Shown: piece by piece, positions 1-64,000 of the stretch
Layout: the number at the start of each line of letters is the position of its first letter
Numbering within the stretch: the first letter of the stretch is position 1
DNA from: Desulforamulus ferrireducens
GTDB lineage: Bacteria; Bacillota; Desulfotomaculia; Desulfotomaculales; Desulfotomaculaceae
DNA length: 64,000 nucleotides
Assembly: GCF_002005145.1 (NCBI RefSeq)
Contig: NZ_CP019698.1
Location: forward strand, 2,728,001 to 2,792,000
Direction of reading: 5' to 3'
Position numbers and translations under genes: made by a program
Notes under the pieces: generated by a model
The model's input: only the letters and a program-made list of their open reading frames with translations
Database searches by the model: none
What the model was told of the DNA's origin: nothing

Positions 1-294
1 GGCAGCTTGACCCAGGCAAATCGTTGAAACATTGGGCTTAATATACTGCATAGTATCATAAATAGCCAGACCTGCAGTTACTATCCCTCCGGGAGAGTTA
101 ATATAGAGGTGAATATCCTTTTCTGGATCTTCCGCCTCCAGGAACAAGAACTGAGCAATCACCAGGTTAGCAACATGATCATCAATAGGACCGCCAATAA
201 AAATAATCCGATCCTTTAATAGCCTGGAATAAATATCATAAGCTCGCTCGCCCCGGTTGGTTTGTTCAACTACCATTGGTACTAAACTTGACAT
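1..294 (-). CDS. clpP: ATP-dependent Clp protease proteolytic subunit (N-terminal part)
   Basis: The reading frame opens at an ATG whose complement is at 292-294 and runs off the left edge of the window, so only about 98 N-terminal residues are present. The start ([12 protein letters not shown]) and the stretches [21 protein letters not shown] and YINSPGG are those of ClpP, the serine peptidase that forms the degradation chamber for ClpX/ClpA-type unfoldases in the cytoplasm. The nucleophile Ser and catalytic His and Asp lie outside the window. It sits 59 bp downstream of tig on the same strand; the order tig-clpP-clpX is common in bacteria, so co-transcription is likely. Confidence 0.95.
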
Positions 295-353
295 GACCTT
301 CGCCCCCTTGATCTATTGGCTTTCTAAGGACTTACTCTTCCAACATATTCAGG

Positions 354-1661
354 TTATGCTTCTTTGGTGCCTTCGCTAATTTTGGCATTATCAACCAGGA
401 AGGTAACAACCTTACGACGAGCTATATCTTGATTAATATGCCCCAGTTCACCCTGTAATTCCAGGGTTTTACGAACAACTTTCGCATCTTGCTTGACATA
501 TTCAGCAATCTTTTGAATTTCTTCGTTAATTTCTTCTTCGCTGGCAGTAATGTTTTCAGCCTTGGCGATGGCATCAAGAACCAATTCGTTGCGAACTGTC
601 TTTTCTGCGTCGGGTTTCATCCGTTCGCGCATGTCGTCAATGCTGCTGTTGGTATATTGGAAATATTGATCTAAATTAATACCCTGTTGAGCTAGACGAT
701 GCCCAACACTATTGATCATTTCTTCTACCTTGTATTCAATCATAACTTCAGGGATTTCTACGGTAGCATTGGCCACCACAGCATCCACTACACCATTTTC
801 CACAGCAGACTTAGCCTTGGTTTCTGCAGCTTCCATTAATCTTTTCCGAATATCATTTCTTAATTCGTCAAGGGTATCAAATTCGCTGACATCCTTAGCA
901 AATTCGTCATCCAGTTCTGCCAATTCTTTACGTTTAATTTCGTTTACCTTTACTTTAAAAGTAGCGGCTTTACCAGCCAAATTCTCGGCATGATACTCTT
1001 CGGGGAAGGTTACGTTAATATCTTTTTCTTCGCCAAGTTTAAGCCCAATAATTTGTTCTTCGAAACCGGGAATAAAGGTTCCGGAACCAATGGTAAGGGA
1101 GTAATTGGTGGCGCTACCACCTTCAAAGGCTTCACCGTCCACATAACCGGTAAAGTCGATGAGCACGGTATCGTCCTGCTGTACGGTACCATCTTCCACT
1201 GTGATGAGCTTAGCATGGCGGTTCTGCAAACGCTCTAGTTCCTGTTGTACTTCCTCATCGGTTATTTCAGTGGTGGGACGGGTTACTTCCACACCTTTAT
1301 ATTCACCCAGGGTTACTTCGGGTTTTACTTCCACAGTGGCCTTAAAAATAAGCGGCTTACCTGCTTCACCCTGCACAATATCAATCTTAGGTTGATCAAT
1401 AGGCTCTGTTTCAGTTTCCTTGAGGGCCTGCAGATAGGCTTCGGGAACTATCATTTCGGCGGCTTCACCAAAGAGCGTTTCTTTGCCTACATAGCGTTCT
1501 ACCATAGCTCTGGGAGCCTTCCCTTTGCGGAAACCGGGAATATTTACCTGCTTCACAATTTTGCGGTAGGCTTTATCTAAAGCCTTATCGAGCATTTCTT
1601 GTTCTACCTCAACTTCTAAAAGGACGGTGTTTTTTTCGATCCTTTCCGCTGTTGCCTTCAT
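354..1661 (-). CDS. tig: Trigger factor, ribosome-associated chaperone and prolyl isomerase
   Basis: This 435-aa protein has the normal trigger-factor length. The N-terminal ribosome-binding domain contains the signature GFRKGKAPR (about residues 43-51), the loop that docks at the ribosomal exit tunnel. A central FKBP-type peptidyl-prolyl isomerase domain follows (about 150-245, with DTVLIDFTGYVDGEAFEGG), then a helical C-terminal chaperone arm. It binds nascent chains as they leave the ribosome. A leader of roughly 240 nt separates the start codon from a strong vegetative promoter at 1909-1936. A GGAGG-type ribosome site lies just before the ATG. It reads toward clpP and probably forms an operon with it. 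Confidence 0.97.
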   Translation of the reverse strand: MKATAERIEKNTVLLEVEVEQEMLDKALDKAYRKIVKQVNIPGFRKGKAPRAMVERYVGKETLFGEAAEMIVPEAYLQALKETETEPIDQPKIDIVQGEAGKPLIFKATVEVKPEVTLGEYKGVEVTRPTTEITDEEVQQELERLQNRHAKLITVEDGTVQQDDTVLIDFTGYVDGEAFEGGSATNYSLTIGSGTFIPGFEEQIIGLKLGEEKDINVTFPEEYHAENLAGKAATFKVKVNEIKRKELAELDDEFAKDVSEFDTLDELRNDIRKRLMEAAETKAKSAVENGVVDAVVANATVEIPEVMIEYKVEEMINSVGHRLAQQGINLDQYFQYTNSSIDDMRERMKPDAEKTVRNELVLDAIAKAENITASEEEINEEIQKIAEYVKQDAKVVRKTLELQGELGHINQDIARRKVVTFLVDNAKISEGTKEA

Positions 1662-1908
1662 GTTTAAATAGTTCCTCCTTAAAACTTGTTTGTGTTTTAG
1701 TGATTATTTTACTGAAATCACACCACCCTCTGCCGGGTTCGGACCTCTGGTAAAATCTTTTTCCTAACATTAGTAATTCATTCTACGAAGGTGCCTTAAC
1801 TCCTGCTACATCCGAATCATCAGGCATCAAAAAGGGTAATTTTTTCCAGCACAACTCGATAATTAAAATACCAGGGCACACCCCTGGTGATTCTAATAAA
1901 TCATGACA

Positions 1909-1936
1909 ATTATACCACATTGTTTAAGTATTGCAA
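1909..1936 (-). promoter_or_regulatory. Vegetative promoter for tig
   Basis: Reading the minus strand, TTGCAA (1931-1936) and TATAAT (1909-1914) are separated by 16 nt, a near-consensus sigma-A promoter directed at tig. Transcription would start near 1902, giving a 5' leader of about 240 nt. Confidence 0.7.
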
Positions 1937-1990
1937 AACCTTTACCAATACCTAATTTCTAAAATAATATTGTAAACATTAATTAGATAA

Positions 1991-2020
1991 TTGCAAAATT
2001 ACTGAATTTTGTGTTATTAT
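1991..2020 (+). promoter_or_regulatory. Probable promoter for the 67-aa zinc protein gene
   Basis: TTGCAA (1991-1996) and TATTAT (2015-2020) with an 18-nt spacer lie just upstream of the GGAGG ribosome site and the ATG at 2044. The leader would be very short (about 17 nt). Confidence 0.45.
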
Positions 2021-2043
2021 TAACCTATCGGAGGTAGCGTATT

Positions 2044-2247
2044 ATGATACATAAATGTTTGATCTGTCATAAGGAAACAACCAAAGTTTTAGAATGTACA
2101 GTATGTGGTGAGGATGTTTGTTCCTCCTGTTCCGAGCAGTGCAGTGTCTGTAAACAGTGGGCCTGCCATAAGCATATGCTCTGTATTTACAAAGGGGTTC
2201 ACGTATGTACAAATTGTTATGCCGATCAACTAACTAACCAGGATTAG
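2044..2247 (+). CDS. Small cysteine-rich zinc-binding protein (67 aa)
   Basis: A 67-aa protein with about a dozen cysteines plus several histidines (CLICHKETT, CTVCGEDVCSSCSEQC, CKQWACHKHMLC, CTNC). The spacing of CxxC pairs with HKH resembles a B-box/LIM-like or treble-clef zinc module binding two or more metals. No catalytic domain is present and I do not recognise the family by name. A GGAGG ribosome site is 7-8 bp before the ATG, and a strong intrinsic terminator starts 1 bp after the stop, so it is a self-contained transcription unit. A role as a zinc-dependent adaptor or small RNA-binding protein is possible but unsupported. Confidence 0.8.
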   Translation: MIHKCLICHKETTKVLECTVCGEDVCSSCSEQCSVCKQWACHKHMLCIYKGVHVCTNCYADQLTNQD

Positions 2248-2248
2248 A

Positions 2249-2277
2249 GCCGGACGCTTAAAGTGTCCGGCTTTTTT
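2249..2277 (+). terminator. Intrinsic terminator after the small zinc protein gene
   Basis: GCCGGAC pairs with GTCCGGC across a 9-nt loop, followed directly by six Ts. Confidence 0.9.
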
Positions 2278-2311
2278 GTATGGCCAACTGCCATCATCTT
2301 AAAACTATAAC

Positions 2312-2341
2312 AAAAGACCTACTCTTTTGAGCAGGTCTTTT
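2312..2341 (-). terminator. Terminator of the tRNA operon
   Basis: On the minus strand AAAAGACCT pairs with AGGTCTTTT, followed by T-rich sequence, directly downstream of tRNA-Leu. Confidence 0.8.
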
Positions 2342-2343
2342 AG

Positions 2344-2429
<86 letters not shown>

Positions 2430-2442
2430 AAATTAAGATAAA

Positions 2443-2518
2443 TGGTGATCCATCCGCGACTCGAACGCGGGACACCCTGATTAAAAGTCAGGTGCTCTAC
2501 CAACTGAGCTAATGGATC
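2443..2518 (-). tRNA. tRNA-Lys (UUU)
   Basis: Acceptor GATCCAT pairs with ATGGATC, followed by A and an encoded CCA. The anticodon loop CTTTTAA gives anticodon TTT. Third gene of the tRNA operon. Confidence 0.95.
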
Positions 2519-2524
2519 ACTTAC

Positions 2525-2599
2525 TGGCTGGGGCGGCTGGATTCGAACCAACGAATGCCGGAGTCAAAGTCCGGTGCCTTACCGCTTGGCGACGCCCCA
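2525..2599 (-). tRNA. tRNA-Gln (UUG)
   Basis: Acceptor TGGGGCG pairs with CGCCCCA, discriminator G, encoded CCA. The anticodon loop CTTTGAC gives TTG. Second gene of the tRNA operon. Confidence 0.95.
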
Positions 2600-2615
2600 A
2601 TTTATATAAAATTAA

Positions 2616-2693
<78 letters not shown>

Positions 2694-2718
2694 ACAATTC
2701 TCGCAACTCGCAGAGTTT

Positions 2719-2747
2719 ATATTACCAAAGTGTTAAGTCGTTGTCAA
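2719..2747 (-). promoter_or_regulatory. Promoter of the His-Gln-Lys-Leu tRNA operon
   Basis: On the minus strand, TTGACA (2742-2747) and TAATAT (2719-2724) are separated by exactly 17 nt, immediately upstream of tRNA-His. Confidence 0.85.
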
Positions 2748-2840
2748 GGGATGTTTTTATTTAAGAAAATTAATTACATCACCGCGACAGTTCTTAATTA
2801 TATTTACACTTTAAGTAGAAGTCAAGTTTTTTTATCTGTG

Positions 2841-3092
2841 TCTGGGCTAATTCTGTATTCCTTTTAGGTCCTGTTTAGGCTTATGGGTATTTCTTTTGGG
2901 TCCTGGCTGGGCTCTAATGGGGTATTCCCCTTGGGTCTTGACTGGGCTATGAAGTATTCTTTGGGGTCCTGGTATCTTTAAGACTAGACCCAAAAGGAAT
3001 ACCCCTTAGCTTAGCCAAGACCCCAAAGAATAGCTTCTTCGGCCCAGTCAGGACCCAAGATGCTTACCCTTAAGCCCAGACAGTTTCCTAAT
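2841..3092. repeat. Inverted array of about 30-35-nt repeats ending in the cbiO 3' end
   Basis: Between the tRNA operon and cbiO lie four plus-strand copies of a unit resembling CTGGGCT-(4-8 nt)-GTATTC-(N)-TTGGGTCCTG, at about 2841-2873, 2874-2906, 2907-2941 and 2942-2972. Copies in the opposite orientation follow at about 2985-3016, 3017-3049 and 3050-3090. The last inverted copy overlaps the end of cbiO: the codons for its C-terminal residues KLSGLKGKHLGS lie within the repeat. The two halves can fold into a large imperfect hairpin. There are no unique spacers, so this is not a CRISPR array. It may serve as a folded 3' end or terminator for the cbi operon. Its origin looks like serial duplication and inversion of the cbiO tail. 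Confidence 0.7.
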
Positions 3093-3890
3093 AATCTCCT
3101 GTGCCTCTGCAACGGTAACCGGTACAGTGGGCTGACATAATTCAGGAAATGGCACAAATATCTGGCTAACGGTGGGAAGTTCCAAATCCGCTTGCACCAC
3201 CACCTGTTGGTTGGTAAGTAAACTGGGTTTTCCTTCAGCCAATATCTGTCCGCTATGTAAGAGGAACACCCGATCTGCCCAGCGGGCGGCTAAATCCACA
3301 TCATGGGTAGCCATAACAATGGTTTTACCCTGGCTGTTTAATTCATCCAGCAACTGAAAAAGTGACTGTTTGGCCGCCGGGTCTAAAAAGGCCGCCGGCT
3401 CGTCCAATACAATAATTTCCGGTTGCATCGCCAGTACCCCAGCAATAGCCACTCTCTTTTTTTGCCCATAACTTAAATGATAAGGTGCCTTTTGACTATA
3501 TGCCTCCATTTTGACCTGTTTTAATGCCCCACTAACTCTTTTTTTTAGTTCTTCTCCCCTTAATCCCTGGTTAATGGGACCAAAGGCCACATCGTCCCAG
3601 ACGGTGGCGGAAAAAAGCTGATCATCCGGGTCTTGGAAAACCATCCCCACTTGACTGCGCAGCCATTTTTCCCGGCCTTTGCCGACCCTTTGGGCCAGCA
3701 CTGTTAACTCTCCCTGCTGCACCTGGTGAATACCGTTGAGATGCAGTAATAAAGTGGTTTTCCCCGAGCCATTAGGCCCTAGGATAGCCACTTTAGTGCC
3801 CCTCTCTATGTGCAAGGAGATATTCCTTAAAGCCTTGGTACCGTCTTTATAATGGAAGGAAAGTTTATTTATTTCAATAGCAAAATCCAT
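3048..3890 (-). CDS. cbiO: Cobalt/nickel ECF transporter ATPase
   Basis: A 280-aa ABC ATPase that energises the CbiMNQO energy-coupling-factor transporter at the inner face of the membrane. Visible motifs are Walker A (GPNGSGKTT), the Q-loop region VFQDPDDQLF typical of ECF ATPases, signature LSYGQKKRVAIAG, Walker B IIVLDEPAAFLDP and switch histidine (MATHDVD). It overlaps the cbiQ end by 22 bp, so translation is coupled. Its last dozen codons coincide with the terminal copy of an inverted repeat array, so the C-terminal tail GLKGKHLGS may be non-conserved. Length is normal for CbiO. Confidence 0.93.
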   Translation of the reverse strand: MDFAIEINKLSFHYKDGTKALRNISLHIERGTKVAILGPNGSGKTTLLLHLNGIHQVQQGELTVLAQRVGKGREKWLRSQVGMVFQDPDDQLFSATVWDDVAFGPINQGLRGEELKKRVSGALKQVKMEAYSQKAPYHLSYGQKKRVAIAGVLAMQPEIIVLDEPAAFLDPAAKQSLFQLLDELNSQGKTIVMATHDVDLAARWADRVFLLHSGQILAEGKPSLLTNQQVVVQADLELPTVSQIFVPFPELCQPTVPVTVAEAQEIIRKLSGLKGKHLGS

Positions 3891-4672
3891 TGCTGCACTC
3901 CCAGATCAAAGAATTTAAAAGCCCCGGCTGTAGTAATAACCCCAGCTCCCCAGCAAAGATCCCTTTTTTTAATGCGATGACAATGACCACAACAGGGGGG
4001 GCTGCCATCGTAACCACGGGATAACATGGCTAAATAAACCCGTTCAGACCGATCATAGGCTCGGAGAAACAACAGTCCCAGTGTACTGCCAATGGTCTTT
4101 ACACTATGCCAATGCCAAAGGTTTTTGCCTGCTACAAAGGAGCGAGCTTTTCTAGCGGTTTGCATACGAGCCAATTCATCCAGCACCACAGCTAAATAGC
4201 GCACGGTAAAATCCATCAGGACTATAAAGATCTTCGGTACTTTAAGATGCTGCAAAGCGTGTATTATCTCCGGCAGAGTGGTGGTAGCAGCCAGAAAAAA
4301 CATACCCATAAAGGCCGTGATCATGCGTAGGCCCGGCAGCACAACCGCTGCCCAGCCCTCACGGGTGGCAGTTAATTCTAAAACACCTAAGTACAGTGTA
4401 AAAACTGGTTCTCCCGGCGTGGTAAAGGGCAGCAGGCAAAGCATAAGTCCCCCAAAGGGCAAGATAAGGGTCAGTCTTTTTAGCAAATAACCCCCAGAAA
4501 TACCCACAGCAAAGGAGCTTCCCAGCAAAAGCAAAAGAGCAGCCAGCAGCACCCTTGTGTTATGTAGCGTGGAAATTATGATGACGAACATAAAAATAGC
4601 TACCACCTTAACCCTAGGGTCGACAGTTGTTATCCAACCAACGGCAGCTGGCCGCTCTCTGAGAAATGACAT
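3869..4672 (-). CDS. cbiQ: Cobalt/nickel ECF transporter transmembrane subunit
   Basis: A 267-aa integral membrane protein of the CbiQ/EcfT family that couples the ATPase CbiO to the substrate-specific component CbiM. It has 4-6 hydrophobic segments (for example VVAIFMFVIIISTL and LLAALLLLLGSSFAV). The cytoplasmic coupling helices carry the family Ala-Arg-x-x-x-Ala-Arg type motif (TARKARSF, RSERVYLAMLSRGYDG). The C-terminal region contains a cysteine cluster (PCCGHCHRIKKRDLCWG), which is unusual and may simply be a lineage feature. It is co-directional with cbiM, cbiN and cbiO; the 94-bp gap before it contains a stretch of phased heptanucleotide repeats. Confidence 0.92.
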   Translation of the reverse strand: MSFLRERPAAVGWITTVDPRVKVVAIFMFVIIISTLHNTRVLLAALLLLLGSSFAVGISGGYLLKRLTLILPFGGLMLCLLPFTTPGEPVFTLYLGVLELTATREGWAAVVLPGLRMITAFMGMFFLAATTTLPEIIHALQHLKVPKIFIVLMDFTVRYLAVVLDELARMQTARKARSFVAGKNLWHWHSVKTIGSTLGLLFLRAYDRSERVYLAMLSRGYDGSPPCCGHCHRIKKRDLCWGAGVITTAGAFKFFDLGVQQWILLLK

Positions 4673-4687
4673 GGAAACCTCCGTTTG

Positions 4688-4715
4688 GGCCGTTAGCTGT
4701 CGGCCATTGGCCCAG
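4688..4715. repeat. Phased heptanucleotide repeats in the cbiN-cbiQ spacer
   Basis: Four consecutive 7-nt units (GGCCGTT, AGCTGTC, GGCCATT, GGCCCAG) follow the pattern RGCYNNN, matching larger stretches near 14220 and 56232. Confidence 0.5.
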
Positions 4716-4766
4716 TTGCTTTTTTTTTAATTTTAGCTATATGGCATGGTAACCGCTACCAATAAC

Positions 4767-5063
4767 CTATGTAGATGTTTTGCCCTGCTTAACCAACAGC
4801 TTCAAAAGGAGAGTAAGGCCGACATAGGTAGTCAACACCCCCACCACTCCTGCCAGGGCGGTGGCCAGCATCTCATTTTGCAGTCCCGGTATTAAATAAT
4901 CCGGTATGGGTGAGCTAATGACCTCTTGCCCTTCGGCAATCTGCAAAAAGCTGTGGTCCTCGGCTACCCTTTCCAGTCCGTCTGGTAGGGGCGAGGCAAA
5001 GGGTGAAAGCAGCGCCGCCACCAACAGGGAAATAGCAAGGCCAAACCAGATTTTTTTACTCAT
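4767..5063 (-). CDS. cbiN: Small membrane component of the cobalt/nickel ECF transporter (PDGLE-type)
   Basis: A 98-aa protein with an N-terminal hydrophobic helix (IWFGLAISLLVAALLSPF), an extracytoplasmic loop and a second helix near the C-terminus (LATALAGVVGVLTTYVGLTLLLKLLV). The loop contains PLPDGLERVAED, the PDGLE motif of NikN-like accessory proteins, which is more often linked to nickel than to cobalt transport. Classical CbiN has the same topology and place in the operon. Metal choice therefore stays open; the gene symbol follows the operon rather than a proven cobalt role. It overlaps the end of cbiM by 8 bp. Confidence 0.82.
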   Translation of the reverse strand: MSKKIWFGLAISLLVAALLSPFASPLPDGLERVAEDHSFLQIAEGQEVISSPIPDYLIPGLQNEMLATALAGVVGVLTTYVGLTLLLKLLVKQGKTST

Positions 5064-5706
5064 CGATAGCCAGCCCCTTTCTTAGCCAACGGGGATGGAA
5101 ACCCACCTTTAACACTGTCAGGACCACTGCGGTAGTTATAACACCTTCGCCTATACCAATAAAGGCATGCACCCCCAGCATGGCAGGCAAACCCACATCC
5201 AGAGGTATCCTATTAGACAGTGCCAGTTCCACTGCAGCCGCCCCGGCGGCAACCATCACCGATAGCCAGGAGGCCACAAAGCAAGCCACAGCGTCCATCC
5301 ATTTACTGTGGGACAGCCCTTTCAGTGTGCGGTACGCCAGTTGGGTGACAAAGGTCCCGATAATCGCCATATTTAACACATTGGCTCCCAGGGCGGTAAG
5401 GCCTCCGTCTTGAAAGACCAGACATTGGATGATGAGAACGGTGGTCAGAACAAGCGAGGCACTCCAGGGTCCTAGCAGTATGGTAGCCAAGGCTGCACCC
5501 AGCAAGTGGCCGGAGGTACCCCCCGCCACCGGAAAGTTAACCATTTGAGCGGCAAAAATAAAGGCTGCCATTACACCCAATTGGGGTATTTGCCGATCAT
5601 TCAGTTCCTGTTTCGTTTTGCTCACACTATATCCCAGGGCCATGGCCCCCAAGGCTGCGGTAGACAGCCAGGTTTTGGTGTCTAAGAAACCATCGGGTAT
5701 ATGCAT
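5056..5706 (-). CDS. cbiM: Cobalt/nickel ECF transporter substrate-binding membrane component
   Basis: Substrate-specificity subunit, 216 aa from the chosen start. The ATG at 5706 is preceded by GGAGGTG and gives the N-terminus MHIPDGFLD. In this family the free N-terminus and His2 are metal ligands, so this start is functionally required even though the frame stays open another 24 codons upstream. About seven membrane segments follow, with the conserved GGTSGHLLGAALATILLGPW (histidine in a conserved loop). First gene of the cbiMNQO operon. No B12-box or other recognisable riboswitch is seen upstream, so regulation by a repressor is more likely. Confidence 0.93.
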   Translation of the reverse strand: MHIPDGFLDTKTWLSTAALGAMALGYSVSKTKQELNDRQIPQLGVMAAFIFAAQMVNFPVAGGTSGHLLGAALATILLGPWSASLVLTTVLIIQCLVFQDGGLTALGANVLNMAIIGTFVTQLAYRTLKGLSHSKWMDAVACFVASWLSVMVAAGAAAVELALSNRIPLDVGLPAMLGVHAFIGIGEGVITTAVVLTVLKVGFHPRWLRKGLAIDE

Positions 5707-5779
5707 GCGAACACCTCCAAAAAATAAAAGCCTCAACCAGGCCCGGTCCACCCGGAATGTCCTTGTGCGGCTTGACATG

Positions 5780-5794
5780 ATACTCTATTAGTAT
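5780..5794. promoter_or_regulatory. Short inverted repeat upstream of cbiM
   Basis: ATACT-CTATT-AGTAT is a 5-bp-arm inverted repeat 74 bp upstream of the cbiM start. It could be an operator for a metal-responsive repressor, but the arms are short and no second copy was found. Confidence 0.25.
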
Positions 5795-5946
5795 TTTATT
5801 CTCCGAATTACACTTTATTCCTGCAGGTTAGGTCATTTATGGGGATTTTTGTCTGACACTGTAATCCCTTTTTAATTTAGTAGTAGTAAATAGACCTACC
5901 TTTTGCTATTATAAAATCTATTAGGTTTTACCGGAGGTGTTGGTTC

Positions 5947-6648
5947 ATGACCAGTGATTTAAAACAGGGTATCAAAGCGGCGCTGCCGGTGGTGTTTGGT
6001 TATTTTCCCATTGGTCTGGCCTTTGGTGTCTTGGCCATCCAGTCGGGCATGACCATTATAGAGGTTTTTCTCATGTCACTGCTGGTTTACGCTGGTTCAG
6101 CCCAGTTTATTGGCGCCGGTATGCTGGGAGCCCAAGCATCCATAGGTGCCATTGTACTCACAACTTTTCTGGTTAATTCAAGACACCTGCTAATGACGGC
6201 CTCCCTGGCTCCTTTCATGCGAAATCTTAGCCCCAGGCTTTTGTCCTTATTGGGCTTTTGGGTCACCGATGAAACCTTTGCCATTTCCATTGCCGCTGTG
6301 GCCAAGCAGCAGCAAAGTAAGGGCTATTTCTTTGGCCTCTTTATTACAGCCCACTTAGCTTGGATTTCCAGCACTGTGTTAGGTGCCATGGTGGGTAATT
6401 TCATTCCGGACCCCCGGGTCTTTGGTCTGGATTTTGCCCTACCGGCCATGTTCATTGCCTTGCTGATTTTACAGGTTAAACATAAAAAGGCCGTTGCTGT
6501 GGTAATTGTTTCCGCTGCCCTCTCCATTGGCATTAAGCTAAATGCACCAGGCAGTTGGAACATTATTCTGGCCACCATTATTTCTGCCACGATAGGGGTG
6601 TTAATTGATCAATGGATGGAAAAGTCCTCGCAGTCATTATCGGCATGA
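5947..6648 (+). CDS. azlC: AzlC family branched-chain amino acid exporter, large subunit
   Basis: A 233-aa membrane protein with the AzlC signature near its N-terminus (GIKAALPVVFGYFPIGLAFGVLA) and about 6-7 transmembrane segments. Together with the small AzlD partner it exports branched-chain amino acids or analogues across the cytoplasmic membrane. Start chosen at the ATG preceded by CGGAGGTG. The 3' end overlaps azlD by 37 bp, a typical arrangement for this obligate pair. Confidence 0.92.
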   Translation: MTSDLKQGIKAALPVVFGYFPIGLAFGVLAIQSGMTIIEVFLMSLLVYAGSAQFIGAGMLGAQASIGAIVLTTFLVNSRHLLMTASLAPFMRNLSPRLLSLLGFWVTDETFAISIAAVAKQQQSKGYFFGLFITAHLAWISSTVLGAMVGNFIPDPRVFGLDFALPAMFIALLILQVKHKKAVAVVIVSAALSIGIKLNAPGSWNIILATIISATIGVLIDQWMEKSSQSLSA

Positions 6649-6929
6649 TGCTGGTTACCTATATTCCTCGCATGCTCCCTCTGGCCATTTTATCCCGTAT
6701 CAATATTTCCAAGGGGGTATTGAACTGGCTGAGCTATGTGCCGGTGGCAGTGCTCTCGGCCTTATTAGCCCCTGAGTTGTTAATAAGGGACGGCCAACTG
6801 AGCTTTAATCTTGCCAATACCTATTTGCTGGCAGCCCTCCCTTGCTTCCTGGTGGGCGCCTACAGTAAAAGTATCTTTCTAACCGTTGTCACCGGTATGG
6901 GTATGATGGTGTTGTTAAACAGATTGTAG
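6612..6929 (+). CDS. azlD: AzlD family branched-chain amino acid exporter, small subunit
   Basis: A 105-aa hydrophobic protein with three to four membrane segments and the family features TYIPRMLPLAIL near the N-terminus and YVPVAVLSALLAPELL. AzlD is needed with AzlC for export of branched-chain amino acids. Its start lies inside azlC, implying translational coupling. It is followed by a strong bidirectional terminator shared with the convergent symporter gene. Confidence 0.9.
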   Translation: MDGKVLAVIIGMMLVTYIPRMLPLAILSRINISKGVLNWLSYVPVAVLSALLAPELLIRDGQLSFNLANTYLLAALPCFLVGAYSKSIFLTVVTGMGMMVLLNRL

Positions 6930-6931
6930 AA

Positions 6932-6966
6932 AACAGCCAGCGGCCGCCAAGCTGCTGGCTGTTTTT
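6932..6966. terminator. Bidirectional terminator between azlD and the symporter gene
   Basis: AACAGCCAGC pairs with GCTGGCTGTT, with T-runs on both strands; it separates two convergent genes. Confidence 0.85.
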
Positions 6967-6967
6967 C

Positions 6968-8527
6968 TTACACCTTACTGGATACATTAACATGGGCGGC
7001 AGCCATAAATTCCTCCACCACTCCCCTGTCACTGGTTAAACAGCTAACCCCCACCGCTGCTCCAAAGGCACCCACCACACTATAAATGGCCGGATTGACC
7101 AGCACCGGCAATCCCAAGAGGAAGGGCTTTTTCAGAAAGATGGCTACTGTGAAAAGCAGTGATAGGAAAAGTCCCGTACACATGCCGGCTATAACCCCTT
7201 GTTTAGTGAGGTTTTTCCACCAAATGGCGAGAATCAAGACCGGCGCAAAGGTACTGGCCCCCAAGCCAAAGGCGATGGCCACCAGAAAAGAAATTCCTTG
7301 GTCCCTTAAGCCGATGGCTAAAATAATGGCAAGGGCAGACAAAACCGCCGAACCCACTTTGGCAAACCTTAATTGTTCACTCTGGCTAGCCCTGGGCCTT
7401 AAAAGACTGGCATAAACATCGTGTGCCAGGCAAGTGGTGGCAGATATCATTAAGCCAGAGGCGGTACTAAGCATGGCCGCCATGGCTCCGGCGGCTGCCA
7501 AACCCATCAGGAACTCCCCGCCCACCATTTGGCTTAACATAGGCACCACCATATTGGTGGCCACCCCGGTTTCTCCCGCCGCTAAATACTGCATTAATGT
7601 AGGATAAAGTAATATCATAGCTGCCAAACCCACCAAGCAAGTGGCTACATAGAATACCGCTAACCCACTCAGGGTAAGCACCAAACTCTTTCTGGCGTCC
7701 TCCGCACTGGGCACTGTATAAAGCCTGGTTAATATGTGCGGCAACCCGGCAACCCCTAAGAACAGGGCTAATACAAAGCTGATCTGGTTAGGTAAGTCCT
7801 GGGCGAAAACCCCCGGTGTTAAGGCCGTTGGTGTACCGGGCAGAGCCAGGGGAGTACTTTGGGAGATTTGCGGCGGTATGGTTTCCTGGGCGGTATATAA
7901 AATTTGCAAGGGATTGCCATCAAAATATTGCACTGTAATCAGGATAAAGATAGCCACCATGACCAGCCAGAGCACCACTCCCTGAATGATTTGATTATAA
8001 GTGGTTCCCCGCATACCTCCCAGCACCACATAAAGCCCCATGAAAATGCCCACCACCAGCATGGTGAACAGGTAATCCCAGCCTAGCAGCAGGTGGAACA
8101 GTCCTCCGGCCCCAATAATCTGAGGTACCAAATAAAAGGTACAAATTATAAGGGTGGTAACTGCGGAAATAATCCTGATGCCCTGAGAGTTGAAGCGCGC
8201 CGTTAACACATCGGCAACGGTAAATTTCCCAGTATTGCGCAAGGCCGTGGCCACCACAAACAACACCGTCATATAGCCGGCAAAAAAACCCAGACCATCC
8301 CAAAACCGGTCTATGCCAAAGATGGCCACAGCCCCGGCTACCCCCAGAAAACTGGCGGCACTTAAATAATCTCCAATTAAGGCCAGCCCGTTGGCCACCC
8401 AGGAAATTTTTCCTCCTGCCACATAGAACTCCGTGGTGGTACGGGTCCATCTGCGGCTGTACCAGGCCACCGAGAGAGTTAGGAGCAGGCTGACAGCCAC
8501 AATAACAACAGCTATGGGATTTTGCAT
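6968..8527 (-). CDS. Sodium:solute symporter, acetate permease (ActP) type
   Basis: A 519-aa protein of the solute:sodium symporter family with about 13 membrane helices. The closest-looking relatives are cation/acetate symporters: SRRWTRTTTEFYVAGGKISWVANGLALIGDYLSAASFLG, here in parts, matches the N-terminal region of ActP. The segment GLMISATTCLAHDVYASLLRP is also characteristic. It imports a short monocarboxylate (acetate, propionate or pyruvate), driven by an ion gradient. The gene starts 5 bp after the upstream UspA-DUF485 fusion, whose ribosome-site sequence GGGAGG overlaps that gene's last codons, so the two are translationally coupled. Confidence 0.88.
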   Translation of the reverse strand: MQNPIAVVIVAVSLLLTLSVAWYSRRWTRTTTEFYVAGGKISWVANGLALIGDYLSAASFLGVAGAVAIFGIDRFWDGLGFFAGYMTVLFVVATALRNTGKFTVADVLTARFNSQGIRIISAVTTLIICTFYLVPQIIGAGGLFHLLLGWDYLFTMLVVGIFMGLYVVLGGMRGTTYNQIIQGVVLWLVMVAIFILITVQYFDGNPLQILYTAQETIPPQISQSTPLALPGTPTALTPGVFAQDLPNQISFVLALFLGVAGLPHILTRLYTVPSAEDARKSLVLTLSGLAVFYVATCLVGLAAMILLYPTLMQYLAAGETGVATNMVVPMLSQMVGGEFLMGLAAAGAMAAMLSTASGLMISATTCLAHDVYASLLRPRASQSEQLRFAKVGSAVLSALAIILAIGLRDQGISFLVAIAFGLGASTFAPVLILAIWWKNLTKQGVIAGMCTGLFLSLLFTVAIFLKKPFLLGLPVLVNPAIYSVVGAFGAAVGVSCLTSDRGVVEEFMAAAHVNVSSKV

Positions 8528-8532
8528 CTATC

Positions 8533-9258
8533 CTACCTCCCTAATCTTAAATAAAAACAACATAAGGCAATTGACACCGGAAAAATCATAAACCCTAACC
8601 AAACCCCCAAGGGAATGCCCCAACACAGCTGTCCGGCAACGGTTTGATAATTGGGGGTATTAATAATAGCCGTAGTGAAGTAAAAAAGGCCAAAAATAGC
8701 TAGAAAACCAAAGGATAAAAGAAAATTACGCCGCCTGCTATCCCGCAGCAAGGCCAAAGAATCCGCTGCTATGACAGTTGGATTAGGCTGGCTGCCAGCC
8801 AAATTCCCTGCCAGCTCTTTTAAATCAGTAAGATCCACAGCGCCTCTTTTTACGACCAAGACCGGGAGGGAAGAACCCTTTAATACACTTTCCGCCACAC
8901 TGCCAAAATGCATTTTTTCCAGTCCCTTACGAGCTGAATCTCCCATCACGATGAGATCCACCTGCTGTTTTTGCGCTGTTTGCAAAATGGTCCCTGCCAC
9001 AACCCCTGCGGTTTTCATAGTTCGAATATCGCATCCCATCCTTTGGCCGTACTCTTGTAGCAAATTGAGGGGAGCTTCGCTGATCATACCCTTGGTTTGG
9101 GAAGCTTCCAGGCGTTTCTCTGTGGGAAGAAGCAGTGTCTTTTCTTCCACTTGCAAGGCAATGACAGTGGCACCATACCTCTGGGCTAATTCCAAAGCCT
9201 TTTTGGCTGCGGCCAGGGATGGTTCGAAGCCATCCACTGCCACCAGGATTTTGCGCAT
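8533..9258 (-). CDS. UspA domain fused to a DUF485 (YjcH-like) membrane domain
   Basis: A 241-aa two-part protein. Residues 1-140 form a universal stress protein domain (MRKILVAVDGFEPSLAAAKKALELA; C-terminal ATP-binding loop MGDSARKGLEKMHFGS). Residues about 165-241 form two membrane helices (LLSFGFLAIFGLFYFTTAII and GIPLGVWLGFMIFPVSIAL) that resemble DUF485/YjcH, the small subunit encoded next to acetate permease ActP in many bacteria. Here the subunit appears covalently joined to a nucleotide-binding stress domain and is encoded immediately before an ActP-type symporter. I infer that it is a regulatory subunit sensing ATP or energy state for that transporter. Confidence 0.85.
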   Translation of the reverse strand: MRKILVAVDGFEPSLAAAKKALELAQRYGATVIALQVEEKTLLLPTEKRLEASQTKGMISEAPLNLLQEYGQRMGCDIRTMKTAGVVAGTILQTAQKQQVDLIVMGDSARKGLEKMHFGSVAESVLKGSSLPVLVVKRGAVDLTDLKELAGNLAGSQPNPTVIAADSLALLRDSRRRNFLLSFGFLAIFGLFYFTTAIINTPNYQTVAGQLCWGIPLGVWLGFMIFPVSIALCCFYLRLGR

Positions 9259-9373
9259 AATTTTTCACCCCTTAGACAAATTTGATTAGTCGGGGTATGG
9301 TGCTACCCCAAAATAAATTAAAGCTATTATAGCCACCGGGTGCTCCCGTGCCTAGAAAAACCCGGCCAATGAC

Positions 9374-9410
9374 AAAAAAGCAACCACCAGATGCTATATC
9401 CGGTGGTTGC
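9374..9410 (-). terminator. Terminator of the sbcDC operon
   Basis: On the minus strand GCAACCACC pairs with GGTGGTTGC, followed by six Ts, 58 bp past the sbcC stop. Confidence 0.88.
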
Positions 9411-9467
9411 CAGAAATCGTTATCTTTTCTTATGGTAAGTTGACGGTTAAAGTCCTATAATCAGCAA

Positions 9468-12422
9468 CTAAAGCCTACTTCCTGCCACTGGGGAGTAGTC
9501 CAGTTTCAGGGCATGCTCCACCTTATCGTCAAAGGCCTGGTCGTGGGAAACCAGCAGCAGTTGTTCAAATTTGCACTCCTCCTGGGCTTTAGCTATAGCC
9601 TCTGCCAGCATGATACGGCTTTCGGCATCTAAGCCGTAGGTAGGTTCATCAAAGGCACAGAAGCCTGCCCTGGAAAATTCCTTAACCAGTGCTAACTGCA
9701 TGGCCAGAGCTGCTTTCATTTGTTGACCGCCGGACAGGCTGGCAAAGCGTTTTTCCCCCGAAACAGTGGTAACGGTAAGGACATAGTCCCCGGCCCGCCA
9801 GTTAAATTGGGCGGCCTCCGGACTCATGGTATTATAAATACTCTGCGCCTGGGCAGCCACCCGTGCAGTGAGGTTCCTGGCCACTGGCTCCTGGGCATCC
9901 TTGAGAATGCTCCTGGCCTTTTCCAGTATTTTCTCCTCCACCTGCAACCGCACCAGTTCTTGCCACTCTCGATCTCTTTGCTGTTGCAGTTTGGCTGCCA
10001 TTTGTACCCGCTGTTGTTGTTCGGCTAAGACCTTAGTGGCCTCTGTCAGTTTGGTGCTGGCCTCGCCCAATTCCTTGCTGGCCTGAGCCACCTTCTGCTG
10101 CAATTCCCTGTGCTGCTCCGGATTGTAAGCTGCCTCGGCCTGGCGGAAGGATTCCTCGGCTTGAGTCAGGGCTAACTGGGTTTGCTGGTAACGTTGCAAC
10201 TGCTGTTCATAAATCCCCTGGTATTCGGCTAACTTCTCTGCTGTTTTGTGATGCTGCAGGTAACGGGTATAGCCGGCGCTATACTGTCCCTTTTGCTCAT
10301 TGGCGTTAGTAATTTGTTCATCCAAGCCCTGGTAGGGTTGTAGCTGCTGTTCCAATTGGCCCAAGCGGGATTTTATGTCGGCCAGGGCTTGCCGCAAAGT
10401 CGCGGCTTGGTTCTCCGCCTGTCCAGCCCTGTCCAGCAAGTTCTTGATATCCAACTCTAAGCCCTTTAAGGCCCGCTCCTCCGACTCTAACTCTTTCTGA
10501 CGGGCCACCCGCAGGGTGTTGGTTTGTTGTTCCAGGGCATGTTGCTCCTTAACTGCAGGTTCCCAAAGGCGGTAGCGCTCATACAGGGCTTTAAACAAAT
10601 GCCTGATCTCCTCCACCGCCGCCCTGGCAGCAGCTGCCTCGGGCTGAGCATCCTTTACAAAACCCTTAAGTCTTGGTAAATCTCCCCCGGTTTGCAGTTC
10701 CTGAGCCAGCCTTTCCGCCGCCACCCGTCCCGCTGGGTTCTCAACTTCTTGGTAGTTACGCTGGATACTCTGCACTAACTGGCTGGCCCTGGCCAGCTTT
10801 TTGAGGTGTTCCTTTTCTGCCGTTTGATATTGGTTAAGCCTTTCCTTGGCCTCAGCCACCTGCCGCTGCTTCTCTTGATATTCCTCAGTTACTGCCTTTA
10901 GTTTATTATGTAAACCTTCTAAATCCTGGCGGGCTTTGTCTGGGTCAAATTGATGGCATTGAGTGCCCAAGAGGGGACACTGCCCGGTACTAAGCCGAGC
11001 CAATTGCTGCTCCAGAATAACCTTGTCCTGTTTAGTTCGTTCTAAAAGCCCGCGGCACTCCTGCTCCTCTCCCTCGGCCTGGGCCAGTGCTCCCTTGGCC
11101 TGCTCCAGCTTCTCCTGCAGGGTGTAATCAACCTGCTGCAGGTTTTGTTCCAGTTCCACCAACTGATCTGCTGCCTGTTTACCCAGGGCTTTCATGCCGT
11201 TGAGCCATTCCACCACCAGAGCCAATTGGGAATTAAGCAGTTCAGCCCTTTCCTTCAACTGCCTGTAGGCCTCTTCTCCCGCCGCCAGTTCCAAGCGCTG
11301 CTGCTTCAGTACGGCATGTCGGTGTTCCCACTCTTGTTTCTTCAGGGCTGCCTGCTCCTTGTCCCTGGCCGCTTCCTGTTGCTTGGCCAGCACATCTCTG
11401 CTGAGGGCTGTTTCTTCCTTTTGTAAGCCGGTAAGCTGTTTGGTTAACTGATCCCGTATACCCCGCTGTTTCTCCAGGGACTGAATCTGCTGCTCCAACT
11501 GCAGATAGGCCTCATAGTCTTTGCTGGTTTCCTGTAGCACCAATTTGGCCTGCTTGGCTTCTGCCACCTGAGCCGCAGCATGCTCCAGGAGGGCTTTCGC
11601 CTGCTCTAAATTTCCTTTGGCCTCACCCACATTCAGTTTAGCAGTTTGGAAGTTATGCATTAAACCGTCGTAGCGTTTAAGCTCTCCAGTGAGCTGGTTA
11701 AGTTGTTGCTGGCACTTATCCACCAGTAACTGCAAGGTGGCCTGCTGGCGTAATCCCTCTTCCAGTCGCGCCGGTGCATCCGCCAGTTGGGCCAGTTGCC
11801 CCTCCAAGCCGCTGATGACAGTACGCTGCTGGTTGGCTTCCATTCTAATTTCGTCCGCCGGAGCCTTAAGGGAATCAAAGCACTGGCGAAAGATATCTAC
11901 ATCCAGCAGGGGATCAAAGTGGTTTTTGGCCTCCCGTGGTTTAAGGTCAAAGGGCAGTGTAAAACGTCCCTGCTTGACCCCCAGTAAACTGTGATACACT
12001 TCAGCCAACCGTTCCGGCCGTTCCACCCCCACCAGGCGAGCTAAAAATTCCCGAACCTCACTATCTCCCTCAGCTTCGATAAAATCCTCTTCCTCCCGGA
12101 CCACCTTCCAGCGGCGACCGCCATTGCCCAAATCCCGCTCCACCCGGTAGGTGCCATCCTGATGCCCCAGCCAGACATCTATTTCACCGGACCGGCAACC
12201 ATTTCTTAAGAAATAGGTATGAACTGCCATTTGGGCATTGCCTCGCACTGGTTCCGCATCAAACACAGCATAGCCTATGGCCTCGATAATGGTACTCTTG
12301 CCAGCACCATTTTTACCGGCAATCTGGTTGATCCCCTGTTCCAAAGGTATCAATATCCCCTGGCCATTTTCCCCCTCGCCATAGCTTTTAATATTTTTTA
12401 GCCTAATCTTTTGTACCCACAT
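9468..12422 (-). CDS. sbcC: Exonuclease SbcC, SMC-like ATPase subunit
   Basis: A 984-aa SMC/Rad50-type ATPase that works with SbcD to cleave hairpins and blocked DNA ends. Residues about 33-45 hold Walker A (AGKNGAGKSTII). The C-terminus carries signature LSGGQQMKAALAM and Walker B (CAFDEPTYGLD). Between them are two very long coiled coils rich in Gln, Leu and Ala. At the apex, around residues 478-488, the expected zinc hook CxxC is replaced by GQCPLLGTQCHQF, with two cysteines six residues apart and an adjacent histidine. The start codon overlaps the last base of sbcD, so the pair is coupled. Confidence 0.93.
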   Translation of the reverse strand: MWVQKIRLKNIKSYGEGENGQGILIPLEQGINQIAGKNGAGKSTIIEAIGYAVFDAEPVRGNAQMAVHTYFLRNGCRSGEIDVWLGHQDGTYRVERDLGNGGRRWKVVREEEDFIEAEGDSEVREFLARLVGVERPERLAEVYHSLLGVKQGRFTLPFDLKPREAKNHFDPLLDVDIFRQCFDSLKAPADEIRMEANQQRTVISGLEGQLAQLADAPARLEEGLRQQATLQLLVDKCQQQLNQLTGELKRYDGLMHNFQTAKLNVGEAKGNLEQAKALLEHAAAQVAEAKQAKLVLQETSKDYEAYLQLEQQIQSLEKQRGIRDQLTKQLTGLQKEETALSRDVLAKQQEAARDKEQAALKKQEWEHRHAVLKQQRLELAAGEEAYRQLKERAELLNSQLALVVEWLNGMKALGKQAADQLVELEQNLQQVDYTLQEKLEQAKGALAQAEGEEQECRGLLERTKQDKVILEQQLARLSTGQCPLLGTQCHQFDPDKARQDLEGLHNKLKAVTEEYQEKQRQVAEAKERLNQYQTAEKEHLKKLARASQLVQSIQRNYQEVENPAGRVAAERLAQELQTGGDLPRLKGFVKDAQPEAAAARAAVEEIRHLFKALYERYRLWEPAVKEQHALEQQTNTLRVARQKELESEERALKGLELDIKNLLDRAGQAENQAATLRQALADIKSRLGQLEQQLQPYQGLDEQITNANEQKGQYSAGYTRYLQHHKTAEKLAEYQGIYEQQLQRYQQTQLALTQAEESFRQAEAAYNPEQHRELQQKVAQASKELGEASTKLTEATKVLAEQQQRVQMAAKLQQQRDREWQELVRLQVEEKILEKARSILKDAQEPVARNLTARVAAQAQSIYNTMSPEAAQFNWRAGDYVLTVTTVSGEKRFASLSGGQQMKAALAMQLALVKEFSRAGFCAFDEPTYGLDAESRIMLAEAIAKAQEECKFEQLLLVSHDQAFDDKVEHALKLDYSPVAGSRL

Positions 12423-13774
12423 TAGGCCTCACCATCCTTTGCCGCTGCCACCGAGCGAGCGGGCAGTTGATTTAATTCTTCGGCCACCAACCTGTCCACC
12501 AGCTCACTGCCACTGAGACGTTCCCTAATCTCCTGGGGCGTGGCGTTTTGGCGCACATCCTCTTTAAACTGGTAAAATAACCTGGCCAGAGCATCCACTT
12601 GTTCCTCCAAGCCCGGCAAAGGCTTCTCCGTCAACAATTCATGAATAGCCTGTAATTCCAAGGCTTCCCGGGAGGTTGTGACTACCGCTGCCAGTTCACT
12701 GCCGGTAGCGTTAGTGGCTAACTGTAAACCGGTGGAATTAACCTCCACCGCTCGCACCGGTACCTGCTGCTCCAAAAACTCTGCCAGGGCAGCGGTATCC
12801 AAACGGATGCGGCCCAAATTTACCGCACCGATGAGTTCCAAGCGTACAGCGGTTTCCGGCCCAGCCCCCAGTTCCCTAAGTTTTTGGGCAATATCCTCGG
12901 AGATTAGCTCCATGGCCCGTTTCGTCCGGTTGCTGTGGGGGGTGCAATCGTAGGTTACCGTTAAAACTTGCCTTTTGGGCACTGCCAATATTTCTGCCCG
13001 CAGCAGAGGGTTGTCCGCCAGGGGATCAATTTCCACCACCGCTAACCCCCGGGGCTTACCATCGTACCTACTTTCCTCTAAACGAATATGCTCCGGAGAA
13101 CCGGGGTTAATGGCCCAGTTCTCATAAGTCATGGGTTTATGAATATGGCCCAAAGCCAAATAGTCCACATTTTCTCTTAGAAAGGCTAAGCTCTCTTTAG
13201 CAAAGCCGCCCCCTTCTTGCACCATATAATCAGGGCCGGCGTGAAGCAGCATAACCACTGCCCCAGGCCACTGCCAACCGGCCATATGTTCCGCAATGAG
13301 CTTGGCCCGTTTAATGGTACCGGCACCCAAATAGCCCGCGCCAATCAGGCGAACACCCTTAAAATCAATATAGGAGCCCTCCCTTTTCTGAGGGTCCCAG
13401 GGCTTAATTACCGGGCCGGTGGCATTAAAGGGTATCGTTAGCAGGTGCAATAGTCCAATGTCGTTTAAATACCTTACCCAGCTGGGGGTATCCCCGGAAA
13501 TGGTAGCCCGATCGTGGTTGCCCTCTATGGCAAATACCGGGACACCAGCCCGCTGCAGAGGGGCAAGACATTCTGTGGCCTGCTGGAGGTAGGGGGGCAG
13601 GATGTTGGGCGAATCAAAAATGTCCCCGGCTATGAGCAACGCGTCAGCTTGCTGCTCCAAGGTGAAATTCACAATATATTGGAAGGCAGCCCGCATATCA
13701 CTGTCCGGTAATTTGCCAGCCAGGCGCTGCCGTCCCAGGTGAAGATCCGAGCAATGGATGAATTTTACTGACAT
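12422..13774 (-). CDS. sbcD: Exonuclease SbcD, Mre11-type nuclease subunit
   Basis: A 450-aa metallophosphoesterase that forms the nuclease of the SbcCD complex. Metal-binding motifs are visible: CSDLHLG near the N-terminus, GDIFDS, EGNHD, LLHAGPD and LGHIHKP. I chose the ATG at 13774 because it is preceded by AAGGAGTG and starts MSVKFIHCSDLHLG as in relatives; the open frame extends 15 codons further upstream without a ribosome site. It ends overlapping the sbcC start by one base. Confidence 0.93.
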   Translation of the reverse strand: MSVKFIHCSDLHLGRQRLAGKLPDSDMRAAFQYIVNFTLEQQADALLIAGDIFDSPNILPPYLQQATECLAPLQRAGVPVFAIEGNHDRATISGDTPSWVRYLNDIGLLHLLTIPFNATGPVIKPWDPQKREGSYIDFKGVRLIGAGYLGAGTIKRAKLIAEHMAGWQWPGAVVMLLHAGPDYMVQEGGGFAKESLAFLRENVDYLALGHIHKPMTYENWAINPGSPEHIRLEESRYDGKPRGLAVVEIDPLADNPLLRAEILAVPKRQVLTVTYDCTPHSNRTKRAMELISEDIAQKLRELGAGPETAVRLELIGAVNLGRIRLDTAALAEFLEQQVPVRAVEVNSTGLQLATNATGSELAAVVTTSREALELQAIHELLTEKPLPGLEEQVDALARLFYQFKEDVRQNATPQEIRERLSGSELVDRLVAEELNQLPARSVAAAKDGEA

Positions 13775-13886
13775 GAAGAACACTCCTTTGTACCAATTAT
13801 ACCTAACCCCTTCCTCCAATACCAGACGAGCCTAATACTGACTACTAAATAGGGTAATACTAGCACCAAAAGTGGAGGTGTCTCCC

Positions 13887-14168
13887 TTGTTAAAAGCCAT
13901 TGGTTTAGCCAATCTGGATGAAATTGAAAGGAATGTCTTCATCTTTGTCCGGGAACATGTCTCACCGGATGGGATGTTAATATATCCTTTGCGGGAGATG
14001 GGAAAAAACTTGGGCTACTCAGAATTAGAAATTCAAAGGGCCTTGCGGAATTTGGAGAACCTGCAACTGGTGGATTACCGGGAGGGCGATGACCCAAACG
14101 ATCCTAACATGATCCTCTACAAAGATGAATGGTTAGATATGTTTACACAACAGCATACAAAGAGCTAG
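13887..14168 (+). CDS. Small winged-helix-like protein of unknown function
   Basis: A 93-aa protein starting at a TTG codon preceded by GGAGGTG. A GTG 15 bp further upstream is in frame but lies on the ribosome site itself, so it is less likely. The sequence has the rhythm of a winged helix: an N-terminal helix (LDEIERNVFIFVREHV), then LREMGKNLGYSELEIQRALRNLENLQLVDYRE, which resembles a recognition helix plus wing, as in small DNA-binding adaptor proteins. It is divergent from sbcDC. Possible roles are a local transcription regulator or replication-initiation-like adaptor; nothing more can be said. Confidence 0.7.
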   Translation: MLKAIGLANLDEIERNVFIFVREHVSPDGMLIYPLREMGKNLGYSELEIQRALRNLENLQLVDYREGDDPNDPNMILYKDEWLDMFTQQHTKS

Positions 14169-14219
14169 CAAGGAAGCTGGCTTTAGGGCTGTTGCACAAT
14201 ATGGTGATGATGTGCAACT

Positions 14220-14289
14220 GGCTGTCGGCCATCGGCCATCAGCCATTGGCTTTTGGCCTTTAGCCTTTGGCCAAAAGCCGACGGCCCCA
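14220..14289. repeat. Ten consecutive phased heptanucleotide repeats
   Basis: Ten 7-nt units in perfect register (GGCTGTC, GGCCATC, GGCCATC, AGCCATT, GGCTTTT, GGCCTTT, AGCCTTT, GGCCAAA, AGCCGAC, GGCCCCA), all fitting RGCYNNN or close to it. It lies between two convergent genes, beside a long terminator hairpin. Similar shorter stretches occur at 4688, 37240 and 56232. Confidence 0.65.
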
Positions 14290-14336
14290 AAAGAGAAATG
14301 CCGCAAAACCGTAGCTTTGCGGCATTTCTCTTTTGG
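14287..14336. terminator. Long bidirectional terminator hairpin
   Basis: A stem of about 20 bp (CCAAAAGAGAAATGCCGC... paired with its complement) with T-runs on both strands separates the 93-aa gene from the convergent DUF378 gene. Confidence 0.88.
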
Positions 14337-14339
14337 GTA

Positions 14340-14585
14340 TTAAGCTTTTTCTCCTTCGGCTGGTTCCCTGTTAGCACGGAACAGAGTGGGGATCAAGGCA
14401 ATGCCGGAAAGACCCACTAAGCCGTAGATAATCCTGCTGAGTATTGAGGATTCGCGAGTGGCATCCCCGCCCAACAGGGCAGCTACTAAGTCCCAACTGA
14501 ACAAGCCAACCAGCAGCCAGTTGAGAGCCCCTACGATCACCAGCGGTAGGGCAATTCTGTAAATCATTTCCACGGTAAGATTCAC
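14340..14585 (-). CDS. DUF378 family small membrane protein
   Basis: An 81-aa protein with two predicted membrane helices (IYRIALPLVIVGALNWLLVGLF and ILSRIIYGLVGLSGIALI) around the family pattern GALNWLLVGLF-D-LVAALLGG. This matches DUF378 (B. subtilis YuzA-like). Function is unknown in the family. It is a single gene with a terminator directly downstream and an ATG preceded by AAGGAGTG. Confidence 0.85.
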   Translation of the reverse strand: MNLTVEMIYRIALPLVIVGALNWLLVGLFSWDLVAALLGGDATRESSILSRIIYGLVGLSGIALIPTLFRANREPAEGEKA

Positions 14586-14652
14586 TCCTTGTATAAAATA
14601 GTATGATTACAAGAAGTATCTTAACCAAACATTACCAATTTTATACATCTAA

Positions 14653-14844
14653 TTACTCAAATAACTCCTCAACCAGTTTGCTGTTATCAATGGAGCGGGT
14701 TTCAACTCTGGTAAAAGAGAAAGCAACTTCATCTCCTTCCTTCACCTCGGGGGGCAGAAATTGACGTGGTACATTCCACATGATCCCGTGGGGAGCCTCT
14801 AACACCGCCCAGTTTTCCTCAAATCTATCAATTACCGCTCTCAC
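14653..14844 (-). CDS. DUF3006 family protein
   Basis: A 63-aa protein (MRAVIDRFEENWAVLE, ending FTRVETRSIDNSKLVEELFE) of the DUF3006 type, a small beta-rich domain. Its start codon overlaps the stop of the metallo-beta-lactamase-fold lipoprotein gene by 4 bp (ATGA). DUF3006 genes are often found next to ComEC/MBL-like secreted hydrolases, and here too the pair is strictly coupled, which suggests they work together. Confidence 0.85.
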   Translation of the reverse strand: MRAVIDRFEENWAVLEAPHGIMWNVPRQFLPPEVKEGDEVAFSFTRVETRSIDNSKLVEELFE

Positions 14845-15899
14845 TTGCTTGCCCTCCTAAATCCTGCAGCCCTAGCCTCATCCTCGGTTTTAAACCAAAC
14901 CTCGGGCTTGGTTCTTTCGTAATTCTGCATACCGGGTAGATGATAAATTTTTTCTCCGTTCTTGTTGATGTTACCCTTAATGAGTCCCTGGCCATTGGCA
15001 TCCACATAGGTTTGGCTCTCTGTTGGGACTAACGGCACCTCCGCAGGGGCCTGCTTTTCTGTCTGGACAACAATTTCCCGGCCATCGGAAGTCATTACAA
15101 TTGTTCCCACCTGGGAAGTAAGATAAACCTTGACTCTATGGTCTGCCAGTCTTTGCATGATTTCCTTATGGGGATGACCATAATCGTTCTCCTTTGCCAC
15201 CGAGATCACGGCCATTTCTGGTGCCACCGCTTTAAGAAAATCCTCGGAGGTGGAGGAATAACTGCCATGATGGCCCACCTTTAGCACATCAGCCTTTAAG
15301 TTATAACCCTTCTTAAGCATTTCCTGTTCGGACAATTCCTCGGCATCCCCGGTCAGGAGAAAGGAGTTTTGCCCATAGGTTATTTTACAGACAATACTAT
15401 AATCATTCAGTACCTGGTACTTGTTACTATTAGGCGCTAAGATTTCTACCCTGGCAGCACCCAGGTTAAACTCCTGCCCGCCGGCAGCGGCGGTAACCTT
15501 GAGGTTTTTATCTTTAATGGCCAACAGTACATCCTGATAGGACTTGGTATTATGATTTACTTTGGGTAAATAAACCTTGGCTACATCAAATTGCTTGATG
15601 ACCGTATCCAGCCCGCCAATGTGATCTTCATGGGGATGAGTACCCATCACCACATCCAGCCTCTCTATTCCTTGCTGCCGCAAATATTTTGTAACTAACT
15701 GACCATCCTCGTTATTGCCCGCATCAATTAATAAACTGGCTTGCTGGCTTTGCACCAGTATAGCATCGGCCTGACCGACATCAATAAAATGAACCCTAAG
15801 ATTATCTCCCGGCTCAACCGGGGTGGCCTGTTCCTTTTGTCCTGTACAACCAGTCAAAAGTAACAGCATTATTAACACAAGTATGACAATGCGTTTCAT
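14841..15899 (-). CDS. Secreted metallo-beta-lactamase-fold lipoprotein (ComEC C-terminal-like)
   Basis: A 352-aa protein with a lipoprotein signal (LVLIMLLLLTGC, cleavage before Cys18) and a metallo-beta-lactamase domain like the C-terminal hydrolase of ComEC. It begins LRVHFIDVGQADAILVQ and has the metal motif THPHEDHIGG, later GDAEELSEQEML and LKVGHHGSYSS. Such proteins are predicted extracellular nucleases or phosphodiesterases acting on DNA or nucleotides. The C-terminal 60 residues (YVDANGQGLIKGNINKNGEKIYHLPG...) resemble a small domain often attached to secreted nucleases. It is co-expressed with the DUF3006 protein. Confidence 0.88.
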   Translation of the reverse strand: MKRIVILVLIMLLLLTGCTGQKEQATPVEPGDNLRVHFIDVGQADAILVQSQQASLLIDAGNNEDGQLVTKYLRQQGIERLDVVMGTHPHEDHIGGLDTVIKQFDVAKVYLPKVNHNTKSYQDVLLAIKDKNLKVTAAAGGQEFNLGAARVEILAPNSNKYQVLNDYSIVCKITYGQNSFLLTGDAEELSEQEMLKKGYNLKADVLKVGHHGSYSSTSEDFLKAVAPEMAVISVAKENDYGHPHKEIMQRLADHRVKVYLTSQVGTIVMTSDGREIVVQTEKQAPAEVPLVPTESQTYVDANGQGLIKGNINKNGEKIYHLPGMQNYERTKPEVWFKTEDEARAAGFRRASK

Positions 15900-15970
15900 A
15901 GCGATTACCCCTTTGTCATAGCATTTCTTAGATAATTCAATATCATATTCGTAAGATTTACATGTCTGCG

Positions 15971-15998
15971 TTGTTAATTTTTTGGGTTATGATATAAT
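15971..15998 (+). promoter_or_regulatory. Promoter of the DUF2680 gene
   Basis: TTGTTA (15971-15976) and TATAAT (15993-15998) are separated by 16 nt, followed by AAAGGAG and the ATG at 16020. Confidence 0.7.
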
Positions 15999-16019
15999 GT
16001 AAAGAAAGGAGATGAGGGC

Positions 16020-16376
16020 ATGAATAAAAAATTAATCATGTTGGCTCTGGTTCTGGTGGCCGCTGTGGCTCTTCTGGTACCCACAGCCTTTGCTACCACT
16101 GGTACTGACTCCCCAGCCAAGGCCTGGCTCGAGCAAAAATTTGCTCAGAAAAAAGCCTTTGTGGAGCAAGCCGTTAAGGATGGTCGCATCACCGCCGAAC
16201 AAGGTGAAGCCTGGTTAAAACACTTAAATGAAAGACAGCAATTCCACGCCCAGAACGGCTACCTCTGCCCCGCCGGGGGAAATGGTAACTTTGGCATGGG
16301 CCGAGGTATGGGTAACGGCATGTGCTGGCGCTGGAATAACTCAAACATACAGACTCCCCAAGTGCAAAATCAATAA
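16020..16376 (+). CDS. Secreted DUF2680 (YckD-like) protein
   Basis: A 118-aa protein with a clear signal peptide (LIMLALVLVAAVALLVPTAFA, cleavage after Ala25). It then has the DUF2680 helical hairpin: AWLEQKFAQKKAFVEQAVKDGRITAEQGEAW (given in parts), a pattern in which a long helix is followed by DGRITxEQ. The tail is Gly/Asn/Met-rich (GNGNFGMGRGMGNGMCWRW) and probably disordered. B. subtilis YckD is the best-known relative; function is unknown. Monocistronic, with its own promoter and terminator. Confidence 0.85.
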   Translation: MNKKLIMLALVLVAAVALLVPTAFATTGTDSPAKAWLEQKFAQKKAFVEQAVKDGRITAEQGEAWLKHLNERQQFHAQNGYLCPAGGNGNFGMGRGMGNGMCWRWNNSNIQTPQVQNQ

Positions 16377-16402
16377 AAAGTAGCCTGCGGGCTACTTTTT
16401 AT
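16375..16402. terminator. Bidirectional terminator after the DUF2680 gene
   Basis: AAAAAGTAGCC pairs with GGCTACTTTTT across a 3-nt loop; it also serves the convergent amidase gene. Confidence 0.88.
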
Positions 16403-16432
16403 GTTAACTCAATTGGCAACATTTTACAACCT

Positions 16433-17164
16433 TTACTTTGCCAAATACCTCTTGACCCCCCGACTTATGGCCTGAGCCACTTGCTCTTGATAGTCGGGGT
16501 CCTGCAGCCTTTGTCGATCCTCCGGGTGGCATAACCAGCCTGTCTCCACAATGATCACAGGTATCTCCAGGTGTTCAAATAAATAAAATTTCTCCGGTCG
16601 TGGTTGTCGTACCGTCATGCCCGGCAGTTTATTCATTTCCTGCTGCATGATTTGCGCCAGTTGGCTACTCTCGTGGTCATCAGGATCATAATAAATGTCA
16701 ACTCCACTCAATTGCTCTACCCCGGAATTGACATGGATACTGATGAAAAGCTCTCCCTTATACCGATTGGCTAGCTGGATTCTTTGCTCTAAATCCTGCC
16801 GTTCGGCTGCTTTGGAATATACCCCACCCTGGATAAAATCCCTATCTTTATCCCTGGTTAAGTAAACCTGCAGGGGCTTAAGATGGGGTGCCACCCTTTT
16901 GGCTATGGCCAAATTGATGTCCTTTTCCATTACCCCTCCCTGGCAGGCTCCCGGATCACTGCCCCCATGCCCCGGATCAATAATAACCACAGGCTGAGGC
17001 AGTGGTTTTTTCTGGGAGGTGCCTCCCCTATTCTCCTCTGCTTCGGAATTATTGATGGACTGACGGGAAAAACAGGCTAAAGAAATAACCACTAAGAGGA
17101 TTAAACCCACCAAAAGTATATTGTTTTTGCGCCAAAGCCGTTGTTTATATGGTCCTTTGAACAT
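16433..17164 (-). CDS. cwlD: N-acetylmuramoyl-L-alanine amidase, CwlD-like
   Basis: A 243-aa protein with an N-terminal membrane anchor (ILLVGLILLVVISLACF) and an Amidase_3 catalytic domain. It starts VVIIDPGHGGSDPGACQGGVMEKDINL and has the zinc ligands His (DPGHGG), Glu (EKDIN), His (FISIHVNS) and the catalytic Glu (IIVETGWLCHP). The size and single-domain layout fit CwlD, which removes peptide stems to make muramic-delta-lactam in spore cortex. Related cell-wall amidases of the same fold remain possible, so the symbol is provisional. Confidence 0.82.
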   Translation of the reverse strand: MFKGPYKQRLWRKNNILLVGLILLVVISLACFSRQSINNSEAEENRGGTSQKKPLPQPVVIIDPGHGGSDPGACQGGVMEKDINLAIAKRVAPHLKPLQVYLTRDKDRDFIQGGVYSKAAERQDLEQRIQLANRYKGELFISIHVNSGVEQLSGVDIYYDPDDHESSQLAQIMQQEMNKLPGMTVRQPRPEKFYLFEHLEIPVIIVETGWLCHPEDRQRLQDPDYQEQVAQAISRGVKRYLAK

Positions 17165-17277
17165 AATAAGATCCCTTACTCTATTTTTACTGTCCTATCT
17201 ATTGTTGCATTTTACCTGAGGAGAAATACCTGCCACAGCATAGAAAAACTTGGTTTACTCCCCTAAACGCATGAAAG

Positions 17278-17300
17278 AAGCACTGCAAAGGGCAGTGCTC
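17278..17300 (-). terminator. Hairpin downstream of the 38-aa peptide gene
   Basis: AGCACTGCC/GGCAGTGCT-type stem on the minus strand followed by a T-rich stretch. Confidence 0.6.
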
Positions 17301-17321
17301 GCTCTGGTCATATTTAGCTTT

Positions 17322-17438
17322 TTAGAGGAAGATTATCAGCAGAATAATAGCAACGATCAGTAAGAAGATCAAAAAGCAGCAAAGAATAGGTATCCAGAAA
17401 CCGCCTGGGAAGCAGGATTCCACATGACTATGACCCAT
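17322..17438 (-). CDS. 38-aa YjcZ-like sporulation-type membrane peptide
   Basis: A 38-residue peptide, MGHSHVESCFPGGFWIPILC followed by a long hydrophobic helix ending LLIIFL. It has a short N-terminus with His, Cys and Gly-Gly-Phe and a single membrane span, like the YjcZ/small sporulation membrane peptides of Bacilli. A ribosome site AAAGGGG lies about 8 bp before the ATG. A sigma-K-like promoter sits at 17463-17490 and a terminator-like hairpin follows at 17278-17300. No catalytic function is expected; such peptides are thought to associate with forespore or coat membranes. Confidence 0.68.
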   Translation of the reverse strand: MGHSHVESCFPGGFWIPILCCFLIFLLIVAIILLIIFL

Positions 17439-17462
17439 ATCATCAACCCCTTTTTTTACTAT

Positions 17463-17490
17463 CAATCTATGAAGGGTTGATGGGACTTGT
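17463..17490 (-). promoter_or_regulatory. Possible sigma-K-type promoter for the 38-aa peptide
   Basis: On the minus strand AC (17489-17490), a 17-nt spacer and CATAGATTG (17463-17471) match the sigma-K consensus AC-N16/17-CATANNNTA except for the last base. Spacing to the ribosome site (about 10 nt after the predicted start) is workable. Confidence 0.4.
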
Positions 17491-17587
17491 GAATGATAAG
17501 TAGATTTTTCTTTTTACCTTAAAAATATCCAATTAATGAAGAACCTTTCTACGGCGGTCAAGGGGATTATGAATGCCGGTAATGTAG

Positions 17588-18400
17588 CTAGCCTAGTTTG
17601 TGTGCCTCTGCCTTTCGTTGGGTAAAAACATTAATCTCCTGATAACCGGCCTGCCGGGCCAACTGAATAGCCTGCGCAAAGTCGGCACCTACATCCTCCG
17701 GGCAGTGGGCATCGGAACTAATAACAATGGGTACGCCGTGCTGCTGACAAACTTGCAGCAACAAGGGATGGGGATAAATTTCGCCCACTGGTTTCCTTAA
17801 CCCGGCAGTGCTGATTTCGATACAGGTACCGTTTTGAGCCAGGGCTTTAGCAACCCTTTCATATTGCTGCAAGAGAAATTCTTGGTCCTGGGGAATATAT
17901 TTGAAAATCTTAGCCAAATCCAGATGTCCTGCAATATCAAACAGCCTGCTCTGGGCCAGGGCAACGATGCGATCGAAATAGGCTTGCCATGACTCCTCAA
18001 CCGGCCTTTTATCCCATTCCTCTTTCATTTCGGAAAGATCAATACCCCACTGGTCAATCCAATGTACCGAGCCAATGACATAGTCAAAGGGATACTGTTT
18101 AAGAAAAATTTCAATCTCCTTCTCCTTACCTGGAAAGAAGTCCATCTCTATACCAAACTTAACATTAATCCCTTGTTGCCGAGCTTCCATAATCATGGCA
18201 AAATACTGGTCCATACGCTGGGTCTGCCGGGGCTCTACCCAGGCATTCCAAAAAATGGAGCGGGTTTCGATAAAACGGTAGGCATGTTCTGAGATACCCC
18301 AATCATTTATACCGGCCGCCTGAGCCTGTTGGGTAAATTTTTGCAGCCACTCAACAGTGTACGGCCCTCTCTCCACATGAATATGATAATCAGTCAGCAT
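17588..18400 (-). CDS. PHP-domain phosphatase, histidinol-phosphatase (HisJ) family
   Basis: A 270-aa PHP-fold metal hydrolase. Metal-binding motifs are TDYHIHVE at the N-terminus, the conserved EH in WGISEHAYRF, GIEMDFFPGKE, GSVHWID, DIAGHLDLAK and ISSDAHCPEDVG. HisJ removes phosphate from histidinol phosphate in histidine synthesis. No other his genes are nearby, so it may instead be a general PHP phosphoesterase. Start supported by AGGAGGAGCT immediately before the ATG. Confidence 0.85.
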   Translation of the reverse strand: MLTDYHIHVERGPYTVEWLQKFTQQAQAAGINDWGISEHAYRFIETRSIFWNAWVEPRQTQRMDQYFAMIMEARQQGINVKFGIEMDFFPGKEKEIEIFLKQYPFDYVIGSVHWIDQWGIDLSEMKEEWDKRPVEESWQAYFDRIVALAQSRLFDIAGHLDLAKIFKYIPQDQEFLLQQYERVAKALAQNGTCIEISTAGLRKPVGEIYPHPLLLQVCQQHGVPIVISSDAHCPEDVGADFAQAIQLARQAGYQEINVFTQRKAEAHKLG

Positions 18401-18552
18401 AGCTCCTCCTGAGATTGTTTTTATTGCTAACTATAGTGGCTAGCAGATAAAAAATCAATAAATTCAGTTTAATAATACCTGTATACATATATATTCACTC
18501 TGAAGAATCTGCTAAAATATAGACAAGCTGTTATAGATGGGAGGAATTACAA

Positions 18553-18882
18553 GTGCCCCACCTTAGTTCAGAAGGTTTGCGAGAATTGCTGACAAAAGCA
18601 AGAAAAGAAGAGTTAAGTCCTGAAGAAAAGGAATTGTTAAAATCAGTTATCCCCATGCAACTGGGAGAAGAAAATGCCAAAAAAATGATGGTTTTGGTTA
18701 ACGAAATTCGTGATGGTAAACGCCCGCCACTGTCGGAAGAAGAAAGAATTGAGATGAACAAAAGGAACATGGAAGAAACTTTGGTCAACTTTCTGGCCAA
18801 ACTAACCACTGCCACCGACGAAGAGTTGCAATCGGCTTTGGAAATGTGCGAACGCATTCGCGCCAGTCGTTATGGCCAATAG
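18553..18882 (+). CDS. Conserved-looking hypothetical helical protein (109 aa)
   Basis: A 109-aa, highly charged, all-helical protein starting at a GTG preceded by GGGAGG. Features are LRELLTKARKEELSPEEKELLKSVIPMQ, a KRPPLSEEERIEMNKRNMEETL stretch and a C-terminal helix rich in Glu and Ala. There are no cysteines in a metal pattern, no signal peptide and no membrane span. I do not recognise the family. The composition suggests a small cytoplasmic protein-binding module. It has its own terminator and faces away from the PHP gene. Confidence 0.75.
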   Translation: MPHLSSEGLRELLTKARKEELSPEEKELLKSVIPMQLGEENAKKMMVLVNEIRDGKRPPLSEEERIEMNKRNMEETLVNFLAKLTTATDEELQSALEMCERIRASRYGQ

Positions 18883-18894
18883 CTTAAATAACAG

Positions 18895-18922
18895 ACAGGG
18901 AGAGTTTGCTCTCCCTGTTTTT
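18895..18922. terminator. Terminator between two convergent hypothetical genes
   Basis: ACAGGGAGAG pairs with CTCTCCCTGT, followed by five Ts. Confidence 0.85.
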
Positions 18923-18928
18923 GATCCA

Positions 18929-19297
18929 CTATTGCCCCAGAAGAGTCATAAATTCTCGAATGGCCACAGCGTTTTTTCCTTGAAACCCGGTGGTCAAGAT
19001 TTCACCGTTATTATGCCTGACAACTAAAGAATAATAACTTTGACTTTTAAGCCCTCGATCCAGTAGGCACTTCACACAGCACACCGTAAAAATGTTGGAT
19101 TGCACCTTTTTAAAAAGCCAGCCACTTTTGGTATCCTCAATAACCCAAAAAATTTGCTGAGGATTTTGCTGCTTACATTGTTCACACTCTATGGGGGTAG
19201 CCAAAATTCCTGCCAGCTTGTCCTCTGCTTTTTGGCGTTTTGACTGCCAATTTTTCCCTATATAAATAATGTCATTAATCAGTTGCTCTTTATTCAT
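18929..19297 (-). CDS. Hypothetical protein with two cysteine pairs (122 aa)
   Basis: A 122-aa protein with an N-terminal helix (MNKEQLINDIIYIGKNW), then CEQC, a beta-rich middle (WVIEDTKSGWLFKKV), CCVKC and a C-terminal region (VVRHNNGEILTTGFQGKNA). The two cysteine pairs could bind one zinc ion in a split zinc ribbon. No family recognised. The ATG is preceded by AAGGAGTG. It is convergent with the 109-aa gene and shares its terminator. Confidence 0.72.
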   Translation of the reverse strand: MNKEQLINDIIYIGKNWQSKRQKAEDKLAGILATPIECEQCKQQNPQQIFWVIEDTKSGWLFKKVQSNIFTVCCVKCLLDRGLKSQSYYSLVVRHNNGEILTTGFQGKNAVAIREFMTLLGQ

Positions 19298-19428
19298 CCC
19301 AACACTCCTTTATTAGAGTATCTATTTGTTATACCTTGTTAAGGAACAATACAATATATTGACTTTAAACAATCTTTGCCATAAAATCAATGATACCGAC
19401 ATAAATTATGGTAAATTAATAATTTTTC

Positions 19429-19457
19429 TTGTGTTCTGCGAAACATTATGATATTAT
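19429..19457 (+). promoter_or_regulatory. Promoter of tRNA-Arg
   Basis: TTGTGT (19429-19434), a 17-nt spacer and TATTAT (19452-19457), 30 bp before the tRNA. Confidence 0.65.
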
Positions 19458-19487
19458 ATCATGTGTTGGCTCAAGAAACATGAATAT

Positions 19488-19564
<77 letters not shown>

Positions 19565-19572
19565 GCAAAATC

Positions 19573-19605
19573 AAGGCTTCTAGCAATTTAGCTAGAAGCC
19601 TTTTT
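19573..19605 (+). terminator. Terminator of tRNA-Arg
   Basis: AAGGCTTCTAGC pairs with GCTAGAAGCCTT, followed by Ts. Confidence 0.88.
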
Positions 19606-19679
19606 CTGTGTTAGGGGAACTAACAGGGAGCAAAAAGCTGTCTTTCAAAATAGGTCAATCGGCATATCCCCCGAGTATC

Positions 19680-19940
19680 TTACCCATGTACCACTCTATC
19701 CCTTAATTCCTCCTGTTTCGCATCGTTGAACCTGTCCACCGTACTCAAATAACCGGTAATCCGTCGGACTCGTCTAATATTGGATTTAGCCCTGGTTCTA
19801 ACCTCAAGCTCTTCTGCACTCACTTCCAATATCTCAATGGTAGCTATTTCCTTGCCCTTTGCTGCATAGCGTTCTTTTTCCTCTGCTATTATGCTATCAA
19901 TTTCTTTTTGGTCAACATTTCCATTAATTGTAACTTTCAT
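19680..19940 (-). CDS. Stand-alone domain resembling the glycyl-radical C-terminus of anaerobic ribonucleotide reductase
   Basis: An 86-aa protein. The C-terminal third reads RRVRRITGYLSTVDRFNDAK followed by EELRDRVVHG, which matches the end of class III ribonucleotide reductase (NrdD), where a glycine in an R-x-x-G-Y-L loop carries the radical. Here the candidate is Gly63. The catalytic barrel is absent, as are the four zinc-binding cysteines that usually precede the loop. The N-terminal 50 residues are a small helix/strand region with VTINGNVDQKEID. The ATG at 19940 is preceded by GAGGTG with 6-nt spacing; the open frame extends to a GTG just upstream. It may be a radical-domain spare part analogous in concept to GrcA/YfiD, or a regulatory relic. 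Confidence 0.7.
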   Translation of the reverse strand: MKVTINGNVDQKEIDSIIAEEKERYAAKGKEIATIEILEVSAEELEVRTRAKSNIRRVRRITGYLSTVDRFNDAKQEELRDRVVHG

Positions 19941-20043
19941 ATTCTGCACCTCACTTTTATTTTGGTTTATTTTAACATCAGGACATTACAAAGTTATTAC
20001 GGAAATAAAATAGCCCCTACTTTTCAGCAGGGGCCCACAAAAC

Positions 20044-20283
20044 TTATACGTTTCTTATATCATCAACAACTTGTTGCAATAGCCTTTCCATTTCATCCAC
20101 TTCCCGAAGAATCAATGGAGTGTAATCAATCTTCTTGCGTTCAACATTGAGCATAAGATACCCTTTGATTATGGTCAGCCTATCGAATAATTGACTGCAA
20201 AGTTCTATTTCTATCGTTTTCTCCTCCAGGGCTTTGTTTTTTACTTCATCCGGGTCAAAACAATCACGAACAATCATTTTCAT
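20044..20283 (-). CDS. Small HisKA-like helical protein lacking the phospho-histidine (79 aa)
   Basis: A 79-aa protein. From residue 31 it reads QLFDRLTIIKGYLMLNVERK then TPLILREVDEMERLLQQVVDD, which has the length and pattern of the two-helix dimerisation domain of histidine kinases (compare HEIRNPLTxIKGYLQL and ILxEVDRMExLIxDLL). The position normally held by the phospho-accepting His-Glu is occupied by Leu-Phe, so phosphoryl transfer is not expected. No ATPase domain follows. A strong ribosome site GGGGAGG precedes the ATG. It may bind a kinase or response regulator; Spo0B-like or anti-kinase roles are guesses. Confidence 0.65.
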   Translation of the reverse strand: MKMIVRDCFDPDEVKNKALEEKTIEIELCSQLFDRLTIIKGYLMLNVERKKIDYTPLILREVDEMERLLQQVVDDIRNV

Positions 20284-20540
20284 GTTTTGTTCCTCCCCTC
20301 CGCTTATTACTTCAAGTATAGGGGAGAGGTATTACCAGGTTATTGCAAAACAATTAAATTCTGGTTTAAGGTATGAGATCATTTAGTCCAATATAAGTAA
20401 TAACGGAAAACTACTCCAAAAATACAAAACAACCTTTGCAAAATTTCACAAAGGTAGTTTTGGGAAAGTTAATCTTGTAGATTATGTCTGTTATTATTAT
20501 GCCACCTGACAAATGCTGTATACATGTTCAAATATAGGAT

Positions 20541-22529
20541 TTAATTTAAAAGTTTTGCCTCACAGGCTAGCATACTATGCTGGTCGCAGTTGGTATTACA
20601 GCTAAATCTTAGCTGGACGGTAGTTCCCTTGGGACCAGTGGTAAACTCTATTTTAGCCTGGTGACGCTCAGCAATGCTATAGCACAGGGCCAGACCTAAG
20701 CCAGTTCCCTCTGGCTTAGTGGTAAGAAAGGGCGTTCCTAATTTACTTAGCACTTCTGGTTTGATACCGGTTCCTTCATCTTTAATAGAAAGAACAACCT
20801 CTTCATCCTCACAAAAGGTGGCTATGGTTAATTTTTGACCCTCGGTCATAGCATCCAATCCGTTACGAGTCAAATTAAGAATAACTTGTCGAATTTCTTT
20901 TTCATTAAGTACTAGGTCGGGTACCGGTGCCAAATTTAGTTCAACTTTTTTACCATTATTGTTGGCATCTGCTTCAATTAAAGGATAGATGGCCTTAATA
21001 ATGGTATTAAGATTATTCAATTCCATATCTGTGGTCTTATTTTTGGCAACTGATAAATATTCGGAAATTATGCTGTTGGCCCGGTCTAGTTCATCTATCA
21101 TGAGAGAAAATTGTTCTTTGTAGTCGGCAAATTGTTTTTTGGCAGCCATAATTTGAATAAATCCTCTTACTGTGGTCAAGGGATTGCGGATTTCATGGGC
21201 AATACCGGCAGCCATTTCACCCACAACATGCAAGCGATCCAGCCTGGCCATTTCAGTTTCTATTCTACGCCTCTCATCAATGTCCCTGAGGGTCATTAAT
21301 AAATAATCCTTGTCTTGTAACCTTACCTTAACAATGCTTACCTCAACATATAAATGATTACCTGCTTTATCTTTACAGAGCCACTCAACCTGTTGGGGCT
21401 CCCCCTGGGCTGCCCTCTGCAGTAGTTTTGACCCTTCTTCGCCGGTGTAAGGATAATAGCCAGCGGTAAAAAATTCTAGGGTGTTATTACAGATTTCCCT
21501 GGGGGAATAACCCAAAATCTGCTCGCATTTTTGATTTGATTCTACAATTCGCTCGGTGTTTATATCGATAATTAAAATAACATCATTACTTGCTTCAAAA
21601 ATGGTACGGAATTTGGACTCCGTTTGATTAAACAGCTCACAAACTTTGTAAATAACAAAAGCCATTAAAACCATAACTAAAATAATAACAATAATATTAT
21701 CAACTAAGTTAACTCTAGCTCGACTATAGGAAATATCTTTAGAAAGACCTACGACAATAAACAGCGGGCTATCTAAACCCTGCACCTCGTAAAAACCAAA
21801 GACCCTGGTTATACCATCTAACCCTGGCGACTCTCCGTAGCCTTTTCCCTGACCCCCTTTGATTATCCGAAAAACCTCTGTGTCCGGTAAAAATTTACCG
21901 GACCAATTACCTTCATCCGGGTACCTAAATAATATATTTCCTTGATCATCTCTGACACTCAGACTGGTATCTGGGGGAAGTTTGTTTTCCAGACCCTCCT
22001 GGATAGCCGCTTGTATATCTATATAAATAAATAAAACTCCCTGCACCCTTCCTTCCACATCTAATATAGGAACAGCTGAGCAAATTTCCCCCTTACTGGA
22101 ATCACTAACCAATATGGTAGTCTCTCTTGTATCAATTACCTTTTTAAAAAAACTCTCATTAGATACATTGGTAACGTAACTTCCCGCACAGGACAAAACG
22201 TGCCCCTGTAAATTAGCTAAACCGATAGTCTTGTAGCTTTGGTGCTGTTTAAGAACATTGGGAAAAAAATCGTCACAATAGGGTAAATTAAAATTTCTAA
22301 TCTCTCTAAATGAAGACATACACATTAAATTATCAGCTGATTGTTTAATAAATGCCTCTTGATTAATGGCCACCATACTGGCCAAACCCATTGCGCCCTT
22401 TCTGGCTTCAATAGCATCTGTTAGGTATACCTTGTAGGAGTTGTAAATTAAATAAAGGATTATGGGCAAAGCAGCAGCAATTCCTAATATTATTAACCTA
22501 CGACCAAAGTTAGATAACCTATTCATCAT
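20541..22529 (-). CDS. Orphan sporulation-type sensor histidine kinase (Cache-PAS-HisKA-HATPase)
   Basis: A 662-aa membrane kinase. An N-terminal helix (LIILGIAAALPIILYLIY) and a second one near residue 280 (IIVIILVMVLMAFVIY) flank a large extracytoplasmic double-Cache-like sensor. A PAS domain follows (FRTIFEASNDVILIIDINTE), then the H-box GEMAAGIAHEIRNPLTTVRGF and an HATPase domain (N-box LNLTRNGLDAM, G-boxes DEGTGI and GTGLGLALC). The H-box is of the KinA-E type that feeds the Spo0 relay, and no response regulator is adjacent. A paralogue lies at 34943-37030. An IS256-family element is inserted 23 bp upstream of its start, which probably replaced or removed its native promoter. Confidence 0.88.
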   Translation of the reverse strand: MMNRLSNFGRRLIILGIAAALPIILYLIYNSYKVYLTDAIEARKGAMGLASMVAINQEAFIKQSADNLMCMSSFREIRNFNLPYCDDFFPNVLKQHQSYKTIGLANLQGHVLSCAGSYVTNVSNESFFKKVIDTRETTILVSDSSKGEICSAVPILDVEGRVQGVLFIYIDIQAAIQEGLENKLPPDTSLSVRDDQGNILFRYPDEGNWSGKFLPDTEVFRIIKGGQGKGYGESPGLDGITRVFGFYEVQGLDSPLFIVVGLSKDISYSRARVNLVDNIIVIILVMVLMAFVIYKVCELFNQTESKFRTIFEASNDVILIIDINTERIVESNQKCEQILGYSPREICNNTLEFFTAGYYPYTGEEGSKLLQRAAQGEPQQVEWLCKDKAGNHLYVEVSIVKVRLQDKDYLLMTLRDIDERRRIETEMARLDRLHVVGEMAAGIAHEIRNPLTTVRGFIQIMAAKKQFADYKEQFSLMIDELDRANSIISEYLSVAKNKTTDMELNNLNTIIKAIYPLIEADANNNGKKVELNLAPVPDLVLNEKEIRQVILNLTRNGLDAMTEGQKLTIATFCEDEEVVLSIKDEGTGIKPEVLSKLGTPFLTTKPEGTGLGLALCYSIAERHQAKIEFTTGPKGTTVQLRFSCNTNCDQHSMLACEAKLLN

Positions 22530-22551
22530 TAACCCCTTTGCTTTTCAGTAA

Positions 22552-22559
22552 CTTAGCGC
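22552..22559. repeat. Left target-site duplication of the IS256-family element
   Basis: CTTAGCGC immediately left of the element, identical to 24080-24087 on the right; 8 bp is the usual IS256 duplication length. Confidence 0.85.
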
Positions 22560-24079
22560 CAGTTAAGTCCTTATAATTGTGTAAAAAGGTTTTCTGAAAA
22601 ATAAAGGGAGCCATTACCAAATTCCTCAGTTAGAATAAAGGTGTGAACAATACCTAAAGAGAGGAGATTTGAAATGGCTCAATATCAGATTACCGTAAAT
22701 CAGGAACTTTTGCACCGTTTATTTTTAAGCGATAACAAAGATTCCGGTGTAGCAGCTCTGCTGGAATCCGTATTGAACCAAATTTTGCAGGCTCAGGCTA
22801 CCGAGCAACTAGAAGCCGAACCATATGAGCGCACTGAAGAAAGGAAGGGGTATCGCAATGGGACTTATCCACATAAGCTAACCACTCGCGTCGGCACCCT
22901 TACCCTGAGAATTCCTCGGTTTCGCAATGGCAAATTCTCCACAGAACTGTTTGCCAGATACCAGCGCAGTGAACAAGCTCTGGTACTGGCTCTAATGGAG
23001 ATGGTAATCAATGGGGTCTCAACCCGTAAGGTGAGCCAAATCACCGAAGAACTTTGTGGAACCGAGTTTTCCAAATCTACCGTTTCCGAACTGTGCAAGA
23101 AGCTAGACCCGGTAGTACATGGCTGGAACAATCGGAATCTGCATGATATGCGCTACCCTTTTATCCTTGTGGATGCCCTTGTTCTCAAGGTTCGTGAAGA
23201 AGGGCGTGTTCGCGCACGTAGTGTGATGATTGCCATTGGTGTTAACACTGATGGTTACAGAGAAATTCTCGGATTGATGCTGGGTGATAGTGAATCTGAG
23301 TCCAGTTGGGGCGAATTCTTTACCTGGTTAAAATCCCGTGGCTTACGGGGTGTTGATATCATTGTTTCAGATAATCACGGTGGGTTGGTGAAGGCCGTAC
23401 GCAGCCATTTTCAGGGTGTTACCTGGCAACGTTGTCAAACCCACTTCATGCGCAACATCCTAGATGTTACCCCAAAGTCAATACAGGATGAACTCTATCC
23501 ACATCTAAGAGCTATTCTAGATGCACCGGACGTAGATACCGCCCGTGTGTTATTAAATCAAACCCTAGAGGCTTATGAGAACAGGGCTCCAAAGGCCATG
23601 AAGGTGTTGGAAGATGGCTTTGATGATGCTACAGCTATTCTTATTTTGCCAGAACGTTATCGCCGTCGGTTGCGTACCACAAACGGTGTAGAACGCCTTA
23701 ACGAAGAAATTAGGCGCAGGGAACGAGTTATTCGCATTTTCCCCAACCGCGAGTCCGTGATCCGTCTAGTAGGTGCCCTCCTTATGGAGTTTGATGACAA
23801 ATGGGCCAGTGGTAGAAAGTATCTGGATATGAGTGAATACCTGCAATGGCAGGAATCTCAGAGACAAGCCCGTGCTTTTTCTAAAGTAACGCCAATTCGG
23901 TAAATTAACCTGAACACCACCTAAATAACCAAACCATCGGAGCCAGGCGGCTGTCAAGGGGCCGCGAAGCGGCGGCGAAGCCTTTACCCTTGACGGGCGA
24001 CTGGGGAGATGGATAATTACAATGGTGGTGTTCAAGGTTACCTAGCTGAGGAATTTTACACATAAATTAGGACTTGATC
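22560..24079 (+). mobile_element. Complete IS256-family insertion sequence, about 1520 bp
   Basis: The element is bounded by imperfect terminal inverted repeats: left 22560-22586 and right 24054-24079, both containing AAGTCCT and TGTGTAAAA and agreeing at 16 of the inner 20 positions. Perfect 8-bp target duplications flank it. It encodes one intact transposase. Between the transposase stop and the right end is about 175 bp containing an inverted GTCAAGGG/CCCTTGAC structure. The intact duplication and transposase indicate a fairly recent insertion. Confidence 0.9.
22674..23903 (+). CDS. IS256-family transposase
   Basis: A 409-aa mutator-type (IS256) DDE transposase, full length for the family. 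It has the N-terminal YRNGTYPHKLTTRVGTLTLRIPR region, the signature segment VDIIVSDNHGGLVKAVRSHF containing the second catalytic Asp, WQRCQTHFMRNIL with the C/H motif, and the C-terminal catalytic Glu in RTTNGVERLNEEIRRRERVI. It cuts and rejoins the ends of this element. AGAGGAG precedes the ATG. No frameshift or internal stop. Confidence 0.95.
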   Translation: MAQYQITVNQELLHRLFLSDNKDSGVAALLESVLNQILQAQATEQLEAEPYERTEERKGYRNGTYPHKLTTRVGTLTLRIPRFRNGKFSTELFARYQRSEQALVLALMEMVINGVSTRKVSQITEELCGTEFSKSTVSELCKKLDPVVHGWNNRNLHDMRYPFILVDALVLKVREEGRVRARSVMIAIGVNTDGYREILGLMLGDSESESSWGEFFTWLKSRGLRGVDIIVSDNHGGLVKAVRSHFQGVTWQRCQTHFMRNILDVTPKSIQDELYPHLRAILDAPDVDTARVLLNQTLEAYENRAPKAMKVLEDGFDDATAILILPERYRRRLRTTNGVERLNEEIRRRERVIRIFPNRESVIRLVGALLMEFDDKWASGRKYLDMSEYLQWQESQRQARAFSKVTPIR

Positions 24080-24087
24080 CTTAGCGC
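24080..24087. repeat. Right target-site duplication of the IS256-family element
   Basis: CTTAGCGC directly after the right inverted repeat, matching 22552-22559. Confidence 0.85.
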
Positions 24088-24490
24088 AATAACTAATTAC
24101 AAGATTATCTCTATAATAACAAAATACAGTAGTTTATTCTACATACCAACACATTACCCTTCTTTACCTTAGCAACAACCATTAAGCATAAGTGAACGGT
24201 AAAACATTCATTAATGCCGGGGCAACATAACAAATATTATCAGCTATAATAACTTTGTTATTACCATAGCTAAGAATAGACTCAATTGAGAATCAGTTGC
24301 TAAGAAAAATAGAAAAATCACCGTTCCAATACAACAGCCCAGTAGATTATAAAGAATTAGCTCAAAGATATGATTATGCTGTAGTAGCAATTGTCAAATA
24401 TACAATTTAAATTATGATCAATTAGATATAGATAAACTATTTATAGGTTCTTAGATTGTAAAATCTGGCTCATCTGCAATTTATTTATAA
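24088..24490. other. AT-rich non-coding stretch right of the IS element
   Basis: About 400 bp, strongly AT-rich. It should contain the original upstream region of the kinase gene now displaced by the IS. Apart from a 46-codon open frame at 24270-24410 I see no gene, RNA or repeat here. Confidence 0.5.
24270..24410 (+). pseudogene. Possible remnant reading frame (46 codons)
   Basis: An open frame without a convincing start or ribosome site reads IENQLLRKIEKSPFQYNSPV then DYKELAQRYDYAVVAIVKYTI before a stop. The composition is protein-like, so it may be the decayed end of a former gene; no family recognised. Confidence 0.25.
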
Positions 24491-24492
24491 AA

Positions 24493-24523
24493 AACCCCTC
24501 CCGCATTTTCTGTGGGAGGGGTT
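24493..24523 (-). terminator. Terminator of the acetyltransferase gene
   Basis: AACCCCTCCC pairs with GGGAGGGGTT; the minus strand continues with a T-run. Confidence 0.88.
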
Positions 24524-24553
24524 AAGAAATTTTACGTACATAGGCCAGGAATG

Positions 24554-24982
24554 CTATGGTAGGCTAAACTCCATGGCCAGTAGAATACACCCGGTTTCCG
24601 GTTGCACCCTTTCACCGGTTAAGGTAAAACCACATTTACCGTAAAATCTTTGCGCCTTGGTATTTTCTTGATATACTTCTACCGTTAATTTTGGTCTCAA
24701 GGACTTTGCTTTATTAATTAATTCCGTGCCTACCCCCTTGCCTTGACAATTGGGGTGAACAAAAAGCCCGCCGATATAGTCTTCAATTAATGAAATAAAG
24801 CCCACAATTTGACCATCAATTTCTTTAACATAGGTTTCCGCAAGGGGAAGGTATTTCTCTTGAATACTCTTCTTTTCAGCTTCCCAGAAAGTGGAGGGTA
24901 TAAAGCTATGAGCAATTATCGATGCCTCATACCATATTTTTATCAGCTCTGCATCATCTTGTTTTTTATATGCTCTTATCAT
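24554..24982 (-). CDS. GNAT-family N-acetyltransferase
   Basis: A 142-aa GNAT protein. The acetyl-CoA loop is NCQGKGVGTELI (motif A, Q/RxxGxG/A), preceded by YIGGLFVHP and followed by LTVEVYQENTKAQRFYGKCGF, the usual motif B. N-terminal MIRAYKKQDDAELIKIWYEA is typical of small YjaB-like acetyltransferases. The acceptor substrate (an amine on a small molecule or protein) cannot be predicted. Single gene with its own terminator. Confidence 0.88.
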   Translation of the reverse strand: MIRAYKKQDDAELIKIWYEASIIAHSFIPSTFWEAEKKSIQEKYLPLAETYVKEIDGQIVGFISLIEDYIGGLFVHPNCQGKGVGTELINKAKSLRPKLTVEVYQENTKAQRFYGKCGFTLTGERVQPETGCILLAMEFSLP

Positions 24983-25003
24983 TTCTTGTCTCCTTATCAG
25001 ATA

Positions 25004-25041
25004 AAAAGCGTAACATCCATAGCAAATGGAGTTACGCTTTT
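25004..25041 (-). terminator. Terminator of the merR-spo0M-htpX cluster
   Basis: AAAAGCGTAAC pairs with GTTACGCTTTT across a 15-nt loop, with Ts following on the minus strand. Confidence 0.85.
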
Positions 25042-25055
25042 GCTATTTAAGATAG

Positions 25056-25901
25056 TTATCTTCTCATGCCTTTTAAACGCTGTACCCGATCCTCAATGGG
25101 TGGGTGAGTGCTAAATAACCGAGCCAGGGAAGCCCCGGATAATGGATTGATAATAAACAAATGGGATGTGGCCGGACTTACATTCATGGGTACCCGGTGA
25201 GCTGCGGCTTCCAGCTTTAACAGTGCATTGGCTAAACCATCCGGTGAACCGGCAATTTGGGCACCGGTGGCGTCGGCCATATATTCCCGCGAGCGTGATA
25301 TAGCCATTTGGATGATCATAGCCGCGATGGGGAAAATAATAGCCATAACTAGGCTGCCCAGCAAACCGCCGCCTTCTTCTTCATCATCACTACGTCCCAT
25401 ACCAAAGATAGCCCCCCACTGCAAGGCGTTGCCCATCATACTAATGGCACCGGCCAATGCAGCGGCAATGGTTCCCACCAAAACATCGCGATTTTTAATG
25501 TGTGCCAGTTCATGCGCTAATACACCCTCTAATTCCTGAGGATTTAAAATACGCAGGATACCTTCGGTCACTGCCACTGCCGAATTGGCGGGGTTCCGCC
25601 CAGTGGCAAAGGCATTGGGCTGATCCGAAGGCTGAATATAAATCTTGGGCATGGGTAAACCTGCCCGTTGGGACAAACGCCGCACCATTTCGTAAAGCTC
25701 CGGTGCTTCAGCTTGGGAAACCGGGTAGGATCCGGTCATTTTGATGGCCAGTTTATCACTGTAAAAATAGCCAAAGAAGTTCATGGCCATGGCAATGATA
25801 AAGAAAAGTAAGGCACCGCTGGTGCCGCCAATGGCATTACCCATCAGCACAAGTAAAATGGAAAGTGTTCCCATTAAAAGCCAGGCTTTTAAAGTATTCA
25901 T
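25056..25901 (-). CDS. htpX: Membrane zinc metalloprotease HtpX
   Basis: A 281-aa M48 peptidase that degrades damaged membrane proteins. Two N-terminal helices ([19 protein letters not shown] and [17 protein letters not shown]) are followed by the catalytic motif [14 protein letters not shown] (HExxH). Further hydrophobic segments and [11 protein letters not shown] supply the third zinc ligand Glu. The C-terminal [13 protein letters not shown] is the family tail. It is the last gene of a tight cluster with Spo0M and a MerR regulator (34 and 32 bp gaps), suggesting envelope-stress or sporulation-linked control. Confidence 0.95.
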
Positions 25902-25935
25902 TATTTTCCTCCCCCATATACAGTATATTTAATCT

Positions 25936-26904
25936 CTACCATTCGTCGCCGCCAAAATCTCCAAAATCGCCTAAGCCAAAATCAAAGCCACCCTCTTCAC
26001 CGCCCATGTCTCCATAGGTCTCGGCAGCTTCTGCCTCATCATCACCAAATAATTCTCCCAGTAAAGCACCACCCAGCATGCCAGCCACCATACCACCCAT
26101 AAAACCACCAAAGGCACTGCCCATACCGGGGCGATGCTGTTGTTGCTGGTAACTGGGAACCAGGCGAGGTCCTTGCACTGACACCTGCCTTAATTCTTCT
26201 TCTAAAAACTCCCTGATGGTCTGGGCCAGTTCTTGTACAGAACCACTAGCTAATACAGTAGCAGGAATGGTTAGCTCTGCATGGTGTTTTTGACCACTGC
26301 GCATAAAACCGTTGGCTATTTCTAACTCGAAATAAAGCCGGCAGTCGTTGGAATCAATGAAGAATTTGAACTCCATTTCCTTCAGTTGCTCAGCAAACTG
26401 ACCACTGGGATAGTACATAAACTCCTGGCCATACTGCCCAATTTTGCCGGAGCCAATCTTTTCCTTAAAGCCGAGAAATTGCAGAGCATCAAATACCAGT
26501 TCCATTTCCCGGCTGGGCAGCACCACTAAAGGATCGGCATCGCCGGTATCCACCGCCTGGGCAATATCCATTTTAGTAACCAAAGTATAGGATACAGATC
26601 CTTTGGACAGGGGATAATGGAAAGGAATTTGATGTTCAAAGGGAATCTCCCGGGTATCCCTGGCTTCAATGCGAAAATCACGGGCTACTCGGATGGTTTC
26701 TACCACTCGGGATATTTCCTTACCCCGGCTATTCAGTTTCATCACTACATCTACATCCAGGGTATGGATACCCTGGGCCACATTACCTCCCTGTACCACC
26801 ATTTTACCCCTAACCGATTCGCCAATCCTGCACTTTTCATTGTCCAGCACCAGGTTGACCTTGGCCGCTCCTACCCCAAAACTGGCCATTATTTTTTTAA
26901 ACAT
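25936..26904 (-). CDS. spo0M: Spo0M family sporulation-control protein
   Basis: A 322-aa arrestin-like beta-sandwich protein of the Spo0M family. The start MFKKIMASFGVGAAKVNLVL, then FEHQIPFHYPLSKGSVSYTL and PSREMELVFDALQFLGF are hallmarks. The C-terminal 60 residues are a Gly/Asp/Glu-rich low-complexity tail with GGFMGGMVAGMLGGALLGELFG, followed by an acidic stretch. In B. subtilis, Spo0M affects the Spo0A stage of sporulation and cell division. Located between a MerR regulator and htpX. Confidence 0.88.
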   Translation of the reverse strand: MFKKIMASFGVGAAKVNLVLDNEKCRIGESVRGKMVVQGGNVAQGIHTLDVDVVMKLNSRGKEISRVVETIRVARDFRIEARDTREIPFEHQIPFHYPLSKGSVSYTLVTKMDIAQAVDTGDADPLVVLPSREMELVFDALQFLGFKEKIGSGKIGQYGQEFMYYPSGQFAEQLKEMEFKFFIDSNDCRLYFELEIANGFMRSGQKHHAELTIPATVLASGSVQELAQTIREFLEEELRQVSVQGPRLVPSYQQQQHRPGMGSAFGGFMGGMVAGMLGGALLGELFGDDEAEAAETYGDMGGEEGGFDFGLGDFGDFGGDEW

Positions 26905-26936
26905 GGGAAACGGTACACTCTCCTTTGTTTTTCTTC

Positions 26937-27428
26937 TTATAAATAAGGTGTTAGTTCACTGAGATACAGTATTAATGACTGCATAAGAGCTATACTACGC
27001 AGAATTGCTTGCCGACTGGCAACCGCTTGACCGGCTTCCATTTTACTAACCAAGGGCTGAAGTTCTGCCAACTGTATCTCTAGTTGCTTAACTTGTTCCT
27101 TAAGAAATTGGAGGTCCAGTCCTGGTGGACTGCCGGTAACCCCTTTGGTCTGCAGGGTAACTGTCAGAGCACCCATGCGTTCTTTGATCTCCTCCAGGGT
27201 TAAGCGCTGGTTTTTCATGCTTTCTATCAGCTTTAAGCGCAGCAGACAATTCTCTGTATAGTAGCGGTAACCGGACTGGGAGCGTTCTGGTACTAAAAGA
27301 CCCAGATTAGTATAATAATCGATGGTTCTGCGACTAACCCCTGCCAGTTCCGCCAACTCACCAATTTTATATTTTTTTAATTCCCCAAGTCTATCACCTC
27401 TGCTATTATTATACAAAATTGCCAGCAA
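26937..27428 (-). CDS. MerR-family transcription regulator
   Basis: A protein of up to 163 aa with an N-terminal MerR winged helix-turn-helix (YKIGELAELAGVSRRTIDYY then TNLGLLVPERSQSGYRYY). A coiled-coil dimerisation region (LKEQVKQLEIQLAELQPLV) and a short C-terminal helix without metal-binding cysteines follow. The frame opens at a TTG (27428) with no good ribosome site. Relatives begin about 15 residues later, close to a GAGGTGA sequence, but no ATG, GTG or TTG is in frame there, so the start is unresolved. It probably controls the downstream spo0M-htpX genes. Confidence 0.82.
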   Translation of the reverse strand: MLAILYNNSRGDRLGELKKYKIGELAELAGVSRRTIDYYTNLGLLVPERSQSGYRYYTENCLLRLKLIESMKNQRLTLEEIKERMGALTVTLQTKGVTGSPPGLDLQFLKEQVKQLEIQLAELQPLVSKMEAGQAVASRQAILRSIALMQSLILYLSELTPYL

Positions 27429-27582
27429 ACTGTACAGTTATACGTTTCGGTGTTAAGATATAGAAAAAATATCTGAAAAATATCTGACAATTTTTTAGTT
27501 CTAAGAGGAATTAAATTCCTTGATATTTAATTATTTATAATACTTTACCCATAATTATACTTCACGCATAATAATTGGGGAT

Positions 27583-29907
27583 GTGATGCCTGTGTCATAT
27601 GCTAACCCTTTCATGGACAGTAGATATATTTTTATCATACTGGATGAAACAGGTCGGATTTTAGAGGTAAACGGTGCGGCCCAAAAAGCCTATGGCTATA
27701 GCCTGGAGGAATTCTTAGGCCTGACTATTTACGATCTGCATGCCCCGGCAACCACTGTTGAGATTTTTCAGCATTTGCAGCAGGCAAACAAAGGAATATT
27801 ATTTGAAACCTTGCACCGTCGTAAGGATCAGAGCACCTTTCCGGTGGAAGTAGCAGCTAATAGATTCTTGACCGGGGAAAATACCTTAATCCTGTGCATA
27901 ATCCGTGATATTAGCCACCGCAAGGATAGAGAGCTATCCCTCAAACTATCTCAGGAAGAACTAATGGCCACCATAGAGGAATTAAGCGCCGCCAATGAAC
28001 AACTGGTTGCCACCGAGGAAGAATTAAGACACCAATATGATGAATTACAACGTAGCCGGGACGAGTTGGCTACGTTGTATCAGCAGCAATCGGATATTAT
28101 AGAATTCTTGCCCGATGCAACCTTTATTTTGGATCGGGAGCAAAGGGTAATTGCCTGGAATCGTGCCATCGAAGAAATGACCGGAGTTAGCAAAGAGGAA
28201 ATCATTGGTCGCGGTGATTATGCTTACAGCATACCTTTTTATGGCCAGCCCAAACCAGGTCTTGTCGGTTTATTCACGTCAAATAATCTTGAGCAAGGTC
28301 AATATCAAAAAGTCAAGCGTCTGGGAAATACCATAACTGCGGAAGCTTTTGCTCCAGCCCTCTATGGCGGCAAGGGAGCTTACCTGCAGTTAAAAACTTC
28401 TTTACTAACTAACGCCCAAGGCGAGACAATAGCAGCCATTGAATCTATCCGTGACATTACCGAAACCAAACTGGCCCATAAAGCCTTGGTGGAAAGCGAG
28501 GCTCGTTTTCGTAGTCTGGCAGAAAATGCCATGGATATGATTTATCGTATAGATTTTCAGCCTATCCCACACTTTTCCTATATTAATGCTGCTGCAGAGA
28601 AAATTACCGGTTATCGACCGGAGGAATTCTATAATGATATCAATGTCCACCGGAGGGGTATTCATCCCGAGGACTGGCCCCTGGTCGCCAGTGTTTTGGA
28701 AGGTGAGTTTAATCCAAAGGCAACAATACGCTGGCGGCACCAAGATGGTCATCTTGTCTGGTTAGAAGTATTCCGTGTACCGGTATATGACCACGCCGGT
28801 AAACTGGTGGCCATCCAGGGCATTGCCCGGGATATTAACGAACGTAAAAAGTTGGAAGAAAAGCTCTTATATCTTAGTCAGCACGATATCGTCACTGGGT
28901 TGCATAGCCGTAGCTTTTTCGAGGAAGAAATGGCCCGCTTAGAAGGTCGTGCCTCCAATGTCGGTCTTATAATGATCGACTTAGACGGATTGAAGTTAAT
29001 CAACGACACCTTTGGTCATAAAGCAGGCGACCAAATGCTTATTGAAGTAGCCAATATTTTGAGAGGTCACTTCAAGGATAACCTTGGGTTAGCCAGAATT
29101 GGTGGCGACGAATTTGCCATTTTATTAACCAATTGCACCAAGGAAGATTTAACCGAACACGCCCGCCAGATTAAGAAGCTGATTAAGCAATACAATAACA
29201 ACTACCCGGAGCGCCCTCCCCTGAGCCTGTCCATAGGGTTTGCCCTGCGTGAACATAACGAAAAAAACATGAGTCAGCTTTTTACAGAAGCAGATAACAG
29301 TATGTATCGGGAGAAGTTGCACAGAGATACCAGTTCCCGTAGTTCTATCGTTACAGCCATGATGAAAGCATTGGAAACCAGGGATTTCATAACAGAAGGG
29401 CATGGCGAACGCATGGAACTCCTGCTGAAAAAAGTAGGAAAAAGGTTAGGCCTTACGGGCAGCCAAATCTGTGATCTGCGTTTGTTTGCCCAGTTCCATG
29501 ATATTGGCAAAGTGGGCATTCCCGATAAAATTCTTTTTAAACCGGGACCCCTGACAGAGGACGAAAGAAAAGAGATGCAGCGCCATAGTGAACTGGGCTA
29601 TCGCATTGCCCAGGCTGCCCCGGAGCTACTACCCATAGCAGATTGGATATTAAAACATCATGAGTGGTGGAATGGCAAGGGTTATCCACTGGGTTTAAAG
29701 GGTGAAGAGATTCCCCTGGAATGCCGTATCCTGGCCATCGCTGATGCCTACGACGCCATGTGTAATGATAGGCCTTATCGCAAGGCACTCCCCCATGACA
29801 CCATTATCCAAGAGCTTAGGCGATTTGCGGGTGTGCAGTTCGATCCTCAATTGGTTGAGTTAATGATCGAGATTATTGAAGAGATACATAATAAAGAGAT
29901 TCATTAG
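27583..29907 (+). CDS. PAS-PAS-PAS-GGDEF-HD-GYP cyclic-di-GMP signalling protein
   Basis: A 774-aa cytoplasmic protein. Three PAS domains (about 10-115, 165-285, 300-425) separated by a coiled coil are followed by a GGDEF domain (intact LARIGGDEFAILL, about residue 507). A C-terminal HD-GYP phosphodiesterase then follows (HDIGKVGIPDKIL and HHEWWNGKGYPLG, intact HD and GYP motifs). Both synthesis and hydrolysis of c-di-GMP are possible. The inhibitory RxxD site before GGDEF is absent (KDNL instead), so product feedback is not expected. Monocistronic, ending in a terminator. Confidence 0.92.
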   Translation: MMPVSYANPFMDSRYIFIILDETGRILEVNGAAQKAYGYSLEEFLGLTIYDLHAPATTVEIFQHLQQANKGILFETLHRRKDQSTFPVEVAANRFLTGENTLILCIIRDISHRKDRELSLKLSQEELMATIEELSAANEQLVATEEELRHQYDELQRSRDELATLYQQQSDIIEFLPDATFILDREQRVIAWNRAIEEMTGVSKEEIIGRGDYAYSIPFYGQPKPGLVGLFTSNNLEQGQYQKVKRLGNTITAEAFAPALYGGKGAYLQLKTSLLTNAQGETIAAIESIRDITETKLAHKALVESEARFRSLAENAMDMIYRIDFQPIPHFSYINAAAEKITGYRPEEFYNDINVHRRGIHPEDWPLVASVLEGEFNPKATIRWRHQDGHLVWLEVFRVPVYDHAGKLVAIQGIARDINERKKLEEKLLYLSQHDIVTGLHSRSFFEEEMARLEGRASNVGLIMIDLDGLKLINDTFGHKAGDQMLIEVANILRGHFKDNLGLARIGGDEFAILLTNCTKEDLTEHARQIKKLIKQYNNNYPERPPLSLSIGFALREHNEKNMSQLFTEADNSMYREKLHRDTSSRSSIVTAMMKALETRDFITEGHGERMELLLKKVGKRLGLTGSQICDLRLFAQFHDIGKVGIPDKILFKPGPLTEDERKEMQRHSELGYRIAQAAPELLPIADWILKHHEWWNGKGYPLGLKGEEIPLECRILAIADAYDAMCNDRPYRKALPHDTIIQELRRFAGVQFDPQLVELMIEIIEEIHNKEIH

Positions 29908-29917
29908 ATAGCGAAAT

Positions 29918-29949
29918 GTACAGTAGGGTTAAACCTTGCTGTACTTTTT
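29918..29949 (+). terminator. Terminator after the GGDEF/HD-GYP gene
   Basis: GTACAG...CTGTAC stem with inner AGG/CCT pairs, followed by TTTTTATT. Confidence 0.8.
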
Positions 29950-30028
29950 ATTCCCCCTTGGCACTACTTGTTTGGGTCTTTTTGTATGGTTTTGCCAATA
30001 TACTAGCTAAGAAAGGGGGTATTATGCA

Positions 30029-30358
30029 ATGAAGTATACCTTGGGAAAGGTCTTTCTTTACCTTTCTCTCCCGCTGATGATTATTTTATTAATCCTTGAC
30101 TTTGATTTTGAAAACTTAACCGAAACGGTACTTTTTGCCGTAGCTCTCGTTGGTTTAGTATCTTTACAACGGTTAAGTATTCCAATATTAACCGTTGGTT
30201 GGAGTATTTTTACCATCGGAATTACCTTGGATTTTGTTGATCAATTTATTAAAATGCCGGATACCGTAGAGCTTTATCTGGGGGAGCCGGCCATGATTAT
30301 TGGCTTAGCCCTAATGGTTTATGGTTTTCACAAACTAGCCCAAAACCAACATTTATGA
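30029..30358 (+). CDS. Small polytopic membrane protein of unknown function (109 aa)
   Basis: A 109-aa protein with four predicted membrane helices (VFLYLSLPLMIILLIL, LFAVALVGLVSLQ, IPILTVGWSIFTIGITL and PAMIIGLALMVYGFHKL) and acidic loops. It resembles the membrane half of some GGDEF proteins (MASE-like) but no catalytic domain is attached. It lies between two c-di-GMP enzymes, so a sensor or partner role for one of them is conceivable. Ribosome site AAAGGGGG lies about 13 bp before the ATG. Confidence 0.68.
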   Translation: MKYTLGKVFLYLSLPLMIILLILDFDFENLTETVLFAVALVGLVSLQRLSIPILTVGWSIFTIGITLDFVDQFIKMPDTVELYLGEPAMIIGLALMVYGFHKLAQNQHL

Positions 30359-30472
30359 TTTAGCAAATATATTGATATGGGTTGATACATGATTTAATCA
30401 AGGTTTTTTATTTGACACATCTAAGCAATTGTGTTAACCTATATCAAGTATTAGTAGAGGAGGTGGTAATAG

Positions 30473-30559
30473 ATGTCCCAAGAATTAATTAATCAAATTC
30501 TGGAAGACATAGGCTTAGAAAAAATAAGCCATGCAGAAGAACAACCTAGCACTGAATAA
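30473..30559 (+). CDS. 28-aa acidic microprotein
   Basis: A short frame, MSQELINQILEDIGLEKISH followed by AEEQPSTE, has an ideal ribosome site (AGGAGGTGG, 6-7 nt spacing) and ends inside the first arm of a strong terminator. It is amphipathic for the first 18 residues (LINQILEDIGLEKI), then acidic and disordered. No family recognised. The precise signals argue that it is translated; it could be a peptide regulator or the leader of the adjacent gene set. Confidence 0.6.
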   Translation: MSQELINQILEDIGLEKISHAEEQPSTE

Positions 30560-30600
30560 AGAATCGAAGGCGGTATTAACCCAATCGCCTTCGATTCTTT
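30558..30600. terminator. Bidirectional terminator after the 28-aa microprotein
   Basis: AAAGAATCGAAGGCG pairs with CGCCTTCGATTCTTT (15-bp stem); shared with the convergent PAS-GGDEF-EAL gene. Confidence 0.88.
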
Positions 30601-30602
30601 GT

Positions 30603-32300
30603 TTAGACCTCTATAACCGGTTCCGGTAGGGGTTGTCCCAGATAGTACCCCTGAGCATAGTTAATGCCCAGTTCCCTGATAATCTCCAATATTTTTTCAT
30701 TCTCTACAAACTCGGCAATGGTCTGTTTACCCAATGCCTTAGCCACTGTTTGAATGGCTTGCACCAGAGCCAGTTGGCTGGCATCCTGATCCAGATTGCG
30801 GATATAGGAGCCATCAATTTTAATGAAGTCCACAGGCAGTGTGCGAAGGTAATTAAAAGAAGTGAAGCCAATGCCGAAATCGTCCAAGGCAAAGAAACAG
30901 CCCAAATCCCTTAGCCTCTTAATCCACTTTTCCACCCAAACGAAATCTTTGACAGCCACTGTCTCGGTAATCTCAAAACCTAGCCGGGATGGCTCCACAC
31001 CACTTTCACAAATGGTATCTTTAATTTCCTGTAGTAATTCCGCATCTCCTAAACTAGCCCCGGATAAATTGACAAAGAGTTTGAGCTCGGGCCTATTTTG
31101 CAGAGTTTTAATGGCGTTGCGCACCACCCAGCGGTCAATCTGGGGCATAATACCAAATTTCTCCGCCAGAGGGATAAACACTGCCGGAGGAACCAGTTTA
31201 CCCTCGGAGTCCTTGAGGCGCAGCAGCACTTCGTGGTGCGTAATGCGTTTTAGTCTATCAACCACCGGTTGAAAGAACAAGACAAAACGCTCTTCCCGTA
31301 GCCCGGCTCGAATGAGTCCCAACAAACCATTGATCTTATGGAGGTTGGTTACATTTTCTTCATCAGGATTCGCCAGGGCTACTCTATTCCTGCCCGCGGC
31401 TTTGGCAGCATGTAAGGCTAAGTCCGCATGGGAGAGCAGCCTATTAATGTCTAGGGAACCATCTATTCTTATAACCCCTATGCTAATGGTTAGGTTAAGA
31501 CAGTTTTCCGTTGTGATCATACAAAAATCAGCTTTTTCCACAGCTTCTCGCAAATGTTCTGCTATCTGTCTGGCCTGCTCAAGATCAACTTCCTCCAGCA
31601 CAACAGCAAATTCGTCTCCGGCCAGGCGAGCCAGAAAATCCCCCGGACGCAGGTGAGAACGCAATAAGGAAACAAGATTTACCAAAAAGTGATCGCCTAC
31701 AATATGTCCCAAGGTATCATTAGCCAGTTTAAAATGATCCAAACCCAGGATAAGCAAAACATTGTTAGCTCCCTGCTTGGACTTTTCTGAAACCTTTGCT
31801 AGATATTTCTCCAATGAATAACGATTTGGGATATTGGTAAGGGGATCGTGGGAGGCCAGGTATTCCAGTTGCTCTTCAGCTTGCTTGCGCAGTGAAATAT
31901 CTTCGACCATGCCGATAATATGCTGCGGTTTTCCGTCAATATCGTGAATGAGGGAGACAATTATTTTGGCCCAAAAAATCTGGCCATCCTTGCGCAAATA
32001 TCTTTTCTCCATCTGATAGGAATCATATTCCCCAGCCATTAATCCTTGAAACATTTTTTTATCTAAAGCCATATCCGCGGGATAAGTAATTTGCCTAATG
32101 GTCATTCGGGCAAGCTCCTCACCACTGTAGCCAAGCATTTGCTGTATCGCCGGGTTACTTTCTTTGATAACTCCCTGCATATCGGTCAATACAATACCGA
32201 TACCCGCCTTTTCAAAGACTGCCCGAAATTTTTCTTCATTGGGACAATATTCTTTGGCAGACCTTTGGTTATTGTTATATAGCATTTTAAGTAAATTCAT
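30603..32300 (-). CDS. PAS-GGDEF-EAL cyclic-di-GMP protein
   Basis: A 565-aa cytoplasmic protein. The PAS domain (FRAVFEKAGIGIVLTDMQG) is followed by a GGDEF domain with LARLAGDEFAVVL, where the first glycine is Ala, and an upstream RPGD that fits an inhibitory site. An EAL domain follows, in which EAL reads EVL (HHEVLLRLKD). The catalytic residues ITETVAVKD, DDFGIGFTSF and the KIDGSYI lysine-Asp pair are all present. Phosphodiesterase activity is likely. Diguanylate cyclase activity is uncertain because of the A-G-D-E-F motif; binding at the RPGD site may regulate the EAL part. Confidence 0.9.
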   Translation of the reverse strand: MNLLKMLYNNNQRSAKEYCPNEEKFRAVFEKAGIGIVLTDMQGVIKESNPAIQQMLGYSGEELARMTIRQITYPADMALDKKMFQGLMAGEYDSYQMEKRYLRKDGQIFWAKIIVSLIHDIDGKPQHIIGMVEDISLRKQAEEQLEYLASHDPLTNIPNRYSLEKYLAKVSEKSKQGANNVLLILGLDHFKLANDTLGHIVGDHFLVNLVSLLRSHLRPGDFLARLAGDEFAVVLEEVDLEQARQIAEHLREAVEKADFCMITTENCLNLTISIGVIRIDGSLDINRLLSHADLALHAAKAAGRNRVALANPDEENVTNLHKINGLLGLIRAGLREERFVLFFQPVVDRLKRITHHEVLLRLKDSEGKLVPPAVFIPLAEKFGIMPQIDRWVVRNAIKTLQNRPELKLFVNLSGASLGDAELLQEIKDTICESGVEPSRLGFEITETVAVKDFVWVEKWIKRLRDLGCFFALDDFGIGFTSFNYLRTLPVDFIKIDGSYIRNLDQDASQLALVQAIQTVAKALGKQTIAEFVENEKILEIIRELGINYAQGYYLGQPLPEPVIEV

Positions 32301-32445
32301 CCCCCTGACTTAACAGGTTTGTTTATAATAACTTTTTCACCTTACTTCGACGCTAAACAAATAAATCCTTGTTCTATTGTCAGATTTTGCCGAAATAAAT
32401 AATTAATAAACTTGTTCTTTCAAGTACTAAAGTTAAAGGAATATT

Positions 32446-32471
32446 AAAAAGCAACCCAGCGGTTGCTTTTT
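32446..32471 (-). terminator. Terminator of the azoreductase gene
   Basis: AAAAAGCAACC pairs with GGTTGCTTTTT across a 4-nt loop, overlapping the stop codon. Confidence 0.88.
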
Positions 32472-33078
32472 AAAACTCACTTGCTTTTTGTATAGCCTCT
32501 GCCACAGACTTATTTACTGATTGTTCCAGTTCTTGCCCTTGCAGTACCCCAGTTAATTCTGTGGTAATAGTAATAATATTTCCTGGCTCAACCCCCATAA
32601 AACCTAAAATGGTCCGAATATAGCGATCACCCATTTCCAACTGAGCTGTCGGCCCCTGGCTATAGAGTCCGCCCCTGGCAGTAATGTGAGCAGCTTTTTT
32701 GCCCGGCGTTAAAAGGCCCACCGGTCCTTGCTCGGTATACTTAAAGGTAACACCGGCCAGCATTACATAATCAAAGTACATTTTTAAAATAGCAGGAAAA
32801 CTAAGATTCCACATTGGTGCGGCAATAACATACTTGTCGGCAGCGGCAAACTGTTCGGCATATTTTCTCATTACACAATCCTGACCAGCAAACATTTGCC
32901 CTAACATTTCAGCATTCAGCGGTCGGAGATCCTCTTTGTACAAGTCCAAGGTAATTATTTTATCTCCGGGATTTTGCTCTTGATAAGCCTTAATAAATGC
33001 TTCTGACATTCTAAAGGTATAGGAAGCATTGTCCGGCTTGGGGTTCGCCTTAATATAAAGAACTGTACTCACAACCAT
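32470..33078 (-). CDS. azoR: FMN-dependent NADH-azoreductase
   Basis: A 202-aa flavodoxin-fold oxidoreductase of the AzoR family. N-terminal VLYIKANPKPDNASYTFRMS binds the FMN phosphate, MWNLSFPAILKMYFDYVMLAG is the conserved flavin-contact segment, and ARGGLYSQGP completes the site. It reduces quinones and azo compounds with NADH in the cytoplasm. Single gene; the terminator overlaps its stop. Confidence 0.92.
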   Translation of the reverse strand: MVVSTVLYIKANPKPDNASYTFRMSEAFIKAYQEQNPGDKIITLDLYKEDLRPLNAEMLGQMFAGQDCVMRKYAEQFAAADKYVIAAPMWNLSFPAILKMYFDYVMLAGVTFKYTEQGPVGLLTPGKKAAHITARGGLYSQGPTAQLEMGDRYIRTILGFMGVEPGNIITITTELTGVLQGQELEQSVNKSVAEAIQKASEF

Positions 33079-33164
33079 TCCCCCTGCAAAATTAGTTTCT
33101 GCCTTACATTTAGATCATAGTCCTGGCAGTTGCCGATTCTGTGCGTTAGCCTTACTTACTTCAA

Positions 33165-34276
33165 TCAGGCTAATTCTCCGGTACCTTGAATAATCACCTC
33201 CACCTTAACCTTGATTTCACTGTTGCAAAAAACTTCATCCCAGTCCTCTTCCTTTAACAGGTCTGGCCAGTACACTCGGGCATACTTGCCCAGCAAAATG
33301 GCATCCACACGGTATTTTTGCTGTAAGTCCTGGACAAATTGCTCACATTGTTGTTGCACCTGTTTTTCCAGTGCTCTTTCAATTAAATCTACATTACTTA
33401 CTTCCCCTGCAAATGGAAAACCATTTATATTTTCCAACACCATACCCTGCAGCTTTATTTCCACTTCAAAGAAGGGCTGTCCGTTAACCAGTTTTGCTTT
33501 TACCTTACGATTATTGCCACCATGAAAGGTAACCTGCTGCGCTTCTCCATTTCCATCCTTCAACTCCAAATAAATGTCTCCCCGTTTTTTTTCACCCCGT
33601 AGCCAGGTTAAGGCCCGCATATCATTTTCATTTACCTTTGCCACCATGCGATATTTTTAAAAAGCGCTGCGCCCGTTACCTCAATTCTATCCTGCTGATG
33701 AATCTTAATGACAGGCAAAACCGGGTTAAAACCAGCGGTATACACATTTATTTTAAATCTATGTAAGTTTTCATCGGGAATAAAATTATTCTGGCCGCTG
33801 TTTCTCATTAAATCCAGTACATTTTCCCCTACACTGCGATATTGTTTTGGTTCTACTTGAAAAATATCCTCAGCCGATCCGTCGGCCACTATCAGTCGTA
33901 CCGTTTGGCTGAGGGTGGTAAAGCGAAATAAGTAATCAAATAAGCCTTCTGTTCCCCTCTTAGCCAGCTCCTCACCAATGATCACCCCTTTTAAATCCCC
34001 CGATGCCACAATCCGTGATGTTTTGTTGCCTCGATCTATGCGGGACTCACCGAAGGATCTACCCTCTGTACGCAACACATCGGACTGCTCTTTAGCCTCA
34101 CCCAGTACCGGATAATTTAATAACATGATGTATTTTCCCTGGCTATAATCAAAGCCAGCTATGAGGGGAATAACCATATCCTTTACATCGGTGGCATCCC
34201 AACAGCCAGTAAATGGTAGCAGCATTAATAACAGACAACATAAAATTTTTTTAGGCATCTTCCTTGTCACCGCCAA
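33165..34276 (-). pseudogene. Germinant receptor C subunit (Ger(x)C family), frameshifted
   Basis: The N-terminal part (33632-34276) has a lipoprotein signal (LLLMLLPFTGCWD) and Ger(x)C features (MVIPLIAGFDYSQGKY, VTGAALFKN). The C-terminal part (33165-33647) continues as VNENDMRALTWLRGEKKRGD in another frame. Together they give about 374 residues, the normal Ger(x)C length. Adding one A to the five-A run at 33654-33658 joins them as ALFKKYRMVAKVNEN. The gene therefore has a one-base deletion (or needs slippage at this A-run). The upstream gerA/gerB are also broken, which favours decay. The exact start is ambiguous (34276 TTG or a nearby ATG at 34258). Confidence 0.8.
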
Positions 34277-34831
34277 TCCCCCGCACTACCGCAACCAGCC
34301 ACAGAAACAGTGGTATCAGGATGAGAAAGGCAAATCCCATCATGCTAAGCTTAGAGCTAAAGTCTATGGCCGTTTCAAAGTTCTGAGGCAGTAATAACAC
34401 AAGCAGAATAAAGGGAAACAGGCCCAGGGTCACCCAAACAGGCGACTGCACACTTAAAAACCTTTCCGTAGTAAAGCGACAGCAAAAATACATGGTAGCC
34501 ACTGGCTGAAAGGCAACAAAAATATAAAAGATGATGAAAAAGAATTCAGCCCTTTCAATAAGTGGCGCTTCATAGGTTTTTAATAAAACCATGAGGGCAA
34601 AGCGAATCCTACCAATAACATCCGGCCCAAACACTCCCAAGGTAGTAATCACCACTGCAAGGTAGTAAAAAGAAACAAGTCCGCACTACCACCAAGACCT
34701 GCAAAAACAGTATTTTCATCTTGGGTCAAAGAACCGGTAAGTTGGGTACCCTGCTCCGCAGTTTTTAAAATTTGTTCCTGTCCTTTAGGCTTTCTATTTT
34801 TCCATTTGCCAAAAAGATCTTTCATGATCAT
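34251..34831 (-). pseudogene. Deleted gerAA-gerAB remnant of a germinant receptor operon
   Basis: The 5' part encodes the first ~50 residues of a GerAA-type protein (MKDLFGKWKNRKPKGQEQIL, then LTGSLTQ and GGSADL). At about 34676-34685 it switches, out of frame, to the second half of a GerAB-type permease (LVSFYYLAVVITTLGVFGPD, then helices to GGDKEDA). The rest of gerAA and the front of gerAB are missing, so a deletion of some 2 kb fused them. GerAB is an amino acid-permease-like subunit, and the remnant ends overlapping gerC by about 25 bp as in intact operons. No functional A or B subunit can be made. Confidence 0.82.
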
Positions 34832-34904
34832 AAAACCACCTGCCCTAGCTTATTTTGCCACAAGCGGCAGTATTTATTAGAAATAGTATGAAAGAAATAA
34901 CTCC

Positions 34905-34940
34905 CCCCTTTGCTCCTGAGGGAGCAATGGGAGGAGTACC
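34905..34940 (-). terminator. Probable terminator of the second kinase gene
   Basis: Imperfect stem with ACTCC/GGAGT and GCTCC/GGAGC arms followed by a moderately T-rich stretch on the minus strand. Confidence 0.5.
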
Positions 34941-34942
34941 AA

Positions 34943-37030
34943 TTAGGCTGGCAAGGGAAATTTTATGATAAATATGGTACCCTGTGAGCCGGTATTTACC
35001 TCTATGGTAGCCTGATGACGGGCTGCAATGCCATAGCATACCGCCAAGCCCAGGCCAGTGCCATTTTCTTTGGTGGTTACAAAGGGGGTGCCTAGCTTGT
35101 CCAGCACCTCCTGGGGAATGCCGCTGCCCTGGTCCTGCACTTTGAGTAAAACGGCATTCTCGCTCTGGCTGGTACTGATGGTCAGGGTTTGGCCAGGTGT
35201 CATGGCATCAGTGGCATTGCGGGTTAAGTTTAATAACAGTTGATTTATTTCCTGCTTGTTTAACTGTAAATCGGGCACCTCTGTTAGATCCACTACCACA
35301 TTCATTTCCTTCTCACTGGCATCGGAAATAATTAACGGTTGCAGTTCTTTGATGATTTTTGTCAGGTTACAGCTTTGCAAATTGGCTGGCACCTTGCGGG
35401 CCAGGGAAAGATACTCGTTAATAATACCATTGGCTCGATCCAGTTCGTTAATCATTAAATTAAAGTAGTCTAAATAGCCACTGCACTCTTTCTTTTCCTT
35501 CAGCATTTGTAAAAAACCACGTACGCTGGTAAGGGGATTGCGAATTTCGTGGGCAATGCCAGCGGCCATTTCTCCCACTAGATTTAAGCGGTCGAGACGA
35601 AAAATTTCCCGTTCCAGTTGTTTTTTCTCAGTAACATCCAGACCGATTTTAATAATTTTGGGTGAACCGTCTGTATCCAGGAAAAATCGCTGATGAATCT
35701 CGTAGGTGCGTCCGTTATAGATGGTTCCCTCGTAATTTGATGGTAACATACACTCCAATGTTTGCAGTGATGTACAATGCTCACAGGGTTCTGAGCGGTG
35801 CCACATGATCTCGTAACAATGTCTGTTACCGGGTTCACCAAATAATTTACGGAAGTTCTTATTGGCAAAGGGGATGGAATAATCCTGTTCTAACAGCCAG
35901 ACATTACCGGGTGATTCATCCAGAATGGTGTAAAGCCTCTTTCTTTCTTTCTCCAGGCTGGTGGCCGTTTCATCAATGACTTTGGCTAGTTCGCCAATCT
36001 CACCCTGGTAAGGCAGACCTGTGCGGGCGGTTAAATCACCTCTGCCCAACTTACGGGCTGTATCTACCAAAGATTGGATAGGTCGCAGAAATAACACTTC
36101 ACTGGTCAACCAGCATAGGCCAAATGCCAAAAATGTAAGCCCGCAAAGCTCCAGTAACCGTTGCTGGGCGGTACAGTTCACTGCAGCAAAAATATAATCT
36201 CTGGGAATACCCACAGTAATATAAATATCTGTGCTCAGTTGCTCTTTTAAGGACAAATAGGCATAAATACGCTGGGTACCATCAATTCCCCGGCCCGCCA
36301 GGATACCTTCACTCTCCTGTGAGTTAATTATTTTAGCAACGCTGGTATCTTCAGGGACAGTGTGACCTACCCATTCATCCCCAACAGGGAAACATGCAAA
36401 TATAGTGCCATTTCTATCCAATATATTGACCCTGGAACCAGGAGGTAATTCAACACTATCAATTAATTGGTCAAGCCACTTTAATTTTAACGAAACCAAC
36501 AGCACCCCCTGCACCCGACCCAGTTGGTCTAACACCGGTTGGGCAAAGGGTAAGATGCCTTTGTTATTGATTGGTGATATTTGGTGATGACCAATAGTAA
36601 ATTGCAAATTTTCTTTAGCGGAAATAAAAAGAAGGTAGTCCATAACATTTAGCTCTTCCTCCATGGGCAGCCCGCTGGCAATAATATCACCCTGAGTGTT
36701 GGCAAGGGCAATATTATTATAGTGGGGGTATTGCTGCAATAATTCTGCAAAGAGCTCATTGCACGCAGCAATGTCTGTCTTCTGCACCTCTGACAGCCTT
36801 GCCAGTACCTCCGACAAAAGTTTGGTTACCTCAATTAGTTGCCAGTTTGCTTGGGAAACCGCTTTGGCTACTTGCATCGCATTTTGGTAAGCATTCTTTT
36901 CTTCCCTCTGCCGCAGTTCTTCAATGCTGTTAAATAGAATAATAAAAACTGGAATAATAACCACTGTAATCATTAATAACAACCTAACCCTGAGACTGGT
37001 GGGTAAAAAATTATGCTTCATAATAATCAC
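34943..37030 (-). CDS. Orphan sporulation-type sensor histidine kinase (Cache-HAMP-PAS-HisKA-HATPase)
   Basis: A 695-aa membrane kinase, a paralogue of the one at 20541-22529. Helices at the N-terminus (LLLMITVVIIPVFIILF) and near residue 290 flank an extracytoplasmic Cache-type sensor. HAMP (RPIQSLVDTARKLGRGDLTA) and a PAS domain containing C-E-H-C (CYEIMWHRSEPCEHC, possibly redox or metal sensitive) come next. The H-box is VGEMAAGIAHEIRNPLTSVRG, and the HATPase domain ends GTGLGLAVCYGIAARHQ. No partner regulator is encoded nearby, and the H-box fits kinases that phosphorylate Spo0F or Spo0A. It lies directly upstream of the decayed ger operon. Confidence 0.9.
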   Translation of the reverse strand: MIIMKHNFLPTSLRVRLLLMITVVIIPVFIILFNSIEELRQREEKNAYQNAMQVAKAVSQANWQLIEVTKLLSEVLARLSEVQKTDIAACNELFAELLQQYPHYNNIALANTQGDIIASGLPMEEELNVMDYLLFISAKENLQFTIGHHQISPINNKGILPFAQPVLDQLGRVQGVLLVSLKLKWLDQLIDSVELPPGSRVNILDRNGTIFACFPVGDEWVGHTVPEDTSVAKIINSQESEGILAGRGIDGTQRIYAYLSLKEQLSTDIYITVGIPRDYIFAAVNCTAQQRLLELCGLTFLAFGLCWLTSEVLFLRPIQSLVDTARKLGRGDLTARTGLPYQGEIGELAKVIDETATSLEKERKRLYTILDESPGNVWLLEQDYSIPFANKNFRKLFGEPGNRHCYEIMWHRSEPCEHCTSLQTLECMLPSNYEGTIYNGRTYEIHQRFFLDTDGSPKIIKIGLDVTEKKQLEREIFRLDRLNLVGEMAAGIAHEIRNPLTSVRGFLQMLKEKKECSGYLDYFNLMINELDRANGIINEYLSLARKVPANLQSCNLTKIIKELQPLIISDASEKEMNVVVDLTEVPDLQLNKQEINQLLLNLTRNATDAMTPGQTLTISTSQSENAVLLKVQDQGSGIPQEVLDKLGTPFVTTKENGTGLGLAVCYGIAARHQATIEVNTGSQGTIFIIKFPLPA

Positions 37031-37239
37031 CTTATTTCGCTACTATAAGTAAGGAAATATCAACAAGTATTCAACAAATGATGACTTATCCCTTTAGATA
37101 ATTAAATCGAGTAAATAGTATTTTTGTCGATTGCATCAAGAGCTTAATAGTAGCAATTACGCAATTAGCCCGCCCATACTCTGGTGACAATCTTGCCCTG
37201 TGGTTCAAGAATTAAAAAAACATAGGTCGGTGGCTCAAA

Positions 37240-37267
37240 AGCTGACAACTGATAACTAAAGGCTAAC
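37240..37267. repeat. Short run of phased heptanucleotide repeats
   Basis: Units AGCTGAC, AACTGAT, AACTAAA, GGCTAAC in 7-nt register, between the kinase and mutS-like genes. Confidence 0.4.
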
Positions 37268-37274
37268 TTTAAAT

Positions 37275-37314
37275 AACGAAGGTGCCGCAACTAAGGTTTT
37301 GCGGCACCTTCGTT
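37275..37314 (-). terminator. Terminator of the mutS-like gene
   Basis: AACGAAGGTGCCGCAA pairs with TTGCGGCACCTTCGTT. Confidence 0.85.
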
Positions 37315-39106
37315 AAACCTCAATACCTACCATTTTCATTAGAGCCAGGGCGTTGGTGGTTTGCGATATCCCTTTCTTTAAGCGGTAGTCAAAGGTGATT
37401 GTTTGGTTGATAATCTCATCGCTAAAGTGGTAATTTTGGATTTGTGCCGGATTTTCTTTTTCCAGGCTACCCAGCTCCAAATCGTGGGTGGTAACAAAGC
37501 CAATTACCTCTTGCCGGGCTAAATTTTTAATTACCGTTCTGGCTCCGGCAATGCGATCCCGGGAGTTGGTGCCTTTGAATATCTCATCCAACAGGAAAAT
37601 AAGGGGACTACCCCGGCGGGCTGCTTCAATAACCAACTTAATTCTTTTTAGCTCAGCATAAAAGGAGGAGACACTTTCCTCTAAGCTGTCCTGTACCCGC
37701 ATACTGGTATAGATATGCATTAGGGAGCAGCGCAATTCACTGGCACAGACCGGTGCTCCGGCGTAGGCCAGTACTAGATTAATACCCACCGTACGCAACA
37801 AAGTGCTTTTACCGGACATATTGGAACCGGTAATAATATGGACGGTACCGGAACGTGGCAGGGCTACATCATTGCAGACACGGGTGGCCGGCTTAATGAG
37901 AGGGTGCCCCAGATTAACCGCTACCAGGAAAGGCTTAGCTTCCTTTACTTCGGGAAATACCCAGTGGGGTTGGTCATGGGCTAAGGCAGCCAGGCTGGCC
38001 AGTGCCTCAAATTGACCAATAACCCGAAACCAATCTTCCAGATACATCCCATATTGCCTTTTCCACTGTTCCAGTGCTCTAATGGTATATAGATCACAAA
38101 AGAAAAGGGCATTAACAAAATGGTAAACCACTGAATAACGCAGGTTGATCAAGACAGCAATTTTCGAAAGGGCTTTTACCTGTTGGGAGGCAGATTTATC
38201 ATCCCTTAAGAGTCTCCTTTGTAATTCCACCAGTAAGGGGGACTGGAATTGCTGACCTTCAATGTGTGTTAAAAGCCGGGACAGACGGGCTAATTCCGCC
38301 GCTGCCCTCTCGGTATCCCCAAAGGCTTGGCTTACAAAGACTTGGCCAACGGTAACCAGTAGTGCCTGCAAAAGAAAGAGCGTCAGTGGTATGTAGGTGG
38401 GCACCCACTGCCAAGCCATTAGGATAAAGAGCAACCAGGTGGTAATGGGTAACAAAGCCAGCAGGTAAATGGCTTGGCTCTGCCACAAAGGTGATTTCTC
38501 CTTTGCCCAGAGCCATAGTTTTTTAAGTTCCCCTGCCTTATACTGGCTGCCCATGCCAATGGCCTGTAACTGCTGTCGCCAGTCCAACCGGGGGGCCAAT
38601 TCCTGCAGGGCGGTTTGCCTGGCCCTGATATCTTTCAAATTAGTGGGCTCACTGAGCAACCTGGCCAACGCCTCTTCTCCGGTTTCCAGGTTAGTGGCAT
38701 TGATATACTGAAAAAGAGAACCTTGGCCAAAAATATTAAGATCTCCGCTATAGGGATGCTCCGACAGCAAGAACCGTTCCCCGGTGCGGGGAAAATCTGA
38801 CCATTGATGGGACAGTCTCCTTATAGCCTGCTCATTAATCTGTCTGAGGTTATCTAAGTGGGTAATTTCCTTTCTTACCTTCTGATGCTTACTTACCAGC
38901 AGCATAAAAAAAAGCACTAAGAGCGCAGCAACCCAATACATACCGGTAACATCCTGAAAGGCACCATAAATTAACAAACCAATTATTATCAGAGCCAACA
39001 GGCTGCGGTAATACACTAACCTATTGTCTGTTTTCTTAGCCGTGGCTAAAGATGAATGGTAACGTTTTTGGTTCCTTTGGTAGATTTCTTCAATATCTTT
39101 GGCCAA
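37313..39106 (-). CDS. Membrane-anchored MutS-family ATPase
   Basis: A 597-aa protein with a C-terminal MutS ATPase domain: Walker A TGSNMSGKSTLLRTVG, MRVQDSLEESVSSFYAEL, Walker B LIFLLDEIFKGTNSRDR and TTHDLEL. The N-terminal 250 residues lack the mismatch-recognition domain and contain two pairs of membrane helices (LLALIIIGLLIYGAF/WVAALLVLFFMLLV and LLALLPITTWLLFIL/IPLTLFLLQALLVTV). The protein is therefore a membrane-bound relative, not MutS1 or MutS2, and a role in mismatch repair is doubtful. Single gene with a terminator at the stop. Confidence 0.85.
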   Translation of the reverse strand: MAKDIEEIYQRNQKRYHSSLATAKKTDNRLVYYRSLLALIIIGLLIYGAFQDVTGMYWVAALLVLFFMLLVSKHQKVRKEITHLDNLRQINEQAIRRLSHQWSDFPRTGERFLLSEHPYSGDLNIFGQGSLFQYINATNLETGEEALARLLSEPTNLKDIRARQTALQELAPRLDWRQQLQAIGMGSQYKAGELKKLWLWAKEKSPLWQSQAIYLLALLPITTWLLFILMAWQWVPTYIPLTLFLLQALLVTVGQVFVSQAFGDTERAAAELARLSRLLTHIEGQQFQSPLLVELQRRLLRDDKSASQQVKALSKIAVLINLRYSVVYHFVNALFFCDLYTIRALEQWKRQYGMYLEDWFRVIGQFEALASLAALAHDQPHWVFPEVKEAKPFLVAVNLGHPLIKPATRVCNDVALPRSGTVHIITGSNMSGKSTLLRTVGINLVLAYAGAPVCASELRCSLMHIYTSMRVQDSLEESVSSFYAELKRIKLVIEAARRGSPLIFLLDEIFKGTNSRDRIAGARTVIKNLARQEVIGFVTTHDLELGSLEKENPAQIQNYHFSDEIINQTITFDYRLKKGISQTTNALALMKMVGIEV

Positions 39107-39292
39107 ATTGCTGCCTCCTAAATTCTCTTTGGTTTATTCTACCATAGATGAGTAACTCTATAAAAACAAAGGGTGCCACTGTTATTCCCTGTGGGGAATT
39201 CACTGGCGCTAATAAAATTTGCTGTTCGGGAAACTGTCCCGACAGCGAGTACGTCTATATTACAGAGGAAGACAAACAACAGGAGAAAAACT

Positions 39293-39958
39293 TTGAGAAG
39301 ATTACTTTTTATTGTAGCTTTGCTAATATTGTTCACCATTTTCATCACCAAGTACCACTTTGGTCTGTGGCAGTTGGTTAGCTCCCGGGATATTAAGGAA
39401 ATAGCCAACACCATTGCCGGTTATGGTTCAGCAGCTGTGCTAGTCAGTTTATTCTTAAATACCTTAATCAGCGTGTTAGGCATCCTGCCCTCCATTTTCT
39501 TGACCACTGCCAACACCCTGGTCTTCGGTCTTTATGGTGGCTTTCTGGTCTCCTACACAGGAGAACTGCTGGGTGCTGTTATCACCTTTTTACTCTACCG
39601 CTGGGGAATTTCCTCTGTGTTTAAAACTCCCTCAGAGCATTGGAAAATTTTCCAGGGTATTAGCAGATTACCGGTCAAAAGACAAATCTATTTCCTGGCG
39701 GTAATTCGCCTGGCCCCCTTTGTTCCCTCTGGCCTGATTAATTTATTAGCAGCCCTGGCCGGTTTTCCCCTGGGCGTCTTTACCATTGCCACGGCCATGG
39801 GTAAATTACCCGCCCTGCTGCTGGAGACTTATTTTAGCTATAATCTGCTCAACATCAGCCAAAATTATCTTAATTTGGGCCTTAGTATTCTGGTGGCCCT
39901 CTTGCTATACCGGGGAGTCAAAAGTGAATATGCCCGTCTCAAGGAAAGCTTAAAATAG
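39293..39958 (+). CDS. VTT/TVP38 (TMEM64, DedA-related) membrane protein
   Basis: A 221-aa membrane protein of the VTT family. I place the start at the TTG (39293) because AGGAG lies 7 nt upstream and the result begins MRRLLFIVALLILF; the frame stays open for another 40 codons upstream without a ribosome site. Core features are ILGILPSIFLTTANTLVFGLYGG, GELLGAVITFLLYRWG and LAVIRLAPFVPSGLINLLAAL, the conserved re-entrant loop region. Family members are lipid scramblases or proton-coupled transporters. It is convergent with the B3/B4 gene. Confidence 0.85.
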   Translation: MRRLLFIVALLILFTIFITKYHFGLWQLVSSRDIKEIANTIAGYGSAAVLVSLFLNTLISVLGILPSIFLTTANTLVFGLYGGFLVSYTGELLGAVITFLLYRWGISSVFKTPSEHWKIFQGISRLPVKRQIYFLAVIRLAPFVPSGLINLLAALAGFPLGVFTIATAMGKLPALLLETYFSYNLLNISQNYLNLGLSILVALLLYRGVKSEYARLKESLK

Positions 39959-40621
39959 CTACTCTATGATGCTGGTTTCAATTTCCTGTGCATCTGCGTA
40001 CTTTACCAGCAATTCCTTAGCCATGTCAAGATGCTGGCCAAGATTCTCTTGGCCGCTAAAGGAAATAATGTTCATAAGAATTTTTTGGGTAGCCAAAGTA
40101 ATCATTGCCCTTTGGGAATCACTGGTGGGACTGCCAAAACTGCCCACAGAGTCAGTAAAGACCGGTAGGTTCTCAATGTTGAGAAGTTCTTTGCCGATTC
40201 CTTGATAGGTCTCACCCGCCGGGGCAATGGTAAATACAATGGGTGGAGTAACTTTAGCAAGATCATAGGTTCCCACTGAATGGTGGGATTGCAGGGAAAT
40301 AAAATTGTTTATATCTACAACATTATTGATTTGATACAATCCCTTCCCCTGTAACACCCTGCGGAAGAGTGCCTCGGAAGAAACTCTGTAACGACTGGGA
40401 CTTTTACCTAATTTTTTATAGGTTTCCCGGGCAGCAACAATGGCTGGCAGGCTAGCCACTTGTTCTAAGACCATACTTTCCCTGATCTGTTCGGTCAATT
40501 GGTGTAATTCTACTAACAACCCTTCCTCTTTCTCCTTTAATGTGACACTGGCCTGGATACAGCCTAACACTAAAGCCGGACATTTCTCCTTCAGTTCCCT
40601 GGCAATGGTTATCTCGACCAA
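39959..40621 (-). CDS. B3/B4 tRNA-binding-domain protein
   Basis: A 220-aa protein consisting essentially of the B3/B4 domain found in the beta subunit of phenylalanyl-tRNA synthetase and in stand-alone editing-like proteins: AARETYKKLGKSPSRYRVSS, NNVVDINNFISLQSHHSVG, YDLAKVTPPIVFTIAPAGE and TDSVGSFGSPTSDSQRAMI. Stand-alone copies are thought to hydrolyse mischarged tRNA or bind aromatic amino-acyl groups; the substrate is unknown. It lies 15 bp from the next upstream gene, so the two are probably co-transcribed. Confidence 0.87.
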   Translation of the reverse strand: MVEITIARELKEKCPALVLGCIQASVTLKEKEEGLLVELHQLTEQIRESMVLEQVASLPAIVAARETYKKLGKSPSRYRVSSEALFRRVLQGKGLYQINNVVDINNFISLQSHHSVGTYDLAKVTPPIVFTIAPAGETYQGIGKELLNIENLPVFTDSVGSFGSPTSDSQRAMITLATQKILMNIISFSGQENLGQHLDMAKELLVKYADAQEIETSIIE

Positions 40622-40636
40622 AGGACTACCTCCTAA

Positions 40637-41185
40637 TTACTCATTTTTTACTGTTTGCCAATAGCTATCCAGCAGCCTGATAACCTCTTGTTCCGTGGCT
40701 GTTTTCATGGCTGCTTCGTTGTAAGGACCGTCATAATAAGTATTGCCGTTATATTGCAGGTATTTTAACACAGTATGATAGGATTTGGCATCTTTTTTAA
40801 TGGCCTTTTCCCCCAGGCTGTAGCCTGATACCAGTTTTATATGGGAAAGATTACTGTCTATCAATATTTGCATGGCAAAACGCACAGGCACCGGGAATTC
40901 ATAGATGTTGTTGGGGGCAAAATTGATAAAACAACAACTGGCTGTCCACATTAGGGGAACAATTTCCCCTGTTTTCTCATCCACAGCGTGGGTTAGTTCA
41001 ATTTCCGCATTGGGAAAATACTGTTGCACCGTATTAAATACTTGATTGATCAGGTTTTTGGTTTGTAAAGTCAATTGAAACTGTTGCCTGTATTTTCTCC
41101 TGGGCGCGTCCAGAGTTTGTTCATACTTTGCAATGCACTCTCTGGCCCTTTGAGTTCGTTTTTCCAGTTCTTGTTGAAAATCCAC
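40637..41185 (-). CDS. Hypothetical protein upstream of the B3/B4 gene (182 aa)
   Basis: A 182-aa protein with an N-terminal charged helix (MDFQQELEKRTQRARECIAK) followed by an alpha/beta region with WTASCCFINFAPNNIYEFPV and LKYLQYNGNTYYDGPYNE. No signal peptide or membrane span. I do not recognise the family. Its stop lies 15 bp from the start of the B3/B4-domain gene, suggesting a shared transcript and possibly related function in translation quality control, but that is inference only. Confidence 0.75.
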   Translation of the reverse strand: MDFQQELEKRTQRARECIAKYEQTLDAPRRKYRQQFQLTLQTKNLINQVFNTVQQYFPNAEIELTHAVDEKTGEIVPLMWTASCCFINFAPNNIYEFPVPVRFAMQILIDSNLSHIKLVSGYSLGEKAIKKDAKSYHTVLKYLQYNGNTYYDGPYNEAAMKTATEQEVIRLLDSYWQTVKNE

Positions 41186-41278
41186 TAAATGCTCCTCCTC
41201 TTCCTTTATTGAAAAATCCTTTTACCAGAGGAAGAAATACGCTCCTTAACAAGGCCGCCGGCCGGGGAAGTATCTGGC

Positions 41279-42172
41279 CTAATTTTTCATCGAACGCACA
41301 AATTCCTCAGATATATTTAAGGAATACATCATTAACCCCGCCAAAACTGCTAAGAGCAGCAAATAGGAAACTCCTATCAGCAGACGAAACCTTGGCTCAA
41401 CCTCCAGGTATTGGGTGGTTTTTTCCTTATTTCTCAACATTTGGACAATCTCAACAACACCATAAATTAACACTAACAACAGGATATAGGCCTGTAATTG
41501 CCAGATTAGCACTATGGTGAGTACCAAGCCCAATACCCAAAGCAATGGTGATAACGCTTTGGTAATGCGGCCACCGTCCAACGGACCAAAGGGCAGTAAA
41601 TTAAATAAATTAAGGAAAGCACTAACATAGGCCAATCCTGCCCAATATGGTGAATGGGTAATACTATATAGCTCCAAGCAAATAAGTGTCGCCAACGCCC
41701 CGGCCGCCGGCCCACCAATGGCAGTGATGGCCTCTTCCCTCACGCTCCTGGGTATTTCCTTCATGCCAATAAAGGCACCGAAAAAGGGAATAAACATAGG
41801 AGCTGTCACATCCAAGCCAATCCTTTTACTGGTCAGATAGTGCCCCATCTCATGGACAAACAGCACCAAGACAAAGCCAAGGGCAAATAACCAACCATAA
41901 AATTGGGCGTAAATCACCACAGTAAGGAACATACTGATAATGGTACCGGCAAATTTAGATGCTTTTAAGGCTGCCAATAAATACTTACCAAACACCGCCA
42001 GCTTGCCAAACTTTAAAAGAAAAGCAATAATTGCCCCTACTATGCCCAGTCTGGATAGTCTACTTTTCTTCTCTGACTCCCCGGAACTCTGCTCTAAGGG
42101 AACCTCTTGTACCGCACTTTCTATATTTTGTTGTTCATTATCCCTGTTATCTTCATATTTGTTACCTTCCAT
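41279..42172 (-). CDS. Site-2 protease family (M50) membrane metalloprotease
   Basis: A 297-aa protein. After a charged cytoplasmic N-terminus (about 40 residues) come 6-7 membrane helices carrying the zinc motif VLFVHEMGHYLTS (HExxH) and the second motif LNLFNLLPFGPLDGGRI (N-P-x-DG type). It cuts substrates within the membrane; relatives control sigma factors or process signalling peptides. Located downstream of motAB on the same strand, but separated from it by a terminator, so it is a separate unit. Confidence 0.9.
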   Translation of the reverse strand: MEGNKYEDNRDNEQQNIESAVQEVPLEQSSGESEKKSRLSRLGIVGAIIAFLLKFGKLAVFGKYLLAALKASKFAGTIISMFLTVVIYAQFYGWLFALGFVLVLFVHEMGHYLTSKRIGLDVTAPMFIPFFGAFIGMKEIPRSVREEAITAIGGPAAGALATLICLELYSITHSPYWAGLAYVSAFLNLFNLLPFGPLDGGRITKALSPLLWVLGLVLTIVLIWQLQAYILLLVLIYGVVEIVQMLRNKEKTTQYLEVEPRFRLLIGVSYLLLLAVLAGLMMYSLNISEEFVRSMKN

Positions 42173-42247
42173 GGTTCTCTCCTAATTTATTTACTATTTA
42201 TATGATATAACAATCCAGCGGACAAAAGAAACACCTATTGGGGCATG

Positions 42248-42274
42248 AAAAAACGCAGCCTTGCCCAGACTGCG
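42248..42274 (-). terminator. Terminator of motAB
   Basis: CGCAG/CTGCG-based stem with six Ts on the minus strand, directly after motB. Confidence 0.75.
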
Positions 42275-42280
42275 CACAAA

Positions 42281-42994
42281 CTATTCCAAAATCTTTTGTT
42301 TAATCATAACCTCTACCCGACGGTTTTGGGCTCTGCCCTCTACCGTGGCATTATCTGCAATGGGACGATATTCTCCATAACCTACAGCCACCAGTCTCCG
42401 GGGATCCAAAGACGGGTTTTCCAGCAGTATTTTCATACAATTAATCGCCCGTTTGGAGCTGAGGTCCCAATTGGACTCAAACTCCCTGGTATTAATTGGT
42501 TGATTGTCGGTATGACCGGAGACGAGAACTTCGTATTTAGGATACTGTTGTAAAATATCTGACATTGCCACCATAATGTTCCGGGACTCTGGCTTTACTA
42601 CAGCACTGCCGGAATCAAACAGGGCACGGTCTCGAATGGTAAGGGTGAGGGCATTGTCGGTTATCCTAGTTTCAATATCCGCATTCATGTGATTCTCTTG
42701 GATGTAGTTGTCCATTTGCCTTTTCAATTGCTGCAATTCCACAATGGTGTCTTGGGTCAGCTGACTTTTATCAACCATCAGCTCAGACATATTCCTAGAA
42801 TCCATAATACCGGCCCCGCTGTTTAAAGCAGCATTTAAAGACTCCTTCAAGGCGTTAAATTTTTGATTATCCAGGGTACTGGAAGCAAATAAAACTATAA
42901 ACAATGCCAGTAGGAGAGTTAATATGTCTGCATAAGGCACCAACCAGCTTTCATCCATGTGTTCCTCATGCTGCTCCCTGTGCTTCTTGGACAT
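42281..42994 (-). CDS. motB: Flagellar stator protein MotB
   Basis: A 237-aa stator subunit. One N-terminal helix carries the proton-channel aspartate (SWLVPYADILTLLLALFIVLFA, Asp23). A plug/linker follows, then a C-terminal OmpA-type peptidoglycan-binding domain (LVSGHTDNQPINTREFESN and RAINCMKILLE... RRLVAVGYGEYRP). It anchors the stator to the cell wall and couples ion flow to rotation. It overlaps motA by 29 bp. Confidence 0.94.
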   Translation of the reverse strand: MSKKHREQHEEHMDESWLVPYADILTLLLALFIVLFASSTLDNQKFNALKESLNAALNSGAGIMDSRNMSELMVDKSQLTQDTIVELQQLKRQMDNYIQENHMNADIETRITDNALTLTIRDRALFDSGSAVVKPESRNIMVAMSDILQQYPKYEVLVSGHTDNQPINTREFESNWDLSSKRAINCMKILLENPSLDPRRLVAVGYGEYRPIADNATVEGRAQNRRVEVMIKQKILE

Positions 42995-43769
42995 TCCTTT
43001 CCTCCCTCTCTGGTTTCCGTTCGGAGACAGGCAGATAGACCATTAGCATTTGTTCGATAGCCATAGGAGAAGTACCGGCTTGAATGGCTAGAACCCCTTC
43101 TACAATCATTTGCTTAATTTCCATTTCTTTTTTAGAAATGCGTTTGAGCTTGTTAGCGATGGGATGCCATAAAACATAGCCGGTAAAGATGCCAAGTAGT
43201 GTAGCTACAAAGGCCGCAGCAATGGAGTGACCAAGCTTTTCAATATCTGTTAAATTACCTAAGGCCGCAATCAGTCCTACCACCGCACCCAATACCCCCA
43301 GGGTAGGTGCATAGGTACCGGCCTGGGTAAAGATAAGTGCCCCCGCCCGGTGTCTTTCTTCGGTGGCGTAAATTTCTTCCTCCAGCAGCGACCTCACATA
43401 TTCCGCATCGCCACCGTCGATTACCAATTGCATACCGTTTCTAATAAAAGGATCTTCAATACTCTCCAATTTACTTTCTAAAGCCAGCAACCCCTCCCGG
43501 CGGGCGGTGGTGGCCAGCTCTACAAAGGTATAAACCACTTCTCTTTTGGGTGTAACTTGAGGCTCTTTAAAAACAATTTTGATCAGTTTAGGTATCTTTT
43601 TCAATTCCTCCATGGGAAAGGCATTTAAAACAGCGGCGGCTGTACCAACTAAAATAATCATAATGGCTGCAGGGTTCCAGAGAGCTGCCAGACTGGCTCC
43701 CTTCAAAACCAAACCTGTACCCACAGCCAGAAAACCAAGGGTTAATCCAAAAATCGTTGATTTTTCCAT
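42966..43769 (-). CDS. motA: Flagellar stator protein MotA
   Basis: A 267-aa membrane protein with four helices: two at the N-terminus (IFGLTLGFLAVGTGLVL and LWNPAAIMIILVGTAAAVL) and two later (AGTYAPTLGVLGAVVGLIAAL and IAAAFVATLLGIFTGYVLW). The large cytoplasmic loop contains the charged residues that contact FliG. Conserved prolines flank TM3 and TM4. It forms the stator with MotB. No other flagellar genes are in the window, so this is a separate motAB operon. Confidence 0.94.
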   Translation of the reverse strand: MEKSTIFGLTLGFLAVGTGLVLKGASLAALWNPAAIMIILVGTAAAVLNAFPMEELKKIPKLIKIVFKEPQVTPKREVVYTFVELATTARREGLLALESKLESIEDPFIRNGMQLVIDGGDAEYVRSLLEEEIYATEERHRAGALIFTQAGTYAPTLGVLGAVVGLIAALGNLTDIEKLGHSIAAAFVATLLGIFTGYVLWHPIANKLKRISKKEMEIKQMIVEGVLAIQAGTSPMAIEQMLMVYLPVSERKPEREERNVQEAQGAA

Positions 43770-43861
43770 TTATACACCTCGTTTAACTAAGCAATTTATA
43801 TTGACACCGGTAAGTATAAAAGTAAGCTGACCCGAAAGTATCTTATCAGTTAACTTACCAG

Positions 43862-44746
43862 TTAAAAATTTAGTTGGTAATATTTGGCTAATAGTTCTGT
43901 ACGGGAGGATACCCCCAGCTTAGTATACATATTACCCAGGTGCCGTTTGACGGTATTGGGGGACACTCCCATAATGTTGGCAATTTCTTTGTTGTTCAGG
44001 CCAGTTCTTAGTAGCTCTAAAACCTCAATCTCTCTACGGGTGAGAATATCCCTCTGCGCATTCTCTGGCCCTTCCACTGTCTTACTGAGAAAAATCACCA
44101 GCTGAGTACTGCCGGGGACGGTATTTATTTGCAGTTTAAGCTTACCTTCCCTGATCATTTGTCCGCTGTTATGTAGACTTTGGTAGATAAGGTAGGTTAG
44201 TTGTTCATAATTTCTTCTTCCTCCACGATTAAGCCCTAGAAGTTCTAGGGCCGCATCATTGGCAAACTGAACTTGTCCATTTAGTTGGGCAAGAATTACC
44301 GCCTGCGGAATTAGGTTCAAGGTAAAATAAAGTATGTCCTTTTGTTGTACAATTTCCCTTTCCGTTCGACGCAGTACAGTAATATCCTCAAACAGGTAAA
44401 ATCGGCCATAATAATCATTGAAAGGGTTGCGAATCTGGGTGGAGGTTCGCCGGATAATGCGACCATCAATAAACTCTATTTCATCTGAGAGGATAGCTTG
44501 ATTTTGCTCATCTTGCATTTGTTTAAAAGACTCAATGTATTTGGTAGCATGCCTCACCTGAGTTAAACAATGGGGCAGCAGATCCTTATTTTTCAACTCC
44601 CCCCGACGCATGGCCTCTTCCAGATGCTCCAGTCGCCACATCTTGCAAAACTCTTCATTATAAAAGAGAATATCGTCTGTACGGTTATCCACAACAAAAA
44701 AGGCTAGTGGTGAGGAGCTAAACCAACGGGTTGGTTCCGTCTCCAT
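43862..44746 (-). CDS. PAS-domain LuxR-type transcription regulator
   Basis: A 294-aa protein with two PAS-like regions (SPLAFFVVDNRTDDILFYNE and NLIPQAVILAQLNGQVQFAN) and a C-terminal LuxR/GerE helix-turn-helix (LTRREIEVLELLRTGLNNKE, IANIMGVSPNTVKRHLGNMY). It is not a response regulator (no receiver domain), so it senses a small molecule or redox state directly. I chose the ATG at 44746 because GAGGTG precedes it; an in-frame ATG four codons upstream overlaps the ribosome site. It could control the neighbouring motAB or MCP gene. Confidence 0.87.
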   Translation of the reverse strand: METEPTRWFSSSPLAFFVVDNRTDDILFYNEEFCKMWRLEHLEEAMRRGELKNKDLLPHCLTQVRHATKYIESFKQMQDEQNQAILSDEIEFIDGRIIRRTSTQIRNPFNDYYGRFYLFEDITVLRRTEREIVQQKDILYFTLNLIPQAVILAQLNGQVQFANDAALELLGLNRGGRRNYEQLTYLIYQSLHNSGQMIREGKLKLQINTVPGSTQLVIFLSKTVEGPENAQRDILTRREIEVLELLRTGLNNKEIANIMGVSPNTVKRHLGNMYTKLGVSSRTELLAKYYQLNF

Positions 44747-44883
44747 AAAACACCTCATAACGAGAATTTTTTTACTTCTGATGTCTCATTTTATCATAAA
44801 AAGGTGTCATCTAAATCTTTATTTATTTTTTTAGCCAGAAAAGGTTAACAAAGAAAGCCAAGACGAACCTGGCCTTCTCCAAT

Positions 44884-46497
44884 CTATGAAATCTTAAACT
44901 TTATAACTAAATTATTTAGTTCATGGGACATGGAGGATAGGCTTTGAGCAGAAGCCGTTACTTCTTCCATGGTAGCGGTTTGTTCTTCGGTGGATGCTGC
45001 CACATTTTCTACTCCGGCAGACATTTGCTCACAGGCAGAAGCAACATCTTGTATTTGCCCGGTTAAACCCTGCACAGCTACATTGATTTCTTTAAACTTA
45101 GCTGCCAGTTCATTAAAGGTCTGATCAATTTCCTCCATCAAACCACCCACAGCATTAATTTCGTCCACCGCTTTAACGGTTTCCCCCTGGATTCCTTCAA
45201 TGATATTTCTAATTTCCTTGGCGGAGGTACCAGACTGTTCTGCCAACTTACGAACCTCTTCAGCCACGACAGCAAAACCTTTGCCATGCTCCCCTGCCCG
45301 GGCGGCTTCAATGGCGGCATTAAGGGCCAATAGATTGGTCTGATCGGCAATTTGCGTAATCATTTCCACTATACGAGAAATTTCCTTGGTTTTTACACTG
45401 AGGCTATCGACAATTACCGCCACATCGGAGGCTACCTGCATATTTTTCTGGAACTGTTGTTCCACCTGGGCTAGCTTAACCATACCTACATTGGCATTGT
45501 TATCTGTGGTTTCTGCTACAATGGCAATTTGCTGCAGGTTACTGTTAATTTGCTCCACGCTACCGGAGATTTCATTCATGGTGGCTGCGGTTTCTACGGC
45601 GGCGGAAGAAGTTTGTTCGGTCTGTTCCCGCAAGCCGGTAGCCATATCATCTAATTCCCTGGAAGATTGGTTTACTTTATGCAGTGCTTCCAGCATACTG
45701 ACGCGCATTTGGTTAATGGCCTTGGCCAGTTCACCGATTTCATCTCCGCTGTCAGCCTTAACCTCTGTTCTAAAATCTCCGGTGGCCATTATATTGGCCA
45801 TCTTGGACAATTGTTGCACCGGTCTGGTAACCGCCCGGGAAATTAGGACGGCGAGAACAATGGCTATTAAGACAGCGGTCACACTGATAACAGTGGTAAT
45901 GGTAATAACCCTTTGACTTCGCTCCTCGAGGGCCTTGTATGCCTCTGCCAGAACTTGCTTTTCTTCTTTAACATAGCTTTTCGTGCTTTCCTGTATTTGT
46001 TGGGTATAGGGTAAGATTTTCTCCACAGTGGCGTTAATTTGTTCATCCGCCCTTTGTTGTTCTTCTAAATTATTACTGTCCCAGGCCTGATAGTAAATCT
46101 CCACATGGGGAAAATACTCCGTTTCAATAAGTTTATGGTATTCTTCCGTTGCCTTAATCAAACCTTCTACCTTTGTCCTTTGTTCTGGCGAGGTAACACT
46201 TGCCAGGAGGCTTTTTTCCTCTGCCATCATTCCCTGCATATTCTCTTGGTAGTCCTGTTTAAATTGTTCTTTGCCATAGGCATAATAGCCGCGCAAATTG
46301 GCAAGGGCACCCAGGAATTTGCTCTCAATTTCCCGATAATGATCAACCCTCTGCTCAACTGCTTCCACCACTCTAATATTTTGTTCATTGGCTTTGCAAG
46401 AAATAACAGCATAAAGACCACTGCCCACCAGCATAAGCAGTATAACCCCAAAGCAAAGAGTAACCTTGGTAGCTAATTTCCAGTTCCGAATATTCAT
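44884..46497 (-). CDS. Methyl-accepting chemotaxis protein
   Basis: A 537-aa transducer with an N-terminal helix ([21 protein letters not shown]), a four-helix-bundle periplasmic sensor, a second helix ([23 protein letters not shown]), HAMP ([20 protein letters not shown]) and a cytoplasmic signalling domain. Its tip is [21 protein letters not shown] with [16 protein letters not shown]. It relays ligand binding to CheA/CheW. The ligand cannot be read from the sequence. Confidence 0.93.
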
Positions 46498-46647
46498 AAT
46501 TTTCTTCCTACCCTTTCCCCTCTATTTTTTGTTAATAATGTTATCACCTGTCGATTTATCCTACTTCACCCATCTGGGTGATGAATTCTTACGAATTTTC
46601 TGCATATATTACAAATGTGCTACATACCTTTCATTTACTTAACAAAA

Positions 46648-46674
46648 AACCCTTGATGGAATCCACCAAGGGTT
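46648..46674 (-). terminator. Terminator of the copper-amine-oxidase-N-domain gene
   Basis: AACCCTTG pairs with CAAGGGTT, with a T-run on the minus strand. Confidence 0.85.
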
Positions 46675-46686
46675 AGTAATAGTCAT

Positions 46687-47736
46687 CTATCTGTCATAAA
46701 TATGGACATTGATTAATTCACCTTCCGGCAGTGAAGTAACCTGATAACCCAGTGCCTGGCTAATAAAACGCAGGGGTACCATTGTCCTTTTGTCTTTAAT
46801 CCTAGTGGCAACATCCAATATAACTAGCTGGCCGTTTATATATGCTTTGTTTTCACCAACCGGCAACCGAAGCAGGGTTTGACCTTTAGTGGCATATACC
46901 GAATTAGTGCTGTCCTCATACCAAACCATCGCACCCAAAGTCTCAAAGGTCTTACGGAAGGGTACCAGTGTTCTGTTGGTTTTATTGTCTAATATGGGAG
47001 CTACATCATAATTAATTTTGGTACCGTTGATATACACATTAACCGTTGTCTCTTTCCCTGTAATAACATCAATGATATCCCGCATCTCTCTGGCTTGTAT
47101 TTGGGCTTCCGCGGATTGTTGTTCAGCTGTGTCCTGGTATAGGCTCATATAACTCCGTATGATTTCCACTGCTTCCGGTTTCATATCCTGATTGAGGGTT
47201 GGATCATCCAGCACTTCCTGTGTTATGGGCCAAATATCTTCCCCTTGATTTAGTAATGACTCCTGTGCCCTGGCCAGGGCTAGGGTAATGGACACAGTAA
47301 AGCTGTCTGCCATCTTTTTTTGTGCTGCCTCTAAATAGGGCAAGGCTTTGCTGGGTGTTAGATAATTATCCAACAGGATTAAATAGCCGAGGCAGTATAA
47401 CTCCTCACCCTTTAATGTGTCTGGTGCCAGTTCTTCTATAGATTTATTATAAACAAACTCAGCATAAATTTCTGCTAAGTTTTTCTCTTGCCATTCAGTT
47501 TGGTTATAAAGAGCATTGATCACTGCTGCCTTTAAAGCTAAGGGGTTATCGGTATTAGAGAGATAGTCGGCAATTTCCTTGGTCATATGGCCCTCTGCCT
47601 TAGCCTGTTCTACCATTGGCTCATCTAGATAGGCCTCTGAAAAGGGTGTTGATGTTACCGGTGAGTCTGCATATACCAAAGAGGGCACAGCGAGCAGACA
47701 GAACACCAAGAGGAAAAACTTAGCATATAGTCTCAT
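46687..47736 (-). CDS. Secreted protein with a C-terminal copper-amine-oxidase N-domain
   Basis: A 349-aa protein. The chosen ATG (47736) is preceded by GGGAGG and yields a signal peptide (MRLYAKFFLLVFCLLAVPSL, cleavage near ADS). The frame continues 29 codons upstream with no ribosome site. The middle is helical, tetratricopeptide-like. Residues about 230-349 form a copper-amine-oxidase N-domain pair (VNVYINGTKINYD, RTLVPFRKTFETLGAMVWY and RTMVPLRFISQALGYQV), common in extracellular Firmicute proteins that bind cell-wall material. No enzyme domain is present. Confidence 0.87.
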   Translation of the reverse strand: MRLYAKFFLLVFCLLAVPSLVYADSPVTSTPFSEAYLDEPMVEQAKAEGHMTKEIADYLSNTDNPLALKAAVINALYNQTEWQEKNLAEIYAEFVYNKSIEELAPDTLKGEELYCLGYLILLDNYLTPSKALPYLEAAQKKMADSFTVSITLALARAQESLLNQGEDIWPITQEVLDDPTLNQDMKPEAVEIIRSYMSLYQDTAEQQSAEAQIQAREMRDIIDVITGKETTVNVYINGTKINYDVAPILDNKTNRTLVPFRKTFETLGAMVWYEDSTNSVYATKGQTLLRLPVGENKAYINGQLVILDVATRIKDKRTMVPLRFISQALGYQVTSLPEGELINVHIYDR

Positions 47737-47939
47737 AAAGAACCTCCCAAGGTCAAAATTTCCAACACTATCTTGATAGCCATATCTGGGTGTGGTAGAT
47801 ACTCTACTTCGCCCAACCAACAATATTTTCCTCTATATTAGTAAGCCTACTAAATATTTTATTAGACAGCAGGAAATTACTATAGAATAGCCAATTCCTA
47901 TACAATACTTAGTAAATTTTTCCTTTCAAGGAGTGCCCT

Positions 47940-48593
47940 ATGTTTAAAAAAATAAGAGACCCTTTCAGCGGTCTGAGTCATTTAGCCGGTGCCCTTTTGT
48001 CCGTACTGGGATTGATCCTATTGATTTATCACGCTGTATCCTACGGCCATACCAGGCATGTGGTTGCCTTTACCATTTTTGGCATTAGCTTAATCTTGCT
48101 TTATACCGCCAGCGCTCTCTATCATCTGTTACCTTTATCCCCCAAGGGTGTGCAACTGCTGCGCCGCATTGATCATATCATGATTTTTGTATTAATTGCC
48201 GGCACCTACACCCCGGTGTGTTTGATTCCCTTACAAGGTGGTTGGGGCTACTCGCTGTTGGTAGGGGTCTGGCTGCTGGCCATAGTGGGTGTTATTTTGA
48301 AAATCTTTTGGATGGAAGCACCACGCTGGTTTTCTACCTTGCTCTATGTCATTATGGGTTGGCTAATAGTGGTCGCCTTCTGGCCACTGACAAAGTCTTT
48401 AACCACCGGAGGCATGCTTTGGATGGTACTGGGTGGGGTGTTCTATACCATTGGCGCAGTTTTTTATGGTACCAAATGGCCACCTAACTTGGTTCCAGGC
48501 TGGTTTGGTTTCCATGAGGTCTTCCATCTCTTTGTATTAGCCGGCAGTTTTAGCCATTTCTGGCTAATGATAAAGTATATTATGTATATATAA
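47940..48593 (+). CDS. Hemolysin III family (PAQR/YqfA-like) membrane protein
   Basis: A 217-aa protein with seven membrane helices. Family motifs are present: RDPFSGLSHLAGALLSVLGL at the N-terminus, then SALYHLLPLSP, RRIDHIMIFVLIAGTYTPVC and WFGFHEVFHLFVLAGSFSHF with the conserved histidines. These histidines bind zinc in PAQR proteins, which act as ceramidase-like hydrolases or in membrane-fluidity control; hemolytic activity is only a family label. Convergent with the zinc-ribbon gene. Confidence 0.92.
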   Translation: MFKKIRDPFSGLSHLAGALLSVLGLILLIYHAVSYGHTRHVVAFTIFGISLILLYTASALYHLLPLSPKGVQLLRRIDHIMIFVLIAGTYTPVCLIPLQGGWGYSLLVGVWLLAIVGVILKIFWMEAPRWFSTLLYVIMGWLIVVAFWPLTKSLTTGGMLWMVLGGVFYTIGAVFYGTKWPPNLVPGWFGFHEVFHLFVLAGSFSHFWLMIKYIMYI

Positions 48594-48622
48594 AAAACAC
48601 TCCACCGAAATGGAGTGTTTTG
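48594..48622. terminator. Bidirectional terminator between hemolysin III and zinc-ribbon genes
   Basis: AAAACACTCCA pairs with TGGAGTGTTTT across a 6-nt loop, starting right at the hemolysin III stop. Confidence 0.88.
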
Positions 48623-48642
48623 CTTTTCTCTTATAACTTTGC

Positions 48643-48945
48643 TTACCAGTTGTTGCGGGGTCTGAAGCAGTCCCTGCAGTAAATGGGCTTATCACCACGG
48701 GGTTGGAAGGGCACTTGGGTTTCCTTGCCACAGGCAGAGCAAACAGCAGGATACATTTGACGCTCTTGACGATCGTAGCCACCACGTCCGCCTCTGTTGT
48801 TTTGCGCCTTACGAGCCGCACGGCACTCGGGGCAACGTCCAGGTTCGTTGGTGAAGCCTTTCTCAGCATAGAATTCCTGCTCGGAAGCAGTAAACTGAAA
48901 ATCAACGCCACAGTCTTTGCAAGTTAAAGTTTTGTCTTGATACAT
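48643..48945 (-). CDS. Double zinc-ribbon protein (zf-trcl type)
   Basis: A 100-aa protein with two treble-clef/zinc-ribbon modules. The first is LTCKDCGVDFQFTASEQEFY then EPGRCPECRAARK. A Gly/Arg-rich linker (NNRGGRGGYDRQERQ) separates it from a second CxxC pair (VCSACGKETQVPF, then YCRDCF). The Arg/Gly linker and zinc ribbons suggest RNA or ribosome binding. The leader (48950-49030) can fold so that the ribosome site is paired, implying post-transcriptional control. Confidence 0.87.
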   Translation of the reverse strand: MYQDKTLTCKDCGVDFQFTASEQEFYAEKGFTNEPGRCPECRAARKAQNNRGGRGGYDRQERQMYPAVCSACGKETQVPFQPRGDKPIYCRDCFRPRNNW

Positions 48946-48949
48946 AATA

Positions 48950-49030
48950 AAAAAACCTCCTCTGATTTGGTGGCCCGTGCTAAGGGGATAACAGTTTTAA
49001 TTTCCCCCAGCCGTAACAGAGAGGTTTTTA
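48950..49030 (-). promoter_or_regulatory. Structured 5' leader that can sequester the ribosome site
   Basis: On the minus strand AAAACCTCTCTG (49017-49028) can pair with CAGAGGAGGTTTT (48952-48964), which contains the ribosome site AGGAGG of the zinc-ribbon gene. Inside, GCTGGGG and CCCCTTAGC form a second stem. The long outer stem placed on the ribosome site suggests a translational switch (temperature, protein or ligand), but it does not match a riboswitch class I can name. Confidence 0.55.
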
Positions 49031-49100
49031 CCGTATATCCAACTTTTATGCGAGCTCACATGTATTATAACTTAATACGTCACAATATACAAGTACAAAG

Positions 49101-49125
49101 TGGCTGCCCTATAAGAGCAGCCACT
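49101..49125. other. Isolated hairpin
   Basis: GTGGCTGC pairs with GCAGCCAC; no T-run follows on either strand. It may be an inefficient terminator or part of the leader transcript. Confidence 0.35.
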
Positions 49126-49152
49126 AATAATTAATATCTATTTATACAAAAA

Positions 49153-49174
49153 ACTCTGCCGCAAGCGGCAGAGT
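49153..49174 (-). terminator. Terminator of initiator tRNA-Met
   Basis: ACTCTGCCGC pairs with GCGGCAGAGT, followed by a T-run on the minus strand. Confidence 0.88.
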
Positions 49175-49182
49175 AATAGACT

Positions 49183-49258
<76 letters not shown>

Positions 49259-49269
49259 ACAACTTCTAT

Positions 49270-49298
49270 ACTATAACACTGTATTAAAGGTTTGTCAA
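49270..49298 (-). promoter_or_regulatory. Promoter of tRNA-fMet
   Basis: TTGACA (49293-49298), a 17-nt spacer and TATAGT (49270-49275) on the minus strand. Confidence 0.82.
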
Positions 49299-49306
49299 AT
49301 TAGAAA

Positions 49307-49513
49307 CTAATAAAATTTTTCAATGGCCTTCTCCACGATATCCCTATTAGTAAGCAGCCTCATTAATTTTTGACCATCCTTCTCAGTTCTTAATCGGTCA
49401 TATATTTCATGAAGCATTTCTTCCAAGTCATCCAATGTCATCAGAGGCAGCATTTCCTCCAATTCAACAGCCTCTACGTCAGGTGGCAGCATGCGATCAC
49501 TTCCTTGTTTCAT
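49307..49513 (-). CDS. Small acidic helical protein (68 aa)
   Basis: A 68-aa protein, acidic and helical (VEAVELEEMLPLMTLDDLEE, then MLHEIYDRLRTEKDGQKLMR). No metal-binding residues or signal. No family recognised. It sits upstream of tRNA-fMet and downstream of the GntR/ABC operon, but 79 bp from the latter. Confidence 0.6.
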   Translation of the reverse strand: MKQGSDRMLPPDVEAVELEEMLPLMTLDDLEEMLHEIYDRLRTEKDGQKLMRLLTNRDIVEKAIEKFY

Positions 49514-49591
49514 TCTATTCCTAACCTATGCAATTTATTAGCCAAAGGTTACCATAGAATAACAAGGAATATTCAATTAGCCACTGGCCGC

Positions 49592-50302
49592 TTAGGAAAC
49601 CAGTGTCTCTTTCATCCATTCCACCAAGCTTTTGCCATATTTACTGCGAATTTCGTCCACCTCGGCCATTCCCTGGATCCTGCCATTTTGTACTGCCACC
49701 ACCATATCCAAAATGGGTTCCATTTCGGACACTTCATGGGTGGTAATAATAACTGTCTGCTCTGATAAATCCAGATAAGAAATGAGGGATTGGATAATTG
49801 AATCCCTTACCAGAGGATCTAAACCGGCAAGGGGTTCATCCATTAATATTAAAGGTACCCGCCGTGCCAATACTAATATAATTTTCAGCCTTCCTCGGTT
49901 GCCCTTCGATAGCTCCTTTACCTTTTTATGCGGATCTAACTGCATAAAACTAAGCATTTCTCTGGCTTTAGGTTCATCAAAATCGGCAAACATACCAGCA
50001 TAGAAGTTTATGGTTTCCTCCACTGTATAGAAGGGATACAGCACATCCAATTCCGACAGGTAGGCTACCTCTGCGGCAATTCGTCTGTTTACCTTTCGGC
50101 CATTGACCTTAACCATGCCGTTACTGGGATGAAGTAAGCCAGCAGTAAGTTTTAAAAGGGTGGATTTGCCGCTGCCGTTTGGCCCCACTAAACCGATAAT
50201 TTTATGCCTGGGCAAGGTAAAGCTTACATCTCTGAGGGCAATTTGCCCTGGGTATTTCTTGGTAACATTTTGAAATTCAATGATATGTTCAGACATTTTC
50301 AC
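49592..50302 (-). CDS. ABC transporter ATP-binding protein of a YtrA-like operon
   Basis: A 236-aa ATPase: Walker A GLVGPNGSGKSTLLKLTAG, signature KELSKGNRGRLKIILVLAR (the LSGGQ position reads LSKGN, as in YtrB/CcmA-like exporters), Walker B LILMDEPLAGLDP, and TTHEVSEMEP. It is the third gene of an operon with a membrane subunit and a GntR regulator. Such systems export cell-wall-active peptides or acetoin; the substrate here is unknown. Confidence 0.9.
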   Translation of the reverse strand: MKMSEHIIEFQNVTKKYPGQIALRDVSFTLPRHKIIGLVGPNGSGKSTLLKLTAGLLHPSNGMVKVNGRKVNRRIAAEVAYLSELDVLYPFYTVEETINFYAGMFADFDEPKAREMLSFMQLDPHKKVKELSKGNRGRLKIILVLARRVPLILMDEPLAGLDPLVRDSIIQSLISYLDLSEQTVIITTHEVSEMEPILDMVVAVQNGRIQGMAEVDEIRSKYGKSLVEWMKETLVS

Positions 50303-50311
50303 ACCTCTATA

Positions 50312-50674
50312 CTAGTTTTTTAGAGCTTTCCGTACACCGTCAATAATTTCGCTGGCAGTGAAGCCCATTTCTTGCATATCCCGAATAAAATTCTCTATTT
50401 GTTCAGCCATAAGTTCTTCCCTGAGTCTTTGCAGCCTTGATTCTTGCTCAGTGATAAAAGTACCCAACCCCCGGCGGGTTTCGGCCACTGCCAACCTTTC
50501 CAGTTCGCTGTAAACCCGCTGCACAGTATTGGGATTAACCCCCATTTGTACCGCCAGATCCCGCACCGAGGGCAACTTATCCCCGGCCCCTAATTCCCCC
50601 CGGAGAATCTGCCGACAAATACGCTGGACAATTTGCAGATAAATAGGTTGGTTATTATTAAAGGATTGCACCAC
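50312..50674 (-). CDS. YtrA-family GntR transcription regulator
   Basis: A 120-aa short GntR repressor. The winged helix is QRICRQILRGELGAGDKLPS, then VRDLAVQMGVNPNTVQRVYSELE and ETRRGLGTFIT. The small C-terminal helical tail is typical of the YtrA subgroup. It sits between its two ABC transporter genes (9 and 4 bp gaps). A TTGACA/TACTAT promoter overlapping an inverted repeat upstream of the operon is the likely binding site. Confidence 0.92.
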   Translation of the reverse strand: MVQSFNNNQPIYLQIVQRICRQILRGELGAGDKLPSVRDLAVQMGVNPNTVQRVYSELERLAVAETRRGLGTFITEQESRLQRLREELMAEQIENFIRDMQEMGFTASEIIDGVRKALKN

Positions 50675-50678
50675 TTCG

Positions 50679-51458
50679 CTACACCTCTACTTTGTTGTCA
50701 ATAAGCCAGGCGGCTAGGGCAAAGACAGCCAGGGTTACTAAAAATACCGCAACAATTTCACCGGTATAAATTTCAAATCCTGCAAAACTGTGATCCGACG
50801 CAATCCCTTTGAGGGACATGGGCATTAAATCAAACCTTCCCCATTTAGTGACTTGGGTATATAACCAACTGTTATGCAGCCACCCTACACCCCAGGTGGC
50901 CACAAGTAAAACCGCCAAACCAGCTAGCCAACGGAAACGCCCCAACCAGTTGCGTACAGTGGCACTGGCCACAGCCATAAGAGTACCCCAGGCTGCCAGG
51001 TAAAGGGAACTTCCCACAATGGCCAGTCCGGCATATATTCCCAGCTCAGTAATAATTAGTGCAGCCTGTTCAGTGGTAATGCTGTTACTATGGATTGGCC
51101 ATAAACTGAAAAACAATGCCATGTAGGCAGCACCCCCCGCTAAAATCAGGAAAAAAATGGCATGGGTAATTGCGGGAATTAGTTTGGCAGATAATAACAC
51201 CCATGCTGACTGAGGGCACTGAAGCCAGAGGTGGGGGGTATTCTTTAACTCCTTAGAAACACTGTTGAGCATAAAAATTGCCGGATAAAACAACGCCAAA
51301 ATAACCAATAATGACGCAGGGGCAATAACTATTCCCAAATGCTGACGGTTACTATACATGAGCCACAGACCAGCAATAAGTATTATTGCTGATATAGTCA
51401 GGAAAGACATCCTGCTCATGCGGTACTCCTTTTTAATTAAATGCCAGAACGGGTTCAT
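50679..51458 (-). CDS. ABC transporter membrane subunit of the YtrA-like operon
   Basis: A 259-aa protein with 6 membrane helices (for example FLTISAIILIAGLWLMY and AVFLVTLAVFALAAWLI) and the leading HLIKKEYRMSRMSFLTI that marks permeases of ABC-2-like exporters. It is the first gene in the operon and pairs with the ATPase at 49592-50302. Confidence 0.85.
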   Translation of the reverse strand: MNPFWHLIKKEYRMSRMSFLTISAIILIAGLWLMYSNRQHLGIVIAPASLLVILALFYPAIFMLNSVSKELKNTPHLWLQCPQSAWVLLSAKLIPAITHAIFFLILAGGAAYMALFFSLWPIHSNSITTEQAALIITELGIYAGLAIVGSSLYLAAWGTLMAVASATVRNWLGRFRWLAGLAVLLVATWGVGWLHNSWLYTQVTKWGRFDLMPMSLKGIASDHSFAGFEIYTGEIVAVFLVTLAVFALAAWLIDNKVEV

Positions 51459-51472
51459 CCTATCAATCCTTC

Positions 51473-51534
51473 CATAGTGTATTAATGTACTGGTGTTATA
51501 GTTAAATAGTACACTATGACCCTGGGTGTGTCAA
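51473..51534 (-). promoter_or_regulatory. Promoter and palindromic operator of the GntR/ABC operon
   Basis: On the minus strand TTGACA (51529-51534), a 17-nt spacer and TACTAT (51506-51511). A 9-bp inverted repeat, CATAGTGTA (51473-51481) and TACACTATG (51510-51518), overlaps the -10 region. AGTGTA...TACACT matches the type of site bound by YtrA-family repressors, so autorepression is likely. Confidence 0.7.
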
Positions 51535-51743
51535 GCTAAAAGCTAAATAAGCTTTCGAAAAAATATTCTTGAATCATCACTACTATTATTTCTTTTTGTT
51601 GAATTAATCTGCCGAACCATGTAGAATCAAATTATAACAGATAAGCTTTCCTCGTATTTTAACAGATATGTTGTAGATTTTATTGCAAAGGGGAGAACTG
51701 GTCTTGCTTGCCTAGTTGGGCAGAGCAATGACTTGGAAAGCTG

Positions 51744-52157
51744 ATGAGAACATGTCCTTATGCCAGTGGTTCCTCTGGTTGTAATGCCTTACGCAGTGCA
51801 GGCTTTGCTTCCAACACAGTGACTATTCCCGAAACCTGGAGAAATAAGTTCTGCACCTCTGGCTATTACAGTAACTGCCCAAACATGAAAGCCGCCCAGG
51901 AAATAAGGGATGAACGGCGCAAGGGCAAAGGAGGACGGCTGGGAGACAAGGTAAGCAGTACAAGCAGTAATAGTAGCCCGGCAAGTCAACCAATAAGGTC
52001 ACCTAACCAGCCAATTAAAAAAGGGAAAACCGAAAGGCCAAACCCCGTTCATGCCCACGGCGGAAAGGTTCCCCATTTCTGCGAAAAACCCTGGCGTTCT
52101 TTTAGTTTGCGTTTCCGCGTGATCAAGTCTTTGTTTTACTTAAAACCCTGGAAATAG
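51744..52157 (+). CDS. Orphan protein with an N-terminal four-or-more cysteine module
   Basis: A 137-aa frame. Residues 1-47 carry CPYASGSSGCNALRSAG, then VTIPETWRNKFCTSGYYSNC and PNMK, a pattern of spaced cysteines (C-x5-C ... C-x7-C-P) resembling small metal-binding modules in signalling proteins. The rest is basic and low in complexity (RDERRKGKGGRLGD, many Ser and Pro). Ribosome site is weak (GGAAAG), so the frame might be a relic. Terminated by a strong hairpin. Confidence 0.5.
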   Translation: MRTCPYASGSSGCNALRSAGFASNTVTIPETWRNKFCTSGYYSNCPNMKAAQEIRDERRKGKGGRLGDKVSSTSSNSSPASQPIRSPNQPIKKGKTERPNPVHAHGGKVPHFCEKPWRSFSLRFRVIKSLFYLKPWK

Positions 52158-52159
52158 GA

Positions 52160-52201
52160 TTAGGGAGTGTGGCATTACTACGGTAATGTCACACTCCCTA
52201 A
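52160..52201. terminator. Bidirectional terminator
   Basis: TTAGGGAGTGTG pairs with CACACTCCCTAA, between the 137-aa frame and the alcohol dehydrogenase. Confidence 0.88.
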
Positions 52202-52206
52202 TTTAT

Positions 52207-53313
52207 TTACACCAATCCGCTATCCGCTAAAATCCATTGCAAATCCTCTGCACTGGGAGGTTGAAAACAATTGGCCAGGTTTTTGCTCCGCATAGCTTTG
52301 GCCGCATAAAAGGCTAGTTCTTCCGCAGTGAGTTTAAGTTGTACAGGGGTTAGTACCCTCTGAAGCAACTCCCCAACCTCTTGTAAGTCGCCACAGCCCA
52401 GGGCTTCAATTACCCTTTGTACCCGCTCCGGTACCGCCCGAGCAATAAAAGCCAGCGAGGATTTTAAGAGTATCCCATTGGCTAAGCCGTGTGGCAGGCC
52501 TTTGTAATAAGTTAATGGGTAACCCAAACCATGTACAAAGGTGGTGGTAGTCTGGGCAATCACCATCCCCGCCAGCAGAGAACCATAAAGAAGCTCTTCC
52601 CGCTGACTAATGGTAATATGTTGTGGATCCATGGTTCTCAGCAGTCTGCCTATAGTGCCAATACTTTCCAGCGCCAAAAGGTCTGTTATTACCGTGGCAC
52701 GTTTAGTGAGATAGCCTTCAATACTGTGGGAAAGGGCATCCACCGCTGTGTTGACGGTAACCTGCCAGGGTAGACCTAACATATACCGGCCATCCAAGTA
52801 GGACACCACAGGAAACAGTTTTTCCCCAGTGATGGTTAATTTAGTTTCTGCCCAATCCACGGTAAGAACCGCATAGGGGGTTACCTCACTGCCGGTACCT
52901 GCCGTAGTGGGTACAGCCACCACTGGCAAAGGGTCCTTAACCCAGTTTTTGGCCATAAGTTCTTCAGGAGTAATATCATTTACCGCCAGGATGGCCACGG
53001 CTTTAGCGGCATCCAGCGGACTGCCACCTCCAATGCCAATAATAAAATCGGCCTGCAGTTTTCTGGCCTGCCCACCTCCTTGATAGACGGTGTTAAGGCT
53101 GGGATTTTGCTCCACTTGATCAAATATTTCGTAGCTAATACCTTCCTTGTTTAATGCAGAGATAACATCATCTAAGGAGCCATTTTTTTTAGAAGAGCTT
53201 CCTCCTGTCACAATTAGAGCCCTTTTACCTAATACAGCCATATCACCACTATGCTCAGTAACACAGTGTTGCCCAAAAAATATGCGGGTGGGCATACGAA
53301 AATTGAATTTCAT
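52207..53313 (-). CDS. Iron-containing alcohol dehydrogenase
   Basis: A 368-aa group III Fe-dependent dehydrogenase. The NAD site has GGGSPLDAAKAVAIL, PTTAGTGSEVTPYAVLT, and the metal region VDALSHSIEG and HGLGYPLTYYKGLPHGLANG with His ligands. It interconverts alcohols and aldehydes (substrate not predictable). Single gene, GGAGGCAAGC before the ATG. Confidence 0.93.
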   Translation of the reverse strand: MKFNFRMPTRIFFGQHCVTEHSGDMAVLGKRALIVTGGSSSKKNGSLDDVISALNKEGISYEIFDQVEQNPSLNTVYQGGGQARKLQADFIIGIGGGSPLDAAKAVAILAVNDITPEELMAKNWVKDPLPVVAVPTTAGTGSEVTPYAVLTVDWAETKLTITGEKLFPVVSYLDGRYMLGLPWQVTVNTAVDALSHSIEGYLTKRATVITDLLALESIGTIGRLLRTMDPQHITISQREELLYGSLLAGMVIAQTTTTFVHGLGYPLTYYKGLPHGLANGILLKSSLAFIARAVPERVQRVIEALGCGDLQEVGELLQRVLTPVQLKLTAEELAFYAAKAMRSKNLANCFQPPSAEDLQWILADSGLV

Positions 53314-53435
53314 TTGCTTGCCTCCAATTATAACTTCAAATATTACTATATCTTACCACAAAGAAAAAAAGATTGACAAAGCTTATTACTTGTCATAAAA
53401 TCAGAAATAGTCAAGTTAAAATACTAAACATACTT

Positions 53436-53597
53436 CTTATCCAGAGTGGCTGAGGGACTGGCCCTGCGAAGCCCGGCAACCTTCTTTACATTAAGAAAGG
53501 TGCTAATTCCTGCAGAAGGTAATCTTCTGAAAGATAAGAAGGGGACGTAAGTAATTTATGGCCTCTTCTGGTCTGAACAGAAGGGGCTTTAATTTTT
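53436..53597 (+). promoter_or_regulatory. SAM-I (S-box) riboswitch with terminator, upstream of metN
   Basis: The aptamer runs 53436-53538, closed by CTTATC/GATAAG. Conserved parts are CCAGAGTGGCTGAGGGACTGGCC (in parts), TGCGAAGCCCGGCAACC, GGTGCTAATTCC and GAAAGATAAG. The expression platform is a terminator hairpin GCCTCTTCTG/CAGAAGGGGC at 53561-53587 followed by Ts. AGAAGGGG (3' side of P1 and after) can instead pair with CCTCTTCT as an antiterminator. High S-adenosylmethionine should therefore stop transcription of metNIQ. Confidence 0.96.
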
Positions 53598-53632
53598 GGG
53601 TCATACTTCATCTAAGAAAGGCGGATAATAAT

Positions 53633-54658
53633 TTGATACAAATCAGGGATCTAACTAAGATTTATCAGGGCTCTGCCGGTGAGGTGGTAGCACTGGATAA
53701 TGTTAGTCTGCGGGTACGCAAAGGGGAAATCTACGGCATTATTGGTTTTAGCGGAGCAGGTAAAAGTACACTTATTCGCTGCGTCAATATGCTGGAAAGG
53801 CCAACCAAAGGCAGTATTATGGTGAATAACCAGGAAATGACTAAGCTGGACGGTTGGCGGCTGCGTGCTATGCGACAGAAAATAGGCATGATTTTCCAAC
53901 ACTTTAATTTGTTGTCCTCCCGCACAGTGTTTGATAACATAGCCTTTCCTCTGGAAATCAGTGGGGTTAGCAAGGAGGAAATTAACAAAAAGGTTACCAA
54001 CCTGTTGGAATTGGTAGGACTGTCGGATAAGGCCCAGGTTTACCCGGCTCAACTGTCCGGCGGACAAAAACAACGGGTGGGTATTGCCAGGGCACTGGCT
54101 AACGACCCCATCGTACTGCTGTGCGATGAAGCCACCTCCGCCCTGGATCCAGCCACCACCAGTTCCATCTTAGAGCTATTAAAAGACATTAACCGTAAAC
54201 TGGATCTAACTATCTTGATGATTACCCATGAAATGAAGGTTATTTCGGAAATATGCGACTCGGTGGCGGTAATTGAAGGGGGCCATATTATTGAAGAGGG
54301 ACTGGTGATCGATGTCTTTACCCAGCCCAAGCACCCCACCACCCGTCGTTTTGTGCAAACCATTATTAATACCGATGTACCGGATAAAATACGAGAAAAG
54401 CTATTGGAGAAGGGGCAAGGACAGATAATTCGGCTTTCCTTTATCGGCGACAATACCGCTGAGCCTGTGATCTCCTCCCTGGTGAAGCATTTTGATGTAG
54501 ACGTTAACATCCTTTACGGCAACATCGATCAGATCCAGGATACTCCCTTCGGTATGCTGATTATCGAGTGTTTGGGCGCTAGGGATAATTGTCATAAGGC
54601 AGTTGAATACCTGCGTAAACAAGGCTTGAGAATTGAGGTGTTAAAAGATGCCGAATGA
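53633..54658 (+). CDS. metN: Methionine ABC transporter ATPase
   Basis: A 341-aa ATPase. I place the start at the TTG (53633) preceded by AAGGCGG; the longer frame would begin inside the riboswitch terminator. Motifs are Walker [14 protein letters not shown]-loop [13 protein letters not shown], signature [15 protein letters not shown] and Walker [14 protein letters not shown]. The C-terminal 90 residues form the NIL regulatory domain ([17 protein letters not shown]), which binds methionine to inhibit transport. Overlaps metI by 11 bp. Confidence 0.95.
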
Positions 54659-55322
54659 TATATTAACCCATTTAACTACCCTCTCCCCGGAGCTAATTAA
54701 AGCCACCTGGGAAACTCTCTATATGTCCATAGTTTCGGTGTTTTTTGCTTCTTTAATAGGGATTCCTCTGGGGGTAATCCTGGTGATTACCGATAAAGGA
54801 CATATCAAAGAAAATTTGCCCTTAAACCGCCTGTTGGGTTCCATTGTTAACATATTCCGTTCCTTTCCCTTCATTATTTTATTACTGGCCCTCAGTCCCT
54901 TTACCCGCTTTGTGGTGGGGACCACCATTGGTACCACCGCTGCCATTGTGCCCTTAACCATTGCCTCGGCCCCCTTTGTGGCCAGGCTGGTGGAAACATC
55001 TTTAAAGGAAGTTAGCTGGGGTGTGGTGGAAGCTTCTCTGGCCATGGGAGCCAGCACCTGGCAGATTATTCGGAAAGTGCTACTGCCTGAGGCTATGCCC
55101 GGCATTATCTTAGGGACAACCATTACAACCATTGCAGTCATCGGCTACTCAGCCATGGCGGGTGTTGTGGGAGGAGGTGGCCTGGGAGACCTGGCGGTGC
55201 GTTACGGCTACATGCGTTTTGACTCCGTGATTATGGTGACCACTGTCATTATATTGGTGGTTTTGGTGCAAGTTATACAATCTCTGGGCAATGCACTTGC
55301 CGCAAAATTTAACAAAAATTAG
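54648..55322 (+). CDS. metI: Methionine ABC transporter permease
   Basis: A 224-aa permease with five or six membrane helices. The coupling motif [20 protein letters not shown] is the EAA loop that contacts MetN. Segments [21 protein letters not shown]-like and [18 protein letters not shown] match MetI. Overlaps metN; 5 bp before metQ. Confidence 0.95.
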
Positions 55323-55327
55323 GAGGT

Positions 55328-56173
55328 ATGAAAATGAAAAAGAGACTGGTTTTGTTATTTGCTACCCTGTTAACCCTATCCCTCGTGGTTGCCGGTTGCG
55401 GTGGTAAACAGGAAGAAACCCCCAAACAAGAAGCTGCTTCTGAAAGCAAAGCCACTGTACTTAAGGTTGGTGCCACTCCGGTACCCCATGGTGATATATT
55501 GAAAGTTGTTAAGCCTGTTCTGGAAAAGGAAGGTATCCAATTAGATATTGTGGAGTTTAACGACTATGTACAGCCCAACCTGGCCTTAAACGATAAGCAA
55601 CTGGATGCTAACTACTTCCAACACCTGCCCTACCTGGAGCAGTTCAATCAGGACAAAGGCTTGGAATTAACCTACACTGCCAAAATTCACTTTGAGCCCA
55701 TGGGTCTCTATTCCAAAAAGGTTCAAGCTGTAGCCGACTTTAAAGAGGGAGACAAGATTGGTATCCCCAACGACCCCACCAACGGTGGTCGCGCTCTGGT
55801 AGTACTGGAAAAGGCCGGCCTGTTAAAGCTTAAGGAAGGCGTAGGCATTAAAGCCACTGTAAGGGATATCGTAGAGAAGAAAGTAGAAGTAGTTGAACTG
55901 GAAGCAGCTCAACTGCCCCGTTCCATCGAAGACCTGGCCGGTGCTGTAATTAACGGCAACTTCGCTACCCAGGCTAACTTCACCCCCACCGATGCTCTGG
56001 TGGCTGAAGATGCCCAGTCCGAAGCTGCTGATACCTACGGTAACATCCTGGCTGTTCGCAAGGGTGATGAAAACCGCGAAGAAATCAAGAAACTAACCGA
56101 AGCATTACAAACTCCGGAAGTTAAAAAGTTTATAGAAGATACCTACAAGGGTGCTGTGGTTCCTTTGTTCTAG
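55328..56173 (+). CDS. metQ: Methionine-binding lipoprotein
   Basis: A 281-aa lipoprotein of the NlpA/MetQ family. Signal with lipobox SLVVAGCGGK, then LKVGATPVPHGDILKVVKPV, FNDYVQPNLALNDKQLDANY and NGNFATQANFTP, which form the methionine site. Binds D/L-methionine outside the cell and hands it to MetNI. AGGAGGT just before the ATG. Confidence 0.95.
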   Translation: MKMKKRLVLLFATLLTLSLVVAGCGGKQEETPKQEAASESKATVLKVGATPVPHGDILKVVKPVLEKEGIQLDIVEFNDYVQPNLALNDKQLDANYFQHLPYLEQFNQDKGLELTYTAKIHFEPMGLYSKKVQAVADFKEGDKIGIPNDPTNGGRALVVLEKAGLLKLKEGVGIKATVRDIVEKKVEVVELEAAQLPRSIEDLAGAVINGNFATQANFTPTDALVAEDAQSEAADTYGNILAVRKGDENREEIKKLTEALQTPEVKKFIEDTYKGAVVPLF

Positions 56174-56185
56174 ATGAAAATGCAG

Positions 56186-56216
56186 AGAGGGCTGCCATTT
56201 AGGTAGCCCTCTTTCT
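56186..56216 (+). terminator. Terminator of metNIQ
   Basis: AGAGGGCT pairs with AGCCCTCT, followed by TTCTT. Confidence 0.82.
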
Positions 56217-56231
56217 TGTGCCAAAAGTTAT

Positions 56232-56266
56232 AGCCTTTGTGAATTGACCATTGGCCTTTAGTCTTT
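56232..56266. repeat. Phased heptanucleotide repeats downstream of metQ
   Basis: Five 7-nt units in register (AGCCTTT, GTGAATT, GACCATT, GGCCTTT, AGTCTTT), the same type as at 4688 and 14220. Confidence 0.45.
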
Positions 56267-56373
56267 GCTTTTTATATTTTATAAATGGTTCTTTTTTACA
56301 AATAACTTGCATATATATTAGTGCCTAGAAATATGTGTTCAACTAACACCCAAGCCAAGCTAATGGCTAAAAA

Positions 56374-57069
56374 CTAATTAGTCATCTCCTTATACAATTT
56401 ATTAATGGAACTGCTTTCTATACGGGAAATAAAGCTGCGCGAAATAGCCAGTCTTTTTCCCACTTCCCGCTGGGTTAGCTCCCGCCCCCCGTCTAAACCA
56501 TAGCGTAAACGAATTACCATTTGTTCCCTTGGTGTTAACTTGGTTAAGGCTGTTTCCAGTTTTTCCAGCTCTAAACTGGTTTCCACCTGCTCTTCCACGG
56601 GTATATCTTCGGTCATCAGGGTATCCTGTAATTCAAGGGGAGTACCATCTTTGTCGTAGTCCAAGGGTTCGGACATGGATATGTTGCCTCGTTCATTCTT
56701 CTGTTTACGTAAAACCATCAATATCTCATTCTGAATACAAACTCCGGCATAGGTGGAGAATTTACTGCATTTTTGCGCATCAAAGGTGTCCACTGCTTTA
56801 ATTAAACCCACCACACCATTTTGAAACAAATCCTGTTTATCCACCCTGGGGTCCTGTAGTTTATTAGCAATCTTGGCTACCAAACGTAAATTTCTTTCGA
56901 TTAATATTGTCTTGGCCAGTTGATCCCCCTTAGACAGCCTAAGCAGCAGTTCTTTTTCCTCCTTGGGAGACAGCGGCTCTGGCAAAGTACCGGAAGAAAT
57001 ATATGAAACCAACAGAATTATACCGTTCAAAATAGATAGAGCCAATATTGTTAAAAGAGCAGGTGACAA
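56374..57069 (-). CDS. sigK: Sporulation sigma factor pro-sigma-K
   Basis: A 231-aa sigma-70-family factor. The TTG at 57069 is preceded by GGGGAGGG; the longer frame lacks a ribosome site. It begins with a hydrophobic pro-sequence (LLTILALSILNGIILLVSYI), as in pro-sigma-K, which is removed when the factor is activated in the mother cell. Region 2 (IERNLRLVAKIANKLQDPRV, then DLFQNGVVGLIKAVDTFD) and region 4 (TKLTPREQMVIRLRYGLDGG, LAISRSFISRIESS) are complete. No skin-like insertion interrupts it. A CATACTGTA promoter for a coat-like gene occurs at 60871. Confidence 0.9.
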   Translation of the reverse strand: MSPALLTILALSILNGIILLVSYISSGTLPEPLSPKEEKELLLRLSKGDQLAKTILIERNLRLVAKIANKLQDPRVDKQDLFQNGVVGLIKAVDTFDAQKCSKFSTYAGVCIQNEILMVLRKQKNERGNISMSEPLDYDKDGTPLELQDTLMTEDIPVEEQVETSLELEKLETALTKLTPREQMVIRLRYGLDGGRELTQREVGKRLAISRSFISRIESSSINKLYKEMTN

Positions 57070-57167
57070 AAAGATCCCTCCCCTAAAAATAAGTCTTATT
57101 TCCATGCTATGACACTTAGCAGACAATTGTGCCTGTCTTGAAAGCTATGTTAGTATGTAATATATGG

Positions 57168-57173
57168 TATAAT
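57168..57173 (+). promoter_or_regulatory. Probable -10 box of the DUF47-pit operon
   Basis: TATAAT at 57168-57173, but no clear -35 at the right distance, so the promoter may need an activator such as PhoP. Confidence 0.4.
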
Positions 57174-57305
57174 GCTTTGGGGCAAGCTAATAAATGTTAA
57201 GACAATGTTAAATTTCAACATCTGCGGACATATTTTTAATAAAAAGCGCGGTGACTATGATATACTCTTTGATGGACAGGCAATTCATCTAAATGGAGGG
57301 GCTAT

Positions 57306-57920
57306 ATGTTTTTCAAAAAACAAGATATATTCTTTGAAACCTTTACTGCCATTGCTCAGAATTTAACCAAGGGCGCTGAGGCCTTCAGAGAAGAAATGCA
57401 TCATCCCAGTGAACAAAAAATTGGCCTTACCAACATACAGGATTACGAAAAAACCGGTGATCGACATACCCACACCATTATCAAAGCTCTCAACAAAACC
57501 TTTATTACTCCCCTGGATCGGGAAGACATTATGAACTTGGCTGTTAAACTGGATGACGTTTTAGACGGCATTGAGGCTACCTTTATTCGCATGGATATTT
57601 ATGATATTAAAGACATTAACATCTTCATTAAGAGAAATTCTGAAATTATCTATGAAAGCTGTCAGGAAATCGAAAAAAGTATTGAAAAACTGGTGACTAA
57701 GAAACTTCTGGACATTCGTCCCCACACAGTAAGAATTAATGAACTGGAAAATGAAGCTGACCATTTATTTAACAACAGCTTACGAGAATTGGTTTCTTCC
57801 TGTAGCGATGCCATCGAATTTGTCAAATACAAGCAAATATACGAAATGTTAGAGGAAATAACCGATGCCTGTGAGGATGTGGCAAACATTCTGGAGAGCA
57901 TTGTAATGCGAAATTCCTAA
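57306..57920 (+). CDS. DUF47 family PhoU-like accessory protein
   Basis: A 204-aa all-helical protein. EKTGDRHTHTIIKALNKTFI, TPLDREDIMNLAVKLDDVLDG and EMLEEITDACEDVANILESI match DUF47 (YkaA-type), which binds metal clusters like PhoU. DUF47 genes lie next to low-affinity phosphate permeases and are thought to regulate them. It is 14 bp upstream of the pit gene. Confidence 0.92.
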   Translation: MFFKKQDIFFETFTAIAQNLTKGAEAFREEMHHPSEQKIGLTNIQDYEKTGDRHTHTIIKALNKTFITPLDREDIMNLAVKLDDVLDGIEATFIRMDIYDIKDINIFIKRNSEIIYESCQEIEKSIEKLVTKKLLDIRPHTVRINELENEADHLFNNSLRELVSSCSDAIEFVKYKQIYEMLEEITDACEDVANILESIVMRNS

Positions 57921-57934
57921 GAGGAAGGCGAAAC

Positions 57935-58933
57935 ATGGATCAACATATTATTATCATTGCCGTGGTGATACTGGCTTTAAGTTTTGACTTCATTAACGGT
58001 TTTCATGATACTGCTAATTCTATTGCCACCGCTATTTCTACCAAAGCCTTAAAACCGGCCTATGCCATCATGCTAGCTGCTTCCATGAACTTGATTGGCG
58101 CCTTAACCTTTACAGGGGTAGCTAAAACTGTCGGTGGTAAAGTGGCCAACCCCGCTAATATTGAACACGGTGTTTATGTGGTGGCAGCTGCCCTTATTGC
58201 TGCCATTGCTTGGAACCTGTTTACCTGGTATTATGGCATTCCCAGTAGTTCCTCCCACGCCCTAATTGGGTCTTTAGCCGGGGCGGTAATAGCCGCCGCA
58301 GGTATTAGTGCTGTTAACTTAGCTGGCTTTTTGAGCATTGTGGAAAGCCTGATCCTATCACCGTTACTGGCATTTACCGTTGGTTACATTATTATGTCAC
58401 TCATTCGGCTAATATTCGCAAATTTTTCACCTCACAAAATAAACTCCCGGTTTCGTTCCCTACAGGTACTCACTGCGGCCTTCCAATCCTTTAGCCACGG
58501 CACCAATGATGCTCAGAAAACCATGGGCATCATTACCTTTGCTCTGGTGGCCGGTGGGTATCAGTCTACAGTGGAGGTACAAACCTGGGTCAAGGTTTCG
58601 GCAGCGGTGGCCATGGCCTTGGGTACCTCTGTGGGGGGCTGGCGAATTATTAAAACCATTGGCACCAAGATTATTAAGTTTGAACCGGCTAGCGGTTTTG
58701 CCGCGGATTTAAGCTCTGCCCTGGTTATTATTAGTGCTACTTTGTTTAAACTACCGGTTTCCACCACCCACGTTATTAGCTCGGCTATTATGGGTGTGGG
58801 TTCTGCTAAAAGATTCTCCTCTGTTCAGTGGGGTACAGCAGTAACAATGGTTTCTGCCTGGATTATTACCTTACCGGTGACCATGGTACTGGCAGGCTTC
58901 ACCTTCATAATTGTAAGATTTCTCTTCCTGTAG
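57935..58933 (+). CDS. pit: PiT-family inorganic phosphate permease
   Basis: A 332-aa membrane protein with about ten helices and the duplicated PiT signature: FDFINGFHDTANSIATAIST near the N-terminus and FQSFSHGTNDAQKTMGIIT in the second half. GIPSSSSHALIGSLAGA and PVSTTHVISSAIMGVG are the paired re-entrant loops. Imports phosphate (as a metal-phosphate or with H+). Coupled with the DUF47 gene. Confidence 0.95.
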   Translation: MDQHIIIIAVVILALSFDFINGFHDTANSIATAISTKALKPAYAIMLAASMNLIGALTFTGVAKTVGGKVANPANIEHGVYVVAAALIAAIAWNLFTWYYGIPSSSSHALIGSLAGAVIAAAGISAVNLAGFLSIVESLILSPLLAFTVGYIIMSLIRLIFANFSPHKINSRFRSLQVLTAAFQSFSHGTNDAQKTMGIITFALVAGGYQSTVEVQTWVKVSAAVAMALGTSVGGWRIIKTIGTKIIKFEPASGFAADLSSALVIISATLFKLPVSTTHVISSAIMGVGSAKRFSSVQWGTAVTMVSAWIITLPVTMVLAGFTFIIVRFLFL

Positions 58934-58942
58934 AGATGGCTA

Positions 58943-58984
58943 AACCAGTAAGTGTCGCAAAATTTTGCGACACTTACTGGTTTT
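58943..58984. terminator. Perfect palindromic bidirectional terminator
   Basis: A perfect palindrome of about 40 bp centred on AAAATTTT (AACCAGTAAGTGTCGC and its complement), between pit and the radical SAM gene. T-runs flank both ends. Confidence 0.88.
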
Positions 58985-58993
58985 CTATGATCT

Positions 58994-60217
58994 TTAGCAA
59001 AATCTCATCCAGCGAGACATTCTTTTGGTTTCCTGTCCCACCACCCAGAAGAGACAGTTCTCCAGTGGGGGGGTGAAGTGGTCGCCGGTTTGTTCAAAAT
59101 TCACCGCATAGCAGCCACCGGCACAGGGGCGGGAGCAGTTTCGACAATGACCTGGTTGACGACTGATGGCATTTTGGAAAGGTGCCAGTTTTTTAGCATC
59201 AAGGCCGGTATGAACATTGCCCACAATATAACGCCCGGCCTTATCGGTTAACCCTAAAAGTTTGGAACAAGGGCTGATATCCCCATTGGGAGCAATGGCC
59301 AAGGAAGTACTACCTGCCCGGCAGCCCCAACCTAGCCGCTCCCTATCATCCTTTTCGAATTCCTCGATAAATAATGCTTTACCCTGTCGTTGGTAGTTGT
59401 GATAATCCTCTAAAATCTTCACCATGTTTTTCCCATACCGTTCGATCTGCTCTAGATGCCAAGGCTCTGCCCCTTGGGCCGGAGCAATAATCAACTGATT
59501 AATACCCAACTGAACAATTTGATGAAAATCTTGCCGCATGGTATTTATGGCCTCTTTACTGACGGTCATTCTAGCTCCCAGCCAGGGCTGATATTTCTTA
59601 ATCAGAGGGATGAGATTGGCAATTTTTTGCCAGGTGCCCTCCCCATTGCGGGTGCGGCGATAACGATCATGGGTCTCCTGCCCGCCATCGATACTTAGAA
59701 GTATATTAATATGGTTTTGGGAAAAAAATCGGAGCATCTCTTCGTTGAGCAGTGTGCCGTTGGTGGTTAGGGCCCAGGTAATTGCCAAATTTTTTTCCTT
59801 GGCCCGCCTTAAAGCATAGGGCACGATTTCTTTAATCAGCCCAAACTCCAGCAGCGGCTCGCCGCCAATGAGGGTAATTACCACATTGGAAAAAATCGCC
59901 TTGTCCATTAATAAATCAATTGCTTTCTTGGCTGTGGCAAAACTCATCCGCTCCTCAGGACTTTTGCAGTGTATAAAGCAATATTCACAAGTAAGATTAC
60001 AGTTGAAGGTAACATTAAGCTCTATGGCTGCCAAACCCAGCTTTGCCTGGGCTAACTCATGGTCGGCCAGTTTTGCCAATTTTTCTGCCTCTGGCTGAGA
60101 CAAAGCAAAGGTTCTTTTTAAGGCAGCAGTTAAATCAGGTAGAGAGTAGCAGGGATGTCTCCCGACATACTCTCTGATAAAACGCACCATACTATTTAAC
60201 CGGTTCTTATTCTCCAT
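58994..60217 (-). CDS. Radical SAM/SPASM peptide maturase
   Basis: A 407-aa enzyme. The cluster motif is FNCNLTCEYCFIHC (C73, C77, C80), followed by GGEPLLEFG (residues 118-126) and the SPASM auxiliary-cluster region: C299, C317, then HCRNCSRPCAGGC (C358-C369) and C388. These features are typical of enzymes that crosslink cysteines to other residues in peptides. The ATG at 60217 is 2 bp after the stop of the cysteine-rich repeat protein, with GAAGGAG inside that gene's last codons, so the two are translationally coupled. The frame continues upstream of this ATG but without a better ribosome site. The repeat protein is the obvious candidate substrate. Confidence 0.9.
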   Translation of the reverse strand: MENKNRLNSMVRFIREYVGRHPCYSLPDLTAALKRTFALSQPEAEKLAKLADHELAQAKLGLAAIELNVTFNCNLTCEYCFIHCKSPEERMSFATAKKAIDLLMDKAIFSNVVITLIGGEPLLEFGLIKEIVPYALRRAKEKNLAITWALTTNGTLLNEEMLRFFSQNHINILLSIDGGQETHDRYRRTRNGEGTWQKIANLIPLIKKYQPWLGARMTVSKEAINTMRQDFHQIVQLGINQLIIAPAQGAEPWHLEQIERYGKNMVKILEDYHNYQRQGKALFIEEFEKDDRERLGWGCRAGSTSLAIAPNGDISPCSKLLGLTDKAGRYIVGNVHTGLDAKKLAPFQNAISRQPGHCRNCSRPCAGGCYAVNFEQTGDHFTPPLENCLFWVVGQETKRMSRWMRFC

Positions 60218-60219
60218 AG

Positions 60220-60831
60220 CTACTCCTTCTTGCCCTGGGGAGCAATCCCAATAAAGGCCTGGCCGGGACAGCTGAAACCACCGGGGGCGTTGCAACCGAA
60301 GGGCAGACCACAGGGCTGCTGGAATAGGTAAGTACAGGGTTGGGTAAATCGTACCCCACAGGGCTGGAAGAAAAATCTAAAGCCACAGGGTTGGTAGAAA
60401 TTAAAACCGCAGGGCTGTTGGAAATTGAAAGTGCAGGGCTGGAAAATACCATAGGTGCAGCCGCCCCCCTGGGGTTGCCCTGGGGTATAAAAGCCGGGGC
60501 AGGCAAAGGTATTGGTGCAAATATCCGGTGGAATGCAGACATACTGATTGACACAGTTAAAGCCTGGGAAGGAGGTACAAACAACCCGCTCCTCCACTTC
60601 AGCCCTTAGTTGATTGGCTAGATATTCCATATTCTCTTCTGTGAGAGTTTCTTTGCCTTCCCCATCCCAAATGACCGTTAAGGCAGATAGGGGTACAGTG
60701 GCTATTCTATTGTCCACCTGCAAACGAATAAAATGCCCGTTGGCTTCCAGTAAAGTGCCAGAGATTTTCTTTCCATTTATTATTTCAATGGTTAGGTATT
60801 TACCCACGCTGGCCAGCATTTCATCAGCCAT
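60220..60831 (-). CDS. Sm-like leader domain fused to a cysteine-rich Q-P-C repeat core (candidate peptide precursor)
   Basis: A 203-aa protein. Residues 6-57 form a small beta-barrel resembling the Sm-like/DUF2642 type (VGKYLTIEIINGKKISGTLL, HFIRLQVDNRIATVPLSALT). A charged linker leads to residue 84. From 85 on there are 14 cysteines and none before. Six Q-P-C motifs end at Cys133, 141, 149, 158, 166 and 174 (spacing 8, 8, 9, 8, 8), mostly followed by aromatic residues. Two bases after the stop is a radical SAM/SPASM gene. This layout is that of a multi-core thioether-type peptide, or a spore-coat protein whose cysteines are modified. No signal peptide or Gly-Gly cleavage site is obvious. 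Transcription by sigma-K is suggested by the promoter at 60871. Confidence 0.88.
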   Translation of the reverse strand: MADEMLASVGKYLTIEIINGKKISGTLLEANGHFIRLQVDNRIATVPLSALTVIWDGEGKETLTEENMEYLANQLRAEVEERVVCTSFPGFNCVNQYVCIPPDICTNTFACPGFYTPGQPQGGGCTYGIFQPCTFNFQQPCGFNFYQPCGFRFFFQPCGVRFTQPCTYLFQQPCGLPFGCNAPGGFSCPGQAFIGIAPQGKKE

Positions 60832-61236
60832 TTGTGCTCACTCCTCTGTAAATGGATATTCTTTCCTATTTACAGTATGTAAAAGGTATTGCATTGGTAC
60901 CTGTCCGGCAAAATAAGGCAATAAAAGAAAAACGCAGCTCAATGAATGAACTGTGTTACAGTGATAGTCTTTTGCTCTGCCAACTCTTCCTCACATCAAA
61001 CATAAGCAACCCCCCATCCTTTTCTATAATGCGTGTTCTTCCGGGTACAAGTTATCCCCAGATAATATTGGGGAGTAATATTACTTTGATACATTCTCTG
61101 GAAATTCTTCTCTTGCCTTGAATTTTGTGTTGTAGAAAAAATTTTTATCCAAAAATATAAAAACATTGCTCTTTATTGACCATAGGGAAACATCATTGGT
61201 CCTTCGATCATATGCTGTAGCGGAGGTGTAAATAAA
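60832..61236. other. Divergent intergenic region upstream of the repeat protein gene
   Basis: About 405 bp between two divergent genes. It holds a sigma-K-type promoter (60871-60898), and a hairpin CCCCA-GATAATAT-TGGGG (about 61057-61074). Otherwise it is AT-rich without a gene. A second sigma-K-like match near the other gene is listed among rejected observations. Confidence 0.5.
60871..60898 (-). promoter_or_regulatory. Sigma-K-type promoter for the cysteine-rich repeat gene
   Basis: On the minus strand AC (60897-60898), a 17-nt spacer and CATACTGTA (60871-60879) match the sigma-K consensus AC-N16/17-CATANNNTA at every defined position. The predicted start near 60864 gives a 33-nt leader with GAGGAG before the ATG at 60831. 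Confidence 0.65.
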
Positions 61237-61503
61237 GTGAATAGTTTTCCCGATATCGGTCAATCAGTATTTCATGTGCGTACTCAGAAACCCTGTATTG
61301 TCCTGGGGGGATGCCCCGGTAGCCGGTTAGTAACCATTCGCTTTGAAAATAGGTCGGTGGCCTCTGTTCGTCTAGAAGAGGTTGTGCCAAATAAGACTTC
61401 GGTCTGCCCCCGCTGTGGCAAAAGGATTAAGCCGGTTCAGGACGGAGTTTGCAAATTATGCAAGGCCACCAGGTGTTCCCGGTGCCGTAGGTGCCGTTGT
61501 TAA
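61237..61503 (+). CDS. Small protein with C-terminal cysteine cluster (88 aa)
   Basis: An 88-aa protein from a GTG preceded by CGGAGGTG (8-nt spacing). N-terminal residues 1-55 look like a small beta-barrel (VFHVRTQKPCIVLGGCPGSR, VTIRFENRSVASVRLEEVV). The C-terminus holds a zinc ribbon CPRCGKRIKPVQDGVCKLC and an unusual dense tail (RCSRCRRCRC). No family recognised. It is divergent from the repeat protein, and both combine a beta-barrel-like N-terminus with a cysteine-rich C-terminus. A shared function is possible but unproven. Confidence 0.72.
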   Translation: MNSFPDIGQSVFHVRTQKPCIVLGGCPGSRLVTIRFENRSVASVRLEEVVPNKTSVCPRCGKRIKPVQDGVCKLCKATRCSRCRRCRC

Positions 61504-61542
61504 AAAAGTTTGTTGGGATAATTTATCTAAATTTGGGCATCA

Positions 61543-61567
61543 CTTACTGTAGAAATTGTACAGTAAG
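61543..61567. promoter_or_regulatory. 9-bp inverted repeat before the DUF438 gene
   Basis: CTTACTGTA and TACAGTAAG separated by 7 nt, directly before and overlapping the ribosome site AAGGAGG of the DUF438 gene. It could be an operator or an RNA hairpin occluding the site. Confidence 0.5.
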
Positions 61568-61578
61568 GAGGATACCCC

Positions 61579-62775
61579 ATGAGTGAGTACTTAGGAAGCC
61601 GCGAGGCTAAGCAAGAAATATTAAAGAAAATAATTAAGGATTTGCACCAAGGGAAGGAATTTAACGAGGTTAAGGCGGAATTTCAAAATTTAATCAGGGA
61701 TGTAGATGCCTCAGAAATTGCCAGTATGGAACAAGCCCTCATCAGGGAAGGTATGAACCCAGAGGAAATTACCAAACTGTGCGATGTGCACGCTGCGGTA
61801 TTCCGGGATGCCCTGGAGAAAAATGAAAAACCGGAGCTAATTCCCGGCCATCCCCTCTACACAATGAAGCATGAGAATGAGGAAATTGAAAAGGTACTGG
61901 ATGAATTGGACTCTTACCTGGAAACTAACCAGGTAGACAAATTTAAAGAGCGCCTGGCCTTTTTCCGGGAACACTTGGACAAGCATTATGCCAAAAAGGA
62001 AAATATTTTATTTCCCTATTTGGAGCGGCATAACATTACCGGTCCCCCATCCGTTATGTGGTCGGTGGATGATGAAATTCGGGATTTGGTCAAAGGGGTC
62101 CTGGCCAAGGTAAACGAGCTCACCTCCGGAAATTTGGCCGATATAAAACACAACTATGAACCTATGCGCGATAAAGTTAAAGAAATGATTTTTAAAGAGC
62201 TCAATATTTTGACCCCCATGTCGTTGGAAAACTTGACCGAAGAAGAATGGGGAGAAATCAAGCAGCAGGAAGAGGAGTTTGGGGTAGTTTTCTCCCAACC
62301 CCATGGTGATTTTTGGCAGCCAAAGGTGGGCCAGCCCCAAGCGGCGGTTTACAGCGGTGACAATGATGCTCTTCCTTTGGATACCGGGTCCCTTACCTTG
62401 AAGCAAATTAACGCTATCCTCACCAATGTACCCATTGATATTACCTTTGTGGACCATGAGGATACCGTGCGCTATTTCTCCCAGGGCAAAGAAAGAATTT
62501 TTGTACGTACCAAGTCCATCATTGGCCGCAAGGTACAAAATTGCCACCCACCGGATAGTGTTCATGTGGTGGAGAAAATTTTAGCTGACTTTAAGAGTGG
62601 TAAGCACAGCACGGCGGAATTTTGGTTGGAACTAAATGGTGCCTTTATCCATATCCGCTACTTTGCTTTGCGGGATGAGCAGGGAAAATATCTAGGTACC
62701 ATGGAAGTCAGCCAGAATGTCACCAGCATCCGAGCCTTACAGGGTCAGCGGCGATTGTTGCAATACGAGGATTAA
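61579..62775 (+). CDS. DUF438-hemerythrin-PAS protein
   Basis: A 398-aa cytoplasmic protein. N-terminal DUF438 (EYLGSREAKQEILKKIIKDL), then a hemerythrin-like HHE domain (HPLYTMKHENEEIEKVLDEL, FREHLDKHYAKKENILFPYL) with the His/Glu ligands for a di-iron centre. A C-terminal PAS domain follows (LTLKQINAILTNVPIDITFV, FIHIRYFALRDEQGKYLG). Family members are thought to sense oxygen, NO or redox in anaerobes. No DNA-binding domain is present. GGAGG precedes the ATG and overlaps a palindrome. Confidence 0.9.
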   Translation: MSEYLGSREAKQEILKKIIKDLHQGKEFNEVKAEFQNLIRDVDASEIASMEQALIREGMNPEEITKLCDVHAAVFRDALEKNEKPELIPGHPLYTMKHENEEIEKVLDELDSYLETNQVDKFKERLAFFREHLDKHYAKKENILFPYLERHNITGPPSVMWSVDDEIRDLVKGVLAKVNELTSGNLADIKHNYEPMRDKVKEMIFKELNILTPMSLENLTEEEWGEIKQQEEEFGVVFSQPHGDFWQPKVGQPQAAVYSGDNDALPLDTGSLTLKQINAILTNVPIDITFVDHEDTVRYFSQGKERIFVRTKSIIGRKVQNCHPPDSVHVVEKILADFKSGKHSTAEFWLELNGAFIHIRYFALRDEQGKYLGTMEVSQNVTSIRALQGQRRLLQYED

Positions 62776-62779
62776 ATAA

Positions 62780-62833
62780 GAAAAACTTGGCTTGTGCACG
62801 TCCAGTAGGACGCATGCGGAAGCCAAGTTTTTC
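62780..62833. terminator. Terminator after the DUF438 gene
   Basis: GAAAAACTTGGCTT pairs with AAGCCAAGTTTTTC; an inner CGTCC/GGACG stem sits in the loop. Confidence 0.85.
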
Positions 62834-62949
62834 GTATCTTTCACTATTCACTAACTTATAATTTTTGAAACAAATAATAAATTCTCCCCTGTTGCTACTA
62901 CGGCAACAGGAGGGCTTAATAATGTGCTAAATAAAGCGGGACTTACCAT

Positions 62950-63417
62950 CTAGAGTACCAGCTCGGCAATTTCTGTCAGCACTTCATCCACAGGTTGATG
63001 TATCTGTAACTGTTGCAGCACACTCTCCCAAAGACTCTCTTCGGCATCCTGTGGCTGCCAGTCAGAGTCCTCACTGGGGCCATATCCATACTCCTCCGCC
63101 GCCTCTTCCTTTAAAAGAAATACCACCTCGGGAACTGCTTCAGACCATTGGCTAAGGGTAACATCCAGGACAAAAGCTTCCCCCTCCAGGTAAACCTCTA
63201 CCCAGTGATGTCTGTGCTCCTTCCCGTCTTGCTTTATAACACCTACCTGGCCAAAGGCATCATATTCTTTCCATAGTAATAGACCCAAAATAACCGAACA
63301 GGCTTGGCGCTGACAACCAAGCAATTTGGGGTTATGCGGTTGTTCTCGTAATAAGGCATTCCTCACCGCCTGAGCTATATCCAATACATCTTTCACTTGA
63401 TCCAGTTGACAATACAT
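62950..63417 (-). CDS. Transglutaminase-like protein (155 aa)
   Basis: A 155-aa protein with a possible Cys-His-Asp triad in the order of the transglutaminase/papain-like fold: QRQACSVILGLLLW (Cys), KEHRHHWVEVYLE (His) and FVLDVTLSQW (Asp). The acidic C-terminal region (YGYGPSEDSDWQPQDAEESL) follows. Members process or crosslink proteins or cleave amides, but small versions can be inactive. No signal peptide. The family assignment rests on the triad only. Confidence 0.6.
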   Translation of the reverse strand: MYCQLDQVKDVLDIAQAVRNALLREQPHNPKLLGCQRQACSVILGLLLWKEYDAFGQVGVIKQDGKEHRHHWVEVYLEGEAFVLDVTLSQWSEAVPEVVFLLKEEAAEEYGYGPSEDSDWQPQDAEESLWESVLQQLQIHQPVDEVLTEIAELVL

Positions 63418-63619
63418 ACAATCTCTCCTAGGTTATGATGAAAACTATTTATTCTCTATAGTAAGCCCTTGCAGTTAGAAGTGCAAGCAGTTTAGATAAG
63501 TTACCGGTAATAGAACTTTTCCTTGGGAGGTTTTACCAACTGTAACAGTAATCAGGAAGATCTATAGTATGTAGCAAGGAATATTTGCCTGGCGCGGCAA
63601 AGCAAAGGAGTGCTTAATA

Positions 63620-64000
63620 ATGGGAAGGAAAAATAATCTTACCGCCGTCATCACAGATGAAAAATTGGTAGATCAGTGTACTGACATTACCTATCCCAGG
63701 GTAAGTGGTCTAAAAAACAAAGCAGTGCAGACAGAAATCAATGAACTGATTGAAGAACAGGTCAATAAGGTCCTGCCAAAAGATAATTGCCAAACCTCTA
63801 CCTTCGGAAAATACGAAGTAAAGTTAAACCAAAAGGGACTTTTAAGCCTTGTCCTCTATTTCTACACCATCCCGGAACAGGCTGCCAACGGTCTAAATAT
63901 CCAGAAATCCATTACCGTCGATTTGGCAACGGGTAAGGTCTACGAATTGGAAGATTTATTTAAGCCAGGCAGTCGTTACAGAATGGTCCTCAACAATATC
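63620..64000 (+). CDS. DUF3298-like (RsiV-type) protein, partial
   Basis: The frame begins at an ATG preceded by AAAGGAG and runs off the right edge, giving 127 residues. NKAVQTEINELIEEQVNKVL, LSLVLYFYTIPEQAANGLNI and SITVDLATGKVYELEDLFK match the DUF4163/DUF3298 arrangement of RsiV-type anti-sigma factors and their free-standing relatives. Unlike RsiV there is no N-terminal membrane helix in the visible part, so it may be a free cytoplasmic version. Confidence 0.78.
   Translation, partial: MGRKNNLTAVITDEKLVDQCTDITYPRVSGLKNKAVQTEINELIEEQVNKVLPKDNCQTSTFGKYEVKLNQKGLLSLVLYFYTIPEQAANGLNIQKSITVDLATGKVYELEDLFKPGSRYRMVLNNI

Follow-up and report, generated by a model that had tools for sequence, protein, structure and literature searches.

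A candidate cross-linked spore structural protein and its radical SAM/SPASM enzyme in Desulforamulus ferrireducens

We analysed a 64,000-nucleotide stretch of the Desulforamulus ferrireducens genome (hereafter the window), in which a gene encoding a 203-aa Cys-rich precursor (60220..60831, minus strand) is followed by a gene encoding a 407-aa radical SAM/SPASM enzyme (58994..60217, minus strand). Our preferred reading, to which we assign a probability of roughly 55%, is that the pair is a late-sporulation structural RiPP-like system in which the enzyme would cross-link the Cys/aromatic tail of the precursor for the coat or outer layer of the spore. The first-pass annotation of this DNA had described a candidate repeat-core peptide system. 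The gene pair, the Sm-like leader and the type of enzyme all held up on analysis; Gln-Pro-Cys (QPC) as a general signature did not, and the character of a secreted peptide fits poorly with a sigma-K-type promoter and with neighbourhoods that hold no conserved transporter or protease.

A conserved two-gene unit

The enzyme ATG lies 2 bp past the precursor stop codon (AAG AAG GAG TAG CT ATG), and the AGGAG of its ribosome site falls within the final precursor codons, both as originally annotated. An inverted repeat read directly from the sequence, CCAGTAAGTGTCGCAAAATTTTGCGACACTTACTGG (58940..58985), is a probable terminator between the enzyme gene and a convergent phosphate transporter gene. Divergent from the precursor gene is an 88-aa ORF (61237-61503, plus strand) that begins SH3-like, contains a zinc-ribbon motif (CPRCGK) and ends in a Cys-rich tail, and for which no Pfam or NCBIfam family scored over its cut-off.

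Precursor homologues and close enzyme homologues (E under 1e-60 or 1e-80) were sought in independent searches, which returned identical sets of genomes: 14 of 100 among the relatives, 19 of 113 within the class and 6 of 398 in a sample of the phylum. Fisher tests on the latter two sets gave 6e-22 and 2e-13, values that are optimistic because the genomes share descent. This co-occurrence, a check that the first-pass annotation had asked for, is perfect and backs the enzyme-substrate pairing proposed there. In the units that we read, including those from distant lineages, the enzyme gene stood directly downstream of a precursor gene. In several genomes there are additional precursor copies with no enzyme gene beside them; no such copy was found in an enzyme-free genome. 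Across genera, no neighbour other than the partner gene was conserved, and neither a transporter nor a protease recurred near the pair among the neighbours compared. Precursor and enzyme almost certainly constitute a dedicated two-gene unit, one that is conserved over many genera and thus more than a chance arrangement.

Carriers of the pair were found in Desulforamulus, in Pelotomaculum and related MAGs, and in Sporomusa malonica, a member of another class; cultured species among them include Desulforamulus aeronauticus, Desulforamulus ruminis, Pelotomaculum propionicicum and S. malonica. The nearest named relative of the enzyme is from D. aeronauticus (82%), and in a profile search of genome contigs with the enzyme alignment, identity fell from 58% to 38% outside the carrier group. 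The pair is missing from 4 of 9 Desulforamulus genomes and from many other relatives in this spore-forming group, and it is therefore not essential for sporulation. The S. malonica enzyme shows 62% identity despite the distance between the classes, which suggests horizontal transfer; the pair also occurs in a second genome of the same order. In Desulforamulus aquiferis the precursor and enzyme frames are both broken, which may reflect sequencing error or decay.

Domain architecture of the precursor and the enzyme

The precursor comprises a predicted Sm/Hfq-like domain, a linker helix (residues 65-82) and a C-terminal portion (residues 85-203) containing the Cys/aromatic tail (residues 85-189; 60265..60579, minus strand). 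A recount from the translation agreed with the annotated split of no Cys in residues 1-84 and 14 in the remainder (85, 93, 99, 105, 111, 125, 133, 141, 149, 158, 166, 174, 180 and 188), and with the six reported QPC motifs (at 133, 141, 149, 158, 166 and 174, spaced by 8, 8, 9, 8 and 8). The suggestion of a Sm-like N-terminus was likewise borne out. For approximately residues 1-57 (60661..60831, minus strand), the AlphaFold model has a helix and five strands (mean pLDDT ~72-84 over residues 1-50), and the top PDB match from Foldseek was Hfq (E 1.4e-4, target TM 0.75). The N-terminal helix and five-strand barrel of the Sm/Hfq fold are thus present in a predicted model of moderate confidence, and weak Pfam LSM matches were obtained for 14 of 18 members of the precursor family. 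Unlike Hfq and Sm proteins, to which the sequence matches are weak, the domain here forms the N-terminal part of a Cys-repeat protein. AlphaFold gave no confident structure for the tail, a sequence search retrieved no meaningful solved relatives of the precursor, and a comparison of the precursor with NCBIfam returned zero matches.

The enzyme consists of a helical N-terminal domain (residues 1-57), a CX3CX2C motif at 73-80 and SPASM Cys at 299, 317, 358, 361, 365, 369 and 388. Its sequence contains CNLTCEYC, WGC-x17-C and CX2CX3CX3C plus C388, and this CX3CX2C motif with seven SPASM Cys, as in radical SAM/SPASM peptide maturases, is invariant in 16 enzymes. The protein scored over the Pfam cut-offs for Radical_SAM (3.5e-15) and SPASM (1.6e-5). 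All close members checked share the SPASM motif CX2CX3CX3C, which in most of the next relatives is replaced by CX2CX5CX3C. The best NCBIfam match was the PapB family (NF047865; 226.1 bits, cut-off 340), followed by QhpD (TIGR03906; 181.6 bits, cut-off 453), and the SCIFF maturase family (TIGR03974) gave 161.9 bits against a cut-off of 425. Assignment to PapB, QhpD, the SCIFF maturases or another NCBIfam maturase was rejected, as all scores among the matches listed fell below cut-off. These three nearest families all form thioethers of the non-alpha type. The annotation as a ranthipeptide/sactipeptide-type enzyme is supported, with the protein lying outside every curated family cut-off. The best PDB matches of the enzyme model were structures of CteB (5why, 5wgg). 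The model of residues 1-57, built from a shallow alignment, shows helices and lacks the strands that mark a winged RRE-type domain; that these residues might stand in for an RRE domain is unsupported, the alignment being too shallow. The same genome encodes a separate homologue (C1:85507) of SCIFF-maturase-like length with 32% identity.

Among known systems, SCIFF with its maturases CteB and ScfB resembles the pair in that CteB is the nearest solved structure and the SCIFF substrate, found in clostridia, is Cys-rich; it differs in that our enzyme lies below the maturase cut-off and our precursor lacks an NCBIfam match. QhpD acts on a protein subunit and installs several thioethers (S-Cbeta to Asp, S-Cgamma to Glu; PMC8326336), but its substrate is unrelated.

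Tail signature and candidate cross-link

QPC was rejected as the defining motif because it proved to be lineage-specific, being absent in S. malonica and different in another carrier genome (G189). The signature common to divergent precursors is Cys-X3-Phe/Tyr. In the window precursor, 9 of 14 Cys have Phe or Tyr at +4 (2.9 expected), and Cys99 has Asp103 at this position. Six divergent precursors have an aromatic residue at +4 for 77 of 87 Cys (88%; 18 expected). After repeats were collapsed to distinct pentamers (n = 251), an aromatic residue stood at +4 in 143, compared with 29, 29 and 45 at +1, +2 and +3; these counts, like those for the promoter below, are not fully independent, as related sequences share descent. 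The tails are otherwise highly variable, with GPFQFGQPC in Pelotomaculum, CFERFGQP and CYQAYAQP in a second genome (G246), CRERFGPPPP in G189 and no repeats in Sporomusa. A C-terminal segment, PGGFxCPGQQF, is conserved. The main exception to the +4 rule is the Pelotomaculum repeat (CGPFQFGQPC), where the aromatics fall at +3 and +5.

We propose that the enzyme would recognise the Sm/Hfq-like domain, which would act as a folded leader. The PapB-like enzyme would abstract H from the residue four positions downstream of Cys (Phe or Tyr, sometimes Asp or His) and couple this residue to the sulfur of the Cys, so that thioether rings of the form Cys-X3-aromatic would recur along the tail. Of the single reactions, thioether formation from Cys to the +4 residue is the likeliest, although we put it at somewhat below even odds, and the aromatic acceptor is a prediction; the proposal rests on analogy with PapB, which links Cys to Asp or Glu in CX3D/E (PMC9413430). 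As in the PapB/PapA (freyrasin) system, the substrate has repeated Cys-X3-acceptor motifs. Unlike in that system, the acceptor is mostly Phe or Tyr and not Asp or Glu; the precursor has one CX3D (C99-D103) in place of repeated CX3D/E, and the pair further differs in its Sm-like folded leader, its SPASM motif CX2CX3CX3C and its late-sporulation promoter. The known ranthipeptide acceptors (Asn, Thr, Asp and Glu) bear a polar group beside the reacting carbon (PMC8326336); among non-alpha links, one to Phe or Tyr would be uncommon.

The tail may instead be modified by a different linkage (an alpha-carbon thioether, a cyclophane or another aromatic C-C link), with the role in the spore unchanged. 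The next-nearest relatives of the enzyme (PapB-like, in Chthonomonadales, Poribacteria, Planctomycetaceae and Chlorobiota; L066-L072) lie near Cys-rich proteins with [FY]-x-C repeats, in which an aromatic residue occupies Cys-2 in 56 of 78 cases and +4 in only 25 of 82. Most of these proteins carry a Tat-like RRxF leader, none matched an NCBIfam precursor family, and together they appear to form a RiPP group of their own that is as yet undescribed. With distant enzymes located near aromatic-X-Cys precursors, the cross-linked pair may be one other than Cys and its +4 residue, and Cys-Phe alpha links are found in subtilosin A. Because the nearest named families make non-alpha thioethers and the +4 spacing matches that of PapB, we regard a different linkage as unlikely, while giving it more weight than any of the alternatives discussed below.

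Sigma-K-type promoter and putative role in the spore

Upstream of the precursor gene we identified a sigma-K-type promoter by its sequence motif (ACCAATGCAATACCTTTTACATACTGTA; 60871..60898, minus strand), whose CATA lies 48 bases upstream of the ATG. The pattern AC-N17-CATA-N3-T is found upstream of 22 of 23 precursors, mostly 35-53 bases from the start (1.3 expected from shuffled DNA), and at 9 of 211 other ORF starts of the same loci. The motif also precedes 4 of 6 divergent precursors, with a gap of 16-17. As a positive control we used dpaA, a late mother-cell, sigma-K gene in B. subtilis, which has the same promoter arrangement upstream in 21 of 24 relatives. Sigma-K-type -35 and -10 elements thus lie upstream of the precursor gene, in a layout that agrees with the B. 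subtilis sigma-K elements, where a gap of 14-16 separates a 5-nt from a 10-nt element (PMC517825). From these motifs, the pair is very probably expressed late in sporulation in the mother cell, and the promoter points to a mother-cell structural protein. A SigK-subfamily sigma factor (56374-57126, minus strand; NF004471 278 bits, cut-off 252; below the TIGR02846 equivalog cut-off) is encoded ~2 kb from the pair and close by in four Desulforamulus loci, a nearness that is no evidence of control.

In the cross-linked spore protein that we favour, sigma-K RNA polymerase would transcribe the two-gene operon in the mother cell, the Sm/Hfq-like domain could assemble into a ring displaying about six Cys/aromatic tails, and the product would stay with the producing cell and be built into the spore coat or an outer layer. 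The long tails and the lack of a conserved transporter or protease fit such a structural role, which is on the whole probable. We infer the thioether chemistry and its exact atoms, the ring assembly and the incorporation into the spore.

It is conceivable, if on balance doubtful, that RiPP-like structural proteins of a new class are at hand here, in which Cys-X3-Phe/Tyr thioether rings, installed by the radical SAM enzyme under the guidance of a folded Sm/Hfq-ring leader, harden an outer endospore layer. The open-access literature yielded nothing on a radical SAM enzyme whose substrate belongs to the spore coat, on Sm-like coat proteins or on DUF2642 and spores, which is weak evidence of novelty because the search was limited to open-access papers. 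Most of what is known of radical SAM peptide chemistry concerns small peptides that act as antimicrobials or signals, along with a few enzyme cofactors. If our reading is correct, this chemistry would have been put to use on long repeat proteins to make spore material, strict anaerobes would gain a covalent cross-link for spore layers by an anaerobic route that replaces oxygen-dependent ones, and aromatic acceptors and folded, ring-type leaders would join the repertoire of the field. The pair is a directly testable enzyme-substrate system present in cultured species.

Enzymes of this family are typical of secreted ranthipeptides and sactipeptides, and the precursor might be such a RiPP, an antimicrobial or signal cut from its Sm-like leader. 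In favour of this, disruption of Clostridium beijerinckii ranthipeptide genes lowered sporulation gene expression (PMC8102284). However, an export route through a neighbouring transporter or protease was rejected on the comparison of neighbours above, and the size of the cores (~65-250 residues), their content of as many as 26 Cys, the folded leader and the late mother-cell promoter make secretion improbable.

Another explanation is that the tail belongs to an ordinary Cys-rich coat protein, linked by disulfides or metal, and that the enzyme has its target elsewhere. CotX, CotY, CotZ and ExsY are Cys-rich, mother-cell expressed, cross-linked structural proteins; we found no sequence relation between these coat and exosporium proteins and the precursor, and we know of no radical SAM partner for any of them. 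CotY and ExsY build spore layers (PMC9562818), and the orphan precursor copies away from the enzyme gene would suit this explanation. It is made quite improbable by the finding that every precursor genome has the enzyme and vice versa, and by the position of the enzyme gene immediately downstream even in distant lineages. A role of the precursor as a regulator, with RNA bound by its Sm-like domain and the tail as a sensor, would accord with the modelled fold match to Hfq, but the long, variable, low-complexity and changing tails better suit a structural role, and we give this idea next to no weight.

Two further Sm-domain proteins were observed among the loci. One is an orphan with Tyr/His/Cys repeats (YGCRYNYGC...; L050:2007-2615, minus strand) at a locus without an enzyme match. 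The other is a short paralogue in genome G005 (L027:1480-1818, plus strand), whose single Cys (PCNFPF) is itself part of a CX3F motif.
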